A stretch of 64,000 nucleotides of DNA, from NCBI GenBank assembly GCA_017643395.1, contig JAEPNP010000005.1:248001-312000 (forward strand), given 5' to 3'. Positions 1-64,000 of this stretch are shown here, in pieces. Numbering within the stretch: position 1 is the first letter of the stretch; the number at the start of each line of letters is the position of its first letter. The position numbers and the translations under genes are program-made. The notes under the pieces are model-generated. The model made no database searches. It had not been told where the DNA came from and saw only the letters and a list, made by a program, of their open reading frames with translations. The stretch is from Rhodothermales bacterium (GTDB lineage Bacteria; Bacteroidota; Rhodothermia; Rhodothermales; UBA10348).

Positions 1-68
1 CGCTGGCCGGCGGCCGTGCCGGGGCGATGGCCGGCGGCCGAAGACTCCGCAGTCTCGGCGTCCTGCCC

Positions 69-1013
69 CTACTCGAACGGAATCTGATTCGTATCGAACC
101 GCGGGAGCAGATAACGATGGTGTCGGTCCAGATCGGCCGCCTCGCCTTCGTCCGCCAGAGCCAGCAGCCCCAGCGCACAATCGAACTGCTCAAGGACGCC
201 GAGCAGCCCCTCGTTCCACCCGCCGTAGGGGTAGCACATGACCCAGAAATCGTCCACCGGGCTACCGATTTCCCGCAGAAACGCCAGCGAGCCCTCGATT
301 TCCCGCCGCTGGGTCTCCTCATCCACGGAATTCAGCCAATAGTGCGAATCGCCGTGTGAGCCCACATACATCCCGTTTTTCTGCATGTGGCGCAACTGAT
401 CGACGCTGCAGTACAACTCCCGCGCAAACGCCTCCTCACTCACACCGACGTGACGAGCAAAAAGATCACGGGCGATGCGGCCGCGCAATTCCTCAGGCAG
501 CGCCACCTGCAGCATGCGCTTCACATAGATGGTCTCCGGGTCGTCGAATACGAACGTTTTTGCCCACTTTGACCGGTATTCCGACGGTTTCTGGAGGTCA
601 TATTCGTCGCGGTGCGCATCCACCGCTTCATCCACCTCCCGACCCAGCGTCTGCACATCCGCGCTGGCCAGCACGAAATGCACCCGGTTGACGTCCAGCA
701 GTTCGCGCCGCACGGCAGGCCCCACAGGAGGAAAAAACGCTGCCGGCATACCCCGCTCTGCAAGCATGGGAAATGCGACCGTGTAGTGGTCGATATACCC
801 GTCGTCAAAGGTCAAAAGTGCCGCATTCGGCGGCAGATCGTCCCCTGTCCGCGCGGCGTGAACCACCTGCGCCATACTTACCGGGGAAAAATGACGGGCG
901 ATGTGGTCCAGCTGAAAGCGGAAGGTGTCGATTGACCGCCCCTTGATGCCCGGGTAGCGGGAGTGCTCAAGCTCCCGGACATAGTGGTACATAATGATCG
1001 TGACGCGGCGCAT
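69..1013 (-). CDS. Polysaccharide deacetylase family protein (NodB-like)
   Basis: A 314-residue protein with the NodB-homology fold. The first metal-binding motif is the LLTFDDGY stretch near residue 68, preceded by the N-terminal ITIIMYHYV-type strand (here VTIIMYHYV), and a late SHGDSHYWL motif supplies the histidines expected of metal-dependent carbohydrate deacetylases (CE4). The family removes N- or O-acetyl groups from polysaccharides or sugar precursors. No signal peptide is visible, which suggests a cytoplasmic substrate, although some CE4 enzymes use other routes. The start overlaps the stop of the upstream GNAT-like gene (TGATG), so it is translationally coupled as the last gene of the HisF-to-deacetylase operon. 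The substrate is unknown. Confidence 0.85.
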   Translation of the reverse strand: MRRVTIIMYHYVRELEHSRYPGIKGRSIDTFRFQLDHIARHFSPVSMAQVVHAARTGDDLPPNAALLTFDDGYIDHYTVAFPMLAERGMPAAFFPPVGPAVRRELLDVNRVHFVLASADVQTLGREVDEAVDAHRDEYDLQKPSEYRSKWAKTFVFDDPETIYVKRMLQVALPEELRGRIARDLFARHVGVSEEAFARELYCSVDQLRHMQKNGMYVGSHGDSHYWLNSVDEETQRREIEGSLAFLREIGSPVDDFWVMCYPYGGWNEGLLGVLEQFDCALGLLALADEGEAADLDRHHRYLLPRFDTNQIPFE

Positions 1014-1996
1014 CAGAGGCGGTTCGGACGGTCCTGATCCGTATCGCCGCGCAGGAGACGGATGGGCAGGGAGCCGGCCCCGGCCTTGAAAGCCATGCGC
1101 AGCGGCACGTTGCGTTGTTCGAACGGCTCGAAATAGTTGGGCAGGACGAGCTCCGCATGCTCACGAACCTCCACCCAACCCGGTAGCGCCTCGTCCGGCA
1201 CGCCGTAGTGGACCAGGTCCAGATACGCACATTCCTGCTCACGCGTCAGGGCGCGAAGCGCGGGGGTACACGATGCGAGCGCGCCCGCATCGCCCACGAG
1301 ATCTACGATTCTCAGGACGGCACCCTTGGGCGAATCGACTTTGCGCAGGACCAACAGGGCGTCGTCGTTGTGCGCGAACTGATACTCGTACCAGGGGTGC
1401 TCCGCGTAGCGTGCGCGCAGGTAGTCCAGAGACTTGCGCGGACGGCTCGCCACGGGCGGCAGGTTTTCCGGCAGTTTGCGGGTAATTGTCAGTTTTCCTG
1501 CGCCCGATGCGTGCTCGCGCGCAACATCGGGCACACCGCCCGCCGGCCCATCCGGGCCGATCTCGGGAAACAGCGCCGCGTGCGCCATCGGCCCCACGGT
1601 GTAGCCCAGCGCCCGGTAAATCGGCACCACCATGTCCGAAATGCCCACTGCGCAAATCAGATCTGGCCGCCGAATTCGCTTTACCGTGTTGAGGAGTTGC
1701 AGGCCCAGCCCGGGTGCAGCGGCGTCATCGCGCACCTTCCACACAGCGAGCGCCAGGTCTTTCCAGTCCGCGGCCGGATCGAATCGCCGGAAGGGAATAA
1801 AGCCCAGAAGCCCCAGCAATTCTCCGTCGCGCAACGCCAGCACGAAGGTCAACGCCTCGGCATCATCGGGATCCTGATGTTGCCATCGCAGGAGTTCCGG
1901 GTGTCGCACAAAGACGTGCCCTTTCTGCCAATGCGTATCCAGAAACGCCAGAATCGCGGCCTCATCGACCTTTTTGGCCTGTCGGATCTCCATCAT
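1013..1996 (-). CDS. GNAT-like acyltransferase of the glycan operon
   Basis: About 327 residues. The N-terminal half (EIRQAKKVDEAAILAFL, then an LALRDGELLGLLGF strand pair and a GLGLQLLNTVKR segment) resembles a GNAT acetyltransferase fold with an acetyl-CoA loop. The second half looks like a further GNAT-like or FemAB-like module but is not clearly recognisable. The reading frame stays open about 170 nt upstream, but that part encodes only Pro/Arg-rich low-complexity residues from a G-rich tract. The start was therefore placed at the first of two adjacent ATG codons, where the recognisable fold begins. No convincing Shine-Dalgarno sequence precedes it. The operon context suggests acylation of an amino sugar or related precursor; this is inference. 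Confidence 0.65.
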   Translation of the reverse strand: MMEIRQAKKVDEAAILAFLDTHWQKGHVFVRHPELLRWQHQDPDDAEALTFVLALRDGELLGLLGFIPFRRFDPAADWKDLALAVWKVRDDAAAPGLGLQLLNTVKRIRRPDLICAVGISDMVVPIYRALGYTVGPMAHAALFPEIGPDGPAGGVPDVAREHASGAGKLTITRKLPENLPPVASRPRKSLDYLRARYAEHPWYEYQFAHNDDALLVLRKVDSPKGAVLRIVDLVGDAGALASCTPALRALTREQECAYLDLVHYGVPDEALPGWVEVREHAELVLPNYFEPFEQRNVPLRMAFKAGAGSLPIRLLRGDTDQDRPNRL

Positions 1997-2020
1997 CGCG
2001 CCAGGACGCGTCCGGACTCG

Positions 2021-2130
2021 GCGGGGGCGGCCGGGGCTGCAGGGGCGGCGGGGGCGGCGGGGGGCGCCGGGGACGCCGGGGCGGGGGCCGCCGGGAACGG
2101 GACGGCGGCGGGGGCGGGGGCGGGGGCGGC
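2021..2130. repeat. G-run low-complexity tract inside the operon
   Basis: This is an almost uninterrupted run of GGGGC/GGCGG-type units on the plus strand, between the end of the SDR gene and the start of the GNAT-like gene. It includes several tracts of four to six G separated by single C residues, so it fits a G-quadruplex motif on the plus strand (the template strand of the operon). It has no codon-like structure. Similar G/C-rich low-complexity blocks occur in other intergenic gaps of the window. Confidence 0.7.
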
Positions 2131-2150
2131 CAGGCCGAAAATTCGCATAC

Positions 2151-2858
2151 TCACGCGGTGCTGCCCCCATCGACCGTGAGCACTGTGCCCGTCACCCGGA
2201 CGGCGTCCTCCGAGAGCAGCCAGGCCACCGCCGCTGCGGCATCATCGACCCGGGCCAGCCCGAGCGGCGCCCTGCGCCGAATCGACTCTAGCTTCTGCCC
2301 TTGCAGGTCGGCCGTCATATCGGTCTCCATGTACCCGGGTGCGACACAATTGACCGTCACGCCGGCCTTTCCAAGCTCCCTGGACAGGGACCGACTGAAC
2401 CCCTCCAGACCGGCCTTGGTTGCCGCGTAGGCCGCCAGGCCGCTGAATCCGGTCTGCGCAGTGATGGAGGAGATATTGACGATGCGACCTGTGCCCCGCA
2501 CCAGCATCGACCGGCACGCATACTTGGTGAGCACCATGGCCGCTTCCAGGTTGACGCTCAGTAGCGCGCGGATCTCCGAGGTGTGCATGGTCGCCAGCAG
2601 ACCGCCGTTACCAAGCGCAGCATTGTTTACCAGCCCGTACAGCGGGCCGTGCTCGGCGGTGATCCGTTTCACGAGCGATGGGATTTCCGCAACATTCGAC
2701 AGGTCGAACGGCAAAAAAGCGGCACCCGTCTCGGCATAATCATCCGTCAGCGACCGGCTCACTCCGACGACACGGAAGCCGTCCTTGAGCAGCCGATGCG
2801 TAATGGCCAATCCCAGGCCTCTGCCGGGGCCGGTCAAAAGAACCGTGCGTATGTCCAT
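2151..2858 (-). CDS. Short-chain dehydrogenase/reductase (FabG-like)
   Basis: A 235-residue classical SDR. The NAD(P)-binding TGPGRGLG motif is at residues 9-16, the structural LVNNAALG motif near residue 76, the catalytic Ser in VNISSITAQ, the YAATK catalytic Tyr/Lys pair near residue 145, and a C-terminal TGTVLTVDGG tail. All catalytic residues are present. Enzymes of this type reduce a carbonyl, often a beta-ketoacyl thioester or keto-sugar. Lying 5 nt downstream of an AMP-forming ligase and close to a dedicated acyl carrier protein, it could act on an ACP-bound acyl group. A sugar-nucleotide substrate is equally possible. Confidence 0.85.
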   Translation of the reverse strand: MDIRTVLLTGPGRGLGLAITHRLLKDGFRVVGVSRSLTDDYAETGAAFLPFDLSNVAEIPSLVKRITAEHGPLYGLVNNAALGNGGLLATMHTSEIRALLSVNLEAAMVLTKYACRSMLVRGTGRIVNISSITAQTGFSGLAAYAATKAGLEGFSRSLSRELGKAGVTVNCVAPGYMETDMTADLQGQKLESIRRRAPLGLARVDDAAAAVAWLLSEDAVRVTGTVLTVDGGSTA

Positions 2859-2863
2859 CCGGA

Positions 2864-4141
2864 TCAGCGAGCCAGTTTGCCGGAAGCGTTCAGGGCAAGA
2901 TCCGGCACGACGGTCACAGAAACCGGCACCTTGTGTCGCTCGAGCCTGGAGCCGGCATGGGCGGTGACGGCTGCTTTCAGTGTAGCCACATCGTGGTCGG
3001 GGCGGGCCGGAACGATTTCCGCTGCCACCAGCGCCCCGGTGAACGGGTTGGACCGCGCAAACACCCGGGCAGCCAGCACGTCGGGGTGGCTCAACAAGGC
3101 GCGCTCGACCTCCTCAGGATGCACCTTGTTGCCCCCCACGTTGATCACCCCCGAGGCCCGGCCGAGGAAATGGACACGGTCCTCCGTGACCAAGACGGAA
3201 TCGCCTGTATCGACCCATCCTTCTGCGTCCCGGACGCGGGCCTGGTTATCCCCGATATAATGGTGCCCGACCGACGGGTTCAGCACCCACAGGCGGTCCT
3301 CCTGGACCCGTAGCCGGATGCCGGGGTTCGGCGGCTGATCGAGAAATGCCTTGGGAAAACCCGCTTTTCCGTCGTTGACCGAAAAGCCGACGCCTGCCTC
3401 CGTCGATGCAAATATGTGGGTGATGCGGGCCTCCGGGTACCGGCCACGAAGAGCAGATAGCACGGCAGAATCGGCTATTTCGCCGCCAAGAGTGATTTGC
3501 CTAAGGGGCAGATCGCCCGCTGATGGGCTCATCAGAATGTTGCGCCAGAGCGTAGGCGTTCCACTGAGGTGCGTGCACCCGTTTCGGGCCAGAAAATCGA
3601 TTTGCCGGTCGAGGGCCTGCGATCGGTCGGGGGCCAGCAGCACGCCGCCGGACAGGAGCGCCTGCAGCGTGACCTGCAGGCCGGCAAATCGTGCATAGTC
3701 GTAGAGCAACCCCCAGCGAAACGCAGGCAGATCGGTCCTGGTGGTGCGGGTCAGGCTCTCCAGCGTGTGGGCCACCAATTTGGGAGTGCCGGTTGTGCCA
3801 GAGGTGGGGATGGCCCAGATGGTGCTCACCGACCGGGCCCCGTCAGAGGACGATTCGCCCGGCGGCGTGGCGGATTGCGCCTCCGCAGCCTCCCACAACC
3901 GGGTCGTTTCGGCTTTGGAGAGCGAATCGGGCAGCAGCACGATGGTATCGACCGCGCCGTCGAGCGCGGCCAAAAGAGGGATGGCCTCTAGCGGATCTTG
4001 CGCTTGCACCGCCACCACCCGATCCGCCCCTGGCCCGCCGGCCTGCGCATCCAACGACTCGACGGTCAAGTCGCGCCGCGGGCCCATCGCCAGTACATCA
4101 CCGGGGGACCTGCCGGCCCGGATGCGGTCACGCAGGGGCAT
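2864..4141 (-). CDS. AMP-forming acyl-CoA/ACP ligase (ANL superfamily)
   Basis: About 425 residues from an ATG that overlaps the ACP stop by 14 nt. The open frame reaches upstream to 4327, but that part lies antiphase over the ACP gene. The adenylation core is present: P-loop TSGTTGTPK near residue 115, an FASTEAG A5-type motif, WVDTGD (A7), FLGRASGVINVGGNKVHP (A8), and the C-terminal NASGKLAR lysine. The region before the P-loop is only about 110 residues, shorter than in typical acyl-CoA synthetases of about 500 residues. The enzyme would activate a carboxylate as an acyl-adenylate and, by context, load it on the adjacent carrier protein. The acid is unknown. Confidence 0.8.
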   Translation of the reverse strand: MPLRDRIRAGRSPGDVLAMGPRRDLTVESLDAQAGGPGADRVVAVQAQDPLEAIPLLAALDGAVDTIVLLPDSLSKAETTRLWEAAEAQSATPPGESSSDGARSVSTIWAIPTSGTTGTPKLVAHTLESLTRTTRTDLPAFRWGLLYDYARFAGLQVTLQALLSGGVLLAPDRSQALDRQIDFLARNGCTHLSGTPTLWRNILMSPSAGDLPLRQITLGGEIADSAVLSALRGRYPEARITHIFASTEAGVGFSVNDGKAGFPKAFLDQPPNPGIRLRVQEDRLWVLNPSVGHHYIGDNQARVRDAEGWVDTGDSVLVTEDRVHFLGRASGVINVGGNKVHPEEVERALLSHPDVLAARVFARSNPFTGALVAAEIVPARPDHDVATLKAAVTAHAGSRLERHKVPVSVTVVPDLALNASGKLAR

Positions 4142-4394
4142 GTGCCTGATAGAAGTCGACAAACTCGCCGAACGTCTGCGGATAGAACGGCTCCGCGGAC
4201 AGCGTGAACGGGTCGTAGCCCAACTCATCTTCCAGCCGGGTGACCAGGATGGCAAAACCCAGCGAATCGAGTCCGGTCTCCAGCAGCACCGTGCCGTCTT
4301 CAAGCACAGGCGCGGCTGCCCCGTCATTCATTCCCTGAAAGGTCGCGGCAAAAATGTCCTGAATGCGCTGGCTGAGACGGGTCCTGTTAGACAT
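4128..4394 (-). CDS. Acyl carrier protein (phosphopantetheine-binding)
   Basis: An 88-residue acidic helical protein with the phosphopantetheine attachment motif TGLDSLGFAIL (Ser in DSL near residue 43) and a helix-III-like segment (FGEFVDFYQ). The size fits a discrete ACP. It overlaps HisH upstream by 8 nt and the AMP-forming ligase downstream by 14 nt, so the carrier and its probable loading enzyme are translationally coupled. No ketosynthase is present in the window, so this is probably not the fatty-acid synthesis ACP but a dedicated carrier for an acyl or aminoacyl group used in modification. Confidence 0.85.
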   Translation of the reverse strand: MSNRTRLSQRIQDIFAATFQGMNDGAAAPVLEDGTVLLETGLDSLGFAILVTRLEDELGYDPFTLSAEPFYPQTFGEFVDFYQAHAPA

Positions 4395-5046
4395 GGGCAG
4401 TTACCTGCTCGATCCAGTGCCGGTAAATCCTGAGTCCGGCCGGACCGCTTTTTTCCGGATGAAATTGTGTGGCGAAGAGAGATCCCACGGAGAATGCAGC
4501 CGGGAATCTCGCCGAGCCGTGACGACTGTACGCGGCAACTGTCGACGGGTCGACCTCCGCCGCAGCAAACGAGTGCACAAAATAGAACGGCTCTTGCTGG
4601 TCGAGGCCTTCAAGCGGCGAATCGTGCCACGCCGGTCCTGGTTCGAGGCGTCGCCACCCCATGTTCGGCACCCGCGCCTCGGAGCTGTCGAGCTCCTGCA
4701 CGGTGCCCCGAAGCACGCCTAGTCCCCGGCATGTGGAGAATTCGCCGCTCGACTCCAGTAGCAGTTGTTGACCGAGGCAGATCCCGAACACGGGCAGGCC
4801 CTGCCGTACGGCGCTGCGCACGGCATCGGCCATGCCGGTGCGATCCAGCTCTGCCATGGCATCCGGAAAGCTGCCCACGCCGGGAAGAACCAGGCCCGCG
4901 CAGTCGTCAAACTGATCGGGCTCGCAGGCCATGATTGGGCGCGCACCGCAGTGCTCAAGCCCGGCTCGCACGCTGAACAGGTTGCTGAGTCCGGTCTCGA
5001 CGATGCCGATCACCGGGCCGTGCGCGGTCGGTGCGGGAGTACTCAT
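4387..5046 (-). CDS. hisH: HisH-like glutamine amidotransferase
   Basis: A 219-residue class I glutamine amidotransferase of the HisH type. The nucleophile elbow is GICLGQQLL (Cys near residue 94), with PGVGSFPDAM before it and the C-terminal FHPEKSG carrying the catalytic His/Glu. It should hydrolyse glutamine and feed ammonia to the HisF-like partner, whose stop codon overlaps its start (ATGA). No other histidine biosynthesis gene is nearby, and the neighbours are an ACP, a ligase and polysaccharide enzymes. A paralogue acting in surface-sugar amidation or amidine formation therefore seems more likely than the housekeeping imidazole-glycerol-phosphate synthase. Confidence 0.85.
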   Translation of the reverse strand: MSTPAPTAHGPVIGIVETGLSNLFSVRAGLEHCGARPIMACEPDQFDDCAGLVLPGVGSFPDAMAELDRTGMADAVRSAVRQGLPVFGICLGQQLLLESSGEFSTCRGLGVLRGTVQELDSSEARVPNMGWRRLEPGPAWHDSPLEGLDQQEPFYFVHSFAAAEVDPSTVAAYSRHGSARFPAAFSVGSLFATQFHPEKSGPAGLRIYRHWIEQVTAHV

Positions 5047-5903
5047 GCTGCGAAGGCCTCCCGGGTGTCGACTCCTGCTTGGGTCAGGGACCGCTTGATG
5101 TCCGGCAAGTGAACGTCTCCGAACTCCTTGAATCTGACCCCTGTGTGCAGAAACGCACGATTTCCCGACTCGGACGCATCTAGTGTGTCGCGGGCTGTCT
5201 CATGGGTGCGTGCGGCATAGTGCAACACACTGGCTACCGCGGCACCTTCTGCCGCCGTGTCACGGAGCACACGGACGATGTGATCTGTGGTGCCGGCACC
5301 TCCGTGGGCAATGACGGGCACGTTCACTACATCCGCGATGGCGCGGGTCAACTCCAGATCGAATCCCTGCCCGGTGCCTTCCCGATCGACGGAGGTGATG
5401 ACGATTTCCCCGGCCCCTCGGGACTCGGCCTCCCGCGCCCAGGACACGACTTCAAGCCCGGTCGTTTCGCGGCCGTTGTCGGTGTAGGCGAAATAGTCGT
5501 CGCCATCCTTGATGGCTTCGATAGCCACTACAATCGTGGAGGACCCGAATCGGCGGGCGGCCTCCGAAATGAACCCGGGATTTGCCACCGCAGCCGTATT
5601 GATCGCGACCTTGTCTGCGCCGGCCCTTAGTGCCGCTTCGATGTCGGCGATCGTGCGCAGGCCCCCTCCGACGGTGATAGGTATGAAAATACCCGCCTCG
5701 GCTGTCGCGGTCACGATGTGCAGCAGGTTGGACCGGCCGAACAGACTGGCGACGACGTCCTGGTAAAAGAGTTCGTCGGCACCCTCCTCGTAGTAGCGCC
5801 GGGCCAGCGTCGCGGGCGATCCGACCACCCGGAGTCCCTCCAGGTGAATGCCCTTGACCACGTTGGGCCCCTTGATGTCGAGCCGGGCGATAACCCGTTT
5901 CAT
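5043..5903 (-). CDS. hisF: HisF-like cyclase of the surface-glycan type
   Basis: A 286-residue HisA/HisF TIM barrel. Visible motifs are VVKGIHLEGLRVVG, VGGGLRTI, AGADKVAINTAA, ITSVDREGTGQGFD and VIAHGGAG, covering the two phosphate-binding halves. The start MKRVIARLDIK replaces the canonical CLDVK motif, with Arg for Cys and the catalytic Asp9 kept. The second catalytic position, usually AIDAK, reads AIEAIK, so Asp is replaced by Glu. It also has a C-terminal extension compared with the housekeeping enzyme of about 255 residues. RLDIKGPN-type HisF paralogues are known to me from polysaccharide clusters. It is the first gene of the coupled operon, 62 nt downstream of the sensor kinase. Confidence 0.85.
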   Translation of the reverse strand: MKRVIARLDIKGPNVVKGIHLEGLRVVGSPATLARRYYEEGADELFYQDVVASLFGRSNLLHIVTATAEAGIFIPITVGGGLRTIADIEAALRAGADKVAINTAAVANPGFISEAARRFGSSTIVVAIEAIKDGDDYFAYTDNGRETTGLEVVSWAREAESRGAGEIVITSVDREGTGQGFDLELTRAIADVVNVPVIAHGGAGTTDHIVRVLRDTAAEGAAVASVLHYAARTHETARDTLDASESGNRAFLHTGVRFKEFGDVHLPDIKRSLTQAGVDTREAFAA

Positions 5904-5965
5904 GCGGCGGCGGTGTTGCTCGCGCTCACAGACCCGCAGTCCGGATCGGGGGTTCCCTTTCCCGC

Positions 5966-8900
5966 TCAGGCGGGTTTTCCGGTCCCGGGCAGTCTCGGAT
6001 CTCGAGGGCGGCGCTCTGCGGGACGATCTGCCCCGCCGATCAGCTGCACATCCTGTACGGGGAATCGCACAGTAAACGTCGAACCGACCGCTTTTTCGCT
6101 CTGAACGTCGATTTCGCCGCCCAGGAGTTCGATCAGGCCGCCTAGAATGGCCAGACCGAGGCCGGTTCCGTTGTGCGTCCGGTCTTCGCCTCCCGACTCC
6201 TGCTGGAATTCGTCGAACAGTCTGGGCAAAAACTCCTCATTGATCCCGATGCCGGTGTCCTGCACGGAGATCTCCAGCGATGCCTCGTGGCCTTGCCTGG
6301 AGACGTTGACGTTGACGTACACACCGCCCTTCTCGGTGAATTTGACGGCGTTATCGACCATGGCAAAAAGCACACGCATCAGTGCCCGCCGGTCTGTTTC
6401 CACCATGACGCGTGATGTGCCGCGAACCCGGAGGAAGAGGCCACATTCGCCGGCCCGCAGCCGCAGCGGCGACACCACTTCTTCGATGGTCTCCGATAGA
6501 TTTACCGGTTCTATGAACAGCTCCCTGGTGCCGGCGCGCAGCATCGCAAGCTCCAGCAGATCATCCAGGGCGCCCATGAGTCGATGGCTGGACTCGGCGA
6601 TGATGTCCAGGAACTCACGACTTGACGATCCGACCGGCCATTCGTCCTGAAGTATGTTCGTGAAGCCGAGAATGGCTGTGATGGGCGTGCGCAGCTCGTG
6701 CGATGTCTTGGCGAGGAACCCGTCCTTAAGACGATTTGCCTCGGTCAATTTGCTGTTTGCCGCCTCCAGCTTGCGGCGATAGACTTTTTCACGCTCCAGC
6801 TCGCGGGCCTGCGCCATAGCCTTTTTCTGGGCGCGAACCATGACCTGGTACCGGTACATGAACCAGAACAGGCAGACCGCCATGCCGAAGTAGGTCGCAT
6901 ACGCCCACCAGGTGCGCCAGAGCGGGGGCGCAATGGCGAATCGGAACGTAACCGGCTCCGTGGCGACGCCTCGGTCGTCCCTTGCGCGGACCTGAAACTC
7001 GTAGTCGCCCTCCCACAGATCCTCCGGCTGAATCAGTGTAGACGTTGACCATGGGCTCCACTCGTCCTGCCCGGGCACCACACGCCACGAGTAGTTCAGA
7101 TTTGCCGCGTCCGAGGGATACACGGCCGACACGCGGATCGAAAGTTCGTTTTGGCGCCAGGACAGCTGCAATGCCTGTTCCGCCGACGTGGAGATCGCTC
7201 CGGATTCGTGCGCGGTCAGGCCACCGAAGAGCAACCGGCCGTCCCGGCGTCTTCGTACTTCTCGCAGGATGACCTCAAACGGTGCCTCGGCGGTGTAGTC
7301 CACCTCGGACTGGTACCGCACCACGTGGCCGTTCCTGTTAAACCACAATGCCCCCGTCGAATCGGTCGCCAGAACCTCGTGCCGTGAACGTGTGTAGCGC
7401 AGGGTTGGCGTGGATGTCAGCGTATACCCGCGCGGACTGAGCGTAGCGACCTCGATGCGGTCGGCGTACCCGATCCAGACCCGGCGATCGGGCCCCTCCA
7501 CCAGGTCCCAGACCTCGTTGTTGCCTGTCGCCCGATTCTGCGGGCTCAGGTCCTCATCGCGTACAAACCAGCCCGCGGCCAGTTTGTAGATGCCCTCGGA
7601 GTCGTCCGCGTAGACACGAATCAGCCCATCGACCGTGACAACCTCAAGGCGATCGTCCGCCGGCAGGCCATCTGCCTTGCCAAAGGGCATATGCTCCCAT
7701 CCGAGCGCTGTGCGCGCCAGCCTGGAAAGGCCGGACGAGAGTGTCGTGTACCAGATGTCCTCCCCCGAAACCGCGATGGATCGCACATCACCCGTACTCC
7801 AGACGTGTGCCACGGTGGTGTCTTCGACCAGCGCCAGCCCCGTGCGGTAACCCGCCGCGACTCCATCGCCATAAGCCGCCAGGGCCAAGACCTGCTCGTC
7901 TGGCAGCTTGACCGCTATCAACTCGTCATTTTCCCAAATCTGGAGGCCCTGATCGGTGCCGACGTAGAGCCGGCCGTCCGCCTCGGCCACCATATACGTG
8001 CGCCGGTCTTCAAGAAGACGCGTCGGGGCGCCGGGCGATGTAATGTCGGTAACTTCCAATCCGCCTCCGCCCGCCACGAACAGCTGCGAGTCATTGACAT
8101 GGACGTGGCTCGCCGCGTCCAGCTCAAGATTCCCCCACCGGGTCGAAACGCCGGGTGACTCAAAAAACAAGACGCCGTTGTTCTGGGTGGTCGCCAGAAA
8201 GCCGGAGGGGCGCACGTTGGTGATCGCGGTGATGTGATCATCCGGCAGCCCTGTATCGGCGGTTGTTCGACTGGTCACTTTGCCGTCCAGGGTCATCCCG
8301 ATGAGACCTGCGCCCAGGGTGCCGAGCATGAGTTCACCCGTAGCGGAGCGTGCACTCGAGTAGAGCCAGTATTCCTGGAGCAGGTTGTCCGCCTCGGTGG
8401 CGACGGGCGTGACCCGCCCCTCCCGCATCCGGTAGAAGCCGTGGTCGCGCGTGCCGATGAACCAGTCCTGGCCGTCTTGCTCGAGCACAAAGACTCGCAT
8501 ATCGGCAAAGAAGTCGCCGCCCGGGACGAGGGTTGTTTGGCCATGCTCGTAGAGCACCAGGCCGACGCCTCGTTCGCGCAGGACCAGACCCACGCCGGTC
8601 ATGAACGATGTGTGGTAGCTGGCCTCCGAGTAGGTCGTGTGCAACTCGTTGCCGTCCCAGACAAAAAGATGGTTTGGCGCCTGGAAATAGACGTTTTGCC
8701 CGTCCGCGCGGGTAGTCCAGACGTTGCCGAATCCCGCGTCCGTCTCGGGAATCATTTCGCTCAGACTGACGAATCGAAAGCTGATCGAATCGGGCACGAG
8801 ATAGCCAAATTCACCCTGGGCACCGGCAAATACGCGATTGCCCGGGCCGACAGCGAGCGATCGCACGGCGGTGGCTCGCGGCGTGGTCACCACTCTCCAG

Positions 8901-9142
8901 TCGGAGCCGTCAAAAACCAGAATGCCGCGACCATTTGCGACAAATACGCGGCCGGATTCGTCCTGTACGGCGTCCCAGTTTTCGTTCGACTCGGCACCCC
9001 AGACCGCCAGGTCCGCGTAGGTGTAGGCGAGACTGTGCTGCGGCGCAGCGGCCACGGGCAATGTGGCGCGTACCGACGGGTCAGCCGGGGAAAACGGCTG
9101 TAACGATGCCGTCTGCGCGCCAACCGGCAGCGACAGCAGCAT
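5966..9142 (-). CDS. Reg_prop/Y_Y_Y sensor histidine kinase
   Basis: A 1058-residue membrane sensor. A periplasmic beta-propeller (roughly residues 40-640, with VFVANGRGILVFDGSDW-like Reg_prop blades) is followed by a Y_Y_Y domain at about 670-735 and one transmembrane helix at about 742-765. Next come a short coiled coil, a HisKA domain (KTSHELRTPI, His near 815) and a HATPase domain (DNAVKF N-box, DTGIGI, GTGLGLAI) at about 915-1030. There is no receiver or DNA-binding output domain, unlike hybrid two-component systems of Bacteroides. A short signal peptide ends at AQT. In-frame codons upstream would extend its hydrophobic core (IILVAVG) but contain no ATG, GTG or TTG, so the start is uncertain. 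The ligand is unknown; the downstream glycan operon may be co-transcribed. Confidence 0.85.
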   Translation of the reverse strand: MLLSLPVGAQTASLQPFSPADPSVRATLPVAAAPQHSLAYTYADLAVWGAESNENWDAVQDESGRVFVANGRGILVFDGSDWRVVTTPRATAVRSLAVGPGNRVFAGAQGEFGYLVPDSISFRFVSLSEMIPETDAGFGNVWTTRADGQNVYFQAPNHLFVWDGNELHTTYSEASYHTSFMTGVGLVLRERGVGLVLYEHGQTTLVPGGDFFADMRVFVLEQDGQDWFIGTRDHGFYRMREGRVTPVATEADNLLQEYWLYSSARSATGELMLGTLGAGLIGMTLDGKVTSRTTADTGLPDDHITAITNVRPSGFLATTQNNGVLFFESPGVSTRWGNLELDAASHVHVNDSQLFVAGGGGLEVTDITSPGAPTRLLEDRRTYMVAEADGRLYVGTDQGLQIWENDELIAVKLPDEQVLALAAYGDGVAAGYRTGLALVEDTTVAHVWSTGDVRSIAVSGEDIWYTTLSSGLSRLARTALGWEHMPFGKADGLPADDRLEVVTVDGLIRVYADDSEGIYKLAAGWFVRDEDLSPQNRATGNNEVWDLVEGPDRRVWIGYADRIEVATLSPRGYTLTSTPTLRYTRSRHEVLATDSTGALWFNRNGHVVRYQSEVDYTAEAPFEVILREVRRRRDGRLLFGGLTAHESGAISTSAEQALQLSWRQNELSIRVSAVYPSDAANLNYSWRVVPGQDEWSPWSTSTLIQPEDLWEGDYEFQVRARDDRGVATEPVTFRFAIAPPLWRTWWAYATYFGMAVCLFWFMYRYQVMVRAQKKAMAQARELEREKVYRRKLEAANSKLTEANRLKDGFLAKTSHELRTPITAILGFTNILQDEWPVGSSSREFLDIIAESSHRLMGALDDLLELAMLRAGTRELFIEPVNLSETIEEVVSPLRLRAGECGLFLRVRGTSRVMVETDRRALMRVLFAMVDNAVKFTEKGGVYVNVNVSRQGHEASLEISVQDTGIGINEEFLPRLFDEFQQESGGEDRTHNGTGLGLAILGGLIELLGGEIDVQSEKAVGSTFTVRFPVQDVQLIGGADRPAERRPRDPRLPGTGKPA

Positions 9143-9265
9143 CCCGACTGCAACAAGTATGATCCTTCGCGAGGTGATATCCGCTGGGAGGTTGGGCTCG
9201 CTTCACCAGCGGTATCGGCGTTTGGAGGTCGTACTTGAGCCCCGGCTGCCGCTCGAGCCTGCTGC

Positions 9266-10345
9266 CTACTCCCAGTCCTCGATCGTCTGCATGATCGCGT
9301 CGACGATCTCGCCTTCTTCGACCGTACGGAGGATTTCCCCCTTCTTGAATAGGTGGGCGCGGCCGCGACCCAGCGATACGCCCAGATCCGCGCCCGCGGC
9401 TTCTCCCGGGCCGTTGACTGCGCAGCCCATGATGGCCACACTCAGGTCCTTGTCAAACTTGCGCTTGGCTACGGCTTCCTCGACCTGCTCGACAATCGGA
9501 AACATGTCGCCGGCGAGCCGACCGCACGTGGGACAGGCGATGATGTTTACACCGGGACGGCCGAGTCGAAGCGCCTTGAGAATCTTGTGGCCGACGTCGA
9601 CTTCGTGCTCGGAATCGGTAGCCAGAGAGACGCGGATGGTATCGCCAATGCCTTCGGCGAGCAGTGCCCCGATGCCGATGGAGCTCTTGATCGTGCCCGA
9701 TTTCAGGGATCCAGACTCGGTGACACCCAGGTGCAGTGGGTAATCGGTACGCTCCGCCAGCAGCTTGTACGCCTGGATCATGAAAAACACGTCCGAGTGT
9801 TTGACCGAGATGACCAGATCTTCGAACCCGTTCTTGGTGCAGATCTCGACGTGGCGCATCGCGCTCTCGAACAGCGCCTCAGGCTGCGGATAGCCGTATT
9901 TGTCGAGAATATCCTTCTCGAGCGAGCCGGAATTGACGCCAATTCGAATGGGCAAACCGGCCTCCTTGGCGGCAATTAGTACCTCACGTTCCCACTCCTC
10001 TTTGCCAATGTTGCCCGGGTTGATCCGGACTTTGGCAACGCCCGCGTCGATGGCCTGCAGCGCGTATTTGTGGTTGAAGTGGATGTCGGCGACGATGGGC
10101 ACCGGACTCCCCTGAACAATGTCCCTGAGCGCGTTGGCGTCTTCGGGCCTGGGGACGGCTACACGGACGATGTCGGCTCCGGCCTCTGCAAGGCGGGTGA
10201 TTTCCTCCAGCGACGTCGTCACATCGTGCGTCTTGGAGGTGGTCATGGACTGAACCGAGATCGGCGCGCCGCCACCGATCTGGACTCCACCCACGTTGAC
10301 GGGGCGCGACACGCGGCGGGGACGTTCTACAGCCTTGACTTCCAT
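9266..10345 (-). CDS. ispG: 4-hydroxy-3-methylbut-2-enyl-diphosphate synthase
   Basis: A 359-residue IspG (GcpE), the iron-sulfur enzyme that converts methylerythritol cyclodiphosphate to HMBPP in the MEP isoprenoid pathway. The TIM-barrel half contains VQSMTTSKTHDV, ADIVRVAVP and VADIHFNHKYAL. The C-terminal [4Fe-4S] half has the CPTCGR and CAVNGPGE cysteine motifs. The length matches the short bacterial form, not the longer form of some chlamydiae and Bacteroidetes with an inserted domain. A second MEP gene, ispE, lies at 18801, so the organism uses the MEP route. Confidence 0.96.
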   Translation of the reverse strand: MEVKAVERPRRVSRPVNVGGVQIGGGAPISVQSMTTSKTHDVTTSLEEITRLAEAGADIVRVAVPRPEDANALRDIVQGSPVPIVADIHFNHKYALQAIDAGVAKVRINPGNIGKEEWEREVLIAAKEAGLPIRIGVNSGSLEKDILDKYGYPQPEALFESAMRHVEICTKNGFEDLVISVKHSDVFFMIQAYKLLAERTDYPLHLGVTESGSLKSGTIKSSIGIGALLAEGIGDTIRVSLATDSEHEVDVGHKILKALRLGRPGVNIIACPTCGRLAGDMFPIVEQVEEAVAKRKFDKDLSVAIMGCAVNGPGEAAGADLGVSLGRGRAHLFKKGEILRTVEEGEIVDAIMQTIEDWE

Positions 10346-10550
10346 GCGATACGAGAGATGAGATTAGGTCTGCAATGCGGGTGGGCTGCGCCGGGTCCGC
10401 AGTTAACCGAAGCTTCTAGCCGGTTGTCGTGGGTCCCTCCGGGGGCCGGGATCCCGCCGAGGGCCGGGGTGCCGCCGGGGGGCTGGGGGTCCCGCCGAGG
10501 CCTGGGGGTCCCGGCGGGCGAATTCCAATGCCGGGCCGCCTGCCGCGGCG

Positions 10551-10811
10551 CTGAAAACACACACCCCCCGTTCCGAGGATCCGAGATCCCGGGATAAATC
10601 AACCAGAGCGACCTCTCACAGGCCTCGAAATCGTGGGTTCACGGCAAAGAGCGATTCTCCTGGGGCGCTTTCGGCCATGGCGGATTATCCCGCTTGAGCG
10701 GGAAAAACTCGAATTACCGTGAACCCCCGAAAACGGGCCGTGGGGAGGGGTGCTGTGAACGATCCATCCTCGGATCTGGACCCCTCCAAACCCCCATGGT
10801 GTTGTTTTCAG
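10551..10811. repeat. Nested inverted repeat of about 260 bp
   Basis: This lies in the 616-bp gap between ispG and the rhomboid pair. Two diverged arms of about 92-94 bp face each other. The outer ends pair CTGAAAACACACACC (10551-10565) with GGTGTTGTTTTCAG (10798-10811). An intermediate TCCGAGGAT pairs with ATCCTCGGA. The inner ends are a perfect 10-bp pair, GGGTTCACGG (10633-10642) with CCGTGAACCC (10718-10727). The 75-bp centre holds a further perfect hairpin, CCCGC-TTGA-GCGGG. It could be a MITE-like element, a pair of dispersed repeats in opposite orientation, or a structured RNA. The rest of the gap (10346-10550) is G-rich with repeated GGGTCCCGCCGAGG-type units. Confidence 0.6.
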
Positions 10812-10841
10812 GTAGTCCGAGTCCGCTCGGCGACTCCTCCC

Positions 10842-10954
10842 GAACGAGCGCCAGCCGGGTAATCCCAGCGACTCCCAATGGACCAGCGCCAGCCGAGCAA
10901 TCCCGGCAACTCCTCCTGGACCAGCGCCGCCCGGCCAATCCCGGCGGCACCTCC
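10842..10954. repeat. Three imperfect 38-nt tandem repeats
   Basis: Three consecutive copies share the core AGCGCC(A/G)(G/C)CC(G/C)(A/G)(G/C)(T/C)AATCCC(A/G)GC(G/A)(A/G)C, beginning at about 10842, 10881 and 10919. They lie immediately downstream of the first rhomboid gene stop. The copies differ by scattered substitutions, as in decaying minisatellites, and no reading frame is conserved. Confidence 0.6.
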
Positions 10955-10961
10955 CCAGAGG

Positions 10962-12017
10962 CTAGTTCCCGGACGCCTCGTACAGCTTGCGCTTCTCTTC
11001 CGGTGTCAGCGAGTCGTATCCACGCTCGGAGATCTTGTCAAGGATCCGGTCGATATCGTTCGAATCGCCGCTTCCGGCGCGACCTCCACCGTCGGCCCGA
11101 CCTGCGCGTGCGGAGCCGCCCCCCGCATCGCCCGTTCCCTGCGCCCCGGAGCCGCTTCCGGCATCGCGCGAAGATCCGTCCATGCGGATAATGCGCGCCG
11201 AGACTCCCGCACCATCACCGCCGGCCGCCTTTTTGCGGCCACGGGACGCCAACCAGGACTCCATGCGCTCGAGCGTGGAACCGCCGGAGGTGGAGCCACC
11301 GCGGGCACCGCGGCGCGAGCCGCCCCCGAACAGTCCACCACCGAAGAACACCCGCGCCCACCCCGAACCGTCACGGCCCATGAGCCGCAGTTTGGCGTAG
11401 GCAAATCCGGTAGCGGCCCCGCCGAAGTGGGCCGAAATAGACGTTCCGCCGGCGGCCAGGAACAGGATGTCCAACGCCAGCAGGCCGATAACGATATAGC
11501 GAATCGGGACGACGCCGATGAGGATCAGCCCGATCGACTTGAAGGGATAGAGCGTCGCCACTGCTGCCATAACACCGAGCACCGCCCCGGAGGCGCCGTG
11601 CACGACGGCACCAAACAGTGGAGAACCGGGAAATGCACCCTTGAGCAGCACCGTGAGGAGCGATCCGCCCAGGGCTCCATACACATAAGCGGCGGTCAGT
11701 ACGTGGGGCCCCTGGAGCTCCTCCAGGTCCCGGCCGATCCACCACAGCCACAGCATATTGAACCCGACATGCAGCAATCCGCCCAGGCCCGGCTGCAGAT
11801 GCAGGAAGGCATACGTGAGCAGCTGCCAAGGCTCAAACAGAATGCCGGGCACTCCGGGGTTAAGCGCCAGATGGTTCCAGACAAACTCCCGAACCGGCTC
11901 GATCAGGACCAGCGGGAATTGCCAGACCAGATAGAGCACGACATTGATCGCCACGAGGGTGCGCAGCGCCACCGGCTGGGACGCATACCACAGACGAAAC
12001 CGCTGCCAGCCACTCAC
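10962..12017 (-). CDS. Rhomboid-family intramembrane serine protease with C-terminal tail
   Basis: 351 residues, starting with GTG inside a GTGA overlap with the upstream rhomboid gene. About six transmembrane helices span residues 15-225. The rhomboid active site is visible: Ser in HGASGAVLGVMA and His in ISAHFGGAATG, with the L1-loop-like region LLHVGFNMLWLWWIG. After the membrane domain come a Gly/Ser/Arg-rich linker and a C-terminal segment (RILDKISERGYDSLTPEEKRKL). I associate that segment with a small domain at the end of Bacteroidetes rhomboids. The protein would cleave transmembrane substrates in the inner membrane; the substrates are unknown. Confidence 0.9.
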   Translation of the reverse strand: MSGWQRFRLWYASQPVALRTLVAINVVLYLVWQFPLVLIEPVREFVWNHLALNPGVPGILFEPWQLLTYAFLHLQPGLGGLLHVGFNMLWLWWIGRDLEELQGPHVLTAAYVYGALGGSLLTVLLKGAFPGSPLFGAVVHGASGAVLGVMAAVATLYPFKSIGLILIGVVPIRYIVIGLLALDILFLAAGGTSISAHFGGAATGFAYAKLRLMGRDGSGWARVFFGGGLFGGGSRRGARGGSTSGGSTLERMESWLASRGRKKAAGGDGAGVSARIIRMDGSSRDAGSGSGAQGTGDAGGGSARAGRADGGGRAGSGDSNDIDRILDKISERGYDSLTPEEKRKLYEASGN

Positions 12018-12682
12018 CAGTACATCCTCCGCTCAGGCTGAATCGGCAATTTGCCGCGCCAATACTGGATCAGGAGAAACGCGAAGAGCATGCCGCCCAG
12101 ATGGGCGAAATTCGCAATGTTCGTCCCGCCCTGCACGCCGAGATACAGCTCCAGAATGCCGAACAGGATGACGAAGTACTTGGCCGGAATCGGAAACAGG
12201 AAGTACAGGTAGATGGGCTGATTCGGAAACATCATTCCGAACGCCATGAGCAGGCCGAAAACCCCTCCGGAGGCACCCACGGTCGGGTAGAACTCGCCCG
12301 AGAAGGTCACGACGGCCAGCTGAATCAGGCCCGCGCCGACCACCGACACCACGTAGAACACCAGAAAGCGATTCGAGCCCCAGGCATTCTCAAGCTGCAC
12401 GCCGAACATCCACAACCCGAACATATTGAACAGGATGTGCGTGACTCCAGCATGCAGAAACCCGTAGGTCAACAACTGCCAGGGCCAGAATTGCCCGCTT
12501 CCCGGCAGACGTGGTGTGCCGGAGAAGTCCAACGGCCACAACGCAAACCAGTTGGTCAACAGGTAATTCGTGCTCGGCACGAACTGCGCCAGAAAGACCA
12601 GCCCATTGATGATCAGCAGGTTCTTGATGACCGGCGGAAACGCCGAGAAACCAAGATTGGGCTGGTAATTCTGTTGGTACAT
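12014..12682 (-). CDS. Rhomboid-family intramembrane serine protease
   Basis: A compact 222-residue rhomboid with six transmembrane helices. The active-site Ser is in VGASGGVFGLL and the His in NFAHLGGML, and a WQLLTYGFLHAGVTHILFNM L1 region precedes them. Adjacent paired rhomboids, one bare and one with a C-terminal tail, are common in Bacteroidetes genomes. The gene shares a divergent intergenic region of about 150 bp with the PBP gene on the other strand, so promoters for both directions should lie in 12683-12833. Confidence 0.92.
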   Translation of the reverse strand: MYQQNYQPNLGFSAFPPVIKNLLIINGLVFLAQFVPSTNYLLTNWFALWPLDFSGTPRLPGSGQFWPWQLLTYGFLHAGVTHILFNMFGLWMFGVQLENAWGSNRFLVFYVVSVVGAGLIQLAVVTFSGEFYPTVGASGGVFGLLMAFGMMFPNQPIYLYFLFPIPAKYFVILFGILELYLGVQGGTNIANFAHLGGMLFAFLLIQYWRGKLPIQPERRMYW

Positions 12683-12833
12683 CTAGAGAAGTCCCCCGAA
12701 AGCCGTGAAATTCGGCCCGTCAGGAGAGACTGGGCGGGTTTCAAACGTATGAGTATAGCGTGCGCGCAATACGCGAGTTGCGCTTGGCCGGCGCCGAACC
12801 ACGCAGGCACCCCCTAAAGGTTTCTGACCGTCA

Positions 12834-15641
12834 TTGAACGAACCTTCCTACCATAGCCTCGACATCCTCGCCGCGCCTTTCGGCAGGGATGAATCGGGCG
12901 ATGTGCTCCTGCCGGAGTACAGGACTCTGGCCAGCATTCTGACAGAGTTGGGGATCGAGTCTGCTGAGGAAGCGCCAACAACGCCGAAAACCCACCGTTC
13001 GGCACCCGCAAACGCTCCCGCGCCCATTAGGGAGAGACGGCTTTACCCGCCGCCTGCTCCTACCCCTCAACCGGCGACCAACGCGCCACCGGCTCAAGCG
13101 CCCGAGCCGGTGGACGCGTCGCCGGCGTATCTGCGCCCGGACGGCCCCGCGTCCCAGGCGGCCCGCCCGTCGCACGGCGCCGCACCCGCCGGCCGTCCGA
13201 CCGCCCCGGCACCTCGGCCCACCGCCCCGTCGCACCGGGGCACCCCGGCACCCCGGCAGACCGCCCCGCAGCACCGGGGCGCCCCGGCACCCCGGCAGAC
13301 CGCCCCGCAACACCGCACGCGCCCACGCAGACCCAACGCCCCCGCTGCGCCGCGCCGAAAGCACCGCAAATTCCGGCTCTGGCACGGCGCGGCGGCCCTC
13401 GCAGGCACCGTCGCCTTCGTCACCATTGTCGCCGCGCTCTGGATCAACGCGCAGGCCAAGGAGGTCATGCGCACCTTACCCCCAGTGCGCATGGACCTGG
13501 CGGCCGAATTGCCGGTCAAATCGTACATCTATGCGGCGGACGGTAGCCAACTGGCTGAAATAGGGCGGGAAAATCGCATTTATGCGGATTTGAGCGACAT
13601 TTCGAGCCACGTGATCGATGCGCTCCTGGCTACGGAGGATCGTCGGTTTTTTGAGCACACGGGTGTCGACTACAAACGATTGGCCCAGGCGGGATGGGGC
13701 GCGATCACGGGCAAGGAGCAAGGCGGTGCCTCGACGCTGACCATGCAGTTGGTCCGCAACGTCTATCCGGAAATCGGCCGGTTGCCGCGGCGCGAGCGCA
13801 AGGTGCGCGAACTGCTGATGGCCCAGAAAATCGAGCAGGTGTACACCAAGCGGGAACTGCTCGAGCTGTACCTCAACAAGATGAGCTTCGGACGCGGCGC
13901 CCACGGCATCGAGTCTGCCGCCCAGACTTACTTCGACAAACCGGCCATCGAGCTGGAGCTCCTGGAGGCCGCGCTGCTCATCGGCATTCTGAAGGGCCCC
14001 AGCTTCTACGATCCGGTCCAGCACCCCGAGCGTGCGCTAGAGCGTCGACGCGTGGTCCTGGTCTCGATGGCGGCAGACCGGAAACTGTCGGAGGGCGTCG
14101 TGCAGCGTTTGGCCAATGAGCCTCTCGGCCTGCGTCTGGCGCCACGCCAGATCCTGAGCGATACCGCTCCGCACTTCACCGAGTACGTGCGACGCGAAAT
14201 GGAGACCTGGGGCCGCGCGAGCGGATTCGACATCTACCAGGACGGCCTGCGTGTGCACACCACCATCGACCCGTACATGCAGGGCCTCGCCCAGCGCGTG
14301 GTCGATCGCCGCATGAGTGACCTGCAGGCCGCCGCGGGCCGAGACTGGGCCGCTCAGGGCCAACCGTTCGCGGCTTTCTGGAACGAGCACCCCTCGTTCG
14401 AGGAAAAGCTGATTCAGCGCTCGGATCGATTCGGTCGCCTCCGGGCACGAGGCGTCTCTCCTGGCACTGCCTCCTACCAGCTGCGCAACGACCTGGCGTT
14501 CATGGACAGTCTGCACGCTGCCAATACCCGTCTGGAAACCGGGCTTGTTGCGCTCGACCCATTCACCGGCCGTGTCATGGCCTGGGTCGGCTCCCGCGAC
14601 TTCTCCGTGGATCAGTACGACAAGGTCGCCGCGGCTCGTCGGCAGCCGGGCTCCACGTTCAAACCGATCCTGTACGCTGCGGCCCTCGAATCCGGGTACA
14701 TGCCGGACCATCTGGCGGAAGACGTCATCCAGACGTACTACCCCGCCCCGTACTACCGGCCCTGGCGGCCCACCAATGCCGGCGGCGGCGCCTCCGGTAC
14801 GGTAATGACGCTCAGGCAGTCCCTCGCCAAGTCAAAAAACACGGTTTCTGCCCGACTGGTACAGCAAGTCGGCGCCACCCGCGTGGCCGACCTGGCTCGC
14901 CGCATGGGCATCAAGTCGGATCTGTTGGAAGTCCCATCGCTCGCACTGGGCACCAGCGAGGTCACGCTGCTCGAAATGGTGTCGGCCTACGGCACGTTTG
15001 TCGCCCAGGGCATGCACTATGCCCCGGCCGTGGTCAGTCGCGTCGAGGACGCGCAAGGCAACGTGATTGCCGATTTCAGTCCTGTCGGACAACGGGCGAT
15101 GCCCTCGCAGCACGCCCATACCATGGTCGAAATGCTGGAGGACGTGACCCGCCCGGGCGGCACCGGCTCCGGCCTTTCAGCCCGCTTCCCCATCCCGGGA
15201 GAGTGGACGGGTAAAACGGGAACTACCCAGGACAATACCGACGGTTGGTTCGTCGCCCTGCACCCCGAATTGGTGCTGGGAGCGTGGGTAGGATTCAACC
15301 AGCCCATCGTTCGTTTCCAGAGCGACTACTATGGGCAGGGCGCCCACAATGCCGGCGTGGTCGTTGCCGACTATTTGCAGGAGGTGGTGGGGGATCCGAT
15401 GTCCGGTGTCGGTCCCGCGCGATTCCGGGCGCCGGCGGGGTATCGCACTCCGGACGCGCCCGCCGACCCGTGGACCGGCGGCCTTGTTGACGAAGGTCGG
15501 CGCTGGGAATTCGAGGAAGAACTGAATCCTTTGCATGACGCGGACGACGTGGCCCTCGACCCGACCGTGCAGACAGGACCACGACCGGCGCCGAACCGGG
15601 GCGCCACCAGCCGACCGGTGCGAAAACGCCTCGTGTGGTAG
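12834..15641 (+). CDS. Class A penicillin-binding protein with long Pro-rich cytoplasmic tail
   Basis: 935 residues, bifunctional peptidoglycan glycosyltransferase/transpeptidase. It starts at TTG; an in-frame TGA 9 nt upstream excludes an earlier start. Residues 1-180 are a Pro/Ala/Arg-rich cytoplasmic region with 13-residue repeats (APRQTAPQHR units, about 140-165). One transmembrane helix lies at about 184-204. The GT51 domain shows EDRRFFEHTG (about 269) and QGGASTLTMQLVRN. The transpeptidase shows SxxK (Ser607 in PGSTFKP), an SKN motif (about 665) and KTGTT (about 793). The tail is much longer than usual for PBP1A, and its binding partners are unknown. LpxH follows after 12 nt. Confidence 0.93.
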   Translation: MNEPSYHSLDILAAPFGRDESGDVLLPEYRTLASILTELGIESAEEAPTTPKTHRSAPANAPAPIRERRLYPPPAPTPQPATNAPPAQAPEPVDASPAYLRPDGPASQAARPSHGAAPAGRPTAPAPRPTAPSHRGTPAPRQTAPQHRGAPAPRQTAPQHRTRPRRPNAPAAPRRKHRKFRLWHGAAALAGTVAFVTIVAALWINAQAKEVMRTLPPVRMDLAAELPVKSYIYAADGSQLAEIGRENRIYADLSDISSHVIDALLATEDRRFFEHTGVDYKRLAQAGWGAITGKEQGGASTLTMQLVRNVYPEIGRLPRRERKVRELLMAQKIEQVYTKRELLELYLNKMSFGRGAHGIESAAQTYFDKPAIELELLEAALLIGILKGPSFYDPVQHPERALERRRVVLVSMAADRKLSEGVVQRLANEPLGLRLAPRQILSDTAPHFTEYVRREMETWGRASGFDIYQDGLRVHTTIDPYMQGLAQRVVDRRMSDLQAAAGRDWAAQGQPFAAFWNEHPSFEEKLIQRSDRFGRLRARGVSPGTASYQLRNDLAFMDSLHAANTRLETGLVALDPFTGRVMAWVGSRDFSVDQYDKVAAARRQPGSTFKPILYAAALESGYMPDHLAEDVIQTYYPAPYYRPWRPTNAGGGASGTVMTLRQSLAKSKNTVSARLVQQVGATRVADLARRMGIKSDLLEVPSLALGTSEVTLLEMVSAYGTFVAQGMHYAPAVVSRVEDAQGNVIADFSPVGQRAMPSQHAHTMVEMLEDVTRPGGTGSGLSARFPIPGEWTGKTGTTQDNTDGWFVALHPELVLGAWVGFNQPIVRFQSDYYGQGAHNAGVVVADYLQEVVGDPMSGVGPARFRAPAGYRTPDAPADPWTGGLVDEGRRWEFEEELNPLHDADDVALDPTVQTGPRPAPNRGATSRPVRKRLVW

Positions 15642-15653
15642 TTTCGCAGCTAC

Positions 15654-16373
15654 CTGACCCTTTTCGTCTCCGATATTCACTTTGACCACGCGCCGCCACA
15701 GGGATACGATCTCCTGTCGGGCAGCCGTGAGGCCGAGCGGGACCTCATCGCCTGCCTGCGCCACCACGACCCGGAGCGAGTGGTCCTGCTCGGGGATCTG
15801 TTCGACGCCTGGATCGAATACCGCGACCTGATTCCCAAGGGTCTGACACGCCTGTTGGGTCTGCTTGCCGAGATGAGCGATGCGGGCCGCGAGGTCCTGG
15901 TGTGCGTCGGCAATCATGATCCGTGGCACCGGGATTACATGGAGCGGGAGCTCGGATTTGAGGTGCTGCGTGCGTCGCAGGTGCGGACCTGGCACGGCCG
16001 ACGGGTTCGATTTGGCCACGGGGACCAGGAAGGAGCCGGCGGATTGTCTTTGTGGCACCGGTTTATTCGCCATCCGTGGGTACATCGACTATATGCAGAG
16101 GTGCTGCCGGGCAGTGCCGGGCTTTCGCTGGCGCGGCGTTGGAGCCGTGCCCTGAAGGACGACCTGGAGCCGGAGGCGATCGCATCGCTGCGAGCGTCGG
16201 CCCAGGCGGATCTGGCCGCTGACCGGGCGGATCTGGTCGTCTACGGGCATGTGCACCACCCCGAGCATTCCGGCGACTACATCAATACGGGGTCGTGGGC
16301 ATTGACGCGCACGTACGCGATGCTGGACGGGCAGGGCGCGAGACTCTTGACCTGGGAGCCGCAAAACTCCTGA
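15654..16373 (+). CDS. lpxH: UDP-2,3-diacylglucosamine diphosphatase (LpxH-like)
   Basis: A metallophosphoesterase of about 239 residues. The conserved N-terminal metal motif (LFVSDIHFDH) lies upstream of the first GTG (15780), so translation must begin earlier. The only plausible codon after the PBP stop in this frame is CTG at 15654, giving MTLFVSDIHF. Other metal ligands are GDLFDAW, VGNHDPWH, FGHGD and YGHVHHPE, a complete calcineurin-type set in LpxH order. The enzyme cleaves UDP-diacylglucosamine to lipid X in lipid A synthesis at the inner membrane face. It sits between two PBP genes, in the same frame as the upstream PBP and 12 nt after its TAG. An unusual start or translational coupling is likely. 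Confidence 0.85.
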   Translation: MTLFVSDIHFDHAPPQGYDLLSGSREAERDLIACLRHHDPERVVLLGDLFDAWIEYRDLIPKGLTRLLGLLAEMSDAGREVLVCVGNHDPWHRDYMERELGFEVLRASQVRTWHGRRVRFGHGDQEGAGGLSLWHRFIRHPWVHRLYAEVLPGSAGLSLARRWSRALKDDLEPEAIASLRASAQADLAADRADLVVYGHVHHPEHSGDYINTGSWALTRTYAMLDGQGARLLTWEPQNS

Positions 16374-16474
16374 CGCGCTGATCCGTATGGGGGGCTCGGA
16401 GCCGACGTCCCCTCGTCGCCCGCCGCCGCCTCGTGCGGCCGCACACGCGTCTTTTTGGACGCGCACATCAGACT

Positions 16475-18799
16475 ATGTCCGACTGGAAATTCTCTGACGA
16501 TGAGGTCCGCCGCTTCATGGAGGACCCCGATAGCCGCAAACCCCGCCAGGAAGGCTCTGGTGGTCGCCTCGGTGCGTTTCTGGCCCAGCCAGAGCCGCGG
16601 CGCGCCGCCATTGTGCTTGGCACGATTGTCGGCCTCGGGCTGATCACCGCGCTCTCGATATTCGGCTACATGTTCTCGCTGCGCGACGAATTGCCGCCGC
16701 TGAACGAGATCGAAAACCCGGACTTCCAGCTTGCGACCATCGCCTACACGGCAGATGGAGAAGAACTGGCTCGGTTCGCATCGCAAAACCGGGCGTGGAT
16801 CACGTTCGATACGATGTCCCCGCACCTGATCACGGCACTGGTGGCCACGGAGGACAAGCGGTTCTACGAGCACTGGGGCATGGACCTCTGGCGGACCGCA
16901 TCGGCCGTGACCCAAACTATTCTGGGTAAAGTTGGTCTTCCCTTCGAAACGCAGGGCGGATCCACCATTACCCAGCAGCTGGCCCGGAATCTGTACAACA
17001 CGCGGATCGGGCGGCGACAGACGGTGAGTCGCAAGCTCAAGGAAATGGTGACGGCGGTGCAGCTGGAGCAGCGCTATACCAAGCAGGAAATCATCGAGAT
17101 GTATCTGAACACCGTTGAGTTCGGGTACAACATCTATGGGGTCGAAACTGCCTCGCGCACATTCTTCCATAAGTCTGCGGCCGATCTGGCGCTGGATGAG
17201 GCCGCGGTGCTCGTGGGCATGCTGAAAGGCACCACCATTTACAACCCGTATCGCTATCCGGAGCGCGCGCAGCGCCGGCGAAACGTGGTGTATGCCCTGA
17301 TGATGGATCAGGGTCTGATGGAGCGCGCCGCATTCGACACCCTGCGCACGGAGCCAGTGGAGGCGTTCAACTCATCGTTTGCCATCACGTCCAGCATTGC
17401 TCCGTACTTCGCGCAGCATGTGAAGGAGTGGATGGAGCGATGGGGTCGCGAGAACGGATACGACGTGTTCGAGGACGGGCTGGTGGTTCACACGACGCTC
17501 GACTCCCGCATGCAGGAAATGGCGAATCTGGCGCTTCGTCGTCAGGCCGATTGCCTGCAGGCGGCGGTGGATTTCCAGTGGTCGCGGTCCTCCGAGCGGC
17601 TGTACTCCGACAAGGCCTGTGACTACTCGAGTCTTGAGGACTACACCCCGTTCGAGTACTACTGGCAGGCGCACCCGGAGTACATGGAGCAGATGATCCG
17701 GGAGAGCCCGCGCTTCCGGCAGGCCCGTGCGAATGGAGAAGACGGCGCGGCGCTGCTGAGTCGGCTCCGCGGAGACCAGGTCTTCCTGGACTCACTCAAG
17801 GCGGTGAAGACGCGCCTGGAGGCCGGCATGGTCGCCATGCACCCGAACACCGGCCACGTGAAAGTGTGGATCGGCGGCCGGGATCTGGCTACCGACTGGT
17901 TTGACCATGTGGACAAGGCGGCCCGGCAGCCCGGCTCCACATTCAAGCCGTTCCTGTACACGGCGGCCATCGACAACGGGTGGTCACCCTTCTACACACT
18001 GCTGGACGACAGCCTGCACTACGTGGTCGATCAGGAAACGGGCGAAGAGTGGAATCCCACCAACGACGGTTCGGTCTCCGGTCAGATGATCACCCTCCGG
18101 GACGCGTTGGCCCGGTCCATGAATACCATCTCCGCCAGACTCATCCTTGAGGTGGGTCCGCCGCAGGTCGCGTTCATCGCGCGGGTGATGGGCGTGACGT
18201 CACCGCTGGCTGAGGTGCCGGCGCTGGCACTGGGCACATCGGACGTGACGCTGTACGAAATGACCACGGCGTATGCGACGCTTGCCAACGGCGGATTTCG
18301 CATCGACCCGATCGTGGTGACCAGCATCGAGGATGCGCAGGGCAATGTGCTGTACGAAGCGGAGCAGACGCCGCGACAGGCGCTGAGCCCCGAGACGGCC
18401 TATACCATGGTCGATATGCTGCGCGGAGTGGTCAATCGGGGCACCGGGCAGCGCATGCGGTCCCAGTTCGGCATGAGCGAGTATGACCTCGGAGGCAAGA
18501 CCGGAACGACGCAGAATTCGGCCGATGGGTGGTTCATCTCGATGCACCCTGATCTAGTGACCGGCGCGTGGGTGGGCTTCAATGACCGTCGCGTAACCTT
18601 CCGGACCGACTGGTGGGGACAGGGCGCGCACAACGCGTTGCTGGTGGTCGGAGATTTCCACCAGCAGCTCAAGAGCGCTGGCGGAGAGTTCATCTCGGCG
18701 GACAATCGATTCCCGCCGCCGCCTGTGCTCTATCAGGAGGAGATTTCACCGTTGCGGGATCTGGACAACCGGAGACTGCGGGACCGGGTCGGCTGGTAG
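16475..18799 (+). CDS. Class A penicillin-binding protein (PBP1A family)
   Basis: 774 residues from the ATG at MSDWKFSDDEV; an earlier in-frame ATG adds 14 poorly coding residues. A transmembrane helix lies at about 47-70. The GT51 domain shows ATEDKRFYEHWG and QGGSTITQQLARNLY. The transpeptidase shows SxxK at Ser488 (PGSTFKP), SMN (ARSMNTISAR) and KTGTTQNSADGW. The C-terminal RDLDNRRLRDRVGW echoes the RKRLVW end of the other PBP, so the two are probably paralogues that arose by duplication on either side of lpxH. It is a periplasmic peptidoglycan polymerase/cross-linker. Its stop is 1 bp from the convergent ispE stop. Confidence 0.94.
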   Translation: MSDWKFSDDEVRRFMEDPDSRKPRQEGSGGRLGAFLAQPEPRRAAIVLGTIVGLGLITALSIFGYMFSLRDELPPLNEIENPDFQLATIAYTADGEELARFASQNRAWITFDTMSPHLITALVATEDKRFYEHWGMDLWRTASAVTQTILGKVGLPFETQGGSTITQQLARNLYNTRIGRRQTVSRKLKEMVTAVQLEQRYTKQEIIEMYLNTVEFGYNIYGVETASRTFFHKSAADLALDEAAVLVGMLKGTTIYNPYRYPERAQRRRNVVYALMMDQGLMERAAFDTLRTEPVEAFNSSFAITSSIAPYFAQHVKEWMERWGRENGYDVFEDGLVVHTTLDSRMQEMANLALRRQADCLQAAVDFQWSRSSERLYSDKACDYSSLEDYTPFEYYWQAHPEYMEQMIRESPRFRQARANGEDGAALLSRLRGDQVFLDSLKAVKTRLEAGMVAMHPNTGHVKVWIGGRDLATDWFDHVDKAARQPGSTFKPFLYTAAIDNGWSPFYTLLDDSLHYVVDQETGEEWNPTNDGSVSGQMITLRDALARSMNTISARLILEVGPPQVAFIARVMGVTSPLAEVPALALGTSDVTLYEMTTAYATLANGGFRIDPIVVTSIEDAQGNVLYEAEQTPRQALSPETAYTMVDMLRGVVNRGTGQRMRSQFGMSEYDLGGKTGTTQNSADGWFISMHPDLVTGAWVGFNDRRVTFRTDWWGQGAHNALLVVGDFHQQLKSAGGEFISADNRFPPPPVLYQEEISPLRDLDNRRLRDRVGW

Positions 18800-18800
18800 C

Positions 18801-19628
18801 CTACGCCCCCTCGGCGAATCCCGCCCACACGCGACACCCCGACTGCCGGAGCCGATCCGCCAGCGCATCCGCATGCTCCTCGGAATCGCACAACCCGAAC
18901 ACGGAGGAGCCTGAACCGCTCATCGCGGCGTAGAGCGCACCGTCCTCGCGGATCATGTCCAGTGCTGCCCTGATCTTCGACCATCGGCCGGCTACCGGCT
19001 CCTGGAAATCATTCACGAGCCTGGTGCGCCACCGCTTGTGGTCGTTCGACTTGATCAGCGGTACCAGTTCGGCGCGACCCTGATCTCGGGGCTGCACCAT
19101 CTGGTACGCTTCGCCGGTGGGTACGTGCACGGGGGGTACGGCCACCACCAACGGATAGGGGCATTGCCATTCGAGGGGCTGCAGCTCTTCCCCGCGCCCG
19201 GTGCCACGCGCCACCGGCGGTCCGAGGAAGAACGGCACGTCGGATCCTACGGCCGCTGCGACATCGGTAAGTGTGGGCTCCGCAACATCCCAGGCCTGCC
19301 CCAGCATGCGCAGCACCGCCGCGGCGTCGGAAGACCCGCTGCCGAGGCCGGCACCGTACGGCACGCGCTTTTCCAGGTGCAGACGCCAGCCGTCGGTTCT
19401 TCCGGTACGCTCCGCGAGCAGCAGCGCGGCTTTCATGCAGAGATTGCCATCGCCAGTAGGCAGGGCCGGATCGTTGCACGTCATCGACCTCCCCTCCGCC
19501 GGTACGTACGACACCTCATCGCACCAGGGAATGCGAACGAAGACGGTGTCGATATCCCGATAGCCGTCTGGCCGCACGCGCAGCACGTGCAGGCCGAGGT
19601 TGATTTTGGCGGGGGCGGTGACCGTCAT
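18801..19628 (-). CDS. ispE: 4-diphosphocytidyl-2-C-methyl-D-erythritol kinase
   Basis: 275 residues from ATG in MTVTAPAKINLGLHV, the canonical IspE start; the open frame upstream is basic junk. The GHMP-kinase ATP loop VPYGAGLGSGSSDAAA is intact, with the catalytic Lys in PAKINLGL and a C-terminal MSGSGSSVFGLC motif. It phosphorylates CDP-ME in the MEP isoprenoid pathway, as ispG does later in the same pathway. It is convergent with the PBP gene and divergent from the export operon across a gap of about 180 bp that should contain both promoters. Confidence 0.95.
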   Translation of the reverse strand: MTVTAPAKINLGLHVLRVRPDGYRDIDTVFVRIPWCDEVSYVPAEGRSMTCNDPALPTGDGNLCMKAALLLAERTGRTDGWRLHLEKRVPYGAGLGSGSSDAAAVLRMLGQAWDVAEPTLTDVAAAVGSDVPFFLGPPVARGTGRGEELQPLEWQCPYPLVVAVPPVHVPTGEAYQMVQPRDQGRAELVPLIKSNDHKRWRTRLVNDFQEPVAGRWSKIRAALDMIREDGALYAAMSGSGSSVFGLCDSEEHADALADRLRQSGCRVWAGFAEGA

Positions 19629-19810
19629 GCGCGGGTGTACGCGCCGCGACCGGACGGGGTGCCGACCCGCCCCGACCACAATTGCAGAACCCGACTCCAG
19701 ACCCTAATTTTCGGGTCTGCCACCAGCCCCCAACCTCCTCGCGGCCTATTTCTCCTCGGTACGGTTTCTCTGACCAACGCACTGCTGCGAGTTTGACTTC
19801 TTTCCCCCCC

Positions 19811-21529
19811 ATGCGCCGGCTGATTGGCTGCCTGGCTCTGACTGTCTCCCTGGTTCTGACGGACGCCGCGCTGGTCCGCGACGCGGCCGCCCAGGTCACA
19901 AGCTCCAACGGTGTCACCAACCCGTTGCAGCTGCTCCGTCAACGCATGGGAGAAAGCATGGTGGCCTCGAGCCTGCTCCCCCTCGAAGGCTCCGTCGACC
20001 CTTCCGAGTATCGCGTCGGCCCCGGCGACTTCTTCACGGTGGTCATCAGTTCCCTCGAAGGCTCTGCCGCGCCGATCCCCGTTTCGGCCGATGGGCGCCT
20101 GCCGCTTCCCGAAGCGGGCAGTATTGAGGTCGGCGGACTCACGCTCGAAGAAGCCCGCGAACGTGCCATCACCGCACTGCGCGAGGCATTCGGTCGCGTA
20201 CCGGTGGACGTGACCCTCTCCCAGCCACGCCAATTCTATGTGCACGTGTCGGGCTCGGTGCCGACCCCGGGCCGCATCCTGGCTCTGCCGGTCAGCCGGG
20301 TCTCGAGCGCACTTGAATTCGCCTTTGCCGACACGACGCGGACACCGCTGACCAACCCGAACCTGCGCCCGGCCCTGCGCAACGTCACCCTGGTCAGCCG
20401 AGACGGCACCGAGTCCCGGCTGGATCTCATGCAGTATTTCTCGGCCGGGCGTACCGAACACAATCCCTTCCTGCAGGATGGGGACGTGGTTTTCGTGCCC
20501 AGCTACGACCCGGCGTTCGAGGCCGTCAGTGTTGATGGCGCGGTCCCCTTCCCGGGCCTCTACGATGCCCGCCCGAACGACACCCTTGCCGATGTGCTCC
20601 GTGCCGCCGGAGTGACGCAGGTCCCATCGCACATACGCGCCGTGCGCATCCAGCGCGGGTCCGAATCCATCTCGGTGCCGGCAAACCGGGCCTTCACGAG
20701 CCAAACCGGTGTCCGCGCCCGCGACAACATCTCCCTCGCCGCCGAGCGCACTCCTGGCGGCACGGCTGGTGTCGAAGGCTGGGTCATGCACCCGGGCACC
20801 TACTCCATCGAACAGGGCGCGACCACGGTTCGCGAATTGCTCGAACTCGCCGGCGGCCTGCGGGACGAAGCGCTGCCTCGGGGTGCGATCCTGGAACGGC
20901 GCGCGCTGCCCGATCCGATGACCGGTGTGCAGCCGGAGAATCGCCTGACGCCGGCGCCGGACCTGTCCAATCTGATGCGCGCGGACACGCTCGCGATCAT
21001 GCAGCAGCTGCGCCTCACCGACCTCGACTTTCTGAGTCGGGCCTATTTCGCGCAGGAGCTGCGCACCCAGAACCGGGTTTCGGTGGACCTGGAGGCCGTT
21101 TTGAGTGGCGCTGCCGAGCCGGTAACGCTGCGTGACGGCGACCGGCTCATCGTGCCCCGCGACGAACACACGGTCTACGTGGCCGGACAGGTGATACGCC
21201 CGGGCTTTGTGCTGCACGTCGAAGGTCGCACCGTGGACTATTTCATTGACGCGGCGGGCGGGCGCGGGGCGTTCGCGTCCGACGTGTACCTGGTGCGCGC
21301 CGGCACCGGAGAGGTGGTCGCCGGCACCGGCACGCAGGTCGGCTCCGGAGACGTCATCTTCGTGGACCGCGCCACAGACCTGGCCGAAAACGCCGAAATG
21401 CAGCGTCTGGTCATCGCAGAACAAAGCGCGCGCGCCGACGCCCGCATTCGTGTGGCCCAGACGGTGGTGCAATCCATCGGCACGCTGGCCACGCTTGTCG
21501 CCCTCGTAGTCAGCCTGAGACGCCAGTAG
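19811..21529 (+). CDS. Polysaccharide export outer-membrane protein (Wza-like, SLBB)
   Basis: 572 residues from the ATG before a Sec signal peptide (MRRLIGCLALTVSLVL, cleavage near AAAQ). A Poly_export domain (YRVGPGDFFTVVI, then VSADGRLPLPEAGSIEVGG) is followed by several SLBB-type repeats (VHVSGSVPTPGRI, VSVDGAVPFPGLYDA, VEGWVMHPGTYSI, VYVAGQVIRPGFVL) and a C-terminal hydrophobic helix (TLATLVALVVSLRRQ). It would form the periplasm-spanning channel for capsule or exopolysaccharide, with the C-terminal helix in the outer membrane. There is no lipobox cysteine, unlike E. coli Wza. It is the first gene of the export operon, and the Wzz-like gene follows after 2 nt. Confidence 0.92.
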   Translation: MRRLIGCLALTVSLVLTDAALVRDAAAQVTSSNGVTNPLQLLRQRMGESMVASSLLPLEGSVDPSEYRVGPGDFFTVVISSLEGSAAPIPVSADGRLPLPEAGSIEVGGLTLEEARERAITALREAFGRVPVDVTLSQPRQFYVHVSGSVPTPGRILALPVSRVSSALEFAFADTTRTPLTNPNLRPALRNVTLVSRDGTESRLDLMQYFSAGRTEHNPFLQDGDVVFVPSYDPAFEAVSVDGAVPFPGLYDARPNDTLADVLRAAGVTQVPSHIRAVRIQRGSESISVPANRAFTSQTGVRARDNISLAAERTPGGTAGVEGWVMHPGTYSIEQGATTVRELLELAGGLRDEALPRGAILERRALPDPMTGVQPENRLTPAPDLSNLMRADTLAIMQQLRLTDLDFLSRAYFAQELRTQNRVSVDLEAVLSGAAEPVTLRDGDRLIVPRDEHTVYVAGQVIRPGFVLHVEGRTVDYFIDAAGGRGAFASDVYLVRAGTGEVVAGTGTQVGSGDVIFVDRATDLAENAEMQRLVIAEQSARADARIRVAQTVVQSIGTLATLVALVVSLRRQ

Positions 21530-21531
21530 CC

Positions 21532-22719
21532 ATGACGACGGATCAGGAACGCCGCGAGCGCGCAGAAGCACAGATCTGGAAAACACTCGGCATCCTCTGG
21601 AACCGCCGGGTGCTCATCATCACCATCACCGGACTGATGGCGGTCGCTTCAGTGGTCATCTCGCTGATGCTGCCCAACTACTACCGGGCGATGAGCAGGC
21701 TGCTGCTTCCGGAGTCCGGCGGAGGAGGACTGGCCAGTGCGGTGCTGGGCAACCTGGGCTCGGCTGCGCGCTCGTTCCTCGGAGCCTCGGGCGGCGACTA
21801 CGTGCGCTACCTGGCCATCCTGCAGAGCCGCAATGTGCTCTCGGCGGTGGTCGAAGAGTTCGACCTGGTGACGGTGTACGAGTTGCAGGACTCGGACACT
21901 CCACTGGACGACGCCATCGAGGAGTTGGCCGACCGCGTGGACTTCTACGTCGACAACGAATACGATTTCCTCTCCATTGAAGTCGTTGATCGGGACCCGC
22001 AGCGCGCTGCCGACATGGCCAATTTCATGCTGCAGGAGCTGGACCGGGTCAACAACGAGCTGGCCTCGCGCACGGCCGGCAATTTCCGGCAGTATGTGGA
22101 AATGCGGTTCGCAGAGTCAGAGCGCAGCCGGGGCGCCATGCTGGATTCGCTCAAGGCGTTCCAGCAGCGCTACGGCGTGTTCGACCTGCAGGCGCAGACG
22201 GAAGCGTTCTTTGACCAGCTGGCCGAGATGCGCGTGGCCGCCATCGAGGCCGAAGTGCAGTATGAGGCGCTGCGCAGCCAGCTCGGAGACAACAACACGG
22301 CGGTGCAGAACATGAAGGAGGTTGTGGACGCCTCCAACCGCAAGTACTACGCGGCCCTGGCCGGGCGGGAGGAAATACTGCCCGTCCCGCAGTCTGATGT
22401 GCCCATTGCGGTGCGCGAGTTTGCCGATCTGGAGATGCGGCGCGTGATCGAGGAGAAGATTCTCGAGTTCGTCGCCCCGGTGCTGGAGCAGGCACGGTTT
22501 GAGGAGCAGCAGCAGAAGGAGGCCCTCCAGATAGTCGATCCGGCCGTGCCCCCGGTCAGGAAAGACAGTCCCAAGCGCTCGATCATCGTGATCGCTGCAA
22601 CGGCGTCTGCATTCATCCTGGTCGTGCTCTATGCGCTCTTGAGCGCGTGGTGGAACGCCAACGCCGAGGACTACGCACGGAAACTGTCGGAGGCGTCGGA
22701 GAAGGTCCGGCGGGCATGA
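21532..22719 (+). CDS. Wzz/GumC-like chain-length or co-polymerase protein
   Basis: 395 residues with two transmembrane helices (about 28-48 and about 345-368) bracketing a long periplasmic helical region. The N-terminal Wzz signature (MLPNYYRAMSRLLLPESGGG) and a late coiled-coil region (DASNRKYYAALAGREEI) are present. No Walker motifs or C-terminal Tyr cluster follow the second helix, so it lacks the cytoplasmic BY-kinase domain fused in many Gram-negative co-polymerases. It probably contacts the Wza-like channel encoded just upstream and sets chain length. Its stop overlaps the flippase start (ATGA). Confidence 0.9.
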   Translation: MTTDQERRERAEAQIWKTLGILWNRRVLIITITGLMAVASVVISLMLPNYYRAMSRLLLPESGGGGLASAVLGNLGSAARSFLGASGGDYVRYLAILQSRNVLSAVVEEFDLVTVYELQDSDTPLDDAIEELADRVDFYVDNEYDFLSIEVVDRDPQRAADMANFMLQELDRVNNELASRTAGNFRQYVEMRFAESERSRGAMLDSLKAFQQRYGVFDLQAQTEAFFDQLAEMRVAAIEAEVQYEALRSQLGDNNTAVQNMKEVVDASNRKYYAALAGREEILPVPQSDVPIAVREFADLEMRRVIEEKILEFVAPVLEQARFEEQQQKEALQIVDPAVPPVRKDSPKRSIIVIAATASAFILVVLYALLSAWWNANAEDYARKLSEASEKVRRA

Positions 22720-24119
22720 GCCCGGGCCACGAGAGCGGGCCGGGCGGCGATGCGGCCGACCGCGGCGGCGCTAGCGACTCTGGCGCTGCGACCGGGCGCG
22801 GCGGCACTACCGCCGGCGGCGCTACAACCGAGCGCGGCGGCGCCACACCCCCGCCCGGCTCCCACCCCACCCCGCCGCGGCCGCAGGGCATCGCACGCAA
22901 CATCACCTGGCTGGGGTTCGGCAGCGCCGCCGTTTCCCCGCTGTGGTTCTTCTTCATCAGCTACCTGTGCATCCGCAATCTCTCAGCGGACGCCTACGGA
23001 CTGATGAACTGGGCGCTGTGGCTGATGATTATCGCCACATCGGCCACCGACCTCGGCCTGAATGACTTCGTCACCCGCGAGGTGGCCCGCCAGCGCGATC
23101 AGGCCTGGCGCTATTTCTCCAACTTTGTGCTCTTCCGCGGGGTATTCGGGGTCATCATCGTAGTAACCGTGTTGCTGGTGGCGCAGCTGGTCGGCGCGGG
23201 AGAAGACCGTCTCACTGCCCTCGGACTGGCGGGCGTCTACGCGCTCTGCACCTTTCTCATCGGTTTCTGCCGCGTGTTTTTCCGCGCTTTTGAGGTGCTC
23301 AAGTACGAGTCCATCTCCATCGTGCTGGAGAAGGTGCTTGTGCTCACCGTCGGCACCGCGGCGCTGCTGGCGACCCGCACCGCGACCGGCACGCTGGCGG
23401 GCATGACCATCGGTATGGTGCTGGCGTTGGCCGGAACGTTCGGGTTTGTCGCCTACCGCATCGCCCCCTTCGAGTTCAAGGTCGTAAAAGCGGGCTTCCT
23501 GAAGGAAAAACTGCTCATCGCGGCTCCTCTGGGCGTGTTTGCCGTGGCGGTTGTGGCCTCGCAGCGCCTGGGTCCGGTGATCCTGGATTTTTTTGAGGGG
23601 CAGACAGCCGTGGGCCGATTTGGCGCGGCTTACCGAATTGTGGAGGCGATGATGTTGCTCCCGGCCCTGGCGACGGCGGCATTCCTGCCGCGCATGTCTT
23701 CTGCATGGGGCCGCGGCAACCGGAAGGAGTATCACAACCTGGTCCTGAAGGCCGCAGGTGGACTCACGGCCGCGACCGCGTTCATCGGCCTGCTGGTAGG
23801 CGTGGGTGGGCACGCGCTCATGGACTGGGTCGCCGACGGCGACATCACGTACGATGGCGCGGGCACCATCCTGCGCTGGCTCGGCCTCGCGTATCCGCTC
23901 ATGGGGCTGAACTCGGTGCTGTCCGTCTCCCTGATTGCCGCCGATGCCCAGAGCTTCCTGGCCCGCTTCATGAGCACGGCCACCCTCGCCTCCGCCCTTC
24001 TCTTCGTGGCGTTCATCTGGCAATTCGGTGTCTGGGGGCTCATTGGCGTGCTGATCGCCCTGTGGGCGTTCACCTCTGTCGCCCTCTGGGCGCGCATCCG
24101 CGTGCTCGTCCGCCAATGA
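22716..24119 (+). CDS. Lipopolysaccharide/polysaccharide flippase (Wzx/MATE-like)
   Basis: 467 residues from the ATG within the ATGA overlap. Residues 1-60 are a Gly/Ala/Thr-rich low-complexity tail (repeated GGAT-like runs). About 12-14 transmembrane helices follow, beginning NITWLGFGSAAVSPLWFFFISYL. A DLGLNDFVTREVARQ loop between helices is typical of polysaccharide_synt flippases. It should move lipid-linked glycan units across the inner membrane. No initiating glycosyltransferase or Wzy polymerase is recognisable in this locus, so those functions must lie elsewhere. Its stop overlaps the next glycosyltransferase start (ATGA). Confidence 0.9.
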   Translation: MSPGHESGPGGDAADRGGASDSGAATGRGGTTAGGATTERGGATPPPGSHPTPPRPQGIARNITWLGFGSAAVSPLWFFFISYLCIRNLSADAYGLMNWALWLMIIATSATDLGLNDFVTREVARQRDQAWRYFSNFVLFRGVFGVIIVVTVLLVAQLVGAGEDRLTALGLAGVYALCTFLIGFCRVFFRAFEVLKYESISIVLEKVLVLTVGTAALLATRTATGTLAGMTIGMVLALAGTFGFVAYRIAPFEFKVVKAGFLKEKLLIAAPLGVFAVAVVASQRLGPVILDFFEGQTAVGRFGAAYRIVEAMMLLPALATAAFLPRMSSAWGRGNRKEYHNLVLKAAGGLTAATAFIGLLVGVGGHALMDWVADGDITYDGAGTILRWLGLAYPLMGLNSVLSVSLIAADAQSFLARFMSTATLASALLFVAFIWQFGVWGLIGVLIALWAFTSVALWARIRVLVRQ

Positions 24120-25270
24120 GTGCGCGCCTGATGCTTTTCGACCTGTACGCGGGCGGCCACCACCGCGCGTACCTGGAGATGCTCGCGCGGGCGTGGGTGG
24201 CAGGAAAACGTGAAGGCCGCCTGGACATCTTCATGCCGGAGGCCCTGGCTCGCGATCACCCGGACTTTCGTGCGTGGCTGGAGGCGCAGGATGAGAAACG
24301 CATACGCGCCATCCGCCGGGAGGTCCACCTTCCGGAGGGCGACATGGGCCTGCGCGGCGTACTCGCCAATGACGCCGAACACGGCAGGGTGCTCTCGGAG
24401 CTCATCGCCCGACACAAGCCGCAACACGTGCTGGCCATGTACTGGGACCACCTGCAGGCGTCTCTCGCGCAGCGCCGCCTCCCGCGTACCACGCCGATTT
24501 CGGGCATCTACTTCCGGCCCTCCTTCCACTACGACGGCGAACCGCTCACAATCCGCCTCCGCAAACGCTGGCTGCTCCGCGCGGCCATGAGCCACCCCGC
24601 CGTGCATCGGGTGCTGAGCCTGGACCCCTGGGCGACCGACGCCGTGCGCGACCCGAGGATGGTAGCCATTCCTGACGGCTTCGACCCGGTGGCCGGAGGC
24701 GCATCCCGTGAGGAGATTCTCGGGCGATGGGGTCTGAAGCCCGATACCCGCGTGCTGCTGTTCTTTGGCGTGATCAGCGCCCGCAAGGGCATTCATGAGG
24801 CGCTGGCGGCCATGCCCAACCTCCGGACTCCGGCCACGCTCGTGCTCTCCGGTCGCATCCCGCCGGGTGAACGCGGCGATGTGCAGTCAGCGCTGGCATC
24901 CGTAGACTTCCCGGTCATCCACGACGACCGGTACGTACCCGATGCCGAAGTGCAGGATCAGTTCGCGGCTGCCGACGCAGTGCTCGTGGCCTATCGCAGG
25001 CACATCGGGTCCAGCAACGTGCTTATCCGGGCCGCAGCGGCCGCCACGCCGGCTGTGGGCCCCACCTACGGCATGACCGGTCGCCAGATCATGACCCACC
25101 GTCTCGGTGAGACGGTCGATACGGCAGACTCGGCCGCTCTTGCGGGTGCCATCGACCGGGTCCTTCGCGGTGAAAGTGGCTTTGACGCCGAGCGCGCGCG
25201 TGCATTCGCCGCCGCCAACACCGCGGACCGATTCGCGGAGCGCGTCTTCGCGGAGGTGCTGGGTCCATGA
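24116..25270 (+). CDS. Glycosyltransferase (GT-B fold, GT4-like)
   Basis: 384 residues from the ATG in the ATGA overlap with the flippase. The N-terminal glycine-rich turn (FDLYAGGHHRAYLEML) and the C-terminal Rossmann half (VLLFFGVISARKGIHEALAAM, FPVIHDDRYVPDAEVQDQFAAADAVLVAY, VGPTYGMTGRQI) fit a GT-B retaining enzyme. The usual E-x7-E pair is not obvious, which makes the subfamily uncertain. It is cytoplasmic and probably adds one sugar to the lipid-linked unit that the flippase exports. The open frame extends upstream to 23705 but there lies antiphase to the flippase. Confidence 0.82.
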   Translation: MSARLMLFDLYAGGHHRAYLEMLARAWVAGKREGRLDIFMPEALARDHPDFRAWLEAQDEKRIRAIRREVHLPEGDMGLRGVLANDAEHGRVLSELIARHKPQHVLAMYWDHLQASLAQRRLPRTTPISGIYFRPSFHYDGEPLTIRLRKRWLLRAAMSHPAVHRVLSLDPWATDAVRDPRMVAIPDGFDPVAGGASREEILGRWGLKPDTRVLLFFGVISARKGIHEALAAMPNLRTPATLVLSGRIPPGERGDVQSALASVDFPVIHDDRYVPDAEVQDQFAAADAVLVAYRRHIGSSNVLIRAAAAATPAVGPTYGMTGRQIMTHRLGETVDTADSAALAGAIDRVLRGESGFDAERARAFAAANTADRFAERVFAEVLGP

Positions 25271-26466
25271 AACGACTCGTCGTTCAGTGGCCACGCCTGG
25301 GCCCCTACCATCTTGCCCGCCTGCGCGCGCTTTACCGACAGTTTTCGGAAGCCGGCATCGAACTCATCGCCCTGGAAACCGCCTCCCGGGATGAGGTCTA
25401 CGCCTGGCGGGAAGAGCAGGCCGACGAGCCCTTCAAGCGGGTTCAGGTCTTCCCCGGGCGCACCTTCGACGAAATCCCGCCGGGCGATATGCACAGCGAG
25501 GTCACCGCGGCGTTGAATCGGCTGCAGCCGGACGCGGTGGCCATCCACACGTACTCGTTTCCGGATTCGCGCGCGTGCGTGGCGTGGTGCCGGAAGCATC
25601 GCCGCGGTGCCGTGGTCATGACGGATTCCAAGCAGGACGATGCGGCCCGGTCGTGGCCGCGCGAGTTCATCAAGCGCCGGGTGTTGTCGGCCTATGATGC
25701 TGCCGTCACGGCCGGCTCGCGATCCCGGGCGTATCTGGAGTCGCTGGGCTTTCCGGGCGAGCGCATCTGGCTGGGCTACGACGTGGTAGACAACGACTAC
25801 TTTGCCCGGGCGGCAGCAGATGCGCCGCGGCCGGCAGGACTGCATCGCCCGTATTTCCTGGCGTCCAATCGGTTCATCCTGCGCAAGAATCTGCCGCTGC
25901 TGCTGGATGCGTATGCGGCGTACCGGGTGCTGGTGGATCAGCCCTGGGACCTGGTGATGCTGGGCGACGGCCCGCTGCGGCCGGTGCTGGAGTCGGCCTC
26001 GCCGGAGGGTGTTCGGTTCGAGGGATTCCGGCAAATCGACGAAATCCCGGGCTATTACGCGCACGCGGAAGCGTTTGTGCACCCGGCTGAGGTGGATCAA
26101 TGGGCGCTGGTGATCAACGAGGCGATGGCGTGCGGCTTGCCGATCATCGCGTCGACCGGAGCCGGAGCCACGCATGATCTGGTCGGTGGGGGTGTGAATG
26201 GTTTTGCGTTCGAACCGGAGGACCGACGCGCCCTGCGGGAGTCTCTGCGCGCGATGCACGACGTGGACCGCGATGCAATGGGCGAGGCGTCCCGGCGCAT
26301 CATCGCCGAATGGGGCCCGGAGTTGTTCGCGGCCTCCATGCTGTCGGCCGCGCGGGCAGCGGCCGAGGCAGGAAATCGCAGATTTGGACCCGTGCAGCGC
26401 CTGGTGCTGACAACCCTGCGACTGGCCACGCGTTCGACCACCTCGTTCCACGCCATCGAATCGTGA
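25267..26466 (+). CDS. Glycosyltransferase family 4-like protein
   Basis: 399 residues starting in an ATGA overlap. The C-terminal GT-B half is typical: FLASNRFILRKNLPLLLDAY, VMLGDGPLRPVLES, FEGFRQIDEIPGYYAHAEAF, and an E-x7-E motif in EVDQWALVINEAMACGLP, followed by GATHDLVGGGVNGF. The N-terminal acceptor-binding half begins VVQWPRLGPYHLARL. It transfers a sugar from a nucleotide donor to the growing glycan; donor and acceptor cannot be read from the sequence. It ends in a GTGA overlap with the methyltransferase gene. Confidence 0.88.
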   Translation: MKRLVVQWPRLGPYHLARLRALYRQFSEAGIELIALETASRDEVYAWREEQADEPFKRVQVFPGRTFDEIPPGDMHSEVTAALNRLQPDAVAIHTYSFPDSRACVAWCRKHRRGAVVMTDSKQDDAARSWPREFIKRRVLSAYDAAVTAGSRSRAYLESLGFPGERIWLGYDVVDNDYFARAAADAPRPAGLHRPYFLASNRFILRKNLPLLLDAYAAYRVLVDQPWDLVMLGDGPLRPVLESASPEGVRFEGFRQIDEIPGYYAHAEAFVHPAEVDQWALVINEAMACGLPIIASTGAGATHDLVGGGVNGFAFEPEDRRALRESLRAMHDVDRDAMGEASRRIIAEWGPELFAASMLSAARAAAEAGNRRFGPVQRLVLTTLRLATRSTTSFHAIES

Positions 26467-27218
26467 GCAGGCTCAAACAACTACGCAAGACGGCCGGTGT
26501 GCTGCTGGCGCCCGGCGGCGTCAAGGCCATGCGGACCTGGAAGCCGTTCAGCCTGACGGCGTTTCACATGATGCGGCGGCTGCGGTCGGAGCCGGTGGAG
26601 TTCCGCACGGTGATTGACGGCGGGGCCAATGCAGGACAGTTTTCGCGGGCGGCGCTGGAGACGTTTCCGGGTGTGCGGCTGGTGGCGTTCGAACCCTTGC
26701 CGGAGGTGGCTGCGACGCTGCGCAAGAACCTGGCGGGCACCGACGCCACGATTATAGAGACCGCTCTCGGGGCCGAGTCGGGCACGCTGGAGTTTCATCG
26801 GAACGCCTATTCGCTGTCGTCATCGGCGCTGCCGCTGCACGACAACCACAAGGAGGCATTTCCGGACGCGCAGGAGCAGGAGACCATCCAGGTGCCGGTG
26901 GCGCGACTAGACGACCTGCTGGATCCTGCGGGGCTCGTGGCGCCTTCGCTGTTGAAGCTTGACCTGCAGGGCTACGAAATTCCTGCTCTGGACGGTGCGC
27001 CGGAGTTGCTCAAGCACATCGACTACCTGCTTGTTGAGACCGCCTTTCGGCCGTTGTACGAGGGAGAAGCGCTATTTCCGGAGTTGCATGCTTACCTGCA
27101 GGCTCGCGGATTCCGGTTCCTGCGGCCGCTGGATGTGCTGGAAGATCCGGCGGGGGCGATTGTGCAGATGGACGCGCTGTTTGTGCGGAACGGGTCTCGG
27201 TACGCTCCGATGTTTTGA
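26463..27218 (+). CDS. FkbM-family SAM-dependent methyltransferase
   Basis: 251 residues, starting at GTG in a GTGA overlap with the glycosyltransferase stop; the upstream open frame is antiphase. The SAM-binding motif I is VIDGGANAGQFSRAAL, motif II LVAFEPLPEVAATL, and the FkbM signature LLKLDLQGYEIPALDGA is followed by DYLLVETAFRPLY. FkbM enzymes O-methylate sugars or small molecules, so it is likely to methylate a residue of the exported polysaccharide. It is the last gene of the operon before a G-rich tandem repeat. Confidence 0.9.
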   Translation: MSRLKQLRKTAGVLLAPGGVKAMRTWKPFSLTAFHMMRRLRSEPVEFRTVIDGGANAGQFSRAALETFPGVRLVAFEPLPEVAATLRKNLAGTDATIIETALGAESGTLEFHRNAYSLSSSALPLHDNHKEAFPDAQEQETIQVPVARLDDLLDPAGLVAPSLLKLDLQGYEIPALDGAPELLKHIDYLLVETAFRPLYEGEALFPELHAYLQARGFRFLRPLDVLEDPAGAIVQMDALFVRNGSRYAPMF

Positions 27219-27330
27219 GGTGCCGGGTGCGGGGCGTGCGGGGGCGCTGCGGTGCCGGGTGCGGGCGGGGCGTGCGGGGCGCCTCGGGGAGCGGGCCGGG
27301 AGAACTGAGGTGCGCGGGGCGCCTGTGACC
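27219..27330. repeat. G-rich 32-nt tandem repeat after the export operon
   Basis: Two units beginning GGTGCCGGGTGCGGG (27219 and 27251, 32 nt apart) are followed by a degenerate third (27309). They follow the FkbM stop directly. The remaining gap up to the barrel-protein start (27331-27418) contains the probable promoter/leader of that gene, but I see no clear motif. Confidence 0.55.
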
Positions 27331-27418
27331 CCATCGCCCAAACCTGCGGCTAGAGTGTAACACCCCGCGGTGCGTGTTCGTACGGGGGGTGACTTCCAGA
27401 ATTTGACAGCCCCTTGCC

Positions 27419-29128
27419 ATGATGGCACGTCTACTCTCCCTATTGCTGGTACTGCTTCTGGTGCCGGCCACGTTTGCCCAGGATCGCGCCGACCGCTACG
27501 ACCGCAGCGTCGATCGACTGGAGGATATCGCCGACCGTTTGCGTGACCTGGCTGAAGATCAGAGCGCTTCCGAACGCACCCGATTGACCCGCGCGGCACG
27601 ACTGCTGGACCGGGCCGCGGACGAGCTTGACCATCGCGACGCCGAAGATGCCGAGGACTTGATCGACGAGGCCGTTGACCTCATCGAAGATGTTGTCGAG
27701 GACCTCAAAGACGAAGGCCACGGCACGGAATCCAGTCGCGTCAAGCGTGAACTCAATCGCCTTGAAACCGAGGCGGATCGCGTGGATGACCTGCGATGGG
27801 ACCGCTACGCCGGCGAAAGCTTTGAGGACCGCATGGAGCGCTTTGGCGAGCGCATGGAAGAATGGGGCGAGCGGTTTGGTGAGCGCTGGGAGGAGCGCGG
27901 AGAAGAATGGGAAGAGAAGGCCGAGGACTGGGCCGAGGACTGGGAGGACAAGTGGGAAGACCGCGACCGCAAGTGGAGCCGCAAGGACTGGCGGGAGCGC
28001 CGGTACCGGTTCCGCAGCTACGCGCCGGCGTACGTCGGCGATTTCGGATACCGCTGGCCGTTCCAGGAAACAGCCACGTACCGGCCGATCTCCTCGGTGC
28101 GATACAACCGGGTAGACGGGCTGACGCTGGGCGTGCGCCGGCAGCCCATGGACTGGGACTCGTATGACCGCGCCCGCATTTTCGGACAGGTCTCGCGCTC
28201 GTTCGGGCTGGATGAGTGGCGCTACGAAATCGGCGGCGAGGCCCGACTGGGGCATTCGTACCGCTCGCAGGACTTCGATCTGAAGGTCGGAGGTGCCTAT
28301 CGCCTGGAGACCGCCACCGATGACCTGTGGAAGGCCAGCTGGGCTGAGAACACGGCGGCGGCGTTCTTCTTCCGCACCGATCTGTTCGACTACTACCAGA
28401 CGGAGGGCTACACGCTCTACGCACAGGCGCGCCTGACGCCGTTCCTTCAGAGCACCGTGGCCTACCGCAGCGACGACTACAAGAGTCTGTCCCGCAACGC
28501 CTCCTGGTCGCTGTTCGGCGGCGACTCCTTCCGCTTCAACCCTGCGATCGACGAAGGTCGCATGCAGTCACTCGTGGTGGCACTGGACGGTGGCCGCGTT
28601 CGTGGCCTGCGCTGGATCCCGCACGGCGTCGCATTTCGTGCCGAGGCCGAATTCGGCGAGACGTTCGGGGGCGACTTTGACTTCACGCGCTACATAGGCG
28701 ATGTGCGCACCTACTTGCGCATGGGGCGCGACATGGGCGTAGCCTTGCGCTTCCGGGGCGGTACTTCCCAGGGCGACCTGCCCTTGCAGAAAACATTTAC
28801 CCTTGGGGGTGCCGGCTCCGTGCGCGCCTACCCGCAGAACCTGTTCCGCGGCAGCGAAATGCTCCTGGCCAATGCAGAGATCACGTTCTACGACGTGGAT
28901 CCGCTGGACGGCATCCTCGACGGCGTAGCGCTCTTCGGCCTGTTTGACGCCGGCTGGGTGGACGGTCCGAACAACCTGGCGTTCGAGACGGACGATGTGA
29001 TCACTGCTGCGGGCGTGGGCATTGCGCTGGATGACCGGCAGGTTCGCTTCGAGCTGGCCTGGCCGCTGCGAGACCTGGGCACCGGGCTGGAGCCCACCCT
29101 GTGGCTCCGGTTCAACCCGACTTTCTAG
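27419..29128 (+). CDS. Outer-membrane beta-barrel (BamA/Omp85-like C-terminus) with Trp-striped helix
   Basis: 569 residues. A Sec signal peptide ends at TFAQ (about 21). Residues 25-125 are strongly charged and helical (Asp/Arg/Leu-rich). Residues 135-192 form a highly regular amphipathic helix with Phe/Trp at 142, 149, 153, 157, 164, 171, 175, 179, 186 and 191 (spacing 7-4-4-7-7-4-4-7). From about 200 the protein is beta-rich and ends as a surface-antigen-like barrel: TFTLGGAGSVRAYPQN, then LANAEITFYD, FGLFDAGWVD and a terminal aromatic LRFNPTF. POTRA domains are not evident; the charged helix replaces them. It is an outer-membrane protein of unknown function; the C-terminal half resembles Bac_surface_Ag or DUF5686-type barrels. 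Confidence 0.75.
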   Translation: MMARLLSLLLVLLLVPATFAQDRADRYDRSVDRLEDIADRLRDLAEDQSASERTRLTRAARLLDRAADELDHRDAEDAEDLIDEAVDLIEDVVEDLKDEGHGTESSRVKRELNRLETEADRVDDLRWDRYAGESFEDRMERFGERMEEWGERFGERWEERGEEWEEKAEDWAEDWEDKWEDRDRKWSRKDWRERRYRFRSYAPAYVGDFGYRWPFQETATYRPISSVRYNRVDGLTLGVRRQPMDWDSYDRARIFGQVSRSFGLDEWRYEIGGEARLGHSYRSQDFDLKVGGAYRLETATDDLWKASWAENTAAAFFFRTDLFDYYQTEGYTLYAQARLTPFLQSTVAYRSDDYKSLSRNASWSLFGGDSFRFNPAIDEGRMQSLVVALDGGRVRGLRWIPHGVAFRAEAEFGETFGGDFDFTRYIGDVRTYLRMGRDMGVALRFRGGTSQGDLPLQKTFTLGGAGSVRAYPQNLFRGSEMLLANAEITFYDVDPLDGILDGVALFGLFDAGWVDGPNNLAFETDDVITAAGVGIALDDRQVRFELAWPLRDLGTGLEPTLWLRFNPTF

Positions 29129-29155
29129 GCACCCCCGCCCGGTGTGCCTGTTGAG

Positions 29156-29195
29156 ACGGCGCGGCCCTTTGCGGAGGCCGCGCCGTTTCTGTTTG
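29156..29195 (+). terminator. Rho-independent terminator after the barrel gene
   Basis: A perfect 11-bp stem ACGGCGCGGCC (29156-29166) / GGCCGCGCCGT (29176-29186) has a 9-nt loop and is followed by TTCTGTTTGT. It lies 28 nt after the barrel gene stop. Confidence 0.85.
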
Positions 29196-29227
29196 TGGGG
29201 GGTGTGGCGCTGCGGTGGGGGCGTGGG

Positions 29228-29405
29228 GCCGCTGGGCCGGGGCGCTGGGGGCCGCGCTCGGCCGCTGGGCCGGGGCGCTGGGGGCCGCGCTCGGCCGCTG
29301 GGCCGGGGCGCTGGGGGCCGCGCTGGGGCCGTTGGGCCGGGGCGCTGGGCGGCGCGGCGGGCCGCGCTGGGGCCGTTGGCCCGGGGCGTTGGGCGGCGCC
29401 GCGGG
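29228..29405. repeat. 33-nt GC-rich minisatellite
   Basis: About three near-identical 33-nt units (core GGCCGCTGGGCCGGGGCGCT) are followed by degenerate copies. All six frames through it are Gly/Ala/Arg/Pro low-complexity, so the long open frames here are compositional artefacts. It is part of the 1.1-kb non-coding block 29129-30239. Confidence 0.8.
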
Positions 29406-29423
29406 CCGGCCCGCGCGGGCGAA

Positions 29424-29551
29424 GTGGAATCGGGCGGCCCGATTACACCCGGGCGCGCGCTGCGCGGGGGCGCTTGTGGACTGAGCGCCAGTATTCCACT
29501 TCGAGGGTTGGCTGGAGCGGGCAGAGGTCGAATTCGCCCCCTGAATTCCAT
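29424..29551. repeat. Hairpin array D: three GTGGAATC-type hairpins, 51-52 nt pitch
   Basis: Three hairpins start at 29424 (GTGGAATC, 9-nt loop, GATTACAC), 29476 (GTGGACT, 10-nt loop, ATTCCAC) and 29527 (GTCGAATT, 9-nt loop, AATTCCAT). The stem, the loop length and the spacing recur while the sequence between them changes. The same hairpin type recurs at 43364-43490 and 59851-60110. Confidence 0.65.
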
Positions 29552-29700
29552 GTTGGGGGCAGATTGCGCATCGCCCGGAACGCCGCACCTTCGGTTTCCG
29601 AGACGCTGGGGCGGGGGCCGCGGGCTGGGTTGGGGCGGCCTCGCGGCCGGGGCCGCTGAGGCGCGTCGGGGCCGGGGCCGCTGAGGCGCTGGGCCGCGCT

Positions 29701-29800
29701 GGGGCCGCCGGGCCAGGCTGGGGCGCCGGGCCGCGCTGGGGCCGCCGGGCCAGGCTGGGGCGCCGGGCCGCGCTGGGGCCGCCGGGCCGCGCTGGGGCCG
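29701..29800. repeat. 37-nt GC-rich minisatellite
   Basis: Two exact 37-nt units (29701-29737, 29738-29774), each made of two related half-units (GGGGCCGCCGGGCCAGGCT and GGGGCGCCGGGCCGCGCT), are followed by a partial copy. Further diverged half-units precede them from about 29650. The array is non-coding. The flanking stretch 29801-29922 shows nothing recognisable. Confidence 0.75.
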
Positions 29801-29922
29801 GGACGGCCGGGGGCACTTCCGCTTCTTCCGCCGTCGGATCGGACATGCGGGCGCGAGCCGGTTGGCGGGTCGGCGCCCGAGGTGCGGTATGGCACATGTC
29901 ACCGGCGTGACATCTGCCGCCC

Positions 29923-30150
29923 AAAGTTGAAAATGGGCCCCGGAGACAACCTATTGGCGCCGTCAGGAGCCGTTAAAGTTGAATACGACCCCGGAGGCGA
30001 CCTAATGGCGCCGTGAGGGGCCACGAAGGTTGAATACGGCCTCAGAGGCAACCTATTGGCGCCGTCAGGGGCCGCTAAAGTTGAATGCGGGGCCCGGAAT
30101 CAACCTATTGGCGCAGTGAAGGGCCGCTAAGGCCCGGAATCAACCCGTGG
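29923..30150. repeat. Tandem array A: 51-52 nt units with AGTTG...CAACCT hairpin
   Basis: Four full units begin at 29923, 29975, 30026 and 30077 (steps 52, 51, 51), and a truncated fifth ends near 30150. Each reads A(A/G)(A/G)GTTGAA...CAACCTA(T)TGGCGCCGT. In the third unit AGGTTG/CAACCT forms a perfect 6-bp stem. The whole unit is conserved, so there are no variable spacers as in CRISPR. Confidence 0.8.
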
Positions 30151-30175
30151 GGCACATCGCCCATCGCCCGCCCCC

Positions 30176-30217
30176 CGAAACAAAGCGCGCCAGACCATCG
30201 GAGACAGCCTGGCGCGC
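30176..30217 (-). terminator. Rho-independent terminator of the POT transporter
   Basis: A perfect 9-bp stem, GCGCGCCAG (30185-30193) with CTGGCGCGC (30209-30217), is followed on the minus strand by TTTGTTTC. It lies 23 nt beyond the transporter stop. Confidence 0.75.
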
Positions 30218-30239
30218 ATTCAGCCGGTTGAAACTTGCC

Positions 30240-31757
<1,518 letters not shown>

Positions 31758-31924
31758 GAAGTCGGTGTGAGTGAGTGAGTGAAGGGGTGCGGGGAGATGA
31801 GTCGCCGTGCAAAAAGGCACAGCCCGGCCAAGATAGAAAACGCTTTCAGGCATGTCTAAACCAATAATTCAGCATGCCCGGGCCCCATCGCCCGTATTTT
31901 GGCCCCCTGATTCCGCGCCCGACC

Positions 31925-31959
31925 AGGGCCACCAGCAGGCCCTTGAGCGGCCTTTTTTT
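31925..31959 (+). promoter_or_regulatory. Attenuator-like leader of aspS
   Basis: Two mutually exclusive stems can be drawn: AGGGCC (31925-31930) with GGCCCT (31938-31943), and AGGCC (31937-31941) with GGCCT (31949-31953). The second is followed directly by a run of seven T (31953-31959), i.e. an intrinsic terminator 33 nt before the aspS ATG. The arrangement fits a terminator/antiterminator switch, but the terminator stem is only 5 bp and no T-box or leader peptide was identified. Confidence 0.45.
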
Positions 31960-31991
31960 GTTGATACCCGGGCCACCGAACGCCCCGTCCT

Positions 31992-33830
31992 ATGAGCGCC
32001 TCTACCCTGAAACCCGACACGCACGGATACCGCACGCACACCTGTGGACAGCTGCGCCCGGATGATATCGGTACAGAGGTGACCCTCAAGGGCTGGGTGG
32101 ATACACGACGTGACCTTGGCGGTGTGATCTTCATCGACCTCCGGGACCGTCACGGTCTGACCCAGATCGTATTCAGCCCGCAGGACAACGAGGAAGCACT
32201 GGCCGTGGCAGAAGCGCTGCGTTCCGAATGGGTGATCTCCGCCCGGGGCACGGTGCGAGCCCGCTCCGAGGAGACGGTCAACCCCAAGCTGGAGACGGGC
32301 GAGATCGAGGTGCGCGTGGATGACCTGATCATCCTCAATCGCTCGGATGCGGTGCCATTCCCGGTGTCGAGCCACGAGGAGAAGGCGCAGCAGACCAACG
32401 AGGACCTGCGCCTGAAATACCGCTATCTGGACCTGCGGCGTCCGCAGCTACGCGAGAACATCGTGCTGCGCAGCCAGCTGTATCAGTCGGCAAGGCGCTT
32501 CTTCCACGAGGAGAACTTCGTGGAGGTAGAGACGCCGGTGCTGATGAAGTCCACTCCCGAGGGTGCTCGCGATTTCCTCGTGCCCAGCCGTGTGCACCCG
32601 GGCAAGTTTTTCGCGCTGCCGCAGAGTCCGCAGACCTACAAGCAGATCCTCATGGTGGCCGGTCTCGACCGGTACTTCCAGATCACCAAGTGCTTCCGCG
32701 ACGAGGACCTGCGTGCTGATCGCCAGCCGGAGTTCACGCAGATCGACGTCGAGATGACCTTCCCCACGGAGGAGCTCATCTACGAAACGTTCGACCGGCT
32801 TCTGGCAGTGATCTGGAAGGATCTGAAGGGCTACGAGCTTCCCCTCCCCATCCAGCGCCTGACGTACGCAGACGCGATCCGTCGATTCGGCTCTGACAAA
32901 CCGGACCTGCGCTTTGGACTCGAAATCCAGGACGCCACCGAGGCGTTCCGGGGATCCGGATTCCGCGTCTTCGACAACGTGATCGACGCCGGCGGCAACA
33001 TCCTGGCCATCGTGGTGCCCGGCGAGGGCGACCGCGGCCGTGGTGCCATGGACCGTCTGGACAAGGACGTGGTGCGCAAGCAGATCGGCGCGGGTGGCCT
33101 GGTTTACTTCAAGCTCCCCTCAGACGGCGGCCCGACGCACTCCAGCGTCAAGGCAGAGGTCCTGCCGGCCGAGGCCGTGAACAAGGCGATCGATGCGGTC
33201 GGCGCCAAGGCCGGAGACCTGGTATTGGTTCTGGCCGGGCCGGCCCCGAAGGTGCACATGCAAATGGGGGACCTTCGGCTCCATATGGGCCGCGATCTCG
33301 GCCTGGTCGAGGACGGCCCGGACGGCCCGTGGGAGTTCTGCTGGATCACCGACTTCCCGCTGCTGGAGTGGGACGAGGGATCGCAGCGGTTCTACGCCAT
33401 GCACCACCCGTTCACGTCTCCGAAGCCGGAGGACATGGACAAGCTGGCAACCGACCCGGGCTCGGTGCGCGCCCGGGCGTATGACCTGACCCTGAACGGC
33501 AACGAGATCGGCGGCGGGTCCATCCGAATCCACGACCCAGAGACGCAGCGGCAGATGTTCGCAGCCCTCGGGATCGATGAGGAGGAGGCGCAGCAGCGCT
33601 TCGGCTTCCTCCTGGACGCGTTTCGCTTTGGGGCGCCGCCGCACGGGGGAATTGCTTTTGGTCTGGACCGCATCGTGATGCTGCTGGCCGGTGCGAAGTC
33701 CCTGCGCGATGTGATCGCCTTCCCGAAGACGCAGAGCGCGCAGGAGCCGATGGTCGTGTCGCCGGATCTGGTGGACGACCACCAGTTGAAGGACCTGCAC
33801 ATTGCGGTGACGGCGCCGAAGGAAGACTGA
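31992..33830 (+). CDS. aspS: Aspartyl-tRNA synthetase
   Basis: 612 residues, bacterial-type AspRS. The N-terminal OB anticodon-binding domain (GTEVTLKGWVDTRRDLGGVIFIDLRD) is followed by the class II catalytic core with motif 2 (FRDEDLRADRQPEFTQID) and motif 3 (HGGIAFGLDRIVMLLAG). The GAD insertion domain lies at about 300-420, as in bacterial but not archaeal/eukaryal enzymes. It charges tRNA-Asp in the cytoplasm. Whether it is discriminating or also makes Asp-tRNA-Asn cannot be decided here. The leader contains a possible attenuator. Confidence 0.97.
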   Translation: MSASTLKPDTHGYRTHTCGQLRPDDIGTEVTLKGWVDTRRDLGGVIFIDLRDRHGLTQIVFSPQDNEEALAVAEALRSEWVISARGTVRARSEETVNPKLETGEIEVRVDDLIILNRSDAVPFPVSSHEEKAQQTNEDLRLKYRYLDLRRPQLRENIVLRSQLYQSARRFFHEENFVEVETPVLMKSTPEGARDFLVPSRVHPGKFFALPQSPQTYKQILMVAGLDRYFQITKCFRDEDLRADRQPEFTQIDVEMTFPTEELIYETFDRLLAVIWKDLKGYELPLPIQRLTYADAIRRFGSDKPDLRFGLEIQDATEAFRGSGFRVFDNVIDAGGNILAIVVPGEGDRGRGAMDRLDKDVVRKQIGAGGLVYFKLPSDGGPTHSSVKAEVLPAEAVNKAIDAVGAKAGDLVLVLAGPAPKVHMQMGDLRLHMGRDLGLVEDGPDGPWEFCWITDFPLLEWDEGSQRFYAMHHPFTSPKPEDMDKLATDPGSVRARAYDLTLNGNEIGGGSIRIHDPETQRQMFAALGIDEEEAQQRFGFLLDAFRFGAPPHGGIAFGLDRIVMLLAGAKSLRDVIAFPKTQSAQEPMVVSPDLVDDHQLKDLHIAVTAPKED

Positions 33831-33923
33831 GGCGATTGCGAGCCCGCGCGCAGCGCTGAGGAGTTGGCCGCGGCGCCGCGTTACGGACCGCCGCAACTGC
33901 CCCAGCGCCGCCCGGGGACGAAC

Positions 33924-34313
33924 TCAGGCGGCCTTCAGGCCCAGGTGCTCGACGAACGGATCGAAGTCTCGGTCGGAGTAGAGAAGTGGAACCCGTGCCT
34001 GGATACACCAGGTGGCGATGATCACATCGTTCGTCTTCCGAATCGTGATTCCAACCTGTCGTAGTCGACGATAATGTCTGGCTCCCTGGACTGCATTCTC
34101 CGGACCCAGCAGAGGAATCACCGGAAAAAGCCCCAGCAGTCGTCTGGCCTCGGCAAACGCCCGATCGGAATGGAAGCCTTGAAGAACTTCCAGCACCATC
34201 AGATCTCCCACGATGACGCCGCCGCCCTCGACGGCCGACCGCATACGCTCCGTCTCTGCCGTTTCGGTACCGTTGAAATGATCAACAAGCACACTGGAGT
34301 CGACGAGAATCAT
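33924..34313 (-). CDS. vapC: PIN-domain toxin (VapC-like)
   Basis: 129 residues from ATG (MILVDSSVLVDHF) overlapping the antitoxin stop by 4 nt (ATGA). PIN-domain acidic residues are present: Asp5 and Asp11 in the N-terminal strand, a Glu in VLEVLQGF, an Asp in KTNDVIIAT and a C-terminal YSDRDFD. Such proteins are Mg-dependent ribonucleases, often cutting tRNA or rRNA, that are neutralised by VapB. It is the second gene of the pair and convergent with aspS. The pair is a typical accessory toxin-antitoxin insertion between housekeeping genes. Confidence 0.88.
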   Translation of the reverse strand: MILVDSSVLVDHFNGTETAETERMRSAVEGGGVIVGDLMVLEVLQGFHSDRAFAEARRLLGLFPVIPLLGPENAVQGARHYRRLRQVGITIRKTNDVIIATWCIQARVPLLYSDRDFDPFVEHLGLKAA

Positions 34314-34507
34314 CGGTCTGTCCGCATTTCGTCGAGATCGCCGTCCCACGGCAGCTTGCCGAAGTAGTTCAGTATCTCGAGTTGACGAGCGCGGTTCAGG
34401 TAGAACCTGAGCGCGGTATCCACGGCCTCCCGCCGCGTCTTGATTCCGCTTACCCGGAGAACCTCCTCCATGAGCTCGTCATCGATGACGATGTTCGTGC
34501 GCCCCAT
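34310..34507 (-). CDS. vapB: VapB-type antitoxin
   Basis: About 65 residues from ATG in MGRTNIVIDDELMEEVL. This is the classic VapB/Arc-type ribbon-helix-helix start (RTNIVIDDELM, then KTRREAVDTALRFYL), followed by an acidic, aromatic toxin-binding tail (NYFGKLPWDGDLDEMR). The open frame extends upstream with other ATGs (34528), but homology starts here. It binds its own promoter and VapC. The upstream gap 34508-34601 should carry the operator. Confidence 0.85.
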   Translation of the reverse strand: MGRTNIVIDDELMEEVLRVSGIKTRREAVDTALRFYLNRARQLEILNYFGKLPWDGDLDEMRTDR

Positions 34508-34601
34508 TGGACTATGTGTATGCAGTGCCATAATCGTACACATCCTTCGATTGAATGTTCTCTGACCATGGAGGACTACACCCCTCTGGACTGCAACGCC
34601 G

Positions 34602-35489
34602 CTACTCCGGAACCACCCGCCAGTCAGCCACCTCATCCCGCGACGGATGCGTGGTCACGGCTCGCTTTTCCGTGCCGTCCGCGCGTACCAGCCAGATGTC
34701 CGAGTTGCCGTCAGCCGTGCGCGTGTACGCGATCCAGGCCCCGTCCGGCGACCAGCGCGGCCAGCGGTTGTCGTACTCGTCGTCCACCAGCGCCCGCACA
34801 TCGCCCCCCTCGGCATCGACCAGCATGATGTTGCACTTGGGCTCCGCACAGGCGTGGTACGCGACCGTCGTGCCGTCCGGTGACAGGTCCGGAATGCAGT
34901 CGAACGATGCCGCATCGGTGAGCCTGGTCACCTCGCCGGTCGCGAAATCGGTTCGGTACAGGTCACCGTTTCGCACCTGCTCTCCGTCGACTTCCGACAC
35001 GACCTGCCGACAGTGAATCATGCCGTTCCCGTCTGCGGTGAAGATGGGCGTGGTGTTGTAGTCCTGGAAGTCGGTGAGTTTTTCGGACTCCCCCGTCTCG
35101 GTGTCCAAGCGCCAGATGTTGCCGGCCGACCAGTCGTCGCGGGTGGCGAACAGGAAGTAGCGCCCATCGGCCGAGAACCCCCCGCCGGAAGACCCCCGTC
35201 CCCCATCGACCACCGGCCTGGTGGTGACGCCGTCCTTCAGGAAGTGGACCGATCGAAAGGTGTCGGCCGCGGCGGCGTACGCCAGGGTGCTGCCGTCCGG
35301 ACTCCATTCGGGGCCGTAGGGCGTGCCCTCACCGGTGACGAGCGCCGTCCAGTAGGTAGTGTCCACGTCCGTGGCCCACAGTTCGATGCCCTCGCCAAAC
35401 CGGTCCGTCGCGACCACGAGCTCGTAGACGGGCGGTTCGGACGCACACGCGGCCAGTCCGATCAGCAGCAGGGGGAGAATCCGTTTCAT
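34602..35489 (-). CDS. WD40-like/TolB-type beta-propeller lipoprotein
   Basis: 295 residues from the ATG of a lipoprotein signal peptide (MKRILPLLLIGLAACAS, lipobox LAAC). The mature part is a beta-propeller with PD40/TolB repeats: GPEWSPDGSTLAYAA, GGFSADGRYFLFAT, CIPDLSPDGTTVAYHA and WPRWSPDGAWIAYTR. It would be anchored in the outer or inner membrane and expose a propeller to the periplasm. The role is unknown. It is the second gene of a two-gene unit, overlapping the DUF1761 stop by 4 nt. Confidence 0.82.
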   Translation of the reverse strand: MKRILPLLLIGLAACASEPPVYELVVATDRFGEGIELWATDVDTTYWTALVTGEGTPYGPEWSPDGSTLAYAAAADTFRSVHFLKDGVTTRPVVDGGRGSSGGGFSADGRYFLFATRDDWSAGNIWRLDTETGESEKLTDFQDYNTTPIFTADGNGMIHCRQVVSEVDGEQVRNGDLYRTDFATGEVTRLTDAASFDCIPDLSPDGTTVAYHACAEPKCNIMLVDAEGGDVRALVDDEYDNRWPRWSPDGAWIAYTRTADGNSDIWLVRADGTEKRAVTTHPSRDEVADWRVVPE

Positions 35490-35884
35490 CGCCAGGCTCC
35501 AAGAATGAGGCCCATGATAGTGAGGCACACCGTGGCGTACCCGCCGTTAACGAGGATGTATTTCCAGCTTCTCTGCTCGAACGCAGCGATTGCCATAATC
35601 ATCATGGCGATGAACCCGAAGCCGGTCAAAAAGCCTGCCGCCGCGCCCCATGCCAGGTCCGTTCCGGGGTCGGCCAGAAAAGCGGCCAGGTTGTACGCGA
35701 TGACCAGCGCCGCCAGAAAACCAAGGCCATACATGCGGGCCGGGCTCGCATTCTGAATCTGCTCCTCGGTGACTCCGGCGGACTCCTTCCAGGCATTGTA
35801 AAACAGCGCCGGGCTGAACCAGAGAGCTCCAACGACCATGTTGGACACGGCGGCCGCGACCACGGCCAGATGATTGATTTCCAT
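35486..35884 (-). CDS. DUF1761 family membrane protein
   Basis: 132 residues, four transmembrane helices. The start INHLAVVAAAVSNMVVGALWFSPALFYNAWKE is the hallmark of DUF1761, whose function is unknown. It is the first gene of a two-gene unit with the propeller lipoprotein (ATGA overlap). Confidence 0.85.
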   Translation of the reverse strand: MEINHLAVVAAAVSNMVVGALWFSPALFYNAWKESAGVTEEQIQNASPARMYGLGFLAALVIAYNLAAFLADPGTDLAWGAAAGFLTGFGFIAMMIMAIAAFEQRSWKYILVNGGYATVCLTIMGLILGAWR

Positions 35885-35962
35885 GATGTGCGATGGGGTT
35901 TGTTGACGCCACGCACAATACCGGCGACCCAGGCCGATGTATTGGAAAAAACTGACCGCCGC

Positions 35963-36790
35963 TCAGCCCACCGGCAGATAGTTGAGTGCGTCGCCCCGCG
36001 CTGCCATGTACTGCCCCGGAGTCATCCCGGAGAATGCCCGAAAGTCCCGAATCAGGTGGGCCTGGTCATAGAATCCGCAATCCACGGCGACGCCGGCCCA
36101 GTCCACGCTGCCCTGCCCATCGACCGTCTGCACCACACGCTGAAATCGCTGGATGCGCTGGTATTGTTTGGGCGTCAGGCCCACGAACTCCCTGAAGACG
36201 CGAATCAGGTGCCGGTGAGAGGCGCCGGATTCGGCAGCCACCGCATCGACCGTGGCCATGGTCGGCGCTCGCCGAATCCAGTCCACGGCGAAACGGGCGA
36301 GACCCCATCGCCCCTCATGAACCTTCGCCCCGCGCAGCGCCTCACGTAGCCAGTATTCCACGAGAGCAAAGCGCTCGACAGGATCGGCCCGCTCTTTCAG
36401 CCGGGCCCTCAGCGCCCGGATCTGCTGCCCGAGCACGGATTCGGCGTCGAGCACGGCATCCTTCAGCGCATGAAGCGGCACGCCCCAGACAGGCAGCGCG
36501 CCGAACGGTTGAAACGAGACGATCAGCATCTCGGAATCGCGATCGGCCGTGATGGTTATTGGCCGCGTCCGCATGCCGGATACCCAGGCGCCGCGATATG
36601 TCTCCAGCACGGCCAGCGAATCGGGATCGTGGATGTGCTTGGGCACCTCCGTGAGATCGATGACCAATTCCACGCCGCCGTCCGGCAGAAAGCGCTCGGC
36701 CGCATGATCGGCCTGGTAGCCTTTGTGGAACACCATGTGAGAGACATACGGTGCCAGGTCGGGCGATGGGCTATGCAGCCGGAATATCAC
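35963..36790 (-). CDS. AraC-family transcriptional regulator with DUF6597-like N-terminus
   Basis: 275 residues, starting at GTG within a GTGA overlap with the upstream hydrolase; the longer open frame is antiphase. The N-terminal half (YVSHMVFHKGYQADHAAERFLPDGGVELVIDL, then PITITADRDSEMLIVSFQPFGA) is the sensing domain found in AraC regulators of the DUF6597 type. The C-terminal half has the AraC double HTH: ATVDAVAAESGASHRHLIRVFREFVGLTPKQYQRIQRF and AVDCGFYDQAHLIRDFRAFSGMTP. It probably regulates its own operon or the coupled hydrolase. The ligand is unknown. Confidence 0.9.
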   Translation of the reverse strand: MIFRLHSPSPDLAPYVSHMVFHKGYQADHAAERFLPDGGVELVIDLTEVPKHIHDPDSLAVLETYRGAWVSGMRTRPITITADRDSEMLIVSFQPFGALPVWGVPLHALKDAVLDAESVLGQQIRALRARLKERADPVERFALVEYWLREALRGAKVHEGRWGLARFAVDWIRRAPTMATVDAVAAESGASHRHLIRVFREFVGLTPKQYQRIQRFQRVVQTVDGQGSVDWAGVAVDCGFYDQAHLIRDFRAFSGMTPGQYMAARGDALNYLPVG

Positions 36791-37842
36791 CGCCGCGCCT
36801 CGAGGATGCGGCGCACGACGGCCATGTAGGTGTCCCAGCCCACGAATCGTCCGTAGGCGGCTTTGGTCTTGTGGGCAATCACGATGCCGGCGGCCGGCAG
36901 CACGGTGATGTACTGCCCGAAATACCCGCGCGCCGTGTAAGCGCCCTCGAAGTCTCCCGTTGCTTGCGGCCCGTCCCAGACCCACCACATGTACCCATAG
37001 CCGAATTCACCCTCCCGCCAACGGGCCGGGTTCATCTCCTCGCGCGGCGTGATCAGCGAAACGGTTTCACGCGCCCAGTCCGCGGGCACTACCTGCGTGC
37101 CGTTCCAGTTGCCGTCGTTGAGCATGAGATGTCCGATGCGGGCCATGTCGCGAGTCGACATCCAGATGTGGTAGGCCCGATATCGGGAACGGCTGGTATC
37201 GCCGCTTTTGCGCTGCGCACCCCGGTCCCAATCCTCAAATCCGAGCGGGACGGCGAGGTCCGTCTCGAGCGCATCGTAGATATCGCGACCGGTAATCAGC
37301 TCAAACGCAGCGCCTGCCGCGTTGAAATCCCAGTTGTTGTAGAGGTAGTAGGTCCCCGGTTCCTGTGAGCCTCGCACCGGGGCCTCGTCGGAGTTGTCGC
37401 CGGCATTGGACGCAGGGTGGTACACCCCACTACGTGCCGAAATCAGGTCGCGCACCGTGGCCCGCTTTTCGCGATCCGTGAGGCCCTGAATGTCGTCCAT
37501 GCCCAGGTCGGCGAGGGTGGCATCCAGATCGACGGTGCCGTCAGCCACGTAGTTGCCATAAAGCAGCGCAAGCACGCTCTTGCGCACCGAGGCCAGGTAG
37601 CTGAGCTCCTGTGTATCGCCAAACTCCAGCACCACCTTGCCCCGGTCCACGAGGACCAGCCCCGTGGTGTTTGTCGAGTCCCGAATGAACGCGTTCACCC
37701 CCTGCAGGGCGTCCAACTCCCAACCGTACTCGGCCGCCGGCGCGTACTCCCAGGTCTCGCCCGGGAAGACAGCGTCCTGCGCGCAAGCTGGAAGCACAAG
37801 GACCCACAGGAGAACGAGAGCCGGCACAAAACGTCGAAGCAT
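36787..37842 (-). CDS. Secreted serine hydrolase (beta-lactamase/class C fold)
   Basis: 351 residues from the ATG of a signal peptide (MLRRFVPALVLLWVLVLPACAQ; either AxA cleavage at ACA-Q or an atypical lipobox LPAC). The catalytic SxxK motif is ASVRKSVLAL, and YNNWDF is the probable YxN motif. The C-terminal HKTK sequence could be the HxG/KTG-equivalent strand. Family members are esterases, DD-peptidases or beta-lactamase-like enzymes of the periplasm. The AraC gene is coupled to its stop by GTGA overlap. It is divergent from the pyrophosphatase-like gene with only 19 bp between starts. Confidence 0.85.
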   Translation of the reverse strand: MLRRFVPALVLLWVLVLPACAQDAVFPGETWEYAPAAEYGWELDALQGVNAFIRDSTNTTGLVLVDRGKVVLEFGDTQELSYLASVRKSVLALLYGNYVADGTVDLDATLADLGMDDIQGLTDREKRATVRDLISARSGVYHPASNAGDNSDEAPVRGSQEPGTYYLYNNWDFNAAGAAFELITGRDIYDALETDLAVPLGFEDWDRGAQRKSGDTSRSRYRAYHIWMSTRDMARIGHLMLNDGNWNGTQVVPADWARETVSLITPREEMNPARWREGEFGYGYMWWVWDGPQATGDFEGAYTARGYFGQYITVLPAAGIVIAHKTKAAYGRFVGWDTYMAVVRRILEARR

Positions 37843-37861
37843 GGCACTATCGCTTGGATGC

Positions 37862-38527
37862 ATGTCCGATAATCCCCCGCCCCTGCCCACACCGCAAGGC
37901 CCCATCGACTGGACAGCCTGGGAAGCCGTGATCCGGACGAACGGCGTCACCGTGGATCGGCCGCGCCATTCGGTCCACCCGGTGTGGGCTTCGATCATCT
38001 ATCCGCTGGACTACGGATACGCCAATGACACCATGTCCACGGACGATGAGGAAATGGATGTCTTCGTCGGCACGGCAGACTCCGGTTTGGTGGGTGCCAT
38101 CTTCACCACAGACCATCGCAAGGGGGACAAGGAGTGCAAGTTTCTGGTGGACTGCACCCCGGAAGAGGTCTACGCGGCCGTCGGATTCCTCAACTTCGAC
38201 CGGGCTCTGATGGATGGCGATGTGGTCCTGCGCGACTCCATGCAGCTGCTTTGGCAGCGCGTGCATGCGGTGCAGGGCTATGTGCCCATCGACTGCGGGT
38301 TCTACGATCGGCTTGAGCACTGGGCAGTGCGCAAGGAGACGTGCCGAATTGGATTCACGGACGGCTCGGAACTCGAGGCCAGGTTCACCGACTTCGACAA
38401 CCGCGGTGAAGACGGGGAGTTTGCGGTGCTTTCTACGGGGCGTAGGGTGAGACTGGACCACATCGCCCATGTAAACGGTGTGCCCCGGCCTGGTGCTACG
38501 GATTCTTGCGCAACCAGTACCAGCTGA
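37862..38527 (+). CDS. Inorganic pyrophosphatase-like protein fused to a Rof-like domain
   Basis: 221 residues. Residues 30-124 resemble a small pyrophosphatase-type domain: VDRPRHSVHPVW, IIYPLDYGYAN, EEMDVFVG, FTTDHRKGDKECKFLVDCTPEEV. After a linker of about 15 residues, residues 140-206 align along their length with the Rho-binding antiterminator Rof (YaeO): YVPIDCGFYDRLEHWAVRK, then IGFTDGSELEARFTDF, GEFAVLSTGRRVRLDHI. The latter has the Tyr-x-Pro-Ile-x-Cys start and RLDxI end of that family. Rof is an Sm-like protein that inhibits Rho termination. No stop or frameshift separates the halves. The last 32 nt overlap the convergent permease gene. Biochemical roles are inferred, and the active-site set of the first domain is incomplete compared with classical PPases. 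Confidence 0.7.
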   Translation: MSDNPPPLPTPQGPIDWTAWEAVIRTNGVTVDRPRHSVHPVWASIIYPLDYGYANDTMSTDDEEMDVFVGTADSGLVGAIFTTDHRKGDKECKFLVDCTPEEVYAAVGFLNFDRALMDGDVVLRDSMQLLWQRVHAVQGYVPIDCGFYDRLEHWAVRKETCRIGFTDGSELEARFTDFDNRGEDGEFAVLSTGRRVRLDHIAHVNGVPRPGATDSCATSTS

Positions 38528-39818
38528 CAGGGATGCCGGTGGCGATGAACGCAAAGTCTGCGAGAGACGCCTGCCACTCGAAAATCACCCGTGCCACCAG
38601 CAAAATGACCATGGCCGCGAGGTAGATGCCGGGCAGCCAGGGAAAGCCGGGCATGCGCCATGCGGTCTCCTCGCCCACCTTGTCGCGGCGGAATTTGAAC
38701 AGGGCAAATCCGGTGAGCGTGTAGAAGATCAGCACGCCGAAGACCATGCCGGCGACAATGGTGGAGAAGTTGCCGCGCACCAGCAGAATCACGCCGCCCC
38801 AGATCACGTGGGCCCAGACGGCGCGGGACGGGGTGCGGAATCGCGGATGCACGTGGTCCAGCCACTTGAAGAAAAGGCCGTCCCTCGCCATGGCGTAGTA
38901 GACCCGACTCGCCGCCATCATGGTACCGTTGATGCTTCCGACCGCGGAGACGATGGCAAGAATGGCGATGACCGCTGCTCCCCGGTGGCCGACCAGCTGG
39001 CCCATCACGGTGGCAGCGGGGGTCGTGGTGGCGCGCAGTCCCTCGACCCCCAGCACGCCGTAATAGACCGCGTTGACGGCCCAATAGATGAGCAGAATCA
39101 ACGTGAGGCCGATCAGCATCGTGCGCGGCAGGCTTCGCCTGGGGTCTTTCATTTCCCCGGCGACATACCCCACGCGGTCCCAGCCCGTATGGCTGAAGAT
39201 GATGAGGAACAGGGCCGCGATGAGGTTGCCGGTGGGACTCAGGCCGGTGCTTGTCGGGGCCACTTCATCAAATCGCACGAACGCGTGCTGCAGCAGGTAG
39301 AGGCCGCCGACGGCGAAGATGATGAGGCCGGTCACCTTGACGATGGTGGACGTCTTGTTGACCAAACTGGCCCATCGTACACCGGCCACGTTGAACACCC
39401 CCAGGACCACCAGAAGGCCCATCGCGGTCAGGGTGTGCTTCATGCCCACCATGTCGTCCACGAAAAAGCCGATGTAGTCCGTGGCGATGATGGCCAGGCC
39501 GGCCGCCGGGCTGGTGCGGATGATGAAGAGCTGCGCCCAGCCGAACATGAACCCGGCCCACTTGCCATACGCCTTCTCGATGTAGACATATTCGCCCCCC
39601 GTGGCCGGTAGTCGCGTGCCCAACTCGGCGTAGACGAGACCGGAGACCAGCACGAACGCGCCGACACCGACCCAGGCAATGGCCGCGCTGGCAAAGTCCG
39701 GAAAATGTCCGGCGATGAGGTACGGCGTAGAGTAGATGCCCGAGCCGATCGTGATGCCGATCAGCAGGGCGATACCGTCCCAGGTACCGAGAGACTTCTT
39801 CAGTGCGGGCTCCTGCAT
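38496..39818 (-). CDS. APC-superfamily amino acid permease
   Basis: 440 residues with 12 transmembrane helices. The helix-1 unwound substrate motif is GITIGSGIYSTPYLIA, helix 3 begins GGEYVYIEKAYGKWAGFMFGW, and the FSHTGWDRVGYVAGEMKDPRRSLPR loop is typical of LAT-like/YfnA-type exchangers. It is an inner-membrane importer or exchanger of amino acids; the specificity cannot be read. The C-terminus overlaps the convergent pyrophosphatase-like gene by 32 nt. A gap of 102 bp separates its start from the divergent DUF302 gene. Confidence 0.9.
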   Translation of the reverse strand: MQEPALKKSLGTWDGIALLIGITIGSGIYSTPYLIAGHFPDFASAAIAWVGVGAFVLVSGLVYAELGTRLPATGGEYVYIEKAYGKWAGFMFGWAQLFIIRTSPAAGLAIIATDYIGFFVDDMVGMKHTLTAMGLLVVLGVFNVAGVRWASLVNKTSTIVKVTGLIIFAVGGLYLLQHAFVRFDEVAPTSTGLSPTGNLIAALFLIIFSHTGWDRVGYVAGEMKDPRRSLPRTMLIGLTLILLIYWAVNAVYYGVLGVEGLRATTTPAATVMGQLVGHRGAAVIAILAIVSAVGSINGTMMAASRVYYAMARDGLFFKWLDHVHPRFRTPSRAVWAHVIWGGVILLVRGNFSTIVAGMVFGVLIFYTLTGFALFKFRRDKVGEETAWRMPGFPWLPGIYLAAMVILLVARVIFEWQASLADFAFIATGIPVSWYWLRKNP

Positions 39819-39920
39819 GGCGGAGGATCGGTAGCGGCAGCGGCAGGGCGCAAGCCAGCGGGAAACCTGATGCGGCGAGCCGTGTTGATGCTACATGTTA
39901 TAACAAGTCTATTGTCCGTC

Positions 39921-40304
39921 ATGTCCTACCACTTCTCCAAGACGCTCACAGCTTCACTGGATGAGGCAGACGCCGCCGTGCGCGACGCGCTCAAGGCCCA
40001 GGGCTTTGGAATCCTCACAGAGATCGACATCAAGGCTACCCTCAAGAAGAAGCTGGATGTGGACTTCCGGCCGTACCGGATTCTTGGTGCGTGTAACCCG
40101 CAGCTGGCGCACAAGGCGCTGCAGTCCGAGCCGCACATCGGCCTGATGCTTCCCTGCAACGTGATTCTTCAGGAGACCGAGGGCGGCGTGGAGGTGTCGG
40201 CCATTGATCCTGTCGCGTCCATGGCGGCTGTTCAGAACCAGCACCTGGGCGATGTGGCTGTGGAGGTGCGCAGCCGACTGGAGGCGGTGATCGACGGGCT
40301 GTAG
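39921..40304 (+). CDS. DUF302 domain protein
   Basis: 127 residues from the ATG at MSYHFSKTL; the open frame upstream is antiphase to the permease promoter region. The sequence is a near-consensus DUF302: QGFGILTEIDIKATLKKKLDVDFRPYRILGACNP, then LMLPCNVILQE and AIDPVASM. DUF302 proteins are small alpha/beta proteins of unresolved function, sometimes proposed to bind ligands or metals. Monocistronic. Confidence 0.92.
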   Translation: MSYHFSKTLTASLDEADAAVRDALKAQGFGILTEIDIKATLKKKLDVDFRPYRILGACNPQLAHKALQSEPHIGLMLPCNVILQETEGGVEVSAIDPVASMAAVQNQHLGDVAVEVRSRLEAVIDGL

Positions 40305-40378
40305 GGCGTTGGGCGCCGTGGTTCGCGCCCGGCGGTGACGGGATGGCAGCGGCCCTGCCCGGGAAGCGGGGCCGGCCC

Positions 40379-41473
40379 CTAGCGGAGCGCCGGGAAGATC
40401 TCCTCCTCCAGCATGTCGAACGTGACCCTGGAATCCTGCTCGAAATTGCCAGCCGTCGTGACGATAACCACGTCCTTGTGGGGCACCACGAAGACAAATT
40501 GTCCGCCGTATCCCCAAGCGAAGTACACATCGTTCTGGTTCAGCGACGAGACCACCGAGTCCCCGTTGCGGAATCGCCACCACTGGAAACCGTAGGCGAG
40601 CCCGTTGTTGGTGGTTGTGTGCTGCGAGGTGGACAGATCCACCCAGGATCGCGGCACCACCTCTTCCCCGTTGTGCCAACCGCGGTTCTCGAACAGCTGG
40701 CCGAACGCCATGAGTTGCCTGGCGGTGAGGTGGAGCCCCCAGCCCGTGTTGGTCATGCCCGGCATGCTCTCATCCCATCGGGGTGAACCGAGTGAGACCG
40801 CCTCGAAGATTGTGGCATCTGCGTACGCTTCGGTGGTCGCTCCGGTGGCGTGTTGCAGCACGCCCGAGAGCAGCATCGATACCCCGCTTGAGTAGGTAAA
40901 TCGCGTACCCGGATCGCTTGTGATCGGGAGGTCCAGCATGTACTGGACCACATCGCCCGAGCGGGAAATCGCGGTCGCGCTGTTGGCGGCGCCTCCGTAT
41001 GGCACCGTCCATTCATCCCACTCGAACCCTGCGCGCATCGTCAGCAGGTTCTCCAGGGTGATGCCCGCGGCTTCGGACGGCACGGAGTAGTTGGGAAAAT
41101 ACTCGGGCAGTGTGCTCTCGAGGGAGCCGATGTGCCCCGCGTGGATGGCGATGCCAATGAGGGCGGACGCGAAGGACTTGGTGACCGAGTAGATCGGCCG
41201 CGCCTCCTCCGCCGTGATGCCGCGGAAGTACTCTTCCACAATGAGGTTGCCGTCTCGGCTGATCAGCAGACTGCGGATCTCCCCGAAATCGCCGGAATCC
41301 GCGCGGGCCACGACACGGGCGATGCGCACTCCGTCCAGGCCGGCCGCCTCGGCTCCGGGGTAGGTTGGAGCTTCGGGCTCCGGATCCGGCAGCGGGTCGA
41401 CGACGCCTGAATCGGAGCAGGCCGGAAGCAGGACCAGGAGGCAAAGGAGCCAGAGGAATGGCCGGAGGCGCAT
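40379..41473 (-). CDS. Secreted lipoprotein-like serine hydrolase (beta-lactamase family)
   Basis: 364 residues from the ATG of MRLRPFLWLLCLLVLLPACSDS, a lipoprotein-like signal with Cys at LPAC. A short Pro/Glu-rich spacer precedes the catalytic domain. The SxxK motif is YSVTKSFASALIGIA, the second motif FTYSSGVSMLLSG is YxS/N-like, and the end shows VFVVPHKDVVIVTTAG. It belongs to the class C beta-lactamase/esterase superfamily and is periplasmic or surface-anchored; the substrate is unknown. It is the second such hydrolase in the window but not closely similar to the one at 36787. Confidence 0.85.
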   Translation of the reverse strand: MRLRPFLWLLCLLVLLPACSDSGVVDPLPDPEPEAPTYPGAEAAGLDGVRIARVVARADSGDFGEIRSLLISRDGNLIVEEYFRGITAEEARPIYSVTKSFASALIGIAIHAGHIGSLESTLPEYFPNYSVPSEAAGITLENLLTMRAGFEWDEWTVPYGGAANSATAISRSGDVVQYMLDLPITSDPGTRFTYSSGVSMLLSGVLQHATGATTEAYADATIFEAVSLGSPRWDESMPGMTNTGWGLHLTARQLMAFGQLFENRGWHNGEEVVPRSWVDLSTSQHTTTNNGLAYGFQWWRFRNGDSVVSSLNQNDVYFAWGYGGQFVFVVPHKDVVIVTTAGNFEQDSRVTFDMLEEEIFPALR

Positions 41474-41631
41474 GGTTTCGGCGGGGGTCCGAGTGCGGGC
41501 GTTCGGAGCCAGCGGGATTGCGGGGAGACTGAGCGTGCGGTTAGGCGCGTGCCTAAATCTGGCGCTGACGCCGCTGGCCGTCAAGGCGTTTACTTTGCTC
41601 CCCTTTCACGTGTGCCCGAAAAGCAAAGTGT

Positions 41632-41639
41632 TATATTTC
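41632..41639 (+). promoter_or_regulatory. Possible -10 box for tRNA-Lys
   Basis: TATATTTC, close to the Bacteroidetes TAnnTTTG consensus, lies about 30 nt upstream of the tRNA. No matching upstream TTTG element is found at the expected spacing, so this is tentative. Confidence 0.3.
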
Positions 41640-41669
41640 GCGGTCTGACGCTGCTTGCGGCGTCAGGGC

Positions 41670-41742
41670 GATCCCGTAGCTCAGTTGGCAGAGCATCTGA
41701 CTTTTAATCAGAGGGTCCCAGGTTCGAGCCCTGGCGGGATCA
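41670..41742 (+). tRNA. tRNA-Lys (anticodon TTT)
   Basis: A 73-nt cloverleaf. The acceptor GATCCCG pairs with CGGGATC, with discriminator A. The D-arm contains AGCTCAGTTGGCAGAGC. The anticodon stem TCTGA/TCAGA encloses the loop CTTTTAA (anticodon TTT). The T-arm CCAGG/CCTGG encloses TTCGAGC. CCA is not encoded. It lies at the left border of a lower-GC stretch. Confidence 0.97.
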
Positions 41743-41749
41743 CGAAGCG

Positions 41750-41800
41750 AAAACCCGCCTTCCATATGGCCACTAGGTCGACTTGGGAGGCGGTTTTTTT
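41750..41800 (+). terminator. Rho-independent terminator after tRNA-Lys
   Basis: AAAACCCGCCTTCC pairs with GGGAGGCGGTTTT with one bulge and one wobble, followed by a run of T on the plus strand. It begins 8 nt after the tRNA. Confidence 0.7.
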
Positions 41801-41955
41801 GTTTGTCTTGGCCGCTCGCAATTGGCCGCACCTTCGGGTTGCTTTGGTAGGTTTGGCGCTTCCAAGAAGGTCGAACGACCCGAACTTGAGGTGCCATGTA
41901 AGAAGAAACGCCAACCCCTTAGCCCGTCGAGGGCACCACACTCACAGGTTTTTTT

Positions 41956-42342
41956 ATGGCCTCAAGGTGCCTGAGGTACTTACTCATCTCTAGTGCAGTG
42001 TTTGCTGCCCTAGGATGCGACGGCTCTGAGCCAGAACCTCCTCCTCCTGTTAACGCGACGACTATCCTGAGTCTTGACGTGATACCGAACCCAGTGGTCT
42101 CGGGGGATAGTCTCTACTTCCGGGCTATCGTTGCAGATTCCCTTCGAGATGACCTCCGATTTAACTGGTTCATTGGATTGCGATCGCGTGTTGAAACACG
42201 CACAGTCCATTATCGCACAGTCGCAAACGAATCCCCTGGAGTCTACAACGTATCCCTAGTTGTCAGCCGGACAGGTCCGCAGTTCCAGGGGGTAAGTGCG
42301 CGCGTTGATTTTCAGGTCATCGAGACTCCGAAAGGCGATTGA
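41956..42342 (+). CDS. Small lipoprotein, copy 1 of a tandem pair
   Basis: 128 residues. The lipoprotein signal peptide is MASRCLRYLLISSAVFAALGCDG (lipobox ALGC), followed by a short Pro-rich spacer. The body (ILSLDVIPNPVVSGDSLYFRAIVADSL, then ESPGVYNVSLVV) reads as a single Ig-like beta-sandwich of the PKD/invasin kind. It would be a surface or periplasmic lipoprotein of unknown function. It is about 60-65 percent identical by eye to the copy at 42560. Weaker codon bias and lower GC than neighbours suggest acquisition. Confidence 0.75.
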   Translation: MASRCLRYLLISSAVFAALGCDGSEPEPPPPVNATTILSLDVIPNPVVSGDSLYFRAIVADSLRDDLRFNWFIGLRSRVETRTVHYRTVANESPGVYNVSLVVSRTGPQFQGVSARVDFQVIETPKGD

Positions 42343-42559
42343 TAGGTACAGACCAGTACAAATGATGATTCTGGGCCTCCTCTTCATGGGTGGCCTCCCT
42401 CCTTCACTTGACCCGACAGGTTGTTTCCTTGCCGGTACCAGAGGCCGACCCGGTGGTCCGCTGTTAGACTCCTTCCGGCCATCAGGCCCAGGTCGACTTC
42501 GCCGAGCCCTGCTTCCAAGCCATCAGCCCGTCGAGGGCGCCGCACTTACAGATTCTCGC

Positions 42560-42931
42560 ATGACCTCACGACGGCCAAGTTGTCTGTTCCTGTCGATTGC
42601 CACTCTTGGTTCGTTAGGATGCGACGGGTTTGAGCCAGGGGCGCCTCCGCCCACTAACGCAACAACCATCCTGAGCCTTGAGGTGGTACCAAACCCAGTG
42701 GTTTCCGGGGATAGTCTCACTTTCCGGACCGTCGTCGCAGATTCCCTACGAGATGATCTCCTGTTTAGCTGGTTCATTGCGGCACGGCCGTTCCTTCAAA
42801 CGAGGACATCCGTCCATCGGACTGTGGCAACGGAATCCCCTGGGGTCTACAACGTCTCAGTGCATGTCGATCGCGACGGCTCCGGGTTCGTCAGGGTAAA
42901 TGCCAATCTAGATTTTCAGGTACTTCCCTAG
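42560..42931 (+). CDS. Small lipoprotein, copy 2 of a tandem pair
   Basis: 123 residues from the ATG of MTSRRPSCLFLSIATLGSLGCDG (lipobox SLGC), at the same distance from the duplicated upstream motif as in copy 1. The Ig-like body is collinear with copy 1 (ILSLEVVPNPVVSGDSLTF, VADSLRDDLLFSWFIA, ESPGVYNVSVHV), and both copies keep an intact frame. That suggests selection for the protein after duplication. The open frame extends upstream, but without coding character. Function unknown. Confidence 0.75.
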   Translation: MTSRRPSCLFLSIATLGSLGCDGFEPGAPPPTNATTILSLEVVPNPVVSGDSLTFRTVVADSLRDDLLFSWFIAARPFLQTRTSVHRTVATESPGVYNVSVHVDRDGSGFVRVNANLDFQVLP

Positions 42932-43014
42932 GTCAACTAGCCGTTGATATGTACAGAAGCCTCCAAGTGATCTTCTTCGGCCTCCTACTCACGGGCGGCC
43001 TTGCTCTTCGGTAG

Positions 43015-43363
43015 TCGCTCGCGGTCGCCGGCGCACGTTTGCCGGTGGCCTACGCTCGGACCCAAAAAGGTGAGCCAAATGCAGCCGTAGCGGTGAGCGT
43101 TACGGCAAGACGCAGGGCACCCTCCCCAGCCATCGCCGAACAACAAAGGTAGACGCCAAGAAGTGGTCACCGAGTTGAATTCGGGCAACGTAGTTCTTCC
43201 TGGCGGATCCTGGACGTTGGGCCGCGGCACCCTCTTGGTCGCAGTCAAAGCGTCAGTTCCAGTTGAAAATGTCCGGGTTTTGGCGGAGGTGACGAGCCTC
43301 AGGAGGCCGTGCATTTTGCACCCCGCCCCGGCACACTGTGAACTGCCCTACGCCGCCCCGGTT
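43015..43363. other. Intergenic stretch without recognisable gene
   Basis: No frame here shows family motifs or good coding character. It begins directly after the short truncated signal-peptide frame and grades back into high G+C. It may contain remnants of the gene whose start was duplicated with the lipoprotein units. Confidence 0.5.
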
Positions 43364-43535
43364 GTGGAAAAAGGGCCGGGATTCGACATCGAGGCTCAGC
43401 GGGTTGTGGCGGTAGTGGAATAGGCCGCGCGATTCCACGTTGGCTGTGTCAGGAGAGGGGAGAATGTGGGATCCGCCCCTGCGATTCCATGTCGCGGGCG
43501 AATCGACTCGTGGCGGGGCGAAAGGCGTGATTCCG
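43364..43535. repeat. Hairpin array E: GTGGAAT-type hairpins, 51-nt pitch
   Basis: Hairpins begin at 43364 (GTGGAAA with ATTCGAC, imperfect), 43415 (GTGGAAT, 10-nt loop, ATTCCAC, perfect 7-bp stem) and 43466 (GTGGGATC with GATTCCAT, allowing G-U). A further ATTCC half-site lies at 43530. It is the same hairpin family as at 29424-29551 and 59851-60110. Confidence 0.65.
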
Positions 43536-43567
43536 TACCATGGGGCACGCCCCACCGCACCAGAGCC

Positions 43568-44023
43568 ATGCGCCCCATCGTCCTCCTTGTGCTGCTAACA
43601 GCCGCCTGCCGGCCCGCCGACATCCAGCCTGCGTCTGAACAGGAGGTTCGCGACTTCCTGGTCGAATTTGCTGCGGACGCGGCCACATCGGATGCGGACC
43701 TCATCGCACGGAATTACACGGAGGACGTGCGCATTCTGGAGGACGGCCGGGTCGCCGACACCTCGCGACAGGCAGTGCACGATGCCATTGCCTCCTTCCC
43801 GGTTCAAGGCTCCGTCACGCTTGAGTTTGAGGACACGCGGGTGCTCCCCGCCGGGCCGGACGCTGCGCACGTGCAGACTCTCTTCTCTCAGCGGTTTGAA
43901 GGCTCGGACCTCGCCTTTTCCGGAGCAATCAGCATGCACCTGGTCAAACAAGGGGGCACGTGGCTCATCGCGCGCAGCCATACCTCCACCTCGCGGCCGC
44001 GCCAGGATTTCCCGGCGCAATAG
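43568..44023 (+). CDS. NTF2-like (SnoaL/DUF4440-type) lipoprotein
   Basis: 151 residues from the ATG of a short lipoprotein signal (MRPIVLLVLLTAACRP, lipobox TAAC). The mature part fits the NTF2 cone fold: an N-terminal helix pair (EVRDFLVEFAADAATSDADLIARNYTEDVRIL), SRQAVHDAIASF, and strands ending GGTWLIARSHTSTSR. NTF2-like lipoproteins can be enzymes or ligand binders; nothing identifies the ligand. Monocistronic, with GC-rich sequence downstream. Confidence 0.75.
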   Translation: MRPIVLLVLLTAACRPADIQPASEQEVRDFLVEFAADAATSDADLIARNYTEDVRILEDGRVADTSRQAVHDAIASFPVQGSVTLEFEDTRVLPAGPDAAHVQTLFSQRFEGSDLAFSGAISMHLVKQGGTWLIARSHTSTSRPRQDFPAQ

Positions 44024-44159
44024 CAGGGCGCCGGACCCCGCGCCGCCGCCTCGCACGTTGTCCGGGAGCACTCCGCACCCACCAGGCCAGGGCCTCAGCA
44101 CGCCGCAGCACCGGCCCCGCACCGCCGCCTCGCACGCACCCGGCTCCGCCTCACCGCCC

Positions 44160-44204
44160 CCCAAAAACACGAAAAGGTCGTCTCCCCCTCAAGAGACGAC
44201 CTTT
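44160..44204 (-). terminator. Rho-independent terminator (possibly bidirectional)
   Basis: A perfect 12-bp stem, AAAGGTCGTCTC (44173-44184) / GAGACGACCTTT (44193-44204), has an 8-nt loop. On the minus strand it is followed by TTCGTGTTTTT. It lies 24 nt after the stop of the gene at 44229. Confidence 0.85.
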
Positions 44205-44228
44205 GTCGCATTTGTTCGCAGCTGTTGC

Positions 44229-44612
44229 CTAGTCGCTGCCGATCAAATTGCGCATCAGGCCTTGAAGCACTTTCGGCACCGCTTCGGAGCGAACAAGAAG
44301 GCGCCTGTCAGCCACCATCTCAAAGAAGGGATGGGGCTCGGGGACCAGCACCAGTAACCAGGCACCCGTGGAGCGCGCTTGCGCCGGGATGCCTTCGTAA
44401 CCAGAACCCAGGATGTCGTCCAGGGAGAGGATGACGACCTGTGCCTCGCCGGAAGCGAGAGCACGGGCCATATCCTCAGGGGAGGAGCTATCGCGCCAGG
44501 TCAGCTGGGGGAGCGTGAGAGTTTCCTGGACGGCCTCCTGGGTAACGGACGGAGAACGCCAGATCTCGAGCTCGGGCGCATCCGTGGTTTTGAGCATTGT
44601 GAATTCAGTCAT
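44229..44612 (-). CDS. Hypothetical protein, probable degenerate receiver domain
   Basis: About 127 residues from the ATG at MTEFTMLKTT; a further ATG 15 nt downstream is also possible. It has no recognised family motif. Its strand pattern follows the receiver encoded just upstream: AQVVILSLDDIL aligns with PDVILLDIWLD, LLVLVPEPHP with IIVLSLHQEP, and RRLLVRSEAVPKVL with DAFVSKSDASEKL. The phosphoacceptor Asp, the acidic pair and the Lys switch are missing or displaced. It may be a pseudo-receiver working with its neighbour; this is inference from eye alignment. The gap 44613-44823 shows nothing else. Confidence 0.5.
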   Translation of the reverse strand: MTEFTMLKTTDAPELEIWRSPSVTQEAVQETLTLPQLTWRDSSSPEDMARALASGEAQVVILSLDDILGSGYEGIPAQARSTGAWLLVLVPEPHPFFEMVADRRLLVRSEAVPKVLQGLMRNLIGSD

Positions 44613-44823
44613 GGCGGTAACTGCCGGCGTTTCCTTGAGGGAGTTCGATTCTCGCCGGGCTTGTGATTCGGTGGGGGTACCTTCGGGGAGGTGACCCGAG
44701 TATCGCGCGACAACCCCACGCCCCCAATCCGTAAATCCACCTAGAAGGGCCAAAATGGTGGTTTCTACGTAGTAGGGCCGCCGGACTGTGCGTTGTGCAG
44801 CCCGACCGGCCTCCGAGGTCGAC

Positions 44824-45210
44824 TCAGTTGACCTGCCCCATGCTGCCCTGAACCAGCGGCACCAGTTTCTCGCTTGCGTCGGACTTGGATACAAAGGCGT
44901 CCGCACCGCGCCGGATGGCTTCCTGGTGATACACAGGCTCCTGGTGCAAACTCAGCACGATGATGTGCGATGATGGCGATGCGTCACGCAGCTCGGCAAT
45001 CCTCGAGAGTGAACTCTCTCCGTCCAGCCAGATGTCGAGCAGAATCACGTCGGGGCGCATGGAACGAGCGAACTCCACACCCTCATGCAGATTTGCTGCC
45101 GAAGGCAACAGTCTGATGTCGTCCTGAAGCAGAAGCAGTCGGAGTTGCTTCTGGAAGACCGCGTCGTCGTCTATGGAAAGGACGTTTATCAGGGGAATCC
45201 CTTCCGGCAA
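44824..45210 (-). CDS. Stand-alone response regulator receiver
   Basis: 128 residues, CheY-like. The acidic pocket is VLSIDDDAV, the phosphoacceptor Asp is in DVILLDIWLDG, the switch residue is Ser in IIVLSLHQE, and the Lys is in AFVSKSD. No output domain follows. The start codon appears to be TTG. The orphan receiver could accept phosphate from one of the sensor kinases in the region. The gap to 45386 is AT-richer and probably carries its promoter. Confidence 0.85.
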   Translation of the reverse strand: MPEGIPLINVLSIDDDAVFQKQLRLLLLQDDIRLLPSAANLHEGVEFARSMRPDVILLDIWLDGESSLSRIAELRDASPSSHIIVLSLHQEPVYHQEAIRRGADAFVSKSDASEKLVPLVQGSMGQVN

Positions 45211-45385
45211 TTACATGCCTGGTACTGCTATCACAAGCGAGAATGTGTCAGCACGGCCGCGATTTGCGCATGCGTACAAATACGTAACTAGTGATTTTGG
45301 GTAATTCAGGCCGGTTTCCCAGCCACGGCCACGGACGATGGGCGCTGCGGCGCGCCCCAAGCGATGCGAGAATACTGAAACCCGC

Positions 45386-46018
45386 TCAGTCCCTGGGGGG
45401 CGGCACCAACCCCCTCTGCATGGCAAAATGCACCAGGCGAGTCTGATTCCTGATGCCCAGCTTGGCCATGATGTTTGCCCGGTGCGTCTCGATGGTGCGC
45501 ACGCTCAGCACCAGCCGCTCGGCGATCTCATCCGAGGTCAGCCCCTCAGCGACCAGATGCAGTACCTCCCGCTCTCTGGGAGTGAGGCTGGCATACCGGT
45601 CCTCAACAGCTCCACCACGTTCGACCGAAGGCACGTTTCTACTCAGGTATCGCTCGCCGCGCAGCACGGCCCGGACCGCCTCCACCAGATCCTCGAAGGA
45701 GTCGTCCTTTAGCACATAGGCATTCGCTCCAACCTGCATGGCCTGCGCGATGTGCGCGTCGCTGCGATGCATGCTCAGAACCACGACGCGAAGCGAGGGG
45801 CGAGCACGGCGGGCACGTCGGATACCCTCGATTCCGTCAAGGCCGCGTAGCGCCAGATCAATGACCAGAACGTCCGCGGAATGGTCGCTGACAAGATCCT
45901 CCACCTCTGCGCCACTCTCCGTTTCCGCGACGACGTCGAAGCCGTCTACCTTCTCAAGAAGTCCGCGCACACCGGCCCTGACTACAGCATGATCTTCTGC
46001 CAGGACTATACGAATCAT
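45386..46018 (-). CDS. NarL/LuxR-family response regulator
   Basis: 210 residues from ATG in MIRIVLAEDHAVVRAGV. The receiver has the acidic AEDH, phosphoacceptor Asp in VLVIDLALRG, a Ser/Thr switch in VVLSMHRSD and Lys in YVLKDDS. The C-terminal LuxR HTH is intact: LTPREREVLHLVAEGLTSDEIAERLVLSVRTIETHRANIMAKLG. It is a DNA-binding regulator. It is divergent from the 1146-residue HisKA_3 kinase with 44 bp between the starts, a standard arrangement for a cognate pair. Confidence 0.93.
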   Translation of the reverse strand: MIRIVLAEDHAVVRAGVRGLLEKVDGFDVVAETESGAEVEDLVSDHSADVLVIDLALRGLDGIEGIRRARRARPSLRVVVLSMHRSDAHIAQAMQVGANAYVLKDDSFEDLVEAVRAVLRGERYLSRNVPSVERGGAVEDRYASLTPREREVLHLVAEGLTSDEIAERLVLSVRTIETHRANIMAKLGIRNQTRLVHFAMQRGLVPPPRD

Positions 46019-46062
46019 GGGGTGGCAGTACGCGTTACGGTGGCAAGCGAGCGGCGCCAACT

Positions 46063-49000
46063 TTGGTTTACAAACCTTTACAACTGTTTAGGATCCTCGC
46101 GTCCCTGGGTTTTTTTGCCGCCTGGACGGTTTTTCCCTCCGCCCAGGCGCAAGAGCGGGCCTGGACCACCGTGCAAAACGGAATCGAGCACCCTTGGCGC
46201 TACACCGATTTCACGGAGGAAGCCGGCCTGACCGGCGCGTTTATTCTGGATCTCACCTTCGATGCTGCAGGCAATCTCTGGGTAGCCAGTGCGGACGGTG
46301 TAGCCCGGTTCGACGGGGTGCTCTGGTCTCGTTTCGGCACGGAGCACGGCCTGCCTTCCGAGTTTGTTAGAAGCATCTGGGCGGATTCGCAAGGCCGTGT
46401 CTGGGTGGGCACCGATCGTGGCATTGCCATCGGCAATGTGGACGGGTTCCGCCAGATGGCGGTTCAACCGGCAGCCTCCAACATTCGACGCATCCGAGCG
46501 GCCCCAAACGGCGATATCTGGATCTGCGCCGATTCGTGGCTGAATCCTCAGCAAGCCGGCGGGCTGGCCATTGCCGCAACGGACTCGCTGTACAACGTGG
46601 CCGTGCCGGATGATTATGTGTCCGATGTCGAGTTCATGCCGGACGGGCGAACGGCTCTGCTGACTGCCGGAGGCGTCTACCTGCGCATGGCCGAAGACTG
46701 GGAACTACTCGGCAACAGCGACGAGCTGGGATACCCAAGGGACTTCGTGATGACAGCGTCCGGCGACCTGCTCCTGGCTACGGACCAGGGGGTGTTTCGC
46801 CTGGAGGGTCGGCGATTCATCGACGCTTCTGAAGGATTGTGGCGGCCCGGATTCACGAGCTTCCTCAGACTCTCAGATGGCTCCATCTACATGGTGGAAC
46901 GAGGAGTAGGGGCGCTGAAGCGCTGGACCGGCACCCGCTGGGTCGCCGACGGCAGCATGGAGTTTGAGTCCACCATCTTTGAGTCCGCCAAGGAGGCTCC
47001 GGACGGCTCCGTTTGGTTCGCCGGCATGAGCCAGCTAGGCCGGTTCGGCCCTGCAGTTGACTGGATCGAGCACCCGACCATGACCGGCGCTCCCTTTGAG
47101 GACACGGCTGGACGATTGTGGTTCAGTGACCAACGCGGCACCTGGACGGGCACGCACGATGACTGGACCCTGGCAGATCCCGATTCTCACCGGGTAGTGA
47201 GTCGCCAACCCGGAGTGACCTGGCTCTGGAGTGAAGCGCACATCCATCGCTACGATGCCGAAGGCCGCCTGCTGGCCTTTGACGCGCGAGAGTTGGGCGT
47301 GGACCGCATCGAACACTTCGATGCTGCCAGGTCGGGCTATGCAACAGCCGTTGGTCCGATCGGCGATACCTGGGCACTTGCCAGGTGGGACATGGACCAG
47401 GGCTGGCGCACACTGTCGTCTGACCTGGGTCTTCCCGGGATTGCCGATGTGGCCGCGGCCGGCAACTCTTCCTGGGTGGCTGGAATCACCCCCCCTGCCG
47501 AGAGCGGCACGGTGCTGCAGTTCGATGGAAATCAGGCATCGGAAAGCGTCGCCCCGGCTGTGACCAGCCTTACGCAACTCACTTTTCTGGAGGCGGAGAA
47601 TCCTCCCCTTCTTGCCGGCGACTTCGGGGTTGCCCGATTTGACGGGACCCAGTGGAACCGGCTGGAGGACCTTCCTGCCCGTTCCATCGTGGGCTGGCAC
47701 CGTGGCCGGAACCACACCTGGATTGCCCACGGCTCCGCGTACGGGGGCGAGTCGGGCATTACCATGATTGGGTCCGATGGGGCGACCATGCACCCCATGG
47801 CTCCGGTCAGACTGCTTCATCCGTACGTGATGTACGGCGACGAGACCGAGGTCGCCATCGTCGACACAACGGCCCGCGGGGTCGTCATGTTGGTGGACTC
47901 GCCCGTCACGAATCCGACAGGCGGTCTGCAGGATCGAAACGGTGACTACTGGATTTCCGCCCCCGGGACCGTCTTCCACCTGCCCTTCGACCCGACCGAG
48001 CCCGAGACCTGGCTGGAGGTACAGTCGAACCGGGTGGCCCTCGGTCAGGACCTCGTCGCTACCGTATTCAGCCGCCTGCCCTGGCGCTCGGCTGACGAGA
48101 AGCACCGGCAGTTCTCCTGGCGCATTGACGGTGGACCGTGGAGCCTGTACGAATGGTCTCCTTCGCTGCGCATTCCCACCGAGAACCTGGATACGGGCGT
48201 GCATCTGCTGGAGGTGCGCTCCCGGTCCCGCTTCGGAGTAGAGGACCCTTCACCGGCCCGCCTCGGATTCAATGTCGTGCCGATTCCGTTGCAGGCCCGC
48301 CCGTGGTTCTGGCCGATTGTCGTGCTCACGTTTCTCGTCGTGCTGGGCACGTCCATTTTCGCGCTGCGCTCACGGCGACAGATCCGGAGGCTCAACACGG
48401 CGCTGGAGGACCGGGTGCGCAAGCGCACATTGGCTCTCGAGGAAACCCGGACTCGCCTGGCGGCCATCGTGCTGGCCTCGCCGGCACCCATCATGGTTCT
48501 CGACGCAGATACCACGGTCGAGGTGTGCAACCCGGCGGGGGCAGACCTGATGGGCCTGCCTACGGATGCCATCATAGGGCGCCGATTGGCCGATTTCGTG
48601 GACCCCAATAGCGGAGACCGGCTGCAGGAGATGGTGGACGATGTCCTGGGTGGCCGACCGATCCGCGACAAGCTGCTCTCCCCAAAGCTGCCTGACGGCC
48701 GGGAGGTCCACATCGCGGCCTCCGCCGTTACGCTGTCGCCTGCCCTGGAAGACATCGGCAAGGCGCTCTGGATCGGTATCGAAATCACGGACCGGGTCCG
48801 GGCCCAGGAGCAGCTGCAGCGTGTATCCCTGGAACTGCAGCGTGTGCAGGAGCTCGAACGCAGACGCCTTGCGCAGGACCTGCACGACGATGTGGGTGGC
48901 AGTCTCACCACCCTCAAGATGGCCTTCCTTACGGACCTGCACGCGGGCCGACCGCCCGAGAAGGAGACGCTGCAGGAACGGGTCAACATGGTGCAGGAAC

Positions 49001-49503
49001 TCATGAACACCATTCGCACGGTGTCACTCATGCTGCGGCCGGCCACGCTGGACGATTTTGGACTCAGCGCCGCGGTGAGCACGCTGGTGAATCGCATGGC
49101 CGACGTATACCCGGGACGCGTTGAGTTCACGGACGAGCTCGACCCGGGTCGACGATTGCAGGATGACGTTCAGACTGCCGCTTACCGCATCGCCCAGGAA
49201 TGCCTCACCAATGCCGTGCGGCATTCCGGAGCGGGCCGCATCCACGTCAAGCTCTGGAAGGAACCAGGGCTGCTCAAGGTACGCGTGGAGGATACCGGTG
49301 CCGGCTTCGACGCTTCCATCCTAGATGCCCCGCTCGACTCATCCGGACTCGCAGGCATGCGGCGCCGGGCTGAGGTGCTGGGCGGGCGCCTCTCGATTCA
49401 CTCCACTCCGGACGGGACGCGCGTCGAAGCTGAACTACCGCTGATCCACGTGGATGCCGACCCGGACCCCGACCCGGACCAGAAAGTCCTGATCGAACAA
49501 TAG
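46063..49503 (+). CDS. Reg_prop/Y_Y_Y/PAS sensor kinase of the NarX (HisKA_3) type
   Basis: 1146 residues, starting at TTG. A signal peptide ends at AQAQE. A periplasmic Reg_prop propeller spans about residues 40-640 (NLWVASADGVARFDG, RVWVGTDRGIAIGN blades), with a Y_Y_Y domain at about 660-740, one transmembrane helix at about 747-770 and a PAS domain at about 797-880. The HisKA_3 dimerisation domain (LERRRLAQDLHDDVGGSLT, His near 939) is followed by HATPase_c (AQECLTNAVRHSG, VEDTGAGFD, GLAGMRRRAEVLGG). HisKA_3 kinases partner with NarL regulators, and one is encoded divergently. The propeller probably senses an extracytoplasmic ligand. An imperfect GGTTT-AAACC palindrome sits at the start codon. 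Confidence 0.92.
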   Translation: MVYKPLQLFRILASLGFFAAWTVFPSAQAQERAWTTVQNGIEHPWRYTDFTEEAGLTGAFILDLTFDAAGNLWVASADGVARFDGVLWSRFGTEHGLPSEFVRSIWADSQGRVWVGTDRGIAIGNVDGFRQMAVQPAASNIRRIRAAPNGDIWICADSWLNPQQAGGLAIAATDSLYNVAVPDDYVSDVEFMPDGRTALLTAGGVYLRMAEDWELLGNSDELGYPRDFVMTASGDLLLATDQGVFRLEGRRFIDASEGLWRPGFTSFLRLSDGSIYMVERGVGALKRWTGTRWVADGSMEFESTIFESAKEAPDGSVWFAGMSQLGRFGPAVDWIEHPTMTGAPFEDTAGRLWFSDQRGTWTGTHDDWTLADPDSHRVVSRQPGVTWLWSEAHIHRYDAEGRLLAFDARELGVDRIEHFDAARSGYATAVGPIGDTWALARWDMDQGWRTLSSDLGLPGIADVAAAGNSSWVAGITPPAESGTVLQFDGNQASESVAPAVTSLTQLTFLEAENPPLLAGDFGVARFDGTQWNRLEDLPARSIVGWHRGRNHTWIAHGSAYGGESGITMIGSDGATMHPMAPVRLLHPYVMYGDETEVAIVDTTARGVVMLVDSPVTNPTGGLQDRNGDYWISAPGTVFHLPFDPTEPETWLEVQSNRVALGQDLVATVFSRLPWRSADEKHRQFSWRIDGGPWSLYEWSPSLRIPTENLDTGVHLLEVRSRSRFGVEDPSPARLGFNVVPIPLQARPWFWPIVVLTFLVVLGTSIFALRSRRQIRRLNTALEDRVRKRTLALEETRTRLAAIVLASPAPIMVLDADTTVEVCNPAGADLMGLPTDAIIGRRLADFVDPNSGDRLQEMVDDVLGGRPIRDKLLSPKLPDGREVHIAASAVTLSPALEDIGKALWIGIEITDRVRAQEQLQRVSLELQRVQELERRRLAQDLHDDVGGSLTTLKMAFLTDLHAGRPPEKETLQERVNMVQELMNTIRTVSLMLRPATLDDFGLSAAVSTLVNRMADVYPGRVEFTDELDPGRRLQDDVQTAAYRIAQECLTNAVRHSGAGRIHVKLWKEPGLLKVRVEDTGAGFDASILDAPLDSSGLAGMRRRAEVLGGRLSIHSTPDGTRVEAELPLIHVDADPDPDPDQKVLIEQ

Positions 49504-49522
49504 TCGCCTGCTGGTGAAGGGG

Positions 49523-49999
49523 TCAGTCGCCGGAGGCACCGACCTTGGTTCGAATAACAATCACGCCATTGGCGCCCCTTGAACCGTACTGCGCCGTGCC
49601 AAACGCCCCCTTGAGCACACGAATCGACGCAACGTCCGCAGGGTTGAGAAACGCCAATCCTCCACCGGGATCGGCCGTCACCGGCACGCCGTCCACCACG
49701 TAGAGCGGATCGCCGGACGATCCGCGCACGCGGACAACCGGCCCACGTGGACCCTCCGTCACACGCACACCCGATACCCTGCCTTTGAGCATGTCGGAGA
49801 TTCGCGCAGGCGTCTTGCCTTGCCGGACTCGGTCGAGATCCACCTCCTCGCCGCCGAGAGCCTCGGCAGCGGGGTCCTGGGCCTGAGGCTCATCATTCTC
49901 GGTCTGCTCCCGGTCCGCCGTCGACCCGTGCGTGACGGCAGCCGAACCGCCACAGCCGGCAACCAGCACCACGCTCAGGATCAGCACCGCCTTGTTCAT
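49523..49999 (-). CDS. Stand-alone TonB-receptor plug-domain lipoprotein
   Basis: 158 residues. The lipoprotein signal is MNKAVLILSVVLVAGCGG (lipobox VAGC), followed by an acidic linker and a plug domain as in the N-terminus of SusC-type receptors: ISDMLKGRVSGVRVTEG, VRVRGSSGDPLYVVDGVPV, DVASIRVLKGAFGTAQYGSRGANGVIVIRTK. No barrel follows; the protein ends right after the plug. Its paralogue at 56767 has the same design. By lipobox it should be membrane-anchored, perhaps at the outer membrane next to a SusC-type barrel. It is the last gene of the minus-strand locus. Confidence 0.82.
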   Translation of the reverse strand: MNKAVLILSVVLVAGCGGSAAVTHGSTADREQTENDEPQAQDPAAEALGGEEVDLDRVRQGKTPARISDMLKGRVSGVRVTEGPRGPVVRVRGSSGDPLYVVDGVPVTADPGGGLAFLNPADVASIRVLKGAFGTAQYGSRGANGVIVIRTKVGASGD

Positions 50000-50012
50000 G
50001 GACTAACTCCGC

Positions 50013-50417
50013 CTACTTGCGGCGCAGCACCAACTCGACCGGACCGGAGAAGCCTGGACCCGCCGCGGTGCCCCGCACCTCATTGCGATCCACGTTGACA
50101 ATGCCATCCAGGTTTCCGAACGGAGGCTCATAGTCGGCAAACGACAGGTCCAGATTCAGTAGCGGATGGAGGTAGTCTCCGCGCTCGATCACAAAGTCGC
50201 GATCCTCTGCCGGCAGGCTGACCGTGCCCTCTCCCGAAACGAGTGTCAGGTTCTCGCGCATGGTCACGGTGATGGGCACAGACATCTCATCTGATGTGAT
50301 GACACCCTCCCACTCGCCATCGACCGTCGTGCGAACCTCCTCCTCCGCAGCAGGATCGCTGGAGTCGCAACCCGCGACAAGCACCAGAACAATGAGGGCA
50401 GGAAGAAATCGAACCAT
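50013..50417 (-). CDS. Hypothetical lipoprotein
   Basis: 134 residues from the ATG of MVRFLPALIVLVLVAGCDSS (lipobox VAGC). The mature domain is beta-rich (DGEWEGVITSDEMSVPITVTM, then EGTVSLPAEDRDFVIERG, NLDGIVNVDRNEVRGTAAGPGF) and ends in basic residues. I do not recognise a family; the alternating strands suggest a small lipocalin-like or META-like barrel. It is coupled between the CRTAC1 protein (1 nt away) and the plug lipoprotein, so it probably belongs to the same surface system. Confidence 0.65.
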   Translation of the reverse strand: MVRFLPALIVLVLVAGCDSSDPAAEEEVRTTVDGEWEGVITSDEMSVPITVTMRENLTLVSGEGTVSLPAEDRDFVIERGDYLHPLLNLDLSFADYEPPFGNLDGIVNVDRNEVRGTAAGPGFSGPVELVLRRK

Positions 50418-50418
50418 A

Positions 50419-53400
50419 TCAGCGCAAGGAATAGGTAGAGAGCGGGCCGTCGTTGCGGGCAACCACCAGGACGGCACCATCGGGACCGCGGGCCAGGGCC
50501 ATGCTTCGCACCAGGCCCGACAGATGTAAGGGAGCTGCGGAACCATCGGCTCCATGCAGCAGGCCCCATCCAGCGGTGTATGGGCCTCGGTCAGGTGGCG
50601 CACCGGTCCAGTTGCCGGCCGTGATGACGCCGTTTCCGGGCAGGGTTACGGCAGCCTGCATGGGCGACAGATTCGCCTCAACCGGCAGCGTGGCGGGCCT
50701 GAAGCCACCCTCACCGTCCGACATCAACACAACGGATTCCAGGGTCTCGATGGGAACGACGGTAGACTCCGAGCGCCCGAGCAGCCCCGAAAGGTCTTCG
50801 CCGGCGTAATCGGAGTAGGAGCCATAGCGCACGCCGACCTGCGGCAGCGCCCTGCGTATCACGTCCAGCGATGGAAACGCGCGTTCCCGCCCTTCGAACG
50901 TCCAGGTCAGCAGCGGCTCACGGGATCCGTTCCCGTCGAAGTCGCCAAACCGCAGCGCGGGTGCGGACTCAGAGCGGGCCAGCATGGAATTCACTCCGAG
51001 GTTGCCCGCCAGCAGGTCGTCGTGTCCGTCCGCGTCCCAGTCCGCCACATGCAGGCTGCGCCAGTAGCCATTCTGCGTCAGGGGCACGGGCTCCTGCAGC
51101 CCGGCCTGTCCACCGGCGTAGAGCATGACCGGCATAAAGTCTCCGGCGACAGCCAGGTCCGGCCAATCGTCCCCGTTCGCGTCCAGCCACACGGCCGCGG
51201 TCAGCCGGCCGGCACGGCGCAGGGAGTCGGGTGTGCGGTCCTCGAACACGCCTGCCCCGTCATTGATAAGCAGCGCGCTTTCCGGCACCGTGCTGTAGTC
51301 CCGACTGGTGCTGCGGGCACCGACAAACACATCCAGGTCACCGTCCGCGTCGACGTCCGTCACGGCCAGGCAACATGACTGCACGAATCGCTCAGGGAGG
51401 GCGGAGTCGTCTCGCACGAACCCTCCGCTGCCGTCATTTCGATACAGCCGATCCCGAAGTGCTTCACTGGACCCCCAGAATTCGTTGCCCCCTGACACGA
51501 CCAGGAGATCCAGATCCCCATCGCCATCGGCGTCAAGGAACGCGGCGTCGACGTCCTCATGCAGCGAGTCCGCGGTCCACGCCAGGGGCTCTTCACCCTG
51601 GACGGCCAGTACCGACGCGCGCCACTTGGAACTGCCCAGGAAGACATCATCCAGGCCGTCCCCGTTTACATCCCCCACGGCCAGCGCCGGACCCTCCTCC
51701 GAAACCAGATGCGGAATAAAGGGCTCTCGGCTGTAGTCGAAGAAGGCATTCTCTTCGTGGCTCAGGTCTCCGAAGAGATCGATCTTGACGAGCCGCGAAG
51801 CCTGCAACGCGGATGCCGCATCGGACTGCTCAGCAAGCGATCCGGCCTCAGACACCGTCAAAACGGGACCAACCGGGCCTCGCACGGACGATACCCGCCC
51901 GCCTGGCCAGCGGACCTGCAGGCTGTCGGGCACGGGCGCCACATGCACCCGCGGGTCTACGGACGATGCCCATCCCCGGCCCGGATAGACCTGGGTGTAC
52001 TGGGGCACGCCCCCGGACCACGCCACAACCTCGGCTCCAATGGCCATGCGGTTCGGGGTCTCCCCTTCCAAAACCACCATGAGGCCGCCCGAATCAGAGG
52101 TGTTCTCGAGCACCGAGACCGCATCGCCCAGGTTGTTGATGATGACGTCCAGATCGCCATCGTTGTCCAGATCCGCGTAGGCGGCGCCGTTGGAAACCCC
52201 TGGTCCTTCAAGTCCCCAGGCCGCGGGCTCGAACTTGAGCCCGCCGGCATTCCGGAAACTCCTGTTGGGCGATGGGGCCTGCGGCATGCGATCCAGCGCA
52301 ACGCGGAGACTGTCGTATCCCGTCGACGCCAGCCGCTGACCGCGCGGCGTGCGCACCCAATCGAGGTAGTCCAGGTCATTGGGCCGCCGGGGGATGCCGT
52401 TGGTCATCACAAGATCGCGCAGGCCGTCGTTATCCAGATCGGCCGCCAGCACCGCCCAACTCCAGTCCGACGCCTCGATGCCCGCAAAGAGGCCGACCTC
52501 CGAAAAGCGCACGCTGCCGCGATTCCAAAGCAGGGTGTTGCGAGCCACCTGCGCGTGATAGCCGGCGTTGAGCTTGGTGTGATAGATTTCGTAGGACTCC
52601 GCCGTCGCGCTGGTAACCCGACGTGCCGCGTCCTGCGGAAGCATGTCAGTCACGATGATGTCCGGCCAGCCGTCGCCGTCCAGGTCCGCAATGTCCTGTC
52701 CCATGGAACTGCGGCTGGTATGGCCCACGGCGGTCGTGATCGACTCCTGAAAGCCGCCTTCGCAGTCCCCGAGATAGAGGTAGTCGTTCTCGTGGAAGTC
52801 GTTGGCCACGTAGAGATCGGCGCAGCCGTCGCGATCCAGGTCGGAGGCTCCCGCCGACAGGCCATATCCGACAAAGCTGGAGATGATGCCTGAGCCTTCG
52901 GTGGCATTGACAAACACGCCGTCATCGTTCCGGTACAGGCGGTCGCCCGCCACATCCGAGGTCTCCTCGCGCAGGAATGCGCCGCCAACCACGCCGGTGT
53001 CGTGGGTGGAATGATTGACCAGAAACGCGTCCAGGTCCAGGTCCTGATCCACATCCAGGAATGCTGCGTGCGTCGCAAGCCCCTGGAAGGCCAGGCCGTA
53101 CTGCTCGGCAGCCTCCGTGAACGTGCCGTCTCCGTCATTGACAAAGAGTTCGTTACGGCCCTCGAACGGCGCATGGTGCACGTTGGTCACGTATAGATCG
53201 TGACGGCCGTCCGCATTGACGTCTACCACCAGCACACCCTTGGTCCAGTCTCCGGAACCGGCCACGCCGGCCGTCTCCGTCACGTCCTCGAAACGCATCC
53301 CGCCAAGGTTGCGATACAACCGGTTAGGCTGCTGGTTGGCGGTCAGGAATACGTCCATCAGCCCATCGCCATCCATATCCAGGATGCCGACTCCTCCGCC

Positions 53401-53571
53401 GTCATAGAAGTAGAGGTAGTCGATGATGTTCGCTCCCGGACCCTCGGTCAGATCGTTGCGGAAGTCGATGCCGGACTCCTTGGCCGGAACGGACCGAAAC
53501 AGGGTCTCAGGTGCCTCGGCGCAGCCGGCCAGCACAGCGAGCACCGCCAACCACCTCAACGTCGTCCCCAT
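50419..53571 (-). CDS. CRTAC1/ASPIC-UnbV FG-GAP repeat lipoprotein (paralogue 1)
   Basis: 1050 residues. The lipoprotein signal is MGTTLRWLAVLAVLAGCAE (lipobox LAGC). Many FG-GAP/VCBS repeats carry Ca-binding loops (DMDGDGLMDVF, DVNADGRHDLYV, DLDRDGCADLYV, DLDGDGWPDIIV), forming one or two beta-propellers. An ASPIC/UnbV domain lies near the middle (GAEVVAWSGGVPQYTQVYPGRGWASSVD, then LQVRWPGG). Further FG-GAP repeats follow (DVNGDGLDDVFLG, DADGDGDLDLLVV). Such proteins are exported and often accompany SusCD genes in Bacteroidetes. Its start overlaps the paralogous gene upstream by 16 nt. Confidence 0.88.
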   Translation of the reverse strand: MGTTLRWLAVLAVLAGCAEAPETLFRSVPAKESGIDFRNDLTEGPGANIIDYLYFYDGGGVGILDMDGDGLMDVFLTANQQPNRLYRNLGGMRFEDVTETAGVAGSGDWTKGVLVVDVNADGRHDLYVTNVHHAPFEGRNELFVNDGDGTFTEAAEQYGLAFQGLATHAAFLDVDQDLDLDAFLVNHSTHDTGVVGGAFLREETSDVAGDRLYRNDDGVFVNATEGSGIISSFVGYGLSAGASDLDRDGCADLYVANDFHENDYLYLGDCEGGFQESITTAVGHTSRSSMGQDIADLDGDGWPDIIVTDMLPQDAARRVTSATAESYEIYHTKLNAGYHAQVARNTLLWNRGSVRFSEVGLFAGIEASDWSWAVLAADLDNDGLRDLVMTNGIPRRPNDLDYLDWVRTPRGQRLASTGYDSLRVALDRMPQAPSPNRSFRNAGGLKFEPAAWGLEGPGVSNGAAYADLDNDGDLDVIINNLGDAVSVLENTSDSGGLMVVLEGETPNRMAIGAEVVAWSGGVPQYTQVYPGRGWASSVDPRVHVAPVPDSLQVRWPGGRVSSVRGPVGPVLTVSEAGSLAEQSDAASALQASRLVKIDLFGDLSHEENAFFDYSREPFIPHLVSEEGPALAVGDVNGDGLDDVFLGSSKWRASVLAVQGEEPLAWTADSLHEDVDAAFLDADGDGDLDLLVVSGGNEFWGSSEALRDRLYRNDGSGGFVRDDSALPERFVQSCCLAVTDVDADGDLDVFVGARSTSRDYSTVPESALLINDGAGVFEDRTPDSLRRAGRLTAAVWLDANGDDWPDLAVAGDFMPVMLYAGGQAGLQEPVPLTQNGYWRSLHVADWDADGHDDLLAGNLGVNSMLARSESAPALRFGDFDGNGSREPLLTWTFEGRERAFPSLDVIRRALPQVGVRYGSYSDYAGEDLSGLLGRSESTVVPIETLESVVLMSDGEGGFRPATLPVEANLSPMQAAVTLPGNGVITAGNWTGAPPDRGPYTAGWGLLHGADGSAAPLHLSGLVRSMALARGPDGAVLVVARNDGPLSTYSLR

Positions 53572-56500
53572 AGCGTCACCGGTCCATTGTTGTGGGCCAC
53601 TACCAGTCTCCCGTCTTTCAGAACGGCCATGTCGCGGACTTCACCGCGGAGATCGAGGCCGTGCACGTGGCGCGGTACCTGGCGAATTTCCCCGCCCTCG
53701 AAGTTGAAAACTACGCCTCTGCCGGCGTCGAGTGGGCCGATCCGGGGGATGAACCCGCCGTGGTTGCCGGCTGCCACAATCTCCAGGCGTCCGTCCCGAT
53801 TCAGGTCGAGCACAGCGAACGCCGTCACCGGGGCCCACTGGGCTTCCTCCGGCATCGGGTGAAGCACAAAGCCGTCCGGGGTGTTCTCTGCCAGGAAGCT
53901 GCGCAGATGGTCGATGCGCAGGACGCGTTCCGAAGGCAGGTCGACGAAGTCTGCGAAGGTCATGGTCGCGTACGCTTCGTGGCTTGTCAGTCGGTCTGCC
54001 AGGCTCGGGAGTTGTGCCAGAAGCTCTCCGCGCAGCGGATAGGGCCGGCCGGCCGCGGACACCAACTGCTCCGTCCAGCCGTTGCTGTCGAAGTCTCCCA
54101 CCTGCATTTCCAGCGGAGTGTGCAGGCCCGCGTTGGTGCCGACGTTGCCGAGCAGGAGATCAATGTCTCCGTCTCCGTCCACGTCTGCCGCGTGCACACG
54201 ATGCCACCAGCCATGCAGGCTGTCCAGTCCGGGCATCGCGATGGGCTGGAAGTCTGCGTCCAGGACGCGTACCGGCTCCCACGGCCCGACCACCACGAGT
54301 TCCTGTGAACCGTCTCCGGTCAGGTCCGCCCAGGTCCCTTCACTGACCATGCCGAGGTCGGCGGCGACTGTCTCCGCGGTGAAATTGCCCCGACCGTCTC
54401 CCCTCAACAGATGATGCGGTGGTTTTTGCCCAAACGCCCAGGGCACCATCCCGCCAGGCACGAACACGTCCTGGTCTCCGTCACGATCGACATCTGCCGG
54501 GAGCGGCAGCGCACTGCTCTCAAACAGTAGCGGCAGTTCGGAAGCCATCATGCCCGGCCCCAGGTACAGGCGATCACGCAGGGCAGGAGCCTGGCGGGAG
54601 AACTCGTTGCCTCCGCTGGCCACATACAAATCGAGGCCACCGTCCGAGTCGGCGTCGAAAAAGGCGGCTCCCATGTCCTCCGCCACCGCGTCCTCGCTGA
54701 ATTCCTGTTCGAGCCGAAAGCCGCCGCTGGCTGTGCCGATCAAAAGACGCCCCGGGGACTCCTTGGCGCCGCCCACAAAGAGATCCTCGCGACCGTCGCC
54801 GTTTACATCCCCCACGGCCAGGCGAGGCCCATCGCGGGAAACCGTTTTCAGCAGCAAAGGCTGGCGCTGAAAGTCGTCGTACTCGTTCTCAGTGTGCGAA
54901 ATGCCGGGGTCCGGCAGGCGGCGGTACCAGGTTTCGGCGGCCTCGGAGCGTGCCCTGGGCCCAGCCTCCCGCTTTGCCGCCGCGTCCGCCTGACGCAGGA
55001 CCACATCGCCCGTCAGTGGCCCGCTGAGGACCTGCCGCCTGCCGTCCGGCCAGAGCACCTCAAGCGAGTCGGCCGGCGCTGGCAGCGCAAACAGCGGCCG
55101 CGGGGACACGCTGGACTGAAACCCGCGGTTGGGCATCTGCTCCAGATACTGGAGACCACCGGCGTGGTGCAGCGTGATCTGGGCGCCGATACCGGCTGAG
55201 TTGTCGCCGTCGCCTTCGAGCGTCGGCCGCAGCCACTCTGCGGGGTTCGTCTCGTTCCGGAAGAAGCCGGCCTGCTGGTTGACGTTGTTTACCACCAGAT
55301 CCGGGTCGCCGTCATTGTCCAGATCCGAGTAGGCCGCGCCATTGGACCACCCGGGAGCCGTAAGCGCCCAGTCTGTCGATACGTCCTCGAACCTCCCGCC
55401 CACGTTTCGGAACGCGACGTTTGCAAGTGGGCGGCTGGGGATGCGGTCGAGGATGTCCAGCACGTCCAGTTCCTGGTTCTCGCGCCATTGCTGCACGATG
55501 TCGTCGCTGCCGAAATACTCCAGGAAGTCCTGATCGGTCAGGTCGCGGTAGATCCCGTTCGTCACATGGATATCCTTGAGACCATCCATGTCGAGATCCA
55601 CCAGCAGCGCGCTCCAGCTCCAGTCGGTCGCGGCGACGCCCCAGGCCTGTCCGACCTCCCGAAACGTTCCGTCGCCGTCATTCAGCTGGAGTGTATTGCG
55701 CATCACCTGGTGATAGAAATCCTCCTCCAGGCCGTTCTGGTATCCGGTCCAGGAATCGAACGTAGACACCTGCTTGATGCGGGCATCATCCGGGGGCAGC
55801 ATGTCCGTAACGTAGATGTCGGGCAGGGCATCGTTGTTGATGTCGCCCATATCCGCACCCATGGAAGACTGGGAGATGTGCGCCATCGCTGCCTCCAGTA
55901 CATCCTCAAACGTGCCGTCCCGCTGGTTGCGGTACAGGTAATCCCGTTCAAAAAAGTCGTTCGAGATGTATAGGTCGGGCCAGCCGTCCCGGTCGTAGTC
56001 GCCCACGGTTGTACCCAGCCCGAATGCGATTTCGCTGCCCCAGATGTTCGCGTCGCGGCTGATGTCCGTGTAGGTGCCGCCGTCGTTTCGGTACAGGCGA
56101 TCTCCCCCGTCGGGATGACGGGTGGCGCGAATCTGACGCTCGGGGAAACTCGTGATGGGACGCGAGGAATTGTTCATCACGAACACGTCCAGGTCTCCAT
56201 CACGGTCCATGTCAAAGAACACGGCATGCGTGGAATAGCCGGTGTCTGCCAAGCCCCACTGCGCAGCAGCCTCCTCAAACCGGGGCACCCTATCCTGGTC
56301 CGGGCCGAGGTTGATGAACAACTCGTTCGCGCGATCGTCGCCCCGCACATCGCCCGAATTGCAGACGTAGATGTCCGGCAGGCCGTCTGCATTCACATCG
56401 ACCACGGACACCCCGGTAGACCAGGCGTGCGTGCCTCCCACACCGGCCGCTTCCGTGATGTCTTCGAACCAGAAGTCGCCTCGATTCACGTAGAGGCGGT

Positions 56501-56777
56501 TCGCTTCCTGGTTGGACGTCAGAAAAACGTCTTCCAGGCCGTCCCCGTTGAAGTCTCCGATGCCGACGCCGCCTCCGTCATAGTAGTTGCGGTAGGCAAA
56601 CACGTTTTGCTCCGCAGTGTCGGTCAGGCGGTTTTCGAACGCGACATTGGTGTAATCGGCCGGGAGTTCGGTGAATCGGGCGGTGACTTCAGGCTCCACG
56701 CGATCCTCCCGCGAGGGCGCCTCTTTGCACCCCGCGAGCATCAGAATCACCAGCAGCGCGCAGGCCCTAACTGTCAC
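53556..56777 (-). CDS. CRTAC1/ASPIC-UnbV FG-GAP repeat lipoprotein (paralogue 2)
   Basis: 1073 residues, GTG start, lipoprotein signal ending LMLAGC. It is collinear with the next gene downstream: FNGDGLEDVFLTSNQ, DVNADGLPDIYV, DYDRDGWPDLYI and the conserved YVTDMLPPDDARI; an ASPIC-like region (GIGAQITLHHAGGLQYLEQMPNRGFQSSVSP, LEVLWPDGR); then DVNGDGREDLFVGG and DADSDGGLDLYVASGGNEF. The pair probably arose by duplication. Both should sit on the cell surface or periplasmic face as lipid-anchored propellers binding glycans or proteins. The start overlaps the plug gene stop by 11 nt. Confidence 0.88.
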   Translation of the reverse strand: MTVRACALLVILMLAGCKEAPSREDRVEPEVTARFTELPADYTNVAFENRLTDTAEQNVFAYRNYYDGGGVGIGDFNGDGLEDVFLTSNQEANRLYVNRGDFWFEDITEAAGVGGTHAWSTGVSVVDVNADGLPDIYVCNSGDVRGDDRANELFINLGPDQDRVPRFEEAAAQWGLADTGYSTHAVFFDMDRDGDLDVFVMNNSSRPITSFPERQIRATRHPDGGDRLYRNDGGTYTDISRDANIWGSEIAFGLGTTVGDYDRDGWPDLYISNDFFERDYLYRNQRDGTFEDVLEAAMAHISQSSMGADMGDINNDALPDIYVTDMLPPDDARIKQVSTFDSWTGYQNGLEEDFYHQVMRNTLQLNDGDGTFREVGQAWGVAATDWSWSALLVDLDMDGLKDIHVTNGIYRDLTDQDFLEYFGSDDIVQQWRENQELDVLDILDRIPSRPLANVAFRNVGGRFEDVSTDWALTAPGWSNGAAYSDLDNDGDPDLVVNNVNQQAGFFRNETNPAEWLRPTLEGDGDNSAGIGAQITLHHAGGLQYLEQMPNRGFQSSVSPRPLFALPAPADSLEVLWPDGRRQVLSGPLTGDVVLRQADAAAKREAGPRARSEAAETWYRRLPDPGISHTENEYDDFQRQPLLLKTVSRDGPRLAVGDVNGDGREDLFVGGAKESPGRLLIGTASGGFRLEQEFSEDAVAEDMGAAFFDADSDGGLDLYVASGGNEFSRQAPALRDRLYLGPGMMASELPLLFESSALPLPADVDRDGDQDVFVPGGMVPWAFGQKPPHHLLRGDGRGNFTAETVAADLGMVSEGTWADLTGDGSQELVVVGPWEPVRVLDADFQPIAMPGLDSLHGWWHRVHAADVDGDGDIDLLLGNVGTNAGLHTPLEMQVGDFDSNGWTEQLVSAAGRPYPLRGELLAQLPSLADRLTSHEAYATMTFADFVDLPSERVLRIDHLRSFLAENTPDGFVLHPMPEEAQWAPVTAFAVLDLNRDGRLEIVAAGNHGGFIPRIGPLDAGRGVVFNFEGGEIRQVPRHVHGLDLRGEVRDMAVLKDGRLVVAHNNGPVTLWGRR

Positions 56778-57186
56778 GCTTCGAGGCGCCGGTCTTGGTG
56801 GTCACGACAATGACGCCGTTGGCTCCGCGCATGCCCCATTGCACCGTGTCGGTCGGGTCCTTCAGCACCTGGATCGACTCGATCTCCGTCACAACGATGC
56901 CCGGCAGCGTGCCGTCGTTATTCGGCGTTACGGGCACGCCGTCCACCACGTAGAGCGGCAGGTCGTCGCCGCGGAACGAGGTATTGCCACGCAGGCGAAC
57001 CTGCAGGCGGCCGTCGGCGGTTTGTGAAACCCGAATGCCCGGGACTCGGGATACCAGCAGGTCCTGTACACGCACGGCCTGACTGCGGCCGGTGTCCTCG
57101 GCCGTCACCTCGCCTGGCGCACGGACTTCGTTCGAGCCACCGCAGCCAAGCAGCAGGAACGCAAGGATGAGGGGGATTCGGTTCAT
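56767..57186 (-). CDS. Stand-alone TonB-receptor plug-domain lipoprotein
   Basis: 139 residues. The lipoprotein signal is MNRIPLILAFLLLGCGG (lipobox LLGC), then a short linker and a complete SusC-type plug: VQDLLVSRVPGIRVSQTADG, LQVRLRGNTSFRGDDLPLYVVDGVPV, EIESIQVLKDPTDTVQWGMRGANGVIVVTTKTG. The protein ends without a barrel. It is coupled to the glycosidase upstream (ATGA overlap) and to the CRTAC1 gene downstream (11-nt overlap). It is related to the plug protein at 49523, so the CRTAC1 pair and the lipoprotein gene are framed by plug genes. Confidence 0.83.
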   Translation of the reverse strand: MNRIPLILAFLLLGCGGSNEVRAPGEVTAEDTGRSQAVRVQDLLVSRVPGIRVSQTADGRLQVRLRGNTSFRGDDLPLYVVDGVPVTPNNDGTLPGIVVTEIESIQVLKDPTDTVQWGMRGANGVIVVTTKTGASKRDS

Positions 57187-59804
57187 TGGGTATCGAGCGG
57201 GAATCGCAAAACGCGGCGCACATAACGACCAGGTTCGCCGTCGAACTCCAGGGCCACCAGCGCATCCCGGCCAGGGACCTGGCGCACATCCGTACCCGGC
57301 GCCGGTTGCACGCGATGGGGTGTACGGATTCCCAGCAGGTAGCGTTTCCCGGGCAGACCTTCGACTGTAAGGCTGATCGCGTCCGCGTCCGCTTGGCTGC
57401 GCAGGATGCGGAGGCCGGTGCTTCGAGCGCCTGGTCCGGCCGGCTCGTGAGTCACGTACGCATCACTGCCCGGGGACCGGGTGATCGAAATGACCGCACC
57501 ATTGTCGGAAAAGGGCACTTCGACCCGCACGAATCGCCGGTCTCCGCGATCTGCTATGGTGAAGGGCACCTCTTCTCCGTTCACCTGAATGCTGCCGACC
57601 TGCGCGTCCTGCGGCATGGCGGGCTCCACGATCAGGCGCGATGGCCCGCCGCCGCCCTCTCGGCTGACGGCGATGCGCACCGTATTGTCGAGTCGACCGT
57701 ACTGGATGGCGACGAACCCATCGCCCGCCGGAATCCGGTCAACCCGCACGCTACCCCAGTCTGCGGGCAACTGCGGCGAGAAGACCAGCGTCGAGCCGGC
57801 GTCCCGCATGTCGAGACCCAGCATGCCACGAATTAGCGGCGTGACGACCATCGCCTCCGACCAGATCTGATGGTGCGACGAACGCCCGAACGCTGTATTG
57901 AAATCCCCTGAAAGGAGCTCCGTCACGTAGCCCAGTGCGTCCTGCCGGGTGAGCAACGCGGTCGCCATGAGCGCCTGATGACCGATGTGGGGGCGCGCGT
58001 AGGTATAGCCGCCCATCGAGACCCAGCCCGTGAACAGCGGCCAGACCGAGCCCGTGTGGTAGGACAGCGGGTCGTACCACGGAGATTCTTCCTCGGAGAA
58101 GAGGCGAGCCCCCCAGTCGGTAGACACCGCACCGCCGCCCAGTGCGTCCAGTTCGAGATGGGCGCGATCCTCCTGGGCGGTGCCCCACCAGAGCGGCACG
58201 CCGGTGAGCGAGGTCGAGGCGGTGAAGTAGCTCTCCGCCTCATCGGGCAAATCCGGGATGGGAGTGGCCCATTTGTAGCGACCGGCGTCCTCCATCCAGT
58301 AGGCAGCCTCCATGGCGGCGCTGGTTCGTTCGGCCCGGGCCGATGCCTCACGGGCGAGGTCCGTGTGCCCCATGGCTTCGGCCATCTGCGCCATGGCCCG
58401 GTTGGCTTCGATCCAGATGCCCTGCATATAGATCTCCTCCTCCGGCTCGAAGGCCTTGGCCTCCACCCACCCGTGGCCCACCTGGTAGTTGTTCAGCAGG
58501 CCATCGTCATCCAGATCGGTGGCCGCGGCCCAGTTGTAGGCGCCGAGCACCGACTCCCAGGAGCGCGACAGGTACTCGCGGTCACCCGTCAATCGGTAGT
58601 AGTCGCCGTGGGCTACGACGTACAGCGGCGAGGCGTCTGCCGAGTGGTACGCGTATCCGAATCGGTTGAACCAGTCGATGAGCGTAGCACTCTGGGAGAC
58701 CTCATGCGGGATGCGGCCGTCCTCGGTCTGCACGCCGGCCAGAAAGTCCAGTGCGGACCGGGACGCTTCGTAGTCGCCGTAGGCCATGAGCGCGTACGAT
58801 GTCCACATTGCGTCCCGGCCGAAATACCAGGCAAAGCCGGGTCGTTCGCTACTGCCGGCCGTGCGATATCCCGCCACGAAGCCGGTGCCCAGATACGGAT
58901 TGGTGACGAGCCCCTTTTCGGTGCCGATCTTGGCCCAGGCAAACGCCTCGTCCAGGCGGTCATCCGGCGTGTCCACTGTAACCGTGCGGTCCAGCAGATC
59001 GCGGTAGTAGGCCGCCGTGCCCTGGTACAAATCGGCAGCACGGGCGATGAGGTCTGAGGCGGTCTCCCTGGCTCCGTCGATGCCCTCGATGCTTCCGGCG
59101 ATTGCGATGGGATAGAGATGCGTGGCGGCCACCTGGGGGTCGACATCGAGAATGAACCGGTTCGGCACGTCACGGGGCTCCTCCTGGTAAGGCATGACCG
59201 AAATGTCCCGCGCGCCGGGTGCCATGATGGCACCGCCAAACTGCTGGCTGTCCTCGACGATGCCGTAGAGGTGGCTGTCTGCGTCCCAGAAAATGCCGCC
59301 CGTCTGGAGTCCGGCCGGCCACATCAGACGCAGGTCCGGACGGAAGCTGCCGATCACCTCTATCGGCCGTACGGCGTCGACATCGAGCAGCATGACCACG
59401 CCCATCTCATCCACCGGGGCGAAGATGGTCTGCTTTACGGTGAAAGCGGCATGGCGGTAGGTCAAGACGGCCGATTCGGGCCGTACTTCAACGTGCGCCA
59501 GGATCTCGTTGCCTGAGATGTCCAGCGGATAGTCCTGAATCTTGAACTCGAGCTGGAAGTCCCGCACGATCTTCATCGGGTAGACCCAGACCTCGAATGG
59601 ACGATGCTCGTAGCCGAACGCAGCGGAGCGGCGGCCGACCACGTTCATGTAGGTGCCGGCGCTTGAGGGTCGCTCCAGCAGCAAGCCACTGTCGGCGCGT
59701 TCGAACCGGGAAATGAGCCCGTCTGTGGCGGGCGCGGGTGCCATGTCTTGACCGGCCGCAGCGACGGCCGGGAGCAGCAGGGCTATAAGAAGGAATGCAC
59801 GCAT
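57183..59804 (-). CDS. Secreted (alpha/alpha)6-toroid glycoside hydrolase
   Basis: About 873 residues from the ATG of a Sec signal peptide (MRAFLLIALLLPAVAAAGQ); the longer open frame upstream runs through the repeat array and is not coding. A beta-rich N-terminal domain is followed by an (alpha/alpha)6 catalytic toroid with GFAWYFGRDAMWTSYALMAYGDY, DGRIPHEV, EEEIYMQGIWIEANRAMAQM and SYHTGSVWPLFTGWV, then beta-rich C-terminal domains. The pattern resembles GH63/MGH1-like or amylo-1,6-glucosidase-like enzymes; the exact family and bond specificity are undecided. It is probably periplasmic, cutting oligosaccharides imported by the SusCD pair upstream. Its stop overlaps the plug gene start. Confidence 0.8.
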   Translation of the reverse strand: MRAFLLIALLLPAVAAAGQDMAPAPATDGLISRFERADSGLLLERPSSAGTYMNVVGRRSAAFGYEHRPFEVWVYPMKIVRDFQLEFKIQDYPLDISGNEILAHVEVRPESAVLTYRHAAFTVKQTIFAPVDEMGVVMLLDVDAVRPIEVIGSFRPDLRLMWPAGLQTGGIFWDADSHLYGIVEDSQQFGGAIMAPGARDISVMPYQEEPRDVPNRFILDVDPQVAATHLYPIAIAGSIEGIDGARETASDLIARAADLYQGTAAYYRDLLDRTVTVDTPDDRLDEAFAWAKIGTEKGLVTNPYLGTGFVAGYRTAGSSERPGFAWYFGRDAMWTSYALMAYGDYEASRSALDFLAGVQTEDGRIPHEVSQSATLIDWFNRFGYAYHSADASPLYVVAHGDYYRLTGDREYLSRSWESVLGAYNWAAATDLDDDGLLNNYQVGHGWVEAKAFEPEEEIYMQGIWIEANRAMAQMAEAMGHTDLAREASARAERTSAAMEAAYWMEDAGRYKWATPIPDLPDEAESYFTASTSLTGVPLWWGTAQEDRAHLELDALGGGAVSTDWGARLFSEEESPWYDPLSYHTGSVWPLFTGWVSMGGYTYARPHIGHQALMATALLTRQDALGYVTELLSGDFNTAFGRSSHHQIWSEAMVVTPLIRGMLGLDMRDAGSTLVFSPQLPADWGSVRVDRIPAGDGFVAIQYGRLDNTVRIAVSREGGGGPSRLIVEPAMPQDAQVGSIQVNGEEVPFTIADRGDRRFVRVEVPFSDNGAVISITRSPGSDAYVTHEPAGPGARSTGLRILRSQADADAISLTVEGLPGKRYLLGIRTPHRVQPAPGTDVRQVPGRDALVALEFDGEPGRYVRRVLRFPLDTQ

Positions 59805-59850
59805 GATCAGGGGGGCGGGGCGCTCAGCTCGGCGGCCGCGGGGGTGCGAG

Positions 59851-60110
59851 GTGTAATCGGGGGGGCACTCGGCGGGCGGCGCTGCGGGGTGCAAGGTGTA
59901 ATCGGGGGGTGAGATTCCACTCGGCGGCCGGCGCCGCGGGGTGCGAGGTGTAATCGGGGGGTGAGATTCCACTCGGCGGCCGGTGGCGGGGGGTGCTAGG
60001 TGTAACGCGGGGGTGAGATTCCACTCGACGGCCGGCGCCGCGGGGTGCTAGGTGTAATCGGGGGGTGAGATTCCACTCGGCGGCCAGCGGCCGCGGGGTG
60101 GGTGGTTTTG
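59851..60110. repeat. Hairpin array B: five GTGTAATC...GATTCCAC units, 52-nt pitch
   Basis: Units start at 59851, 59896, 59948, 60000 and 60052 (steps 45, 52, 52, 52). Most read GTGTAATC, G-rich loop, GATTCCACTCGG, then GGCCGGCGCCGCGGGGTGC. GTGTAATC can pair with GATTCCAC with one mismatch across a 9-nt loop. The array lies between the glycosidase start and SusD and is probably transcribed with the operon. Confidence 0.8.
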
Positions 60111-60122
60111 CCCCACCCCGCA

Positions 60123-60262
60123 AAAGGTTTAATCAGGGCGTGGTTTTGAACCTCTGCCGCCCCATCGAGGGAGTAAAGGTTCAATCAGGGCGTGGTTTTA
60201 AACCTCTGCCGCCCCGCAAAGGGGACAAAGGTTCAATCAGGGCGTGGTTTTGAACCTCCGCC
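60123..60262. repeat. Hairpin array C: three AGGTTCAA...TTGAACCT units, 52-nt pitch
   Basis: Units start at 60123, 60175 and 60227 (52 nt each). The AGGTTCAA/TTGAACCT 8-bp stem is perfect in the third unit and has single changes in the others, with a loop of about 13 nt (TCAGGGCGTGGTT) and GCCGCCCC after it. The design matches array A at 29923, whose stem is AGGTTG/CAACCT. The remaining 60263-60421 is GC-rich without recognisable features. Confidence 0.8.
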
Positions 60263-60421
60263 AGCCCCGGGAGCCCTGGCGCGAGCAGCGCGCCCAGCCC
60301 TGGCCGCAGCCCGGCAAACGTTGCACTCGGTCGCGGTGACTGGCCGATCGCCGGCTCGCAGGCCCGCCGGCGCGCAGGCCCGCCATCGGCAACCGCCCCA
60401 AGGCATGCACGCCAAACCAGA

Positions 60422-60453
60422 AGGCCCCGACCGGCGTCTGCCGGCCGGGGCCT
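60422..60453 (-). terminator. Probable hairpin terminator downstream of SusD
   Basis: AGGCCCCGACCGGC pairs with GCCGGCCGGGGCCT (one mismatch, 4-nt loop) 24 nt after the SusD stop. The minus-strand continuation TTCTGGTTTGG is only a weak U-tract, so it may be a partial terminator or a processing/stabilising hairpin between SusCD and the glycosidase unit. Confidence 0.55.
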
Positions 60454-60476
60454 CTGAATGGCGAATCAGATCCGGC

Positions 60477-62060
60477 CTAGTAGCCAGGGTTCTGGGTCAG
60501 GTTCGGGTTCGCATCTCGCTGAACCTGCGGGATCGGACCAAGAACCATGAAGCCGGGGGAAGCGGCTTTGAACTCCCAGGCCTCGTTGAACTTGCCTGCA
60601 CGAATCAGGTCCTGACGGCGCGAGGCCTCCCACATGAGCTCAAACAGACGCTCGTTCAGGATGACGTCGCGGGCTTCGGCCTGGCTGGAGGCGGTCACCG
60701 GCTCCGCGGGGTCGAAGACGCGGGCGCGCAGCGTGTTGAGCTGCGACATGGCTGCGGCCGTCTGGCCCAGCTCGTTCAGGGCCTCTGCCTTGATGAGGTA
60801 CATCTCGGCCAGGCGCAGGAACGCGTAGTCGTTGCCATTGTCGCCGCCGACACGATTCGGGTCGATTTCCCACTTCATGACGCGGGCACCGGAGGTTTCG
60901 TTGACACCAATCGGAGTGCCCGTCACCGGGTTGCCGTTCGGGTCGAGGTACTCCAGCGTGAACGCAAGCGGGTTGCCGACACGGTCTTCCAGCGGAGCGC
61001 CGGTCGCGAAGCACTCGCTTCCGATGCAGGCCTGGTTGGGATCACCGTACATCTGGCCCAACAGGAAGATCTTCCGACGCATGTCGTCTTCGTCGAACTT
61101 GTTGTAGGTCTCAGCCAGGGTGGCGAAGCCGTTCCAGGGAGACTGCGGGATCTGGTTGTAGTGCAGACCTCGCATGATGAACGTGAGGCCAAGGCCTCCC
61201 TTGCCGAGGTGGCCCACAGAGAAAATGATCTCCGGGCTCTCGTGGTTGTTCGTGCGGAAGTTGTCGAAGAAGTCTCCGGCCAGCTGGTACTGGCCTGAGT
61301 TGAGCACGCGATCAGCCGCCGAGATGGCGTCCTGCCAGCGGGCCTGTCCCTTGGTGAGACCACCCGCATCCACCGTTCCGGTGAACACTTCTGCGTTCAG
61401 GTAGATCTTGGCCAGCAGCGCGTCCGCTGCTCCCTGGGTGGCGCGGCCCTTGTTGGCTCCGTCCCATGCGGCGGGAAGGTCGGTCCGGGCGGCATTCAGC
61501 TCGCTCTCCACGAACGCGAACACCTCTGAGCGCGTGGAGCGCGACGGCGGGTTGTCCGGGTCCGTGGCTGCGTCTTCCACGATCGGAACGCCTCCGAAGA
61601 GGTCCATCAGCTGGTAGTAGTAGAAGGCGCGCAGGAAGCGCAGCTCAGCTGCGATGGCCGGGTCAGCGCCGTCCGGCAGGTTGGCAAGCACCACGTTGGC
61701 ACGGGCCACACCGGTGTAGGCATCCGTCCACGCACCGTTGAAGTCGCTGTTGAGGGCGTCCCAGTTGTGCTGATGCAGGTTGCGCCAGTGGCCGCCGTCG
61801 TCCCAGTCCGTTCCGCGAACCGGAATCATGGACTCGTCTGAGGTGACCTGGCTGATGTTGTGGTAGTTCCACATCATCGCGCGGAGCTGGGCATACACCG
61901 GGGCAAGCGCAGCAATGATTTCCTCGTCGGTCTGGAAGAACTGATCCGGTGTAATCACACCGAAAGTCTCCTCGTCGAGGTCCGTGCAGCCCTGGACGGG
62001 TACCAGCAAGAGCGCCAGCACGAGTCCCAGAGCCCAGGAGCTGTTGAGTTTCGCTTTCAT
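60477..62060 (-). CDS. SusD/RagB-family glycan-binding lipoprotein
   Basis: 527 residues from the ATG of MKAKLNSSWALGLVLALLLVPVQGCTDLDEE (lipobox VQGC). SusD features: TPDQFFQTDEEIIAALAPVYAQLR, helical TPR-like segments including AELRFLRAFYYYQLMDLFGGVP, and the C-terminal RLAEMYLIKAEALNELGQ, then VILNERLFELMWEASRRQDLIRAGKF. It caps the SusC barrel on the cell surface and delivers oligosaccharides or peptides. It lies 108 nt downstream of SusC on the same strand; the ligand cannot be read. Confidence 0.95.
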   Translation of the reverse strand: MKAKLNSSWALGLVLALLLVPVQGCTDLDEETFGVITPDQFFQTDEEIIAALAPVYAQLRAMMWNYHNISQVTSDESMIPVRGTDWDDGGHWRNLHQHNWDALNSDFNGAWTDAYTGVARANVVLANLPDGADPAIAAELRFLRAFYYYQLMDLFGGVPIVEDAATDPDNPPSRSTRSEVFAFVESELNAARTDLPAAWDGANKGRATQGAADALLAKIYLNAEVFTGTVDAGGLTKGQARWQDAISAADRVLNSGQYQLAGDFFDNFRTNNHESPEIIFSVGHLGKGGLGLTFIMRGLHYNQIPQSPWNGFATLAETYNKFDEDDMRRKIFLLGQMYGDPNQACIGSECFATGAPLEDRVGNPLAFTLEYLDPNGNPVTGTPIGVNETSGARVMKWEIDPNRVGGDNGNDYAFLRLAEMYLIKAEALNELGQTAAAMSQLNTLRARVFDPAEPVTASSQAEARDVILNERLFELMWEASRRQDLIRAGKFNEAWEFKAASPGFMVLGPIPQVQRDANPNLTQNPGY

Positions 62061-62168
62061 GATCTCAATGTGTGTTTCGTGGTTCTGCACCGACGTCCCG
62101 GGGGACGCGGTTGACACGATGCAGTCCCGTGTGTTTCAGCGACTTGTCGCAAGCACGGGACCGTGCGA

Positions 62169-64000
62169 TTAGAAGCCGAGGCTCACACCCACCGTGAAGG
62201 TGCGCGGGCGTGGGTAGTTCGTGTAGTCGATCCCGAGCGAGGTGATCGGGATGTTGCCCACACTCGCGGATGCCTCCGTGTTGGCCTCAGGATCAAAGCC
62301 CTCGTAAGGCGTGATCACGAAGAGGTTGTTGGCAGCGAGATATACCCGGGCGCGACGGATCGTACCGATCCAGTCGTCGGCGGCGGTGACGTTGTTGAAC
62401 GTGTATCCCAGCGTCAGATTCTCGAGGCGGATGAACGAAGCATCCTGAATCCAGCGCGAGGAGTACACGGGAGCTTCCGCGAGCGGCGTCGGGTCATCAA
62501 GCGCGAGCTGCAGGAAGTTCACGTTCGTGTTCACCAGGTTCTTGGAGGAGTACTCCAGGCTGGTGTTGTTGAACACGTCGCGACCCTGCTCTCCACGGAG
62601 GAAGAAGCTGAAGTCCCACTGCTTGTACGTGGCGTTGCCGGTAAAGCCGTAAGTAAAGTCAGGCTGTGCGTTGCCGATGATGCCGACGGCGCGGTTTCCG
62701 TTGGCATCCGTCTCGAACAGCTGCGTACCCGTCGCCGGATCGAATCCGAGGAAGGTCGCTCCCCAGAACGTGCCGAAGGGCTCGCCCGGAGTCAGCACCT
62801 GGGTGTTGATCTGGCTGAGACCGGCACCGGAAGCGCGACCGGTGAAGATCTGCTCACGACCACCGAGGTCAGTGATCTCGTTCCGGTTGGCGTTGAACGT
62901 GGTGCCGAGTTCGATCGTCAGATCGTTCTGGTCATAGACGAACGCGTTGATCGCAAAGTCGATACCGGTGTTCTCCATGGAGCCTGCGTTGGCCAGGCGC
63001 GTCGGCACGGCGGCCGGCTGCGGGACCTCAAACTCCAGGAGCAGATCGTCGGTGGTCTTCTGGTAGAACTCGATCGAACCGGATACACGGCTGTTCCACA
63101 GTTCGTAGTCCAGACCCACGTTGAGCTGCGAGGTCTCCTCCCACTTCAGGCCCGGGTTCGGGAAGTTGGTCGGAGCGACACCGGACACCTCAGCGTTGCC
63201 GATAACGGCGTTGCCGGAGGCACCGAAGATGGGCAGCGAGCGCAGGTTACCGATCTCCTGGGAGCCGGTAACACCGTAACCGATACGCAGCTTCAGGTCA
63301 TCGATGAAGTCCTGATCCGCCAGGAAGTCCTCGGAGGACAGACGCCAGCCGAGTGTGACGGCCGGGAAGACGCCCCACTTGTTGTCGGCACCGAAGCGGC
63401 TCGAGCCGTCACGACGCAGCGACGCGGAGAAGATGTAGCGGCTGTTGTAGGAGTAGTTCAGGCGACCGAAGAACGAGATCAGACGGCTCCGATTCTTGAA
63501 GGAGTTGATCTGGTAGGTCGCGCTCTGACCGGCGGCCAGGCTGTTGAAGCTGAACACATCCGAGACGAAGCCCTGCGACAGTGCGCCGAAGCCTTCGTTG
63601 TCGAACTGTTGGAAGCTGTATCCACCCAGCAGCTGCACGTCGTGTCCGCCGTCAAAGACGGTCGCGTAGTTACCAGTCAGTTCCAGCACCTTGGAGCTGA
63701 ACTCGTTGTCGCCCTTCTGGGCTTCGCCGCGAACAGCGGACTTCAGCGGGTTGGAGCCCGGGATGAAGTAGGAGCGGCTGGACTGTGAGCGGTCGAGACC
63801 GACGTTGGCGGTCACGGTGAGCTCTTCGGTCAGGTCGTAGTCGGCGCGGAAGCTTCCGAGCACGCGGGTGGTCTTCGTGAGGTCCTGAACCTGCTCTGCC
63901 AGAGCAACAGGGTTACGCACGGATGTCTGACCCGGGATTTCGAAGTAGGTACCGTCAGCATTCGTAATCGGAAGCGTCGGGTTGAACTTCATCACGTTCG
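62169..64000 (-). CDS. SusC/RagA TonB-linked outer-membrane receptor (partial, C-terminal part)
   Basis: At least 610 residues of the beta-barrel are in the window; the N-terminal plug and signal peptide lie beyond the right edge, and the frame is open to base 64000. Visible SusC hallmarks include FGRLNYSYNSRYIFSASLRRDGSSRFG, WGVFPAVTLGWRLSSEDFL, LKLRIGYGVTGSQEIGN, SIEFYQKTTDDLLL and the terminal LAANNLFVITPYEGFDPEA, then YPRPRTFTVGVSLGF with its final aromatic. It imports glycans or peptides with SusD, energised by TonB. It is the first gene of the locus in this window. Confidence 0.95.
   Translation of the reverse strand, partial: NVMKFNPTLPITNADGTYFEIPGQTSVRNPVALAEQVQDLTKTTRVLGSFRADYDLTEELTVTANVGLDRSQSSRSYFIPGSNPLKSAVRGEAQKGDNEFSSKVLELTGNYATVFDGGHDVQLLGGYSFQQFDNEGFGALSQGFVSDVFSFNSLAAGQSATYQINSFKNRSRLISFFGRLNYSYNSRYIFSASLRRDGSSRFGADNKWGVFPAVTLGWRLSSEDFLADQDFIDDLKLRIGYGVTGSQEIGNLRSLPIFGASGNAVIGNAEVSGVAPTNFPNPGLKWEETSQLNVGLDYELWNSRVSGSIEFYQKTTDDLLLEFEVPQPAAVPTRLANAGSMENTGIDFAINAFVYDQNDLTIELGTTFNANRNEITDLGGREQIFTGRASGAGLSQINTQVLTPGEPFGTFWGATFLGFDPATGTQLFETDANGNRAVGIIGNAQPDFTYGFTGNATYKQWDFSFFLRGEQGRDVFNNTSLEYSSKNLVNTNVNFLQLALDDPTPLAEAPVYSSRWIQDASFIRLENLTLGYTFNNVTAADDWIGTIRRARVYLAANNLFVITPYEGFDPEANTEASASVGNIPITSLGIDYTNYPRPRTFTVGVSLGF

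Follow-up and report, generated by a model that had tools for sequence, protein, structure and literature searches.

Two adjacent arrays of inverted repeats, B (59849-60078) and C (60125-60257), lie between a SusD-family gene and a glycosidase gene in the window considered here, i.e., the whole 64,000-nucleotide stretch of DNA that was analyzed, and they raise the question of whether such repeats act as RNA hairpins, as protein-binding sites in double-stranded DNA, or simply as repetitive DNA. Both arrays have 52-nt spacing in the window sequence, which confirms the shared pitch claimed in an initial sequence-only reading, and the autocorrelation of region 59805-60476 was highest at lag 52 (0.548; mean over lags 0.30, sd 0.018), followed by lag 104. 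Array B had been described as having five units, four of which proved to be complete: its intact part (GTGG/GTGT type, 59894-60078) contains four 29-bp inverted repeats, AGGTGTAATC..GATTCCACTC, starting at 59894, 59946, 59998 and 60050 with 23 bp between neighbors, whereas comparison of the units revealed that the degenerate leftmost one (59849-59893) retains the left half-site AGGTGTAAT but has its right half-site broken by a 7-bp deletion in the right arm. Array C (AGGTT type, 60125-60257) carries three 29-bp inverted repeats, AGGTTYAATC..TTTTRAACCT, starting at 60125, 60177 and 60229 and separated by 23-bp linkers. Since the start of the glycosidase gene (MGH1-like/six-hairpin glycosidase domains; 57183-59804, minus strand) was set at ATG 59804, chosen by its signal-peptide-like N terminus, arrays B and C are upstream of this gene, and they sit downstream of the stop codon of the SusD-family gene (60477-62117, minus strand). 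A small stand-alone TonB-receptor plug-domain protein is encoded at 56767-57186, directly downstream of the glycosidase.

The exact-type B and C unit patterns matched at this locus only in a pattern search of the whole genome. At the same time, the recurrence of both hairpin types tens of kilobases away, as noted earlier, was borne out: a GTGG-type triplet (29422-29553), with three dissimilar units starting at 29422, 29473 and 29525, shares one long convergent intergenic region with array A (AGGTT type, 29924-30106), whose four units start at 29924, 29976, 30027 and 30078 with a pitch of 52/51/51. An additional GTGG-type triplet in the window (43362-43492), absent from the sequence-only reading, is flanked by a beta-lactamase-fold gene (40379-41584, minus strand) and a SnoaL-like gene (43568-44023, plus strand). 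The GTGG and AGGTT types were found together in one intergenic region at three places, two of them inside the window, and likewise at locus L160 of a related genome (G002). A long GC-rich tandem-repeat run (29194-29810; periods 18, 19, 33, 37, 44 and 56) surrounds the GTGG-type triplet at 29422-29553, in a convergent intergenic region of ~1.1 kb.

A scan with a half-site matrix of 2.45 Mb of the genome carrying the window (G000), of which 1.85 Mb was contiguous and unbiased and the remainder was picked around model hits, yielded 101 arrays, with three units in 82 cases, four in eight, two in five, seven in four, and five and nine in one case each. The unbiased part contributed 57 arrays in 1.852 Mb (~1 per 32 kb), from which ~140 arrays per 4.5-Mb genome were estimated by extrapolation; the covariance model R1 independently recovered triplets on all large contigs. 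A unit consists of an inverted repeat of 28/29 bp plus a linker whose length is exactly 23 bp in 205 of the 229 inter-unit gaps; the pitch is 51 or 52 according to whether the repeat measures 28 or 29. Unit lengths of three-unit arrays were (29,28,29) in 50 cases and (29,29,29) in 29, and the canonical element is 29-23-28/29-23-29, i.e., 132-133 bp. The genome-wide autocorrelation that had been proposed as a refuting test did not refute the pattern, giving a 51/52-nt peak, with periods of 51 and 52 present in the first 852 kb and upheld at 1.65 Mb, while the reversed sequence had no linker peak and 531 kb of other loci, used as a control, contained no 51/52-nt arrays. Additionally, AGGTT..AACCT pairs occurred almost only at total lengths of 28 and 29 (45 of about 60 pairs within 60 nt), and control word pairs displayed no 28/29 length peak.

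MIRU/VNTR loci also consist of ~50-bp intergenic tandem units at many loci, and the near-identical units of arrays A and B and of the AGGTT-type arrays with seven to nine units are what would be expected of ordinary, functionless VNTRs, i.e., slipped-strand tandem repeats. For the family as a whole this explanation is hardly credible, as most arrays comprise exactly three units that differ from one another yet share the 23-bp linker, their conserved part is the inverted-repeat half-sites, and the same pitch is seen again at loci that are unrelated and in a second genus. Within-array unit identity was 81% in the 12 AGGTT-type arrays, and had a mean of 59% and a median of 56% in the 89 arrays of the GTGG type; the spacing is the same even in triplets whose loops and linkers are unrelated, so the pitch is maintained without sequence identity. 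Simple tandem duplication is therefore insufficient, because 82 of the 101 arrays are made up of exactly three units, and the loops and linkers of these are usually unrelated. Whole triplets sometimes repeat at distances of 184-340 bp. In the divergent region that precedes a LexA-type repressor gene (G000 C1:251206-251830), a triplet is present in three tandem copies.

The conserved element proper is a 9-12-bp half-site, ANGTGGAATNCG with the variant AGGTTSAAT, two of which face each other across the unconserved center of each palindrome. When stems were compared with the rest, as had also been proposed, the arms were the more conserved part: differences between homologous units amounted to 6.2% in half-sites, 13.7% in loops and 16.1% in linkers, and these 117 non-independent unit pairs suggest functional constraint on the half-sites. 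Flanks outside the half-sites were not conserved, and no linker column exceeded 61% for one base.

Extragenic palindromic repeats are usually taken for RNA hairpins or transposon debris. In the former case, the arrays would be tandem 3′-end hairpins that stabilize or terminate mRNAs, doing so on both strands for convergent genes, and this agrees with where they lie, namely downstream of genes and in the gaps of convergent pairs, as it does with the folding of some units: the C units alone fold above shuffles (z −2.3 and −2.9), several single GTGG units likewise outdo shuffles in RNA folding, as does the whole B-C region with z −3.0. Single-unit folding was mixed overall, however, a typical B unit being no better than its own shuffles (z −0.27). 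Arm covariation was not detected by within-array shuffling, with own arms matching at 6.11 and neighbors’ arms at 6.17 of 9 positions (p = 0.81; 29 triplets, 87 units; weak power at core positions 4-8, which hardly vary), and mismatches are tolerated in the stem, the freely varying positions (2, 10-12) matching in only 25-36%. Alignment-level pairing was 75.2% against 72.4% after shuffling, above every shuffle, in a mixed set of 27 sequences of both types, and between GTGG and AGGTT units the two half-sites change together. Loop-linker complementarity was at chance (4.10 vs 4.22 shuffled), no terminator-like T-tracts were found at the arrays, and the Rfam 15 covariance models matched only a tRNA in the window, with nothing credible at the arrays. 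The stackable RNA hairpins of the initial interpretation thus found no support, and an RNA mode of action is quite improbable. Type III toxin-antitoxin RNA repeats and pseudoknots were rejected as well, the single-unit impression having disappeared on shuffling (the same 4.10 vs 4.22) and the neighbors being unrelated genes. Because the arms show no covariation and loop-linker pairing is at chance, RNA stems are disfavored and double-stranded half-sites favored, which argues for palindromes made of half-sites for putative protein dimers.

The other part of the initial interpretation, helical phasing, fits the data, with dyads 51-52 bp apart, although the invariant quantity is the 23-bp linker and not the 52-nt pitch. 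With a probability of roughly 0.6, arrays B and C thus belong to a family of extragenic double-stranded DNA elements that extends across the genome, namely putative phased protein-dimer sites; this reading is preferred because half-sites and spacing are fixed, the spacer is free and pairing is unconstrained. Each palindrome would bind one dimer of a putative sequence-specific protein, and since dyad distances of 51-52 bp correspond to about 4.9-5 turns, the three dimers of a triplet, about five helical turns apart, would all face nearly the same side of the helix and could form a cooperative nucleoprotein complex, with selection acting on half-sites and spacing only. That the three-site geometry stays fixed as every spacer varies in sequence is indicative of a protein-DNA architecture and offers a testable target in the form of a protein that binds a 132-bp triplet. 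Besides the RNA folding of some single units and of the whole B-C region, further observations count against the dimer-site reading: no candidate for the putative binding protein was found, the neighboring genes being functionally unrelated, and AGGTT-type arrays expand to seven to nine near-identical units in the manner of ordinary tandem repeats.

The genomic context of the arrays bears on what such sites might do. Intergenic location was found for 97 of the 101 arrays, whose neighbors are functionally unrelated housekeeping and metabolic genes. Among convergent intergenic regions of at least 200 nt, 29 of 48 hold an array (odds ratio 6.5, p 1.7e-8), and divergent regions are depleted (odds ratio 0.38, p 0.003), in a sample partly chosen around hits that displayed the same bias already in the first 1.65 Mb. 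As regards a placement bias around origin or terminus, the GC skew turns near 1.03 Mb of contig C1, arrays being frequent to one side of this point and scarce to the other, with the replichores incomplete. Intergenic regions with arrays are in many cases unusually long and rich in GC, their 100-nt flanks having 77% GC. One option would be a host role in chromosome organization, supercoiling or the ends of transcripts between convergent genes. In its most far-reaching form, namely a new class of multi-dimer chromosomal site in which an estimated 140 dispersed tripartite platforms per genome, each occupied by three phased dimers of a putative lineage-specific protein between convergent genes, organize or insulate the chromosome, this can be put forward only as a tentative proposal. 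If the binder were a host protein, the arrays would represent a previously undescribed chromosome-organizing system; if it were a transposase, they would be a new miniature-element type with multi-site ends.

The second option is that the arrays are the recognition region of a REP/MITE-like repeat spreading in tolerated downstream sites, and the distribution among relatives is informative here. Arrays were found in four of 27 genomes of the family, namely in the genus itself (G000, G001 and G002) and in one species of another genus (G010), with a model that was trained on G000 and would miss other half-site types; the same model gave no matches in the searched genomes from other families of the order. 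Phages, viral contigs and plasmids that were searched gave no match either. The loci of G001, G002 and G010 have the same 28/29 + 23 geometry, mostly in threes. Out of five G002 loci inspected, three (L151, L157 and L164) have a neighboring gene whose G000 homologue also adjoins an array; L157 has homologous genes on both sides, with an array in the same place but of the other half-site type, and L160 carries two triplets where the same two genes of G000 have almost no space between them. None of the inspected G010 loci shares its place with a G000 array. Because positions turn over between species, we lean slightly toward a repeat-like origin over a host role. Short palindromes with ~21-nt spacing in Acidobacteria (L059:9859-10175 and L080:12636-12822) belong to an unrelated regular palindromic repeat.

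G001 contains seven dispersed copies of a fusion between a triplet and the remnant of an IS1182 left end, the IS1182 assignment being presumed from an N-terminal protein signature and not from a database match. These copies carry the left end only, with CTAG before it, and in most of them the right boundary is sharp at the end of the last palindrome; CTAG is present at both sides. At L218:691-1100 of the same genome, a second IS1182-like left end, CAGTCTGTCGGACT with a transposase-start-like reading after it, starts right at the CTAG of the palindrome foot. It follows that triplets are able to hitchhike and that the foot of a palindrome can serve as an IS insertion point, as in REPs, which are also targets of IS elements (PMC1525189). 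As a general driver, or as the source of an IS1182-derived MITE, IS1182 was rejected, PF05598 being absent from G000, G002 and G010; CTAG was rejected as a general insertion target, its frequency being 1.05 per kb in G000 array regions and 1.58 in other intergenic regions. TAG stops are somewhat more frequent beside arrays. A purely selfish MITE/REP-like mobile repeat, with palindromes serving as transposase binding sites and no host function, would account for the patchy distribution, the positional turnover, the tandem copies of whole triplets and the seven fusions, but we consider it unlikely: the G000 copies share only half-sites and not internal sequence, unlike recent transposon copies, the half-sites stay conserved in diverging units, and no Y1/RAYT, serine resolvase or IS1182 is present in G000.

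No description of such triplets was found in the literature search. The closest analogues of the putative dimer-site arrays are REP/BIME and sopC-type arrays, and each departs from them in a tested defining feature. REP/BIME elements of the GTAG and CGTC super-families (PMC3733652) are likewise 20-40-bp palindromes with many extragenic copies, a downstream/convergent preference and a patchy occurrence among related species, and the 28/29-bp units, in arrays of which 97 of 101 are intergenic, fall within this size class. The arrays differ from REPs in being direct head-to-tail (head-to-tail REP dimers are described as rare; PMC3733652), in having exactly three units with a fixed 23-bp linker, and in lacking arm covariation and conserved loops and linkers; the GTAG/CGTC end tetranucleotide of REPs was not found in the arrays, nor was any conserved flank outside the half-site. 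The Y1 (RAYT) transposase, PF01797, is absent from G000, G002 and G010, and CGTC REPs have been described without a dedicated transposase (PMC3733652). The F-plasmid centromere sopC/parS-F consists of twelve 43-bp tandem units containing inverted repeats with 16-bp motifs bound by protein dimers (PMC6238139); it resembles the arrays in constant pitch and in tandem units containing inverted repeats, but it is one plasmid locus against ~140 chromosomal ones, with near-identical instead of dissimilar units and a pitch of 43 instead of 51/52 bp. An additional ParB/Noc paralogue was rejected as an explanation, exactly one ParB_N protein being present in each of 15 genomes, with and without arrays. 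The arrays are best classed among REP-like extragenic repeats, as a new one whose fixed geometry is unusual.

The res sites of Tn3-type serine resolvases are built from three palindromes, each a dimer site of about 25-34 bp, that together occupy ~120-130 bp. In overall layout the arrays likewise have three palindromes, but evenly spaced and in many copies; PF00239 was found in none of G000, G001, G002 and G010, and res sites were rejected. Palindromes of 28 bp have the size of tyrosine recombinase sites, and an extra tyrosine recombinase was rejected, the counts of 4-15 in genomes with arrays overlapping those of 3-18 in genomes without. In G000, an array lies about 260-270 bp upstream of the start of each of two Xer-like tyrosine recombinase genes: C5:44856-44986 near the gene whose domain is at C5:43688-44215, and C8:54592-54722 near the one whose domain is at C8:55378-55890 and whose start is estimated. 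This is a weak coincidence.
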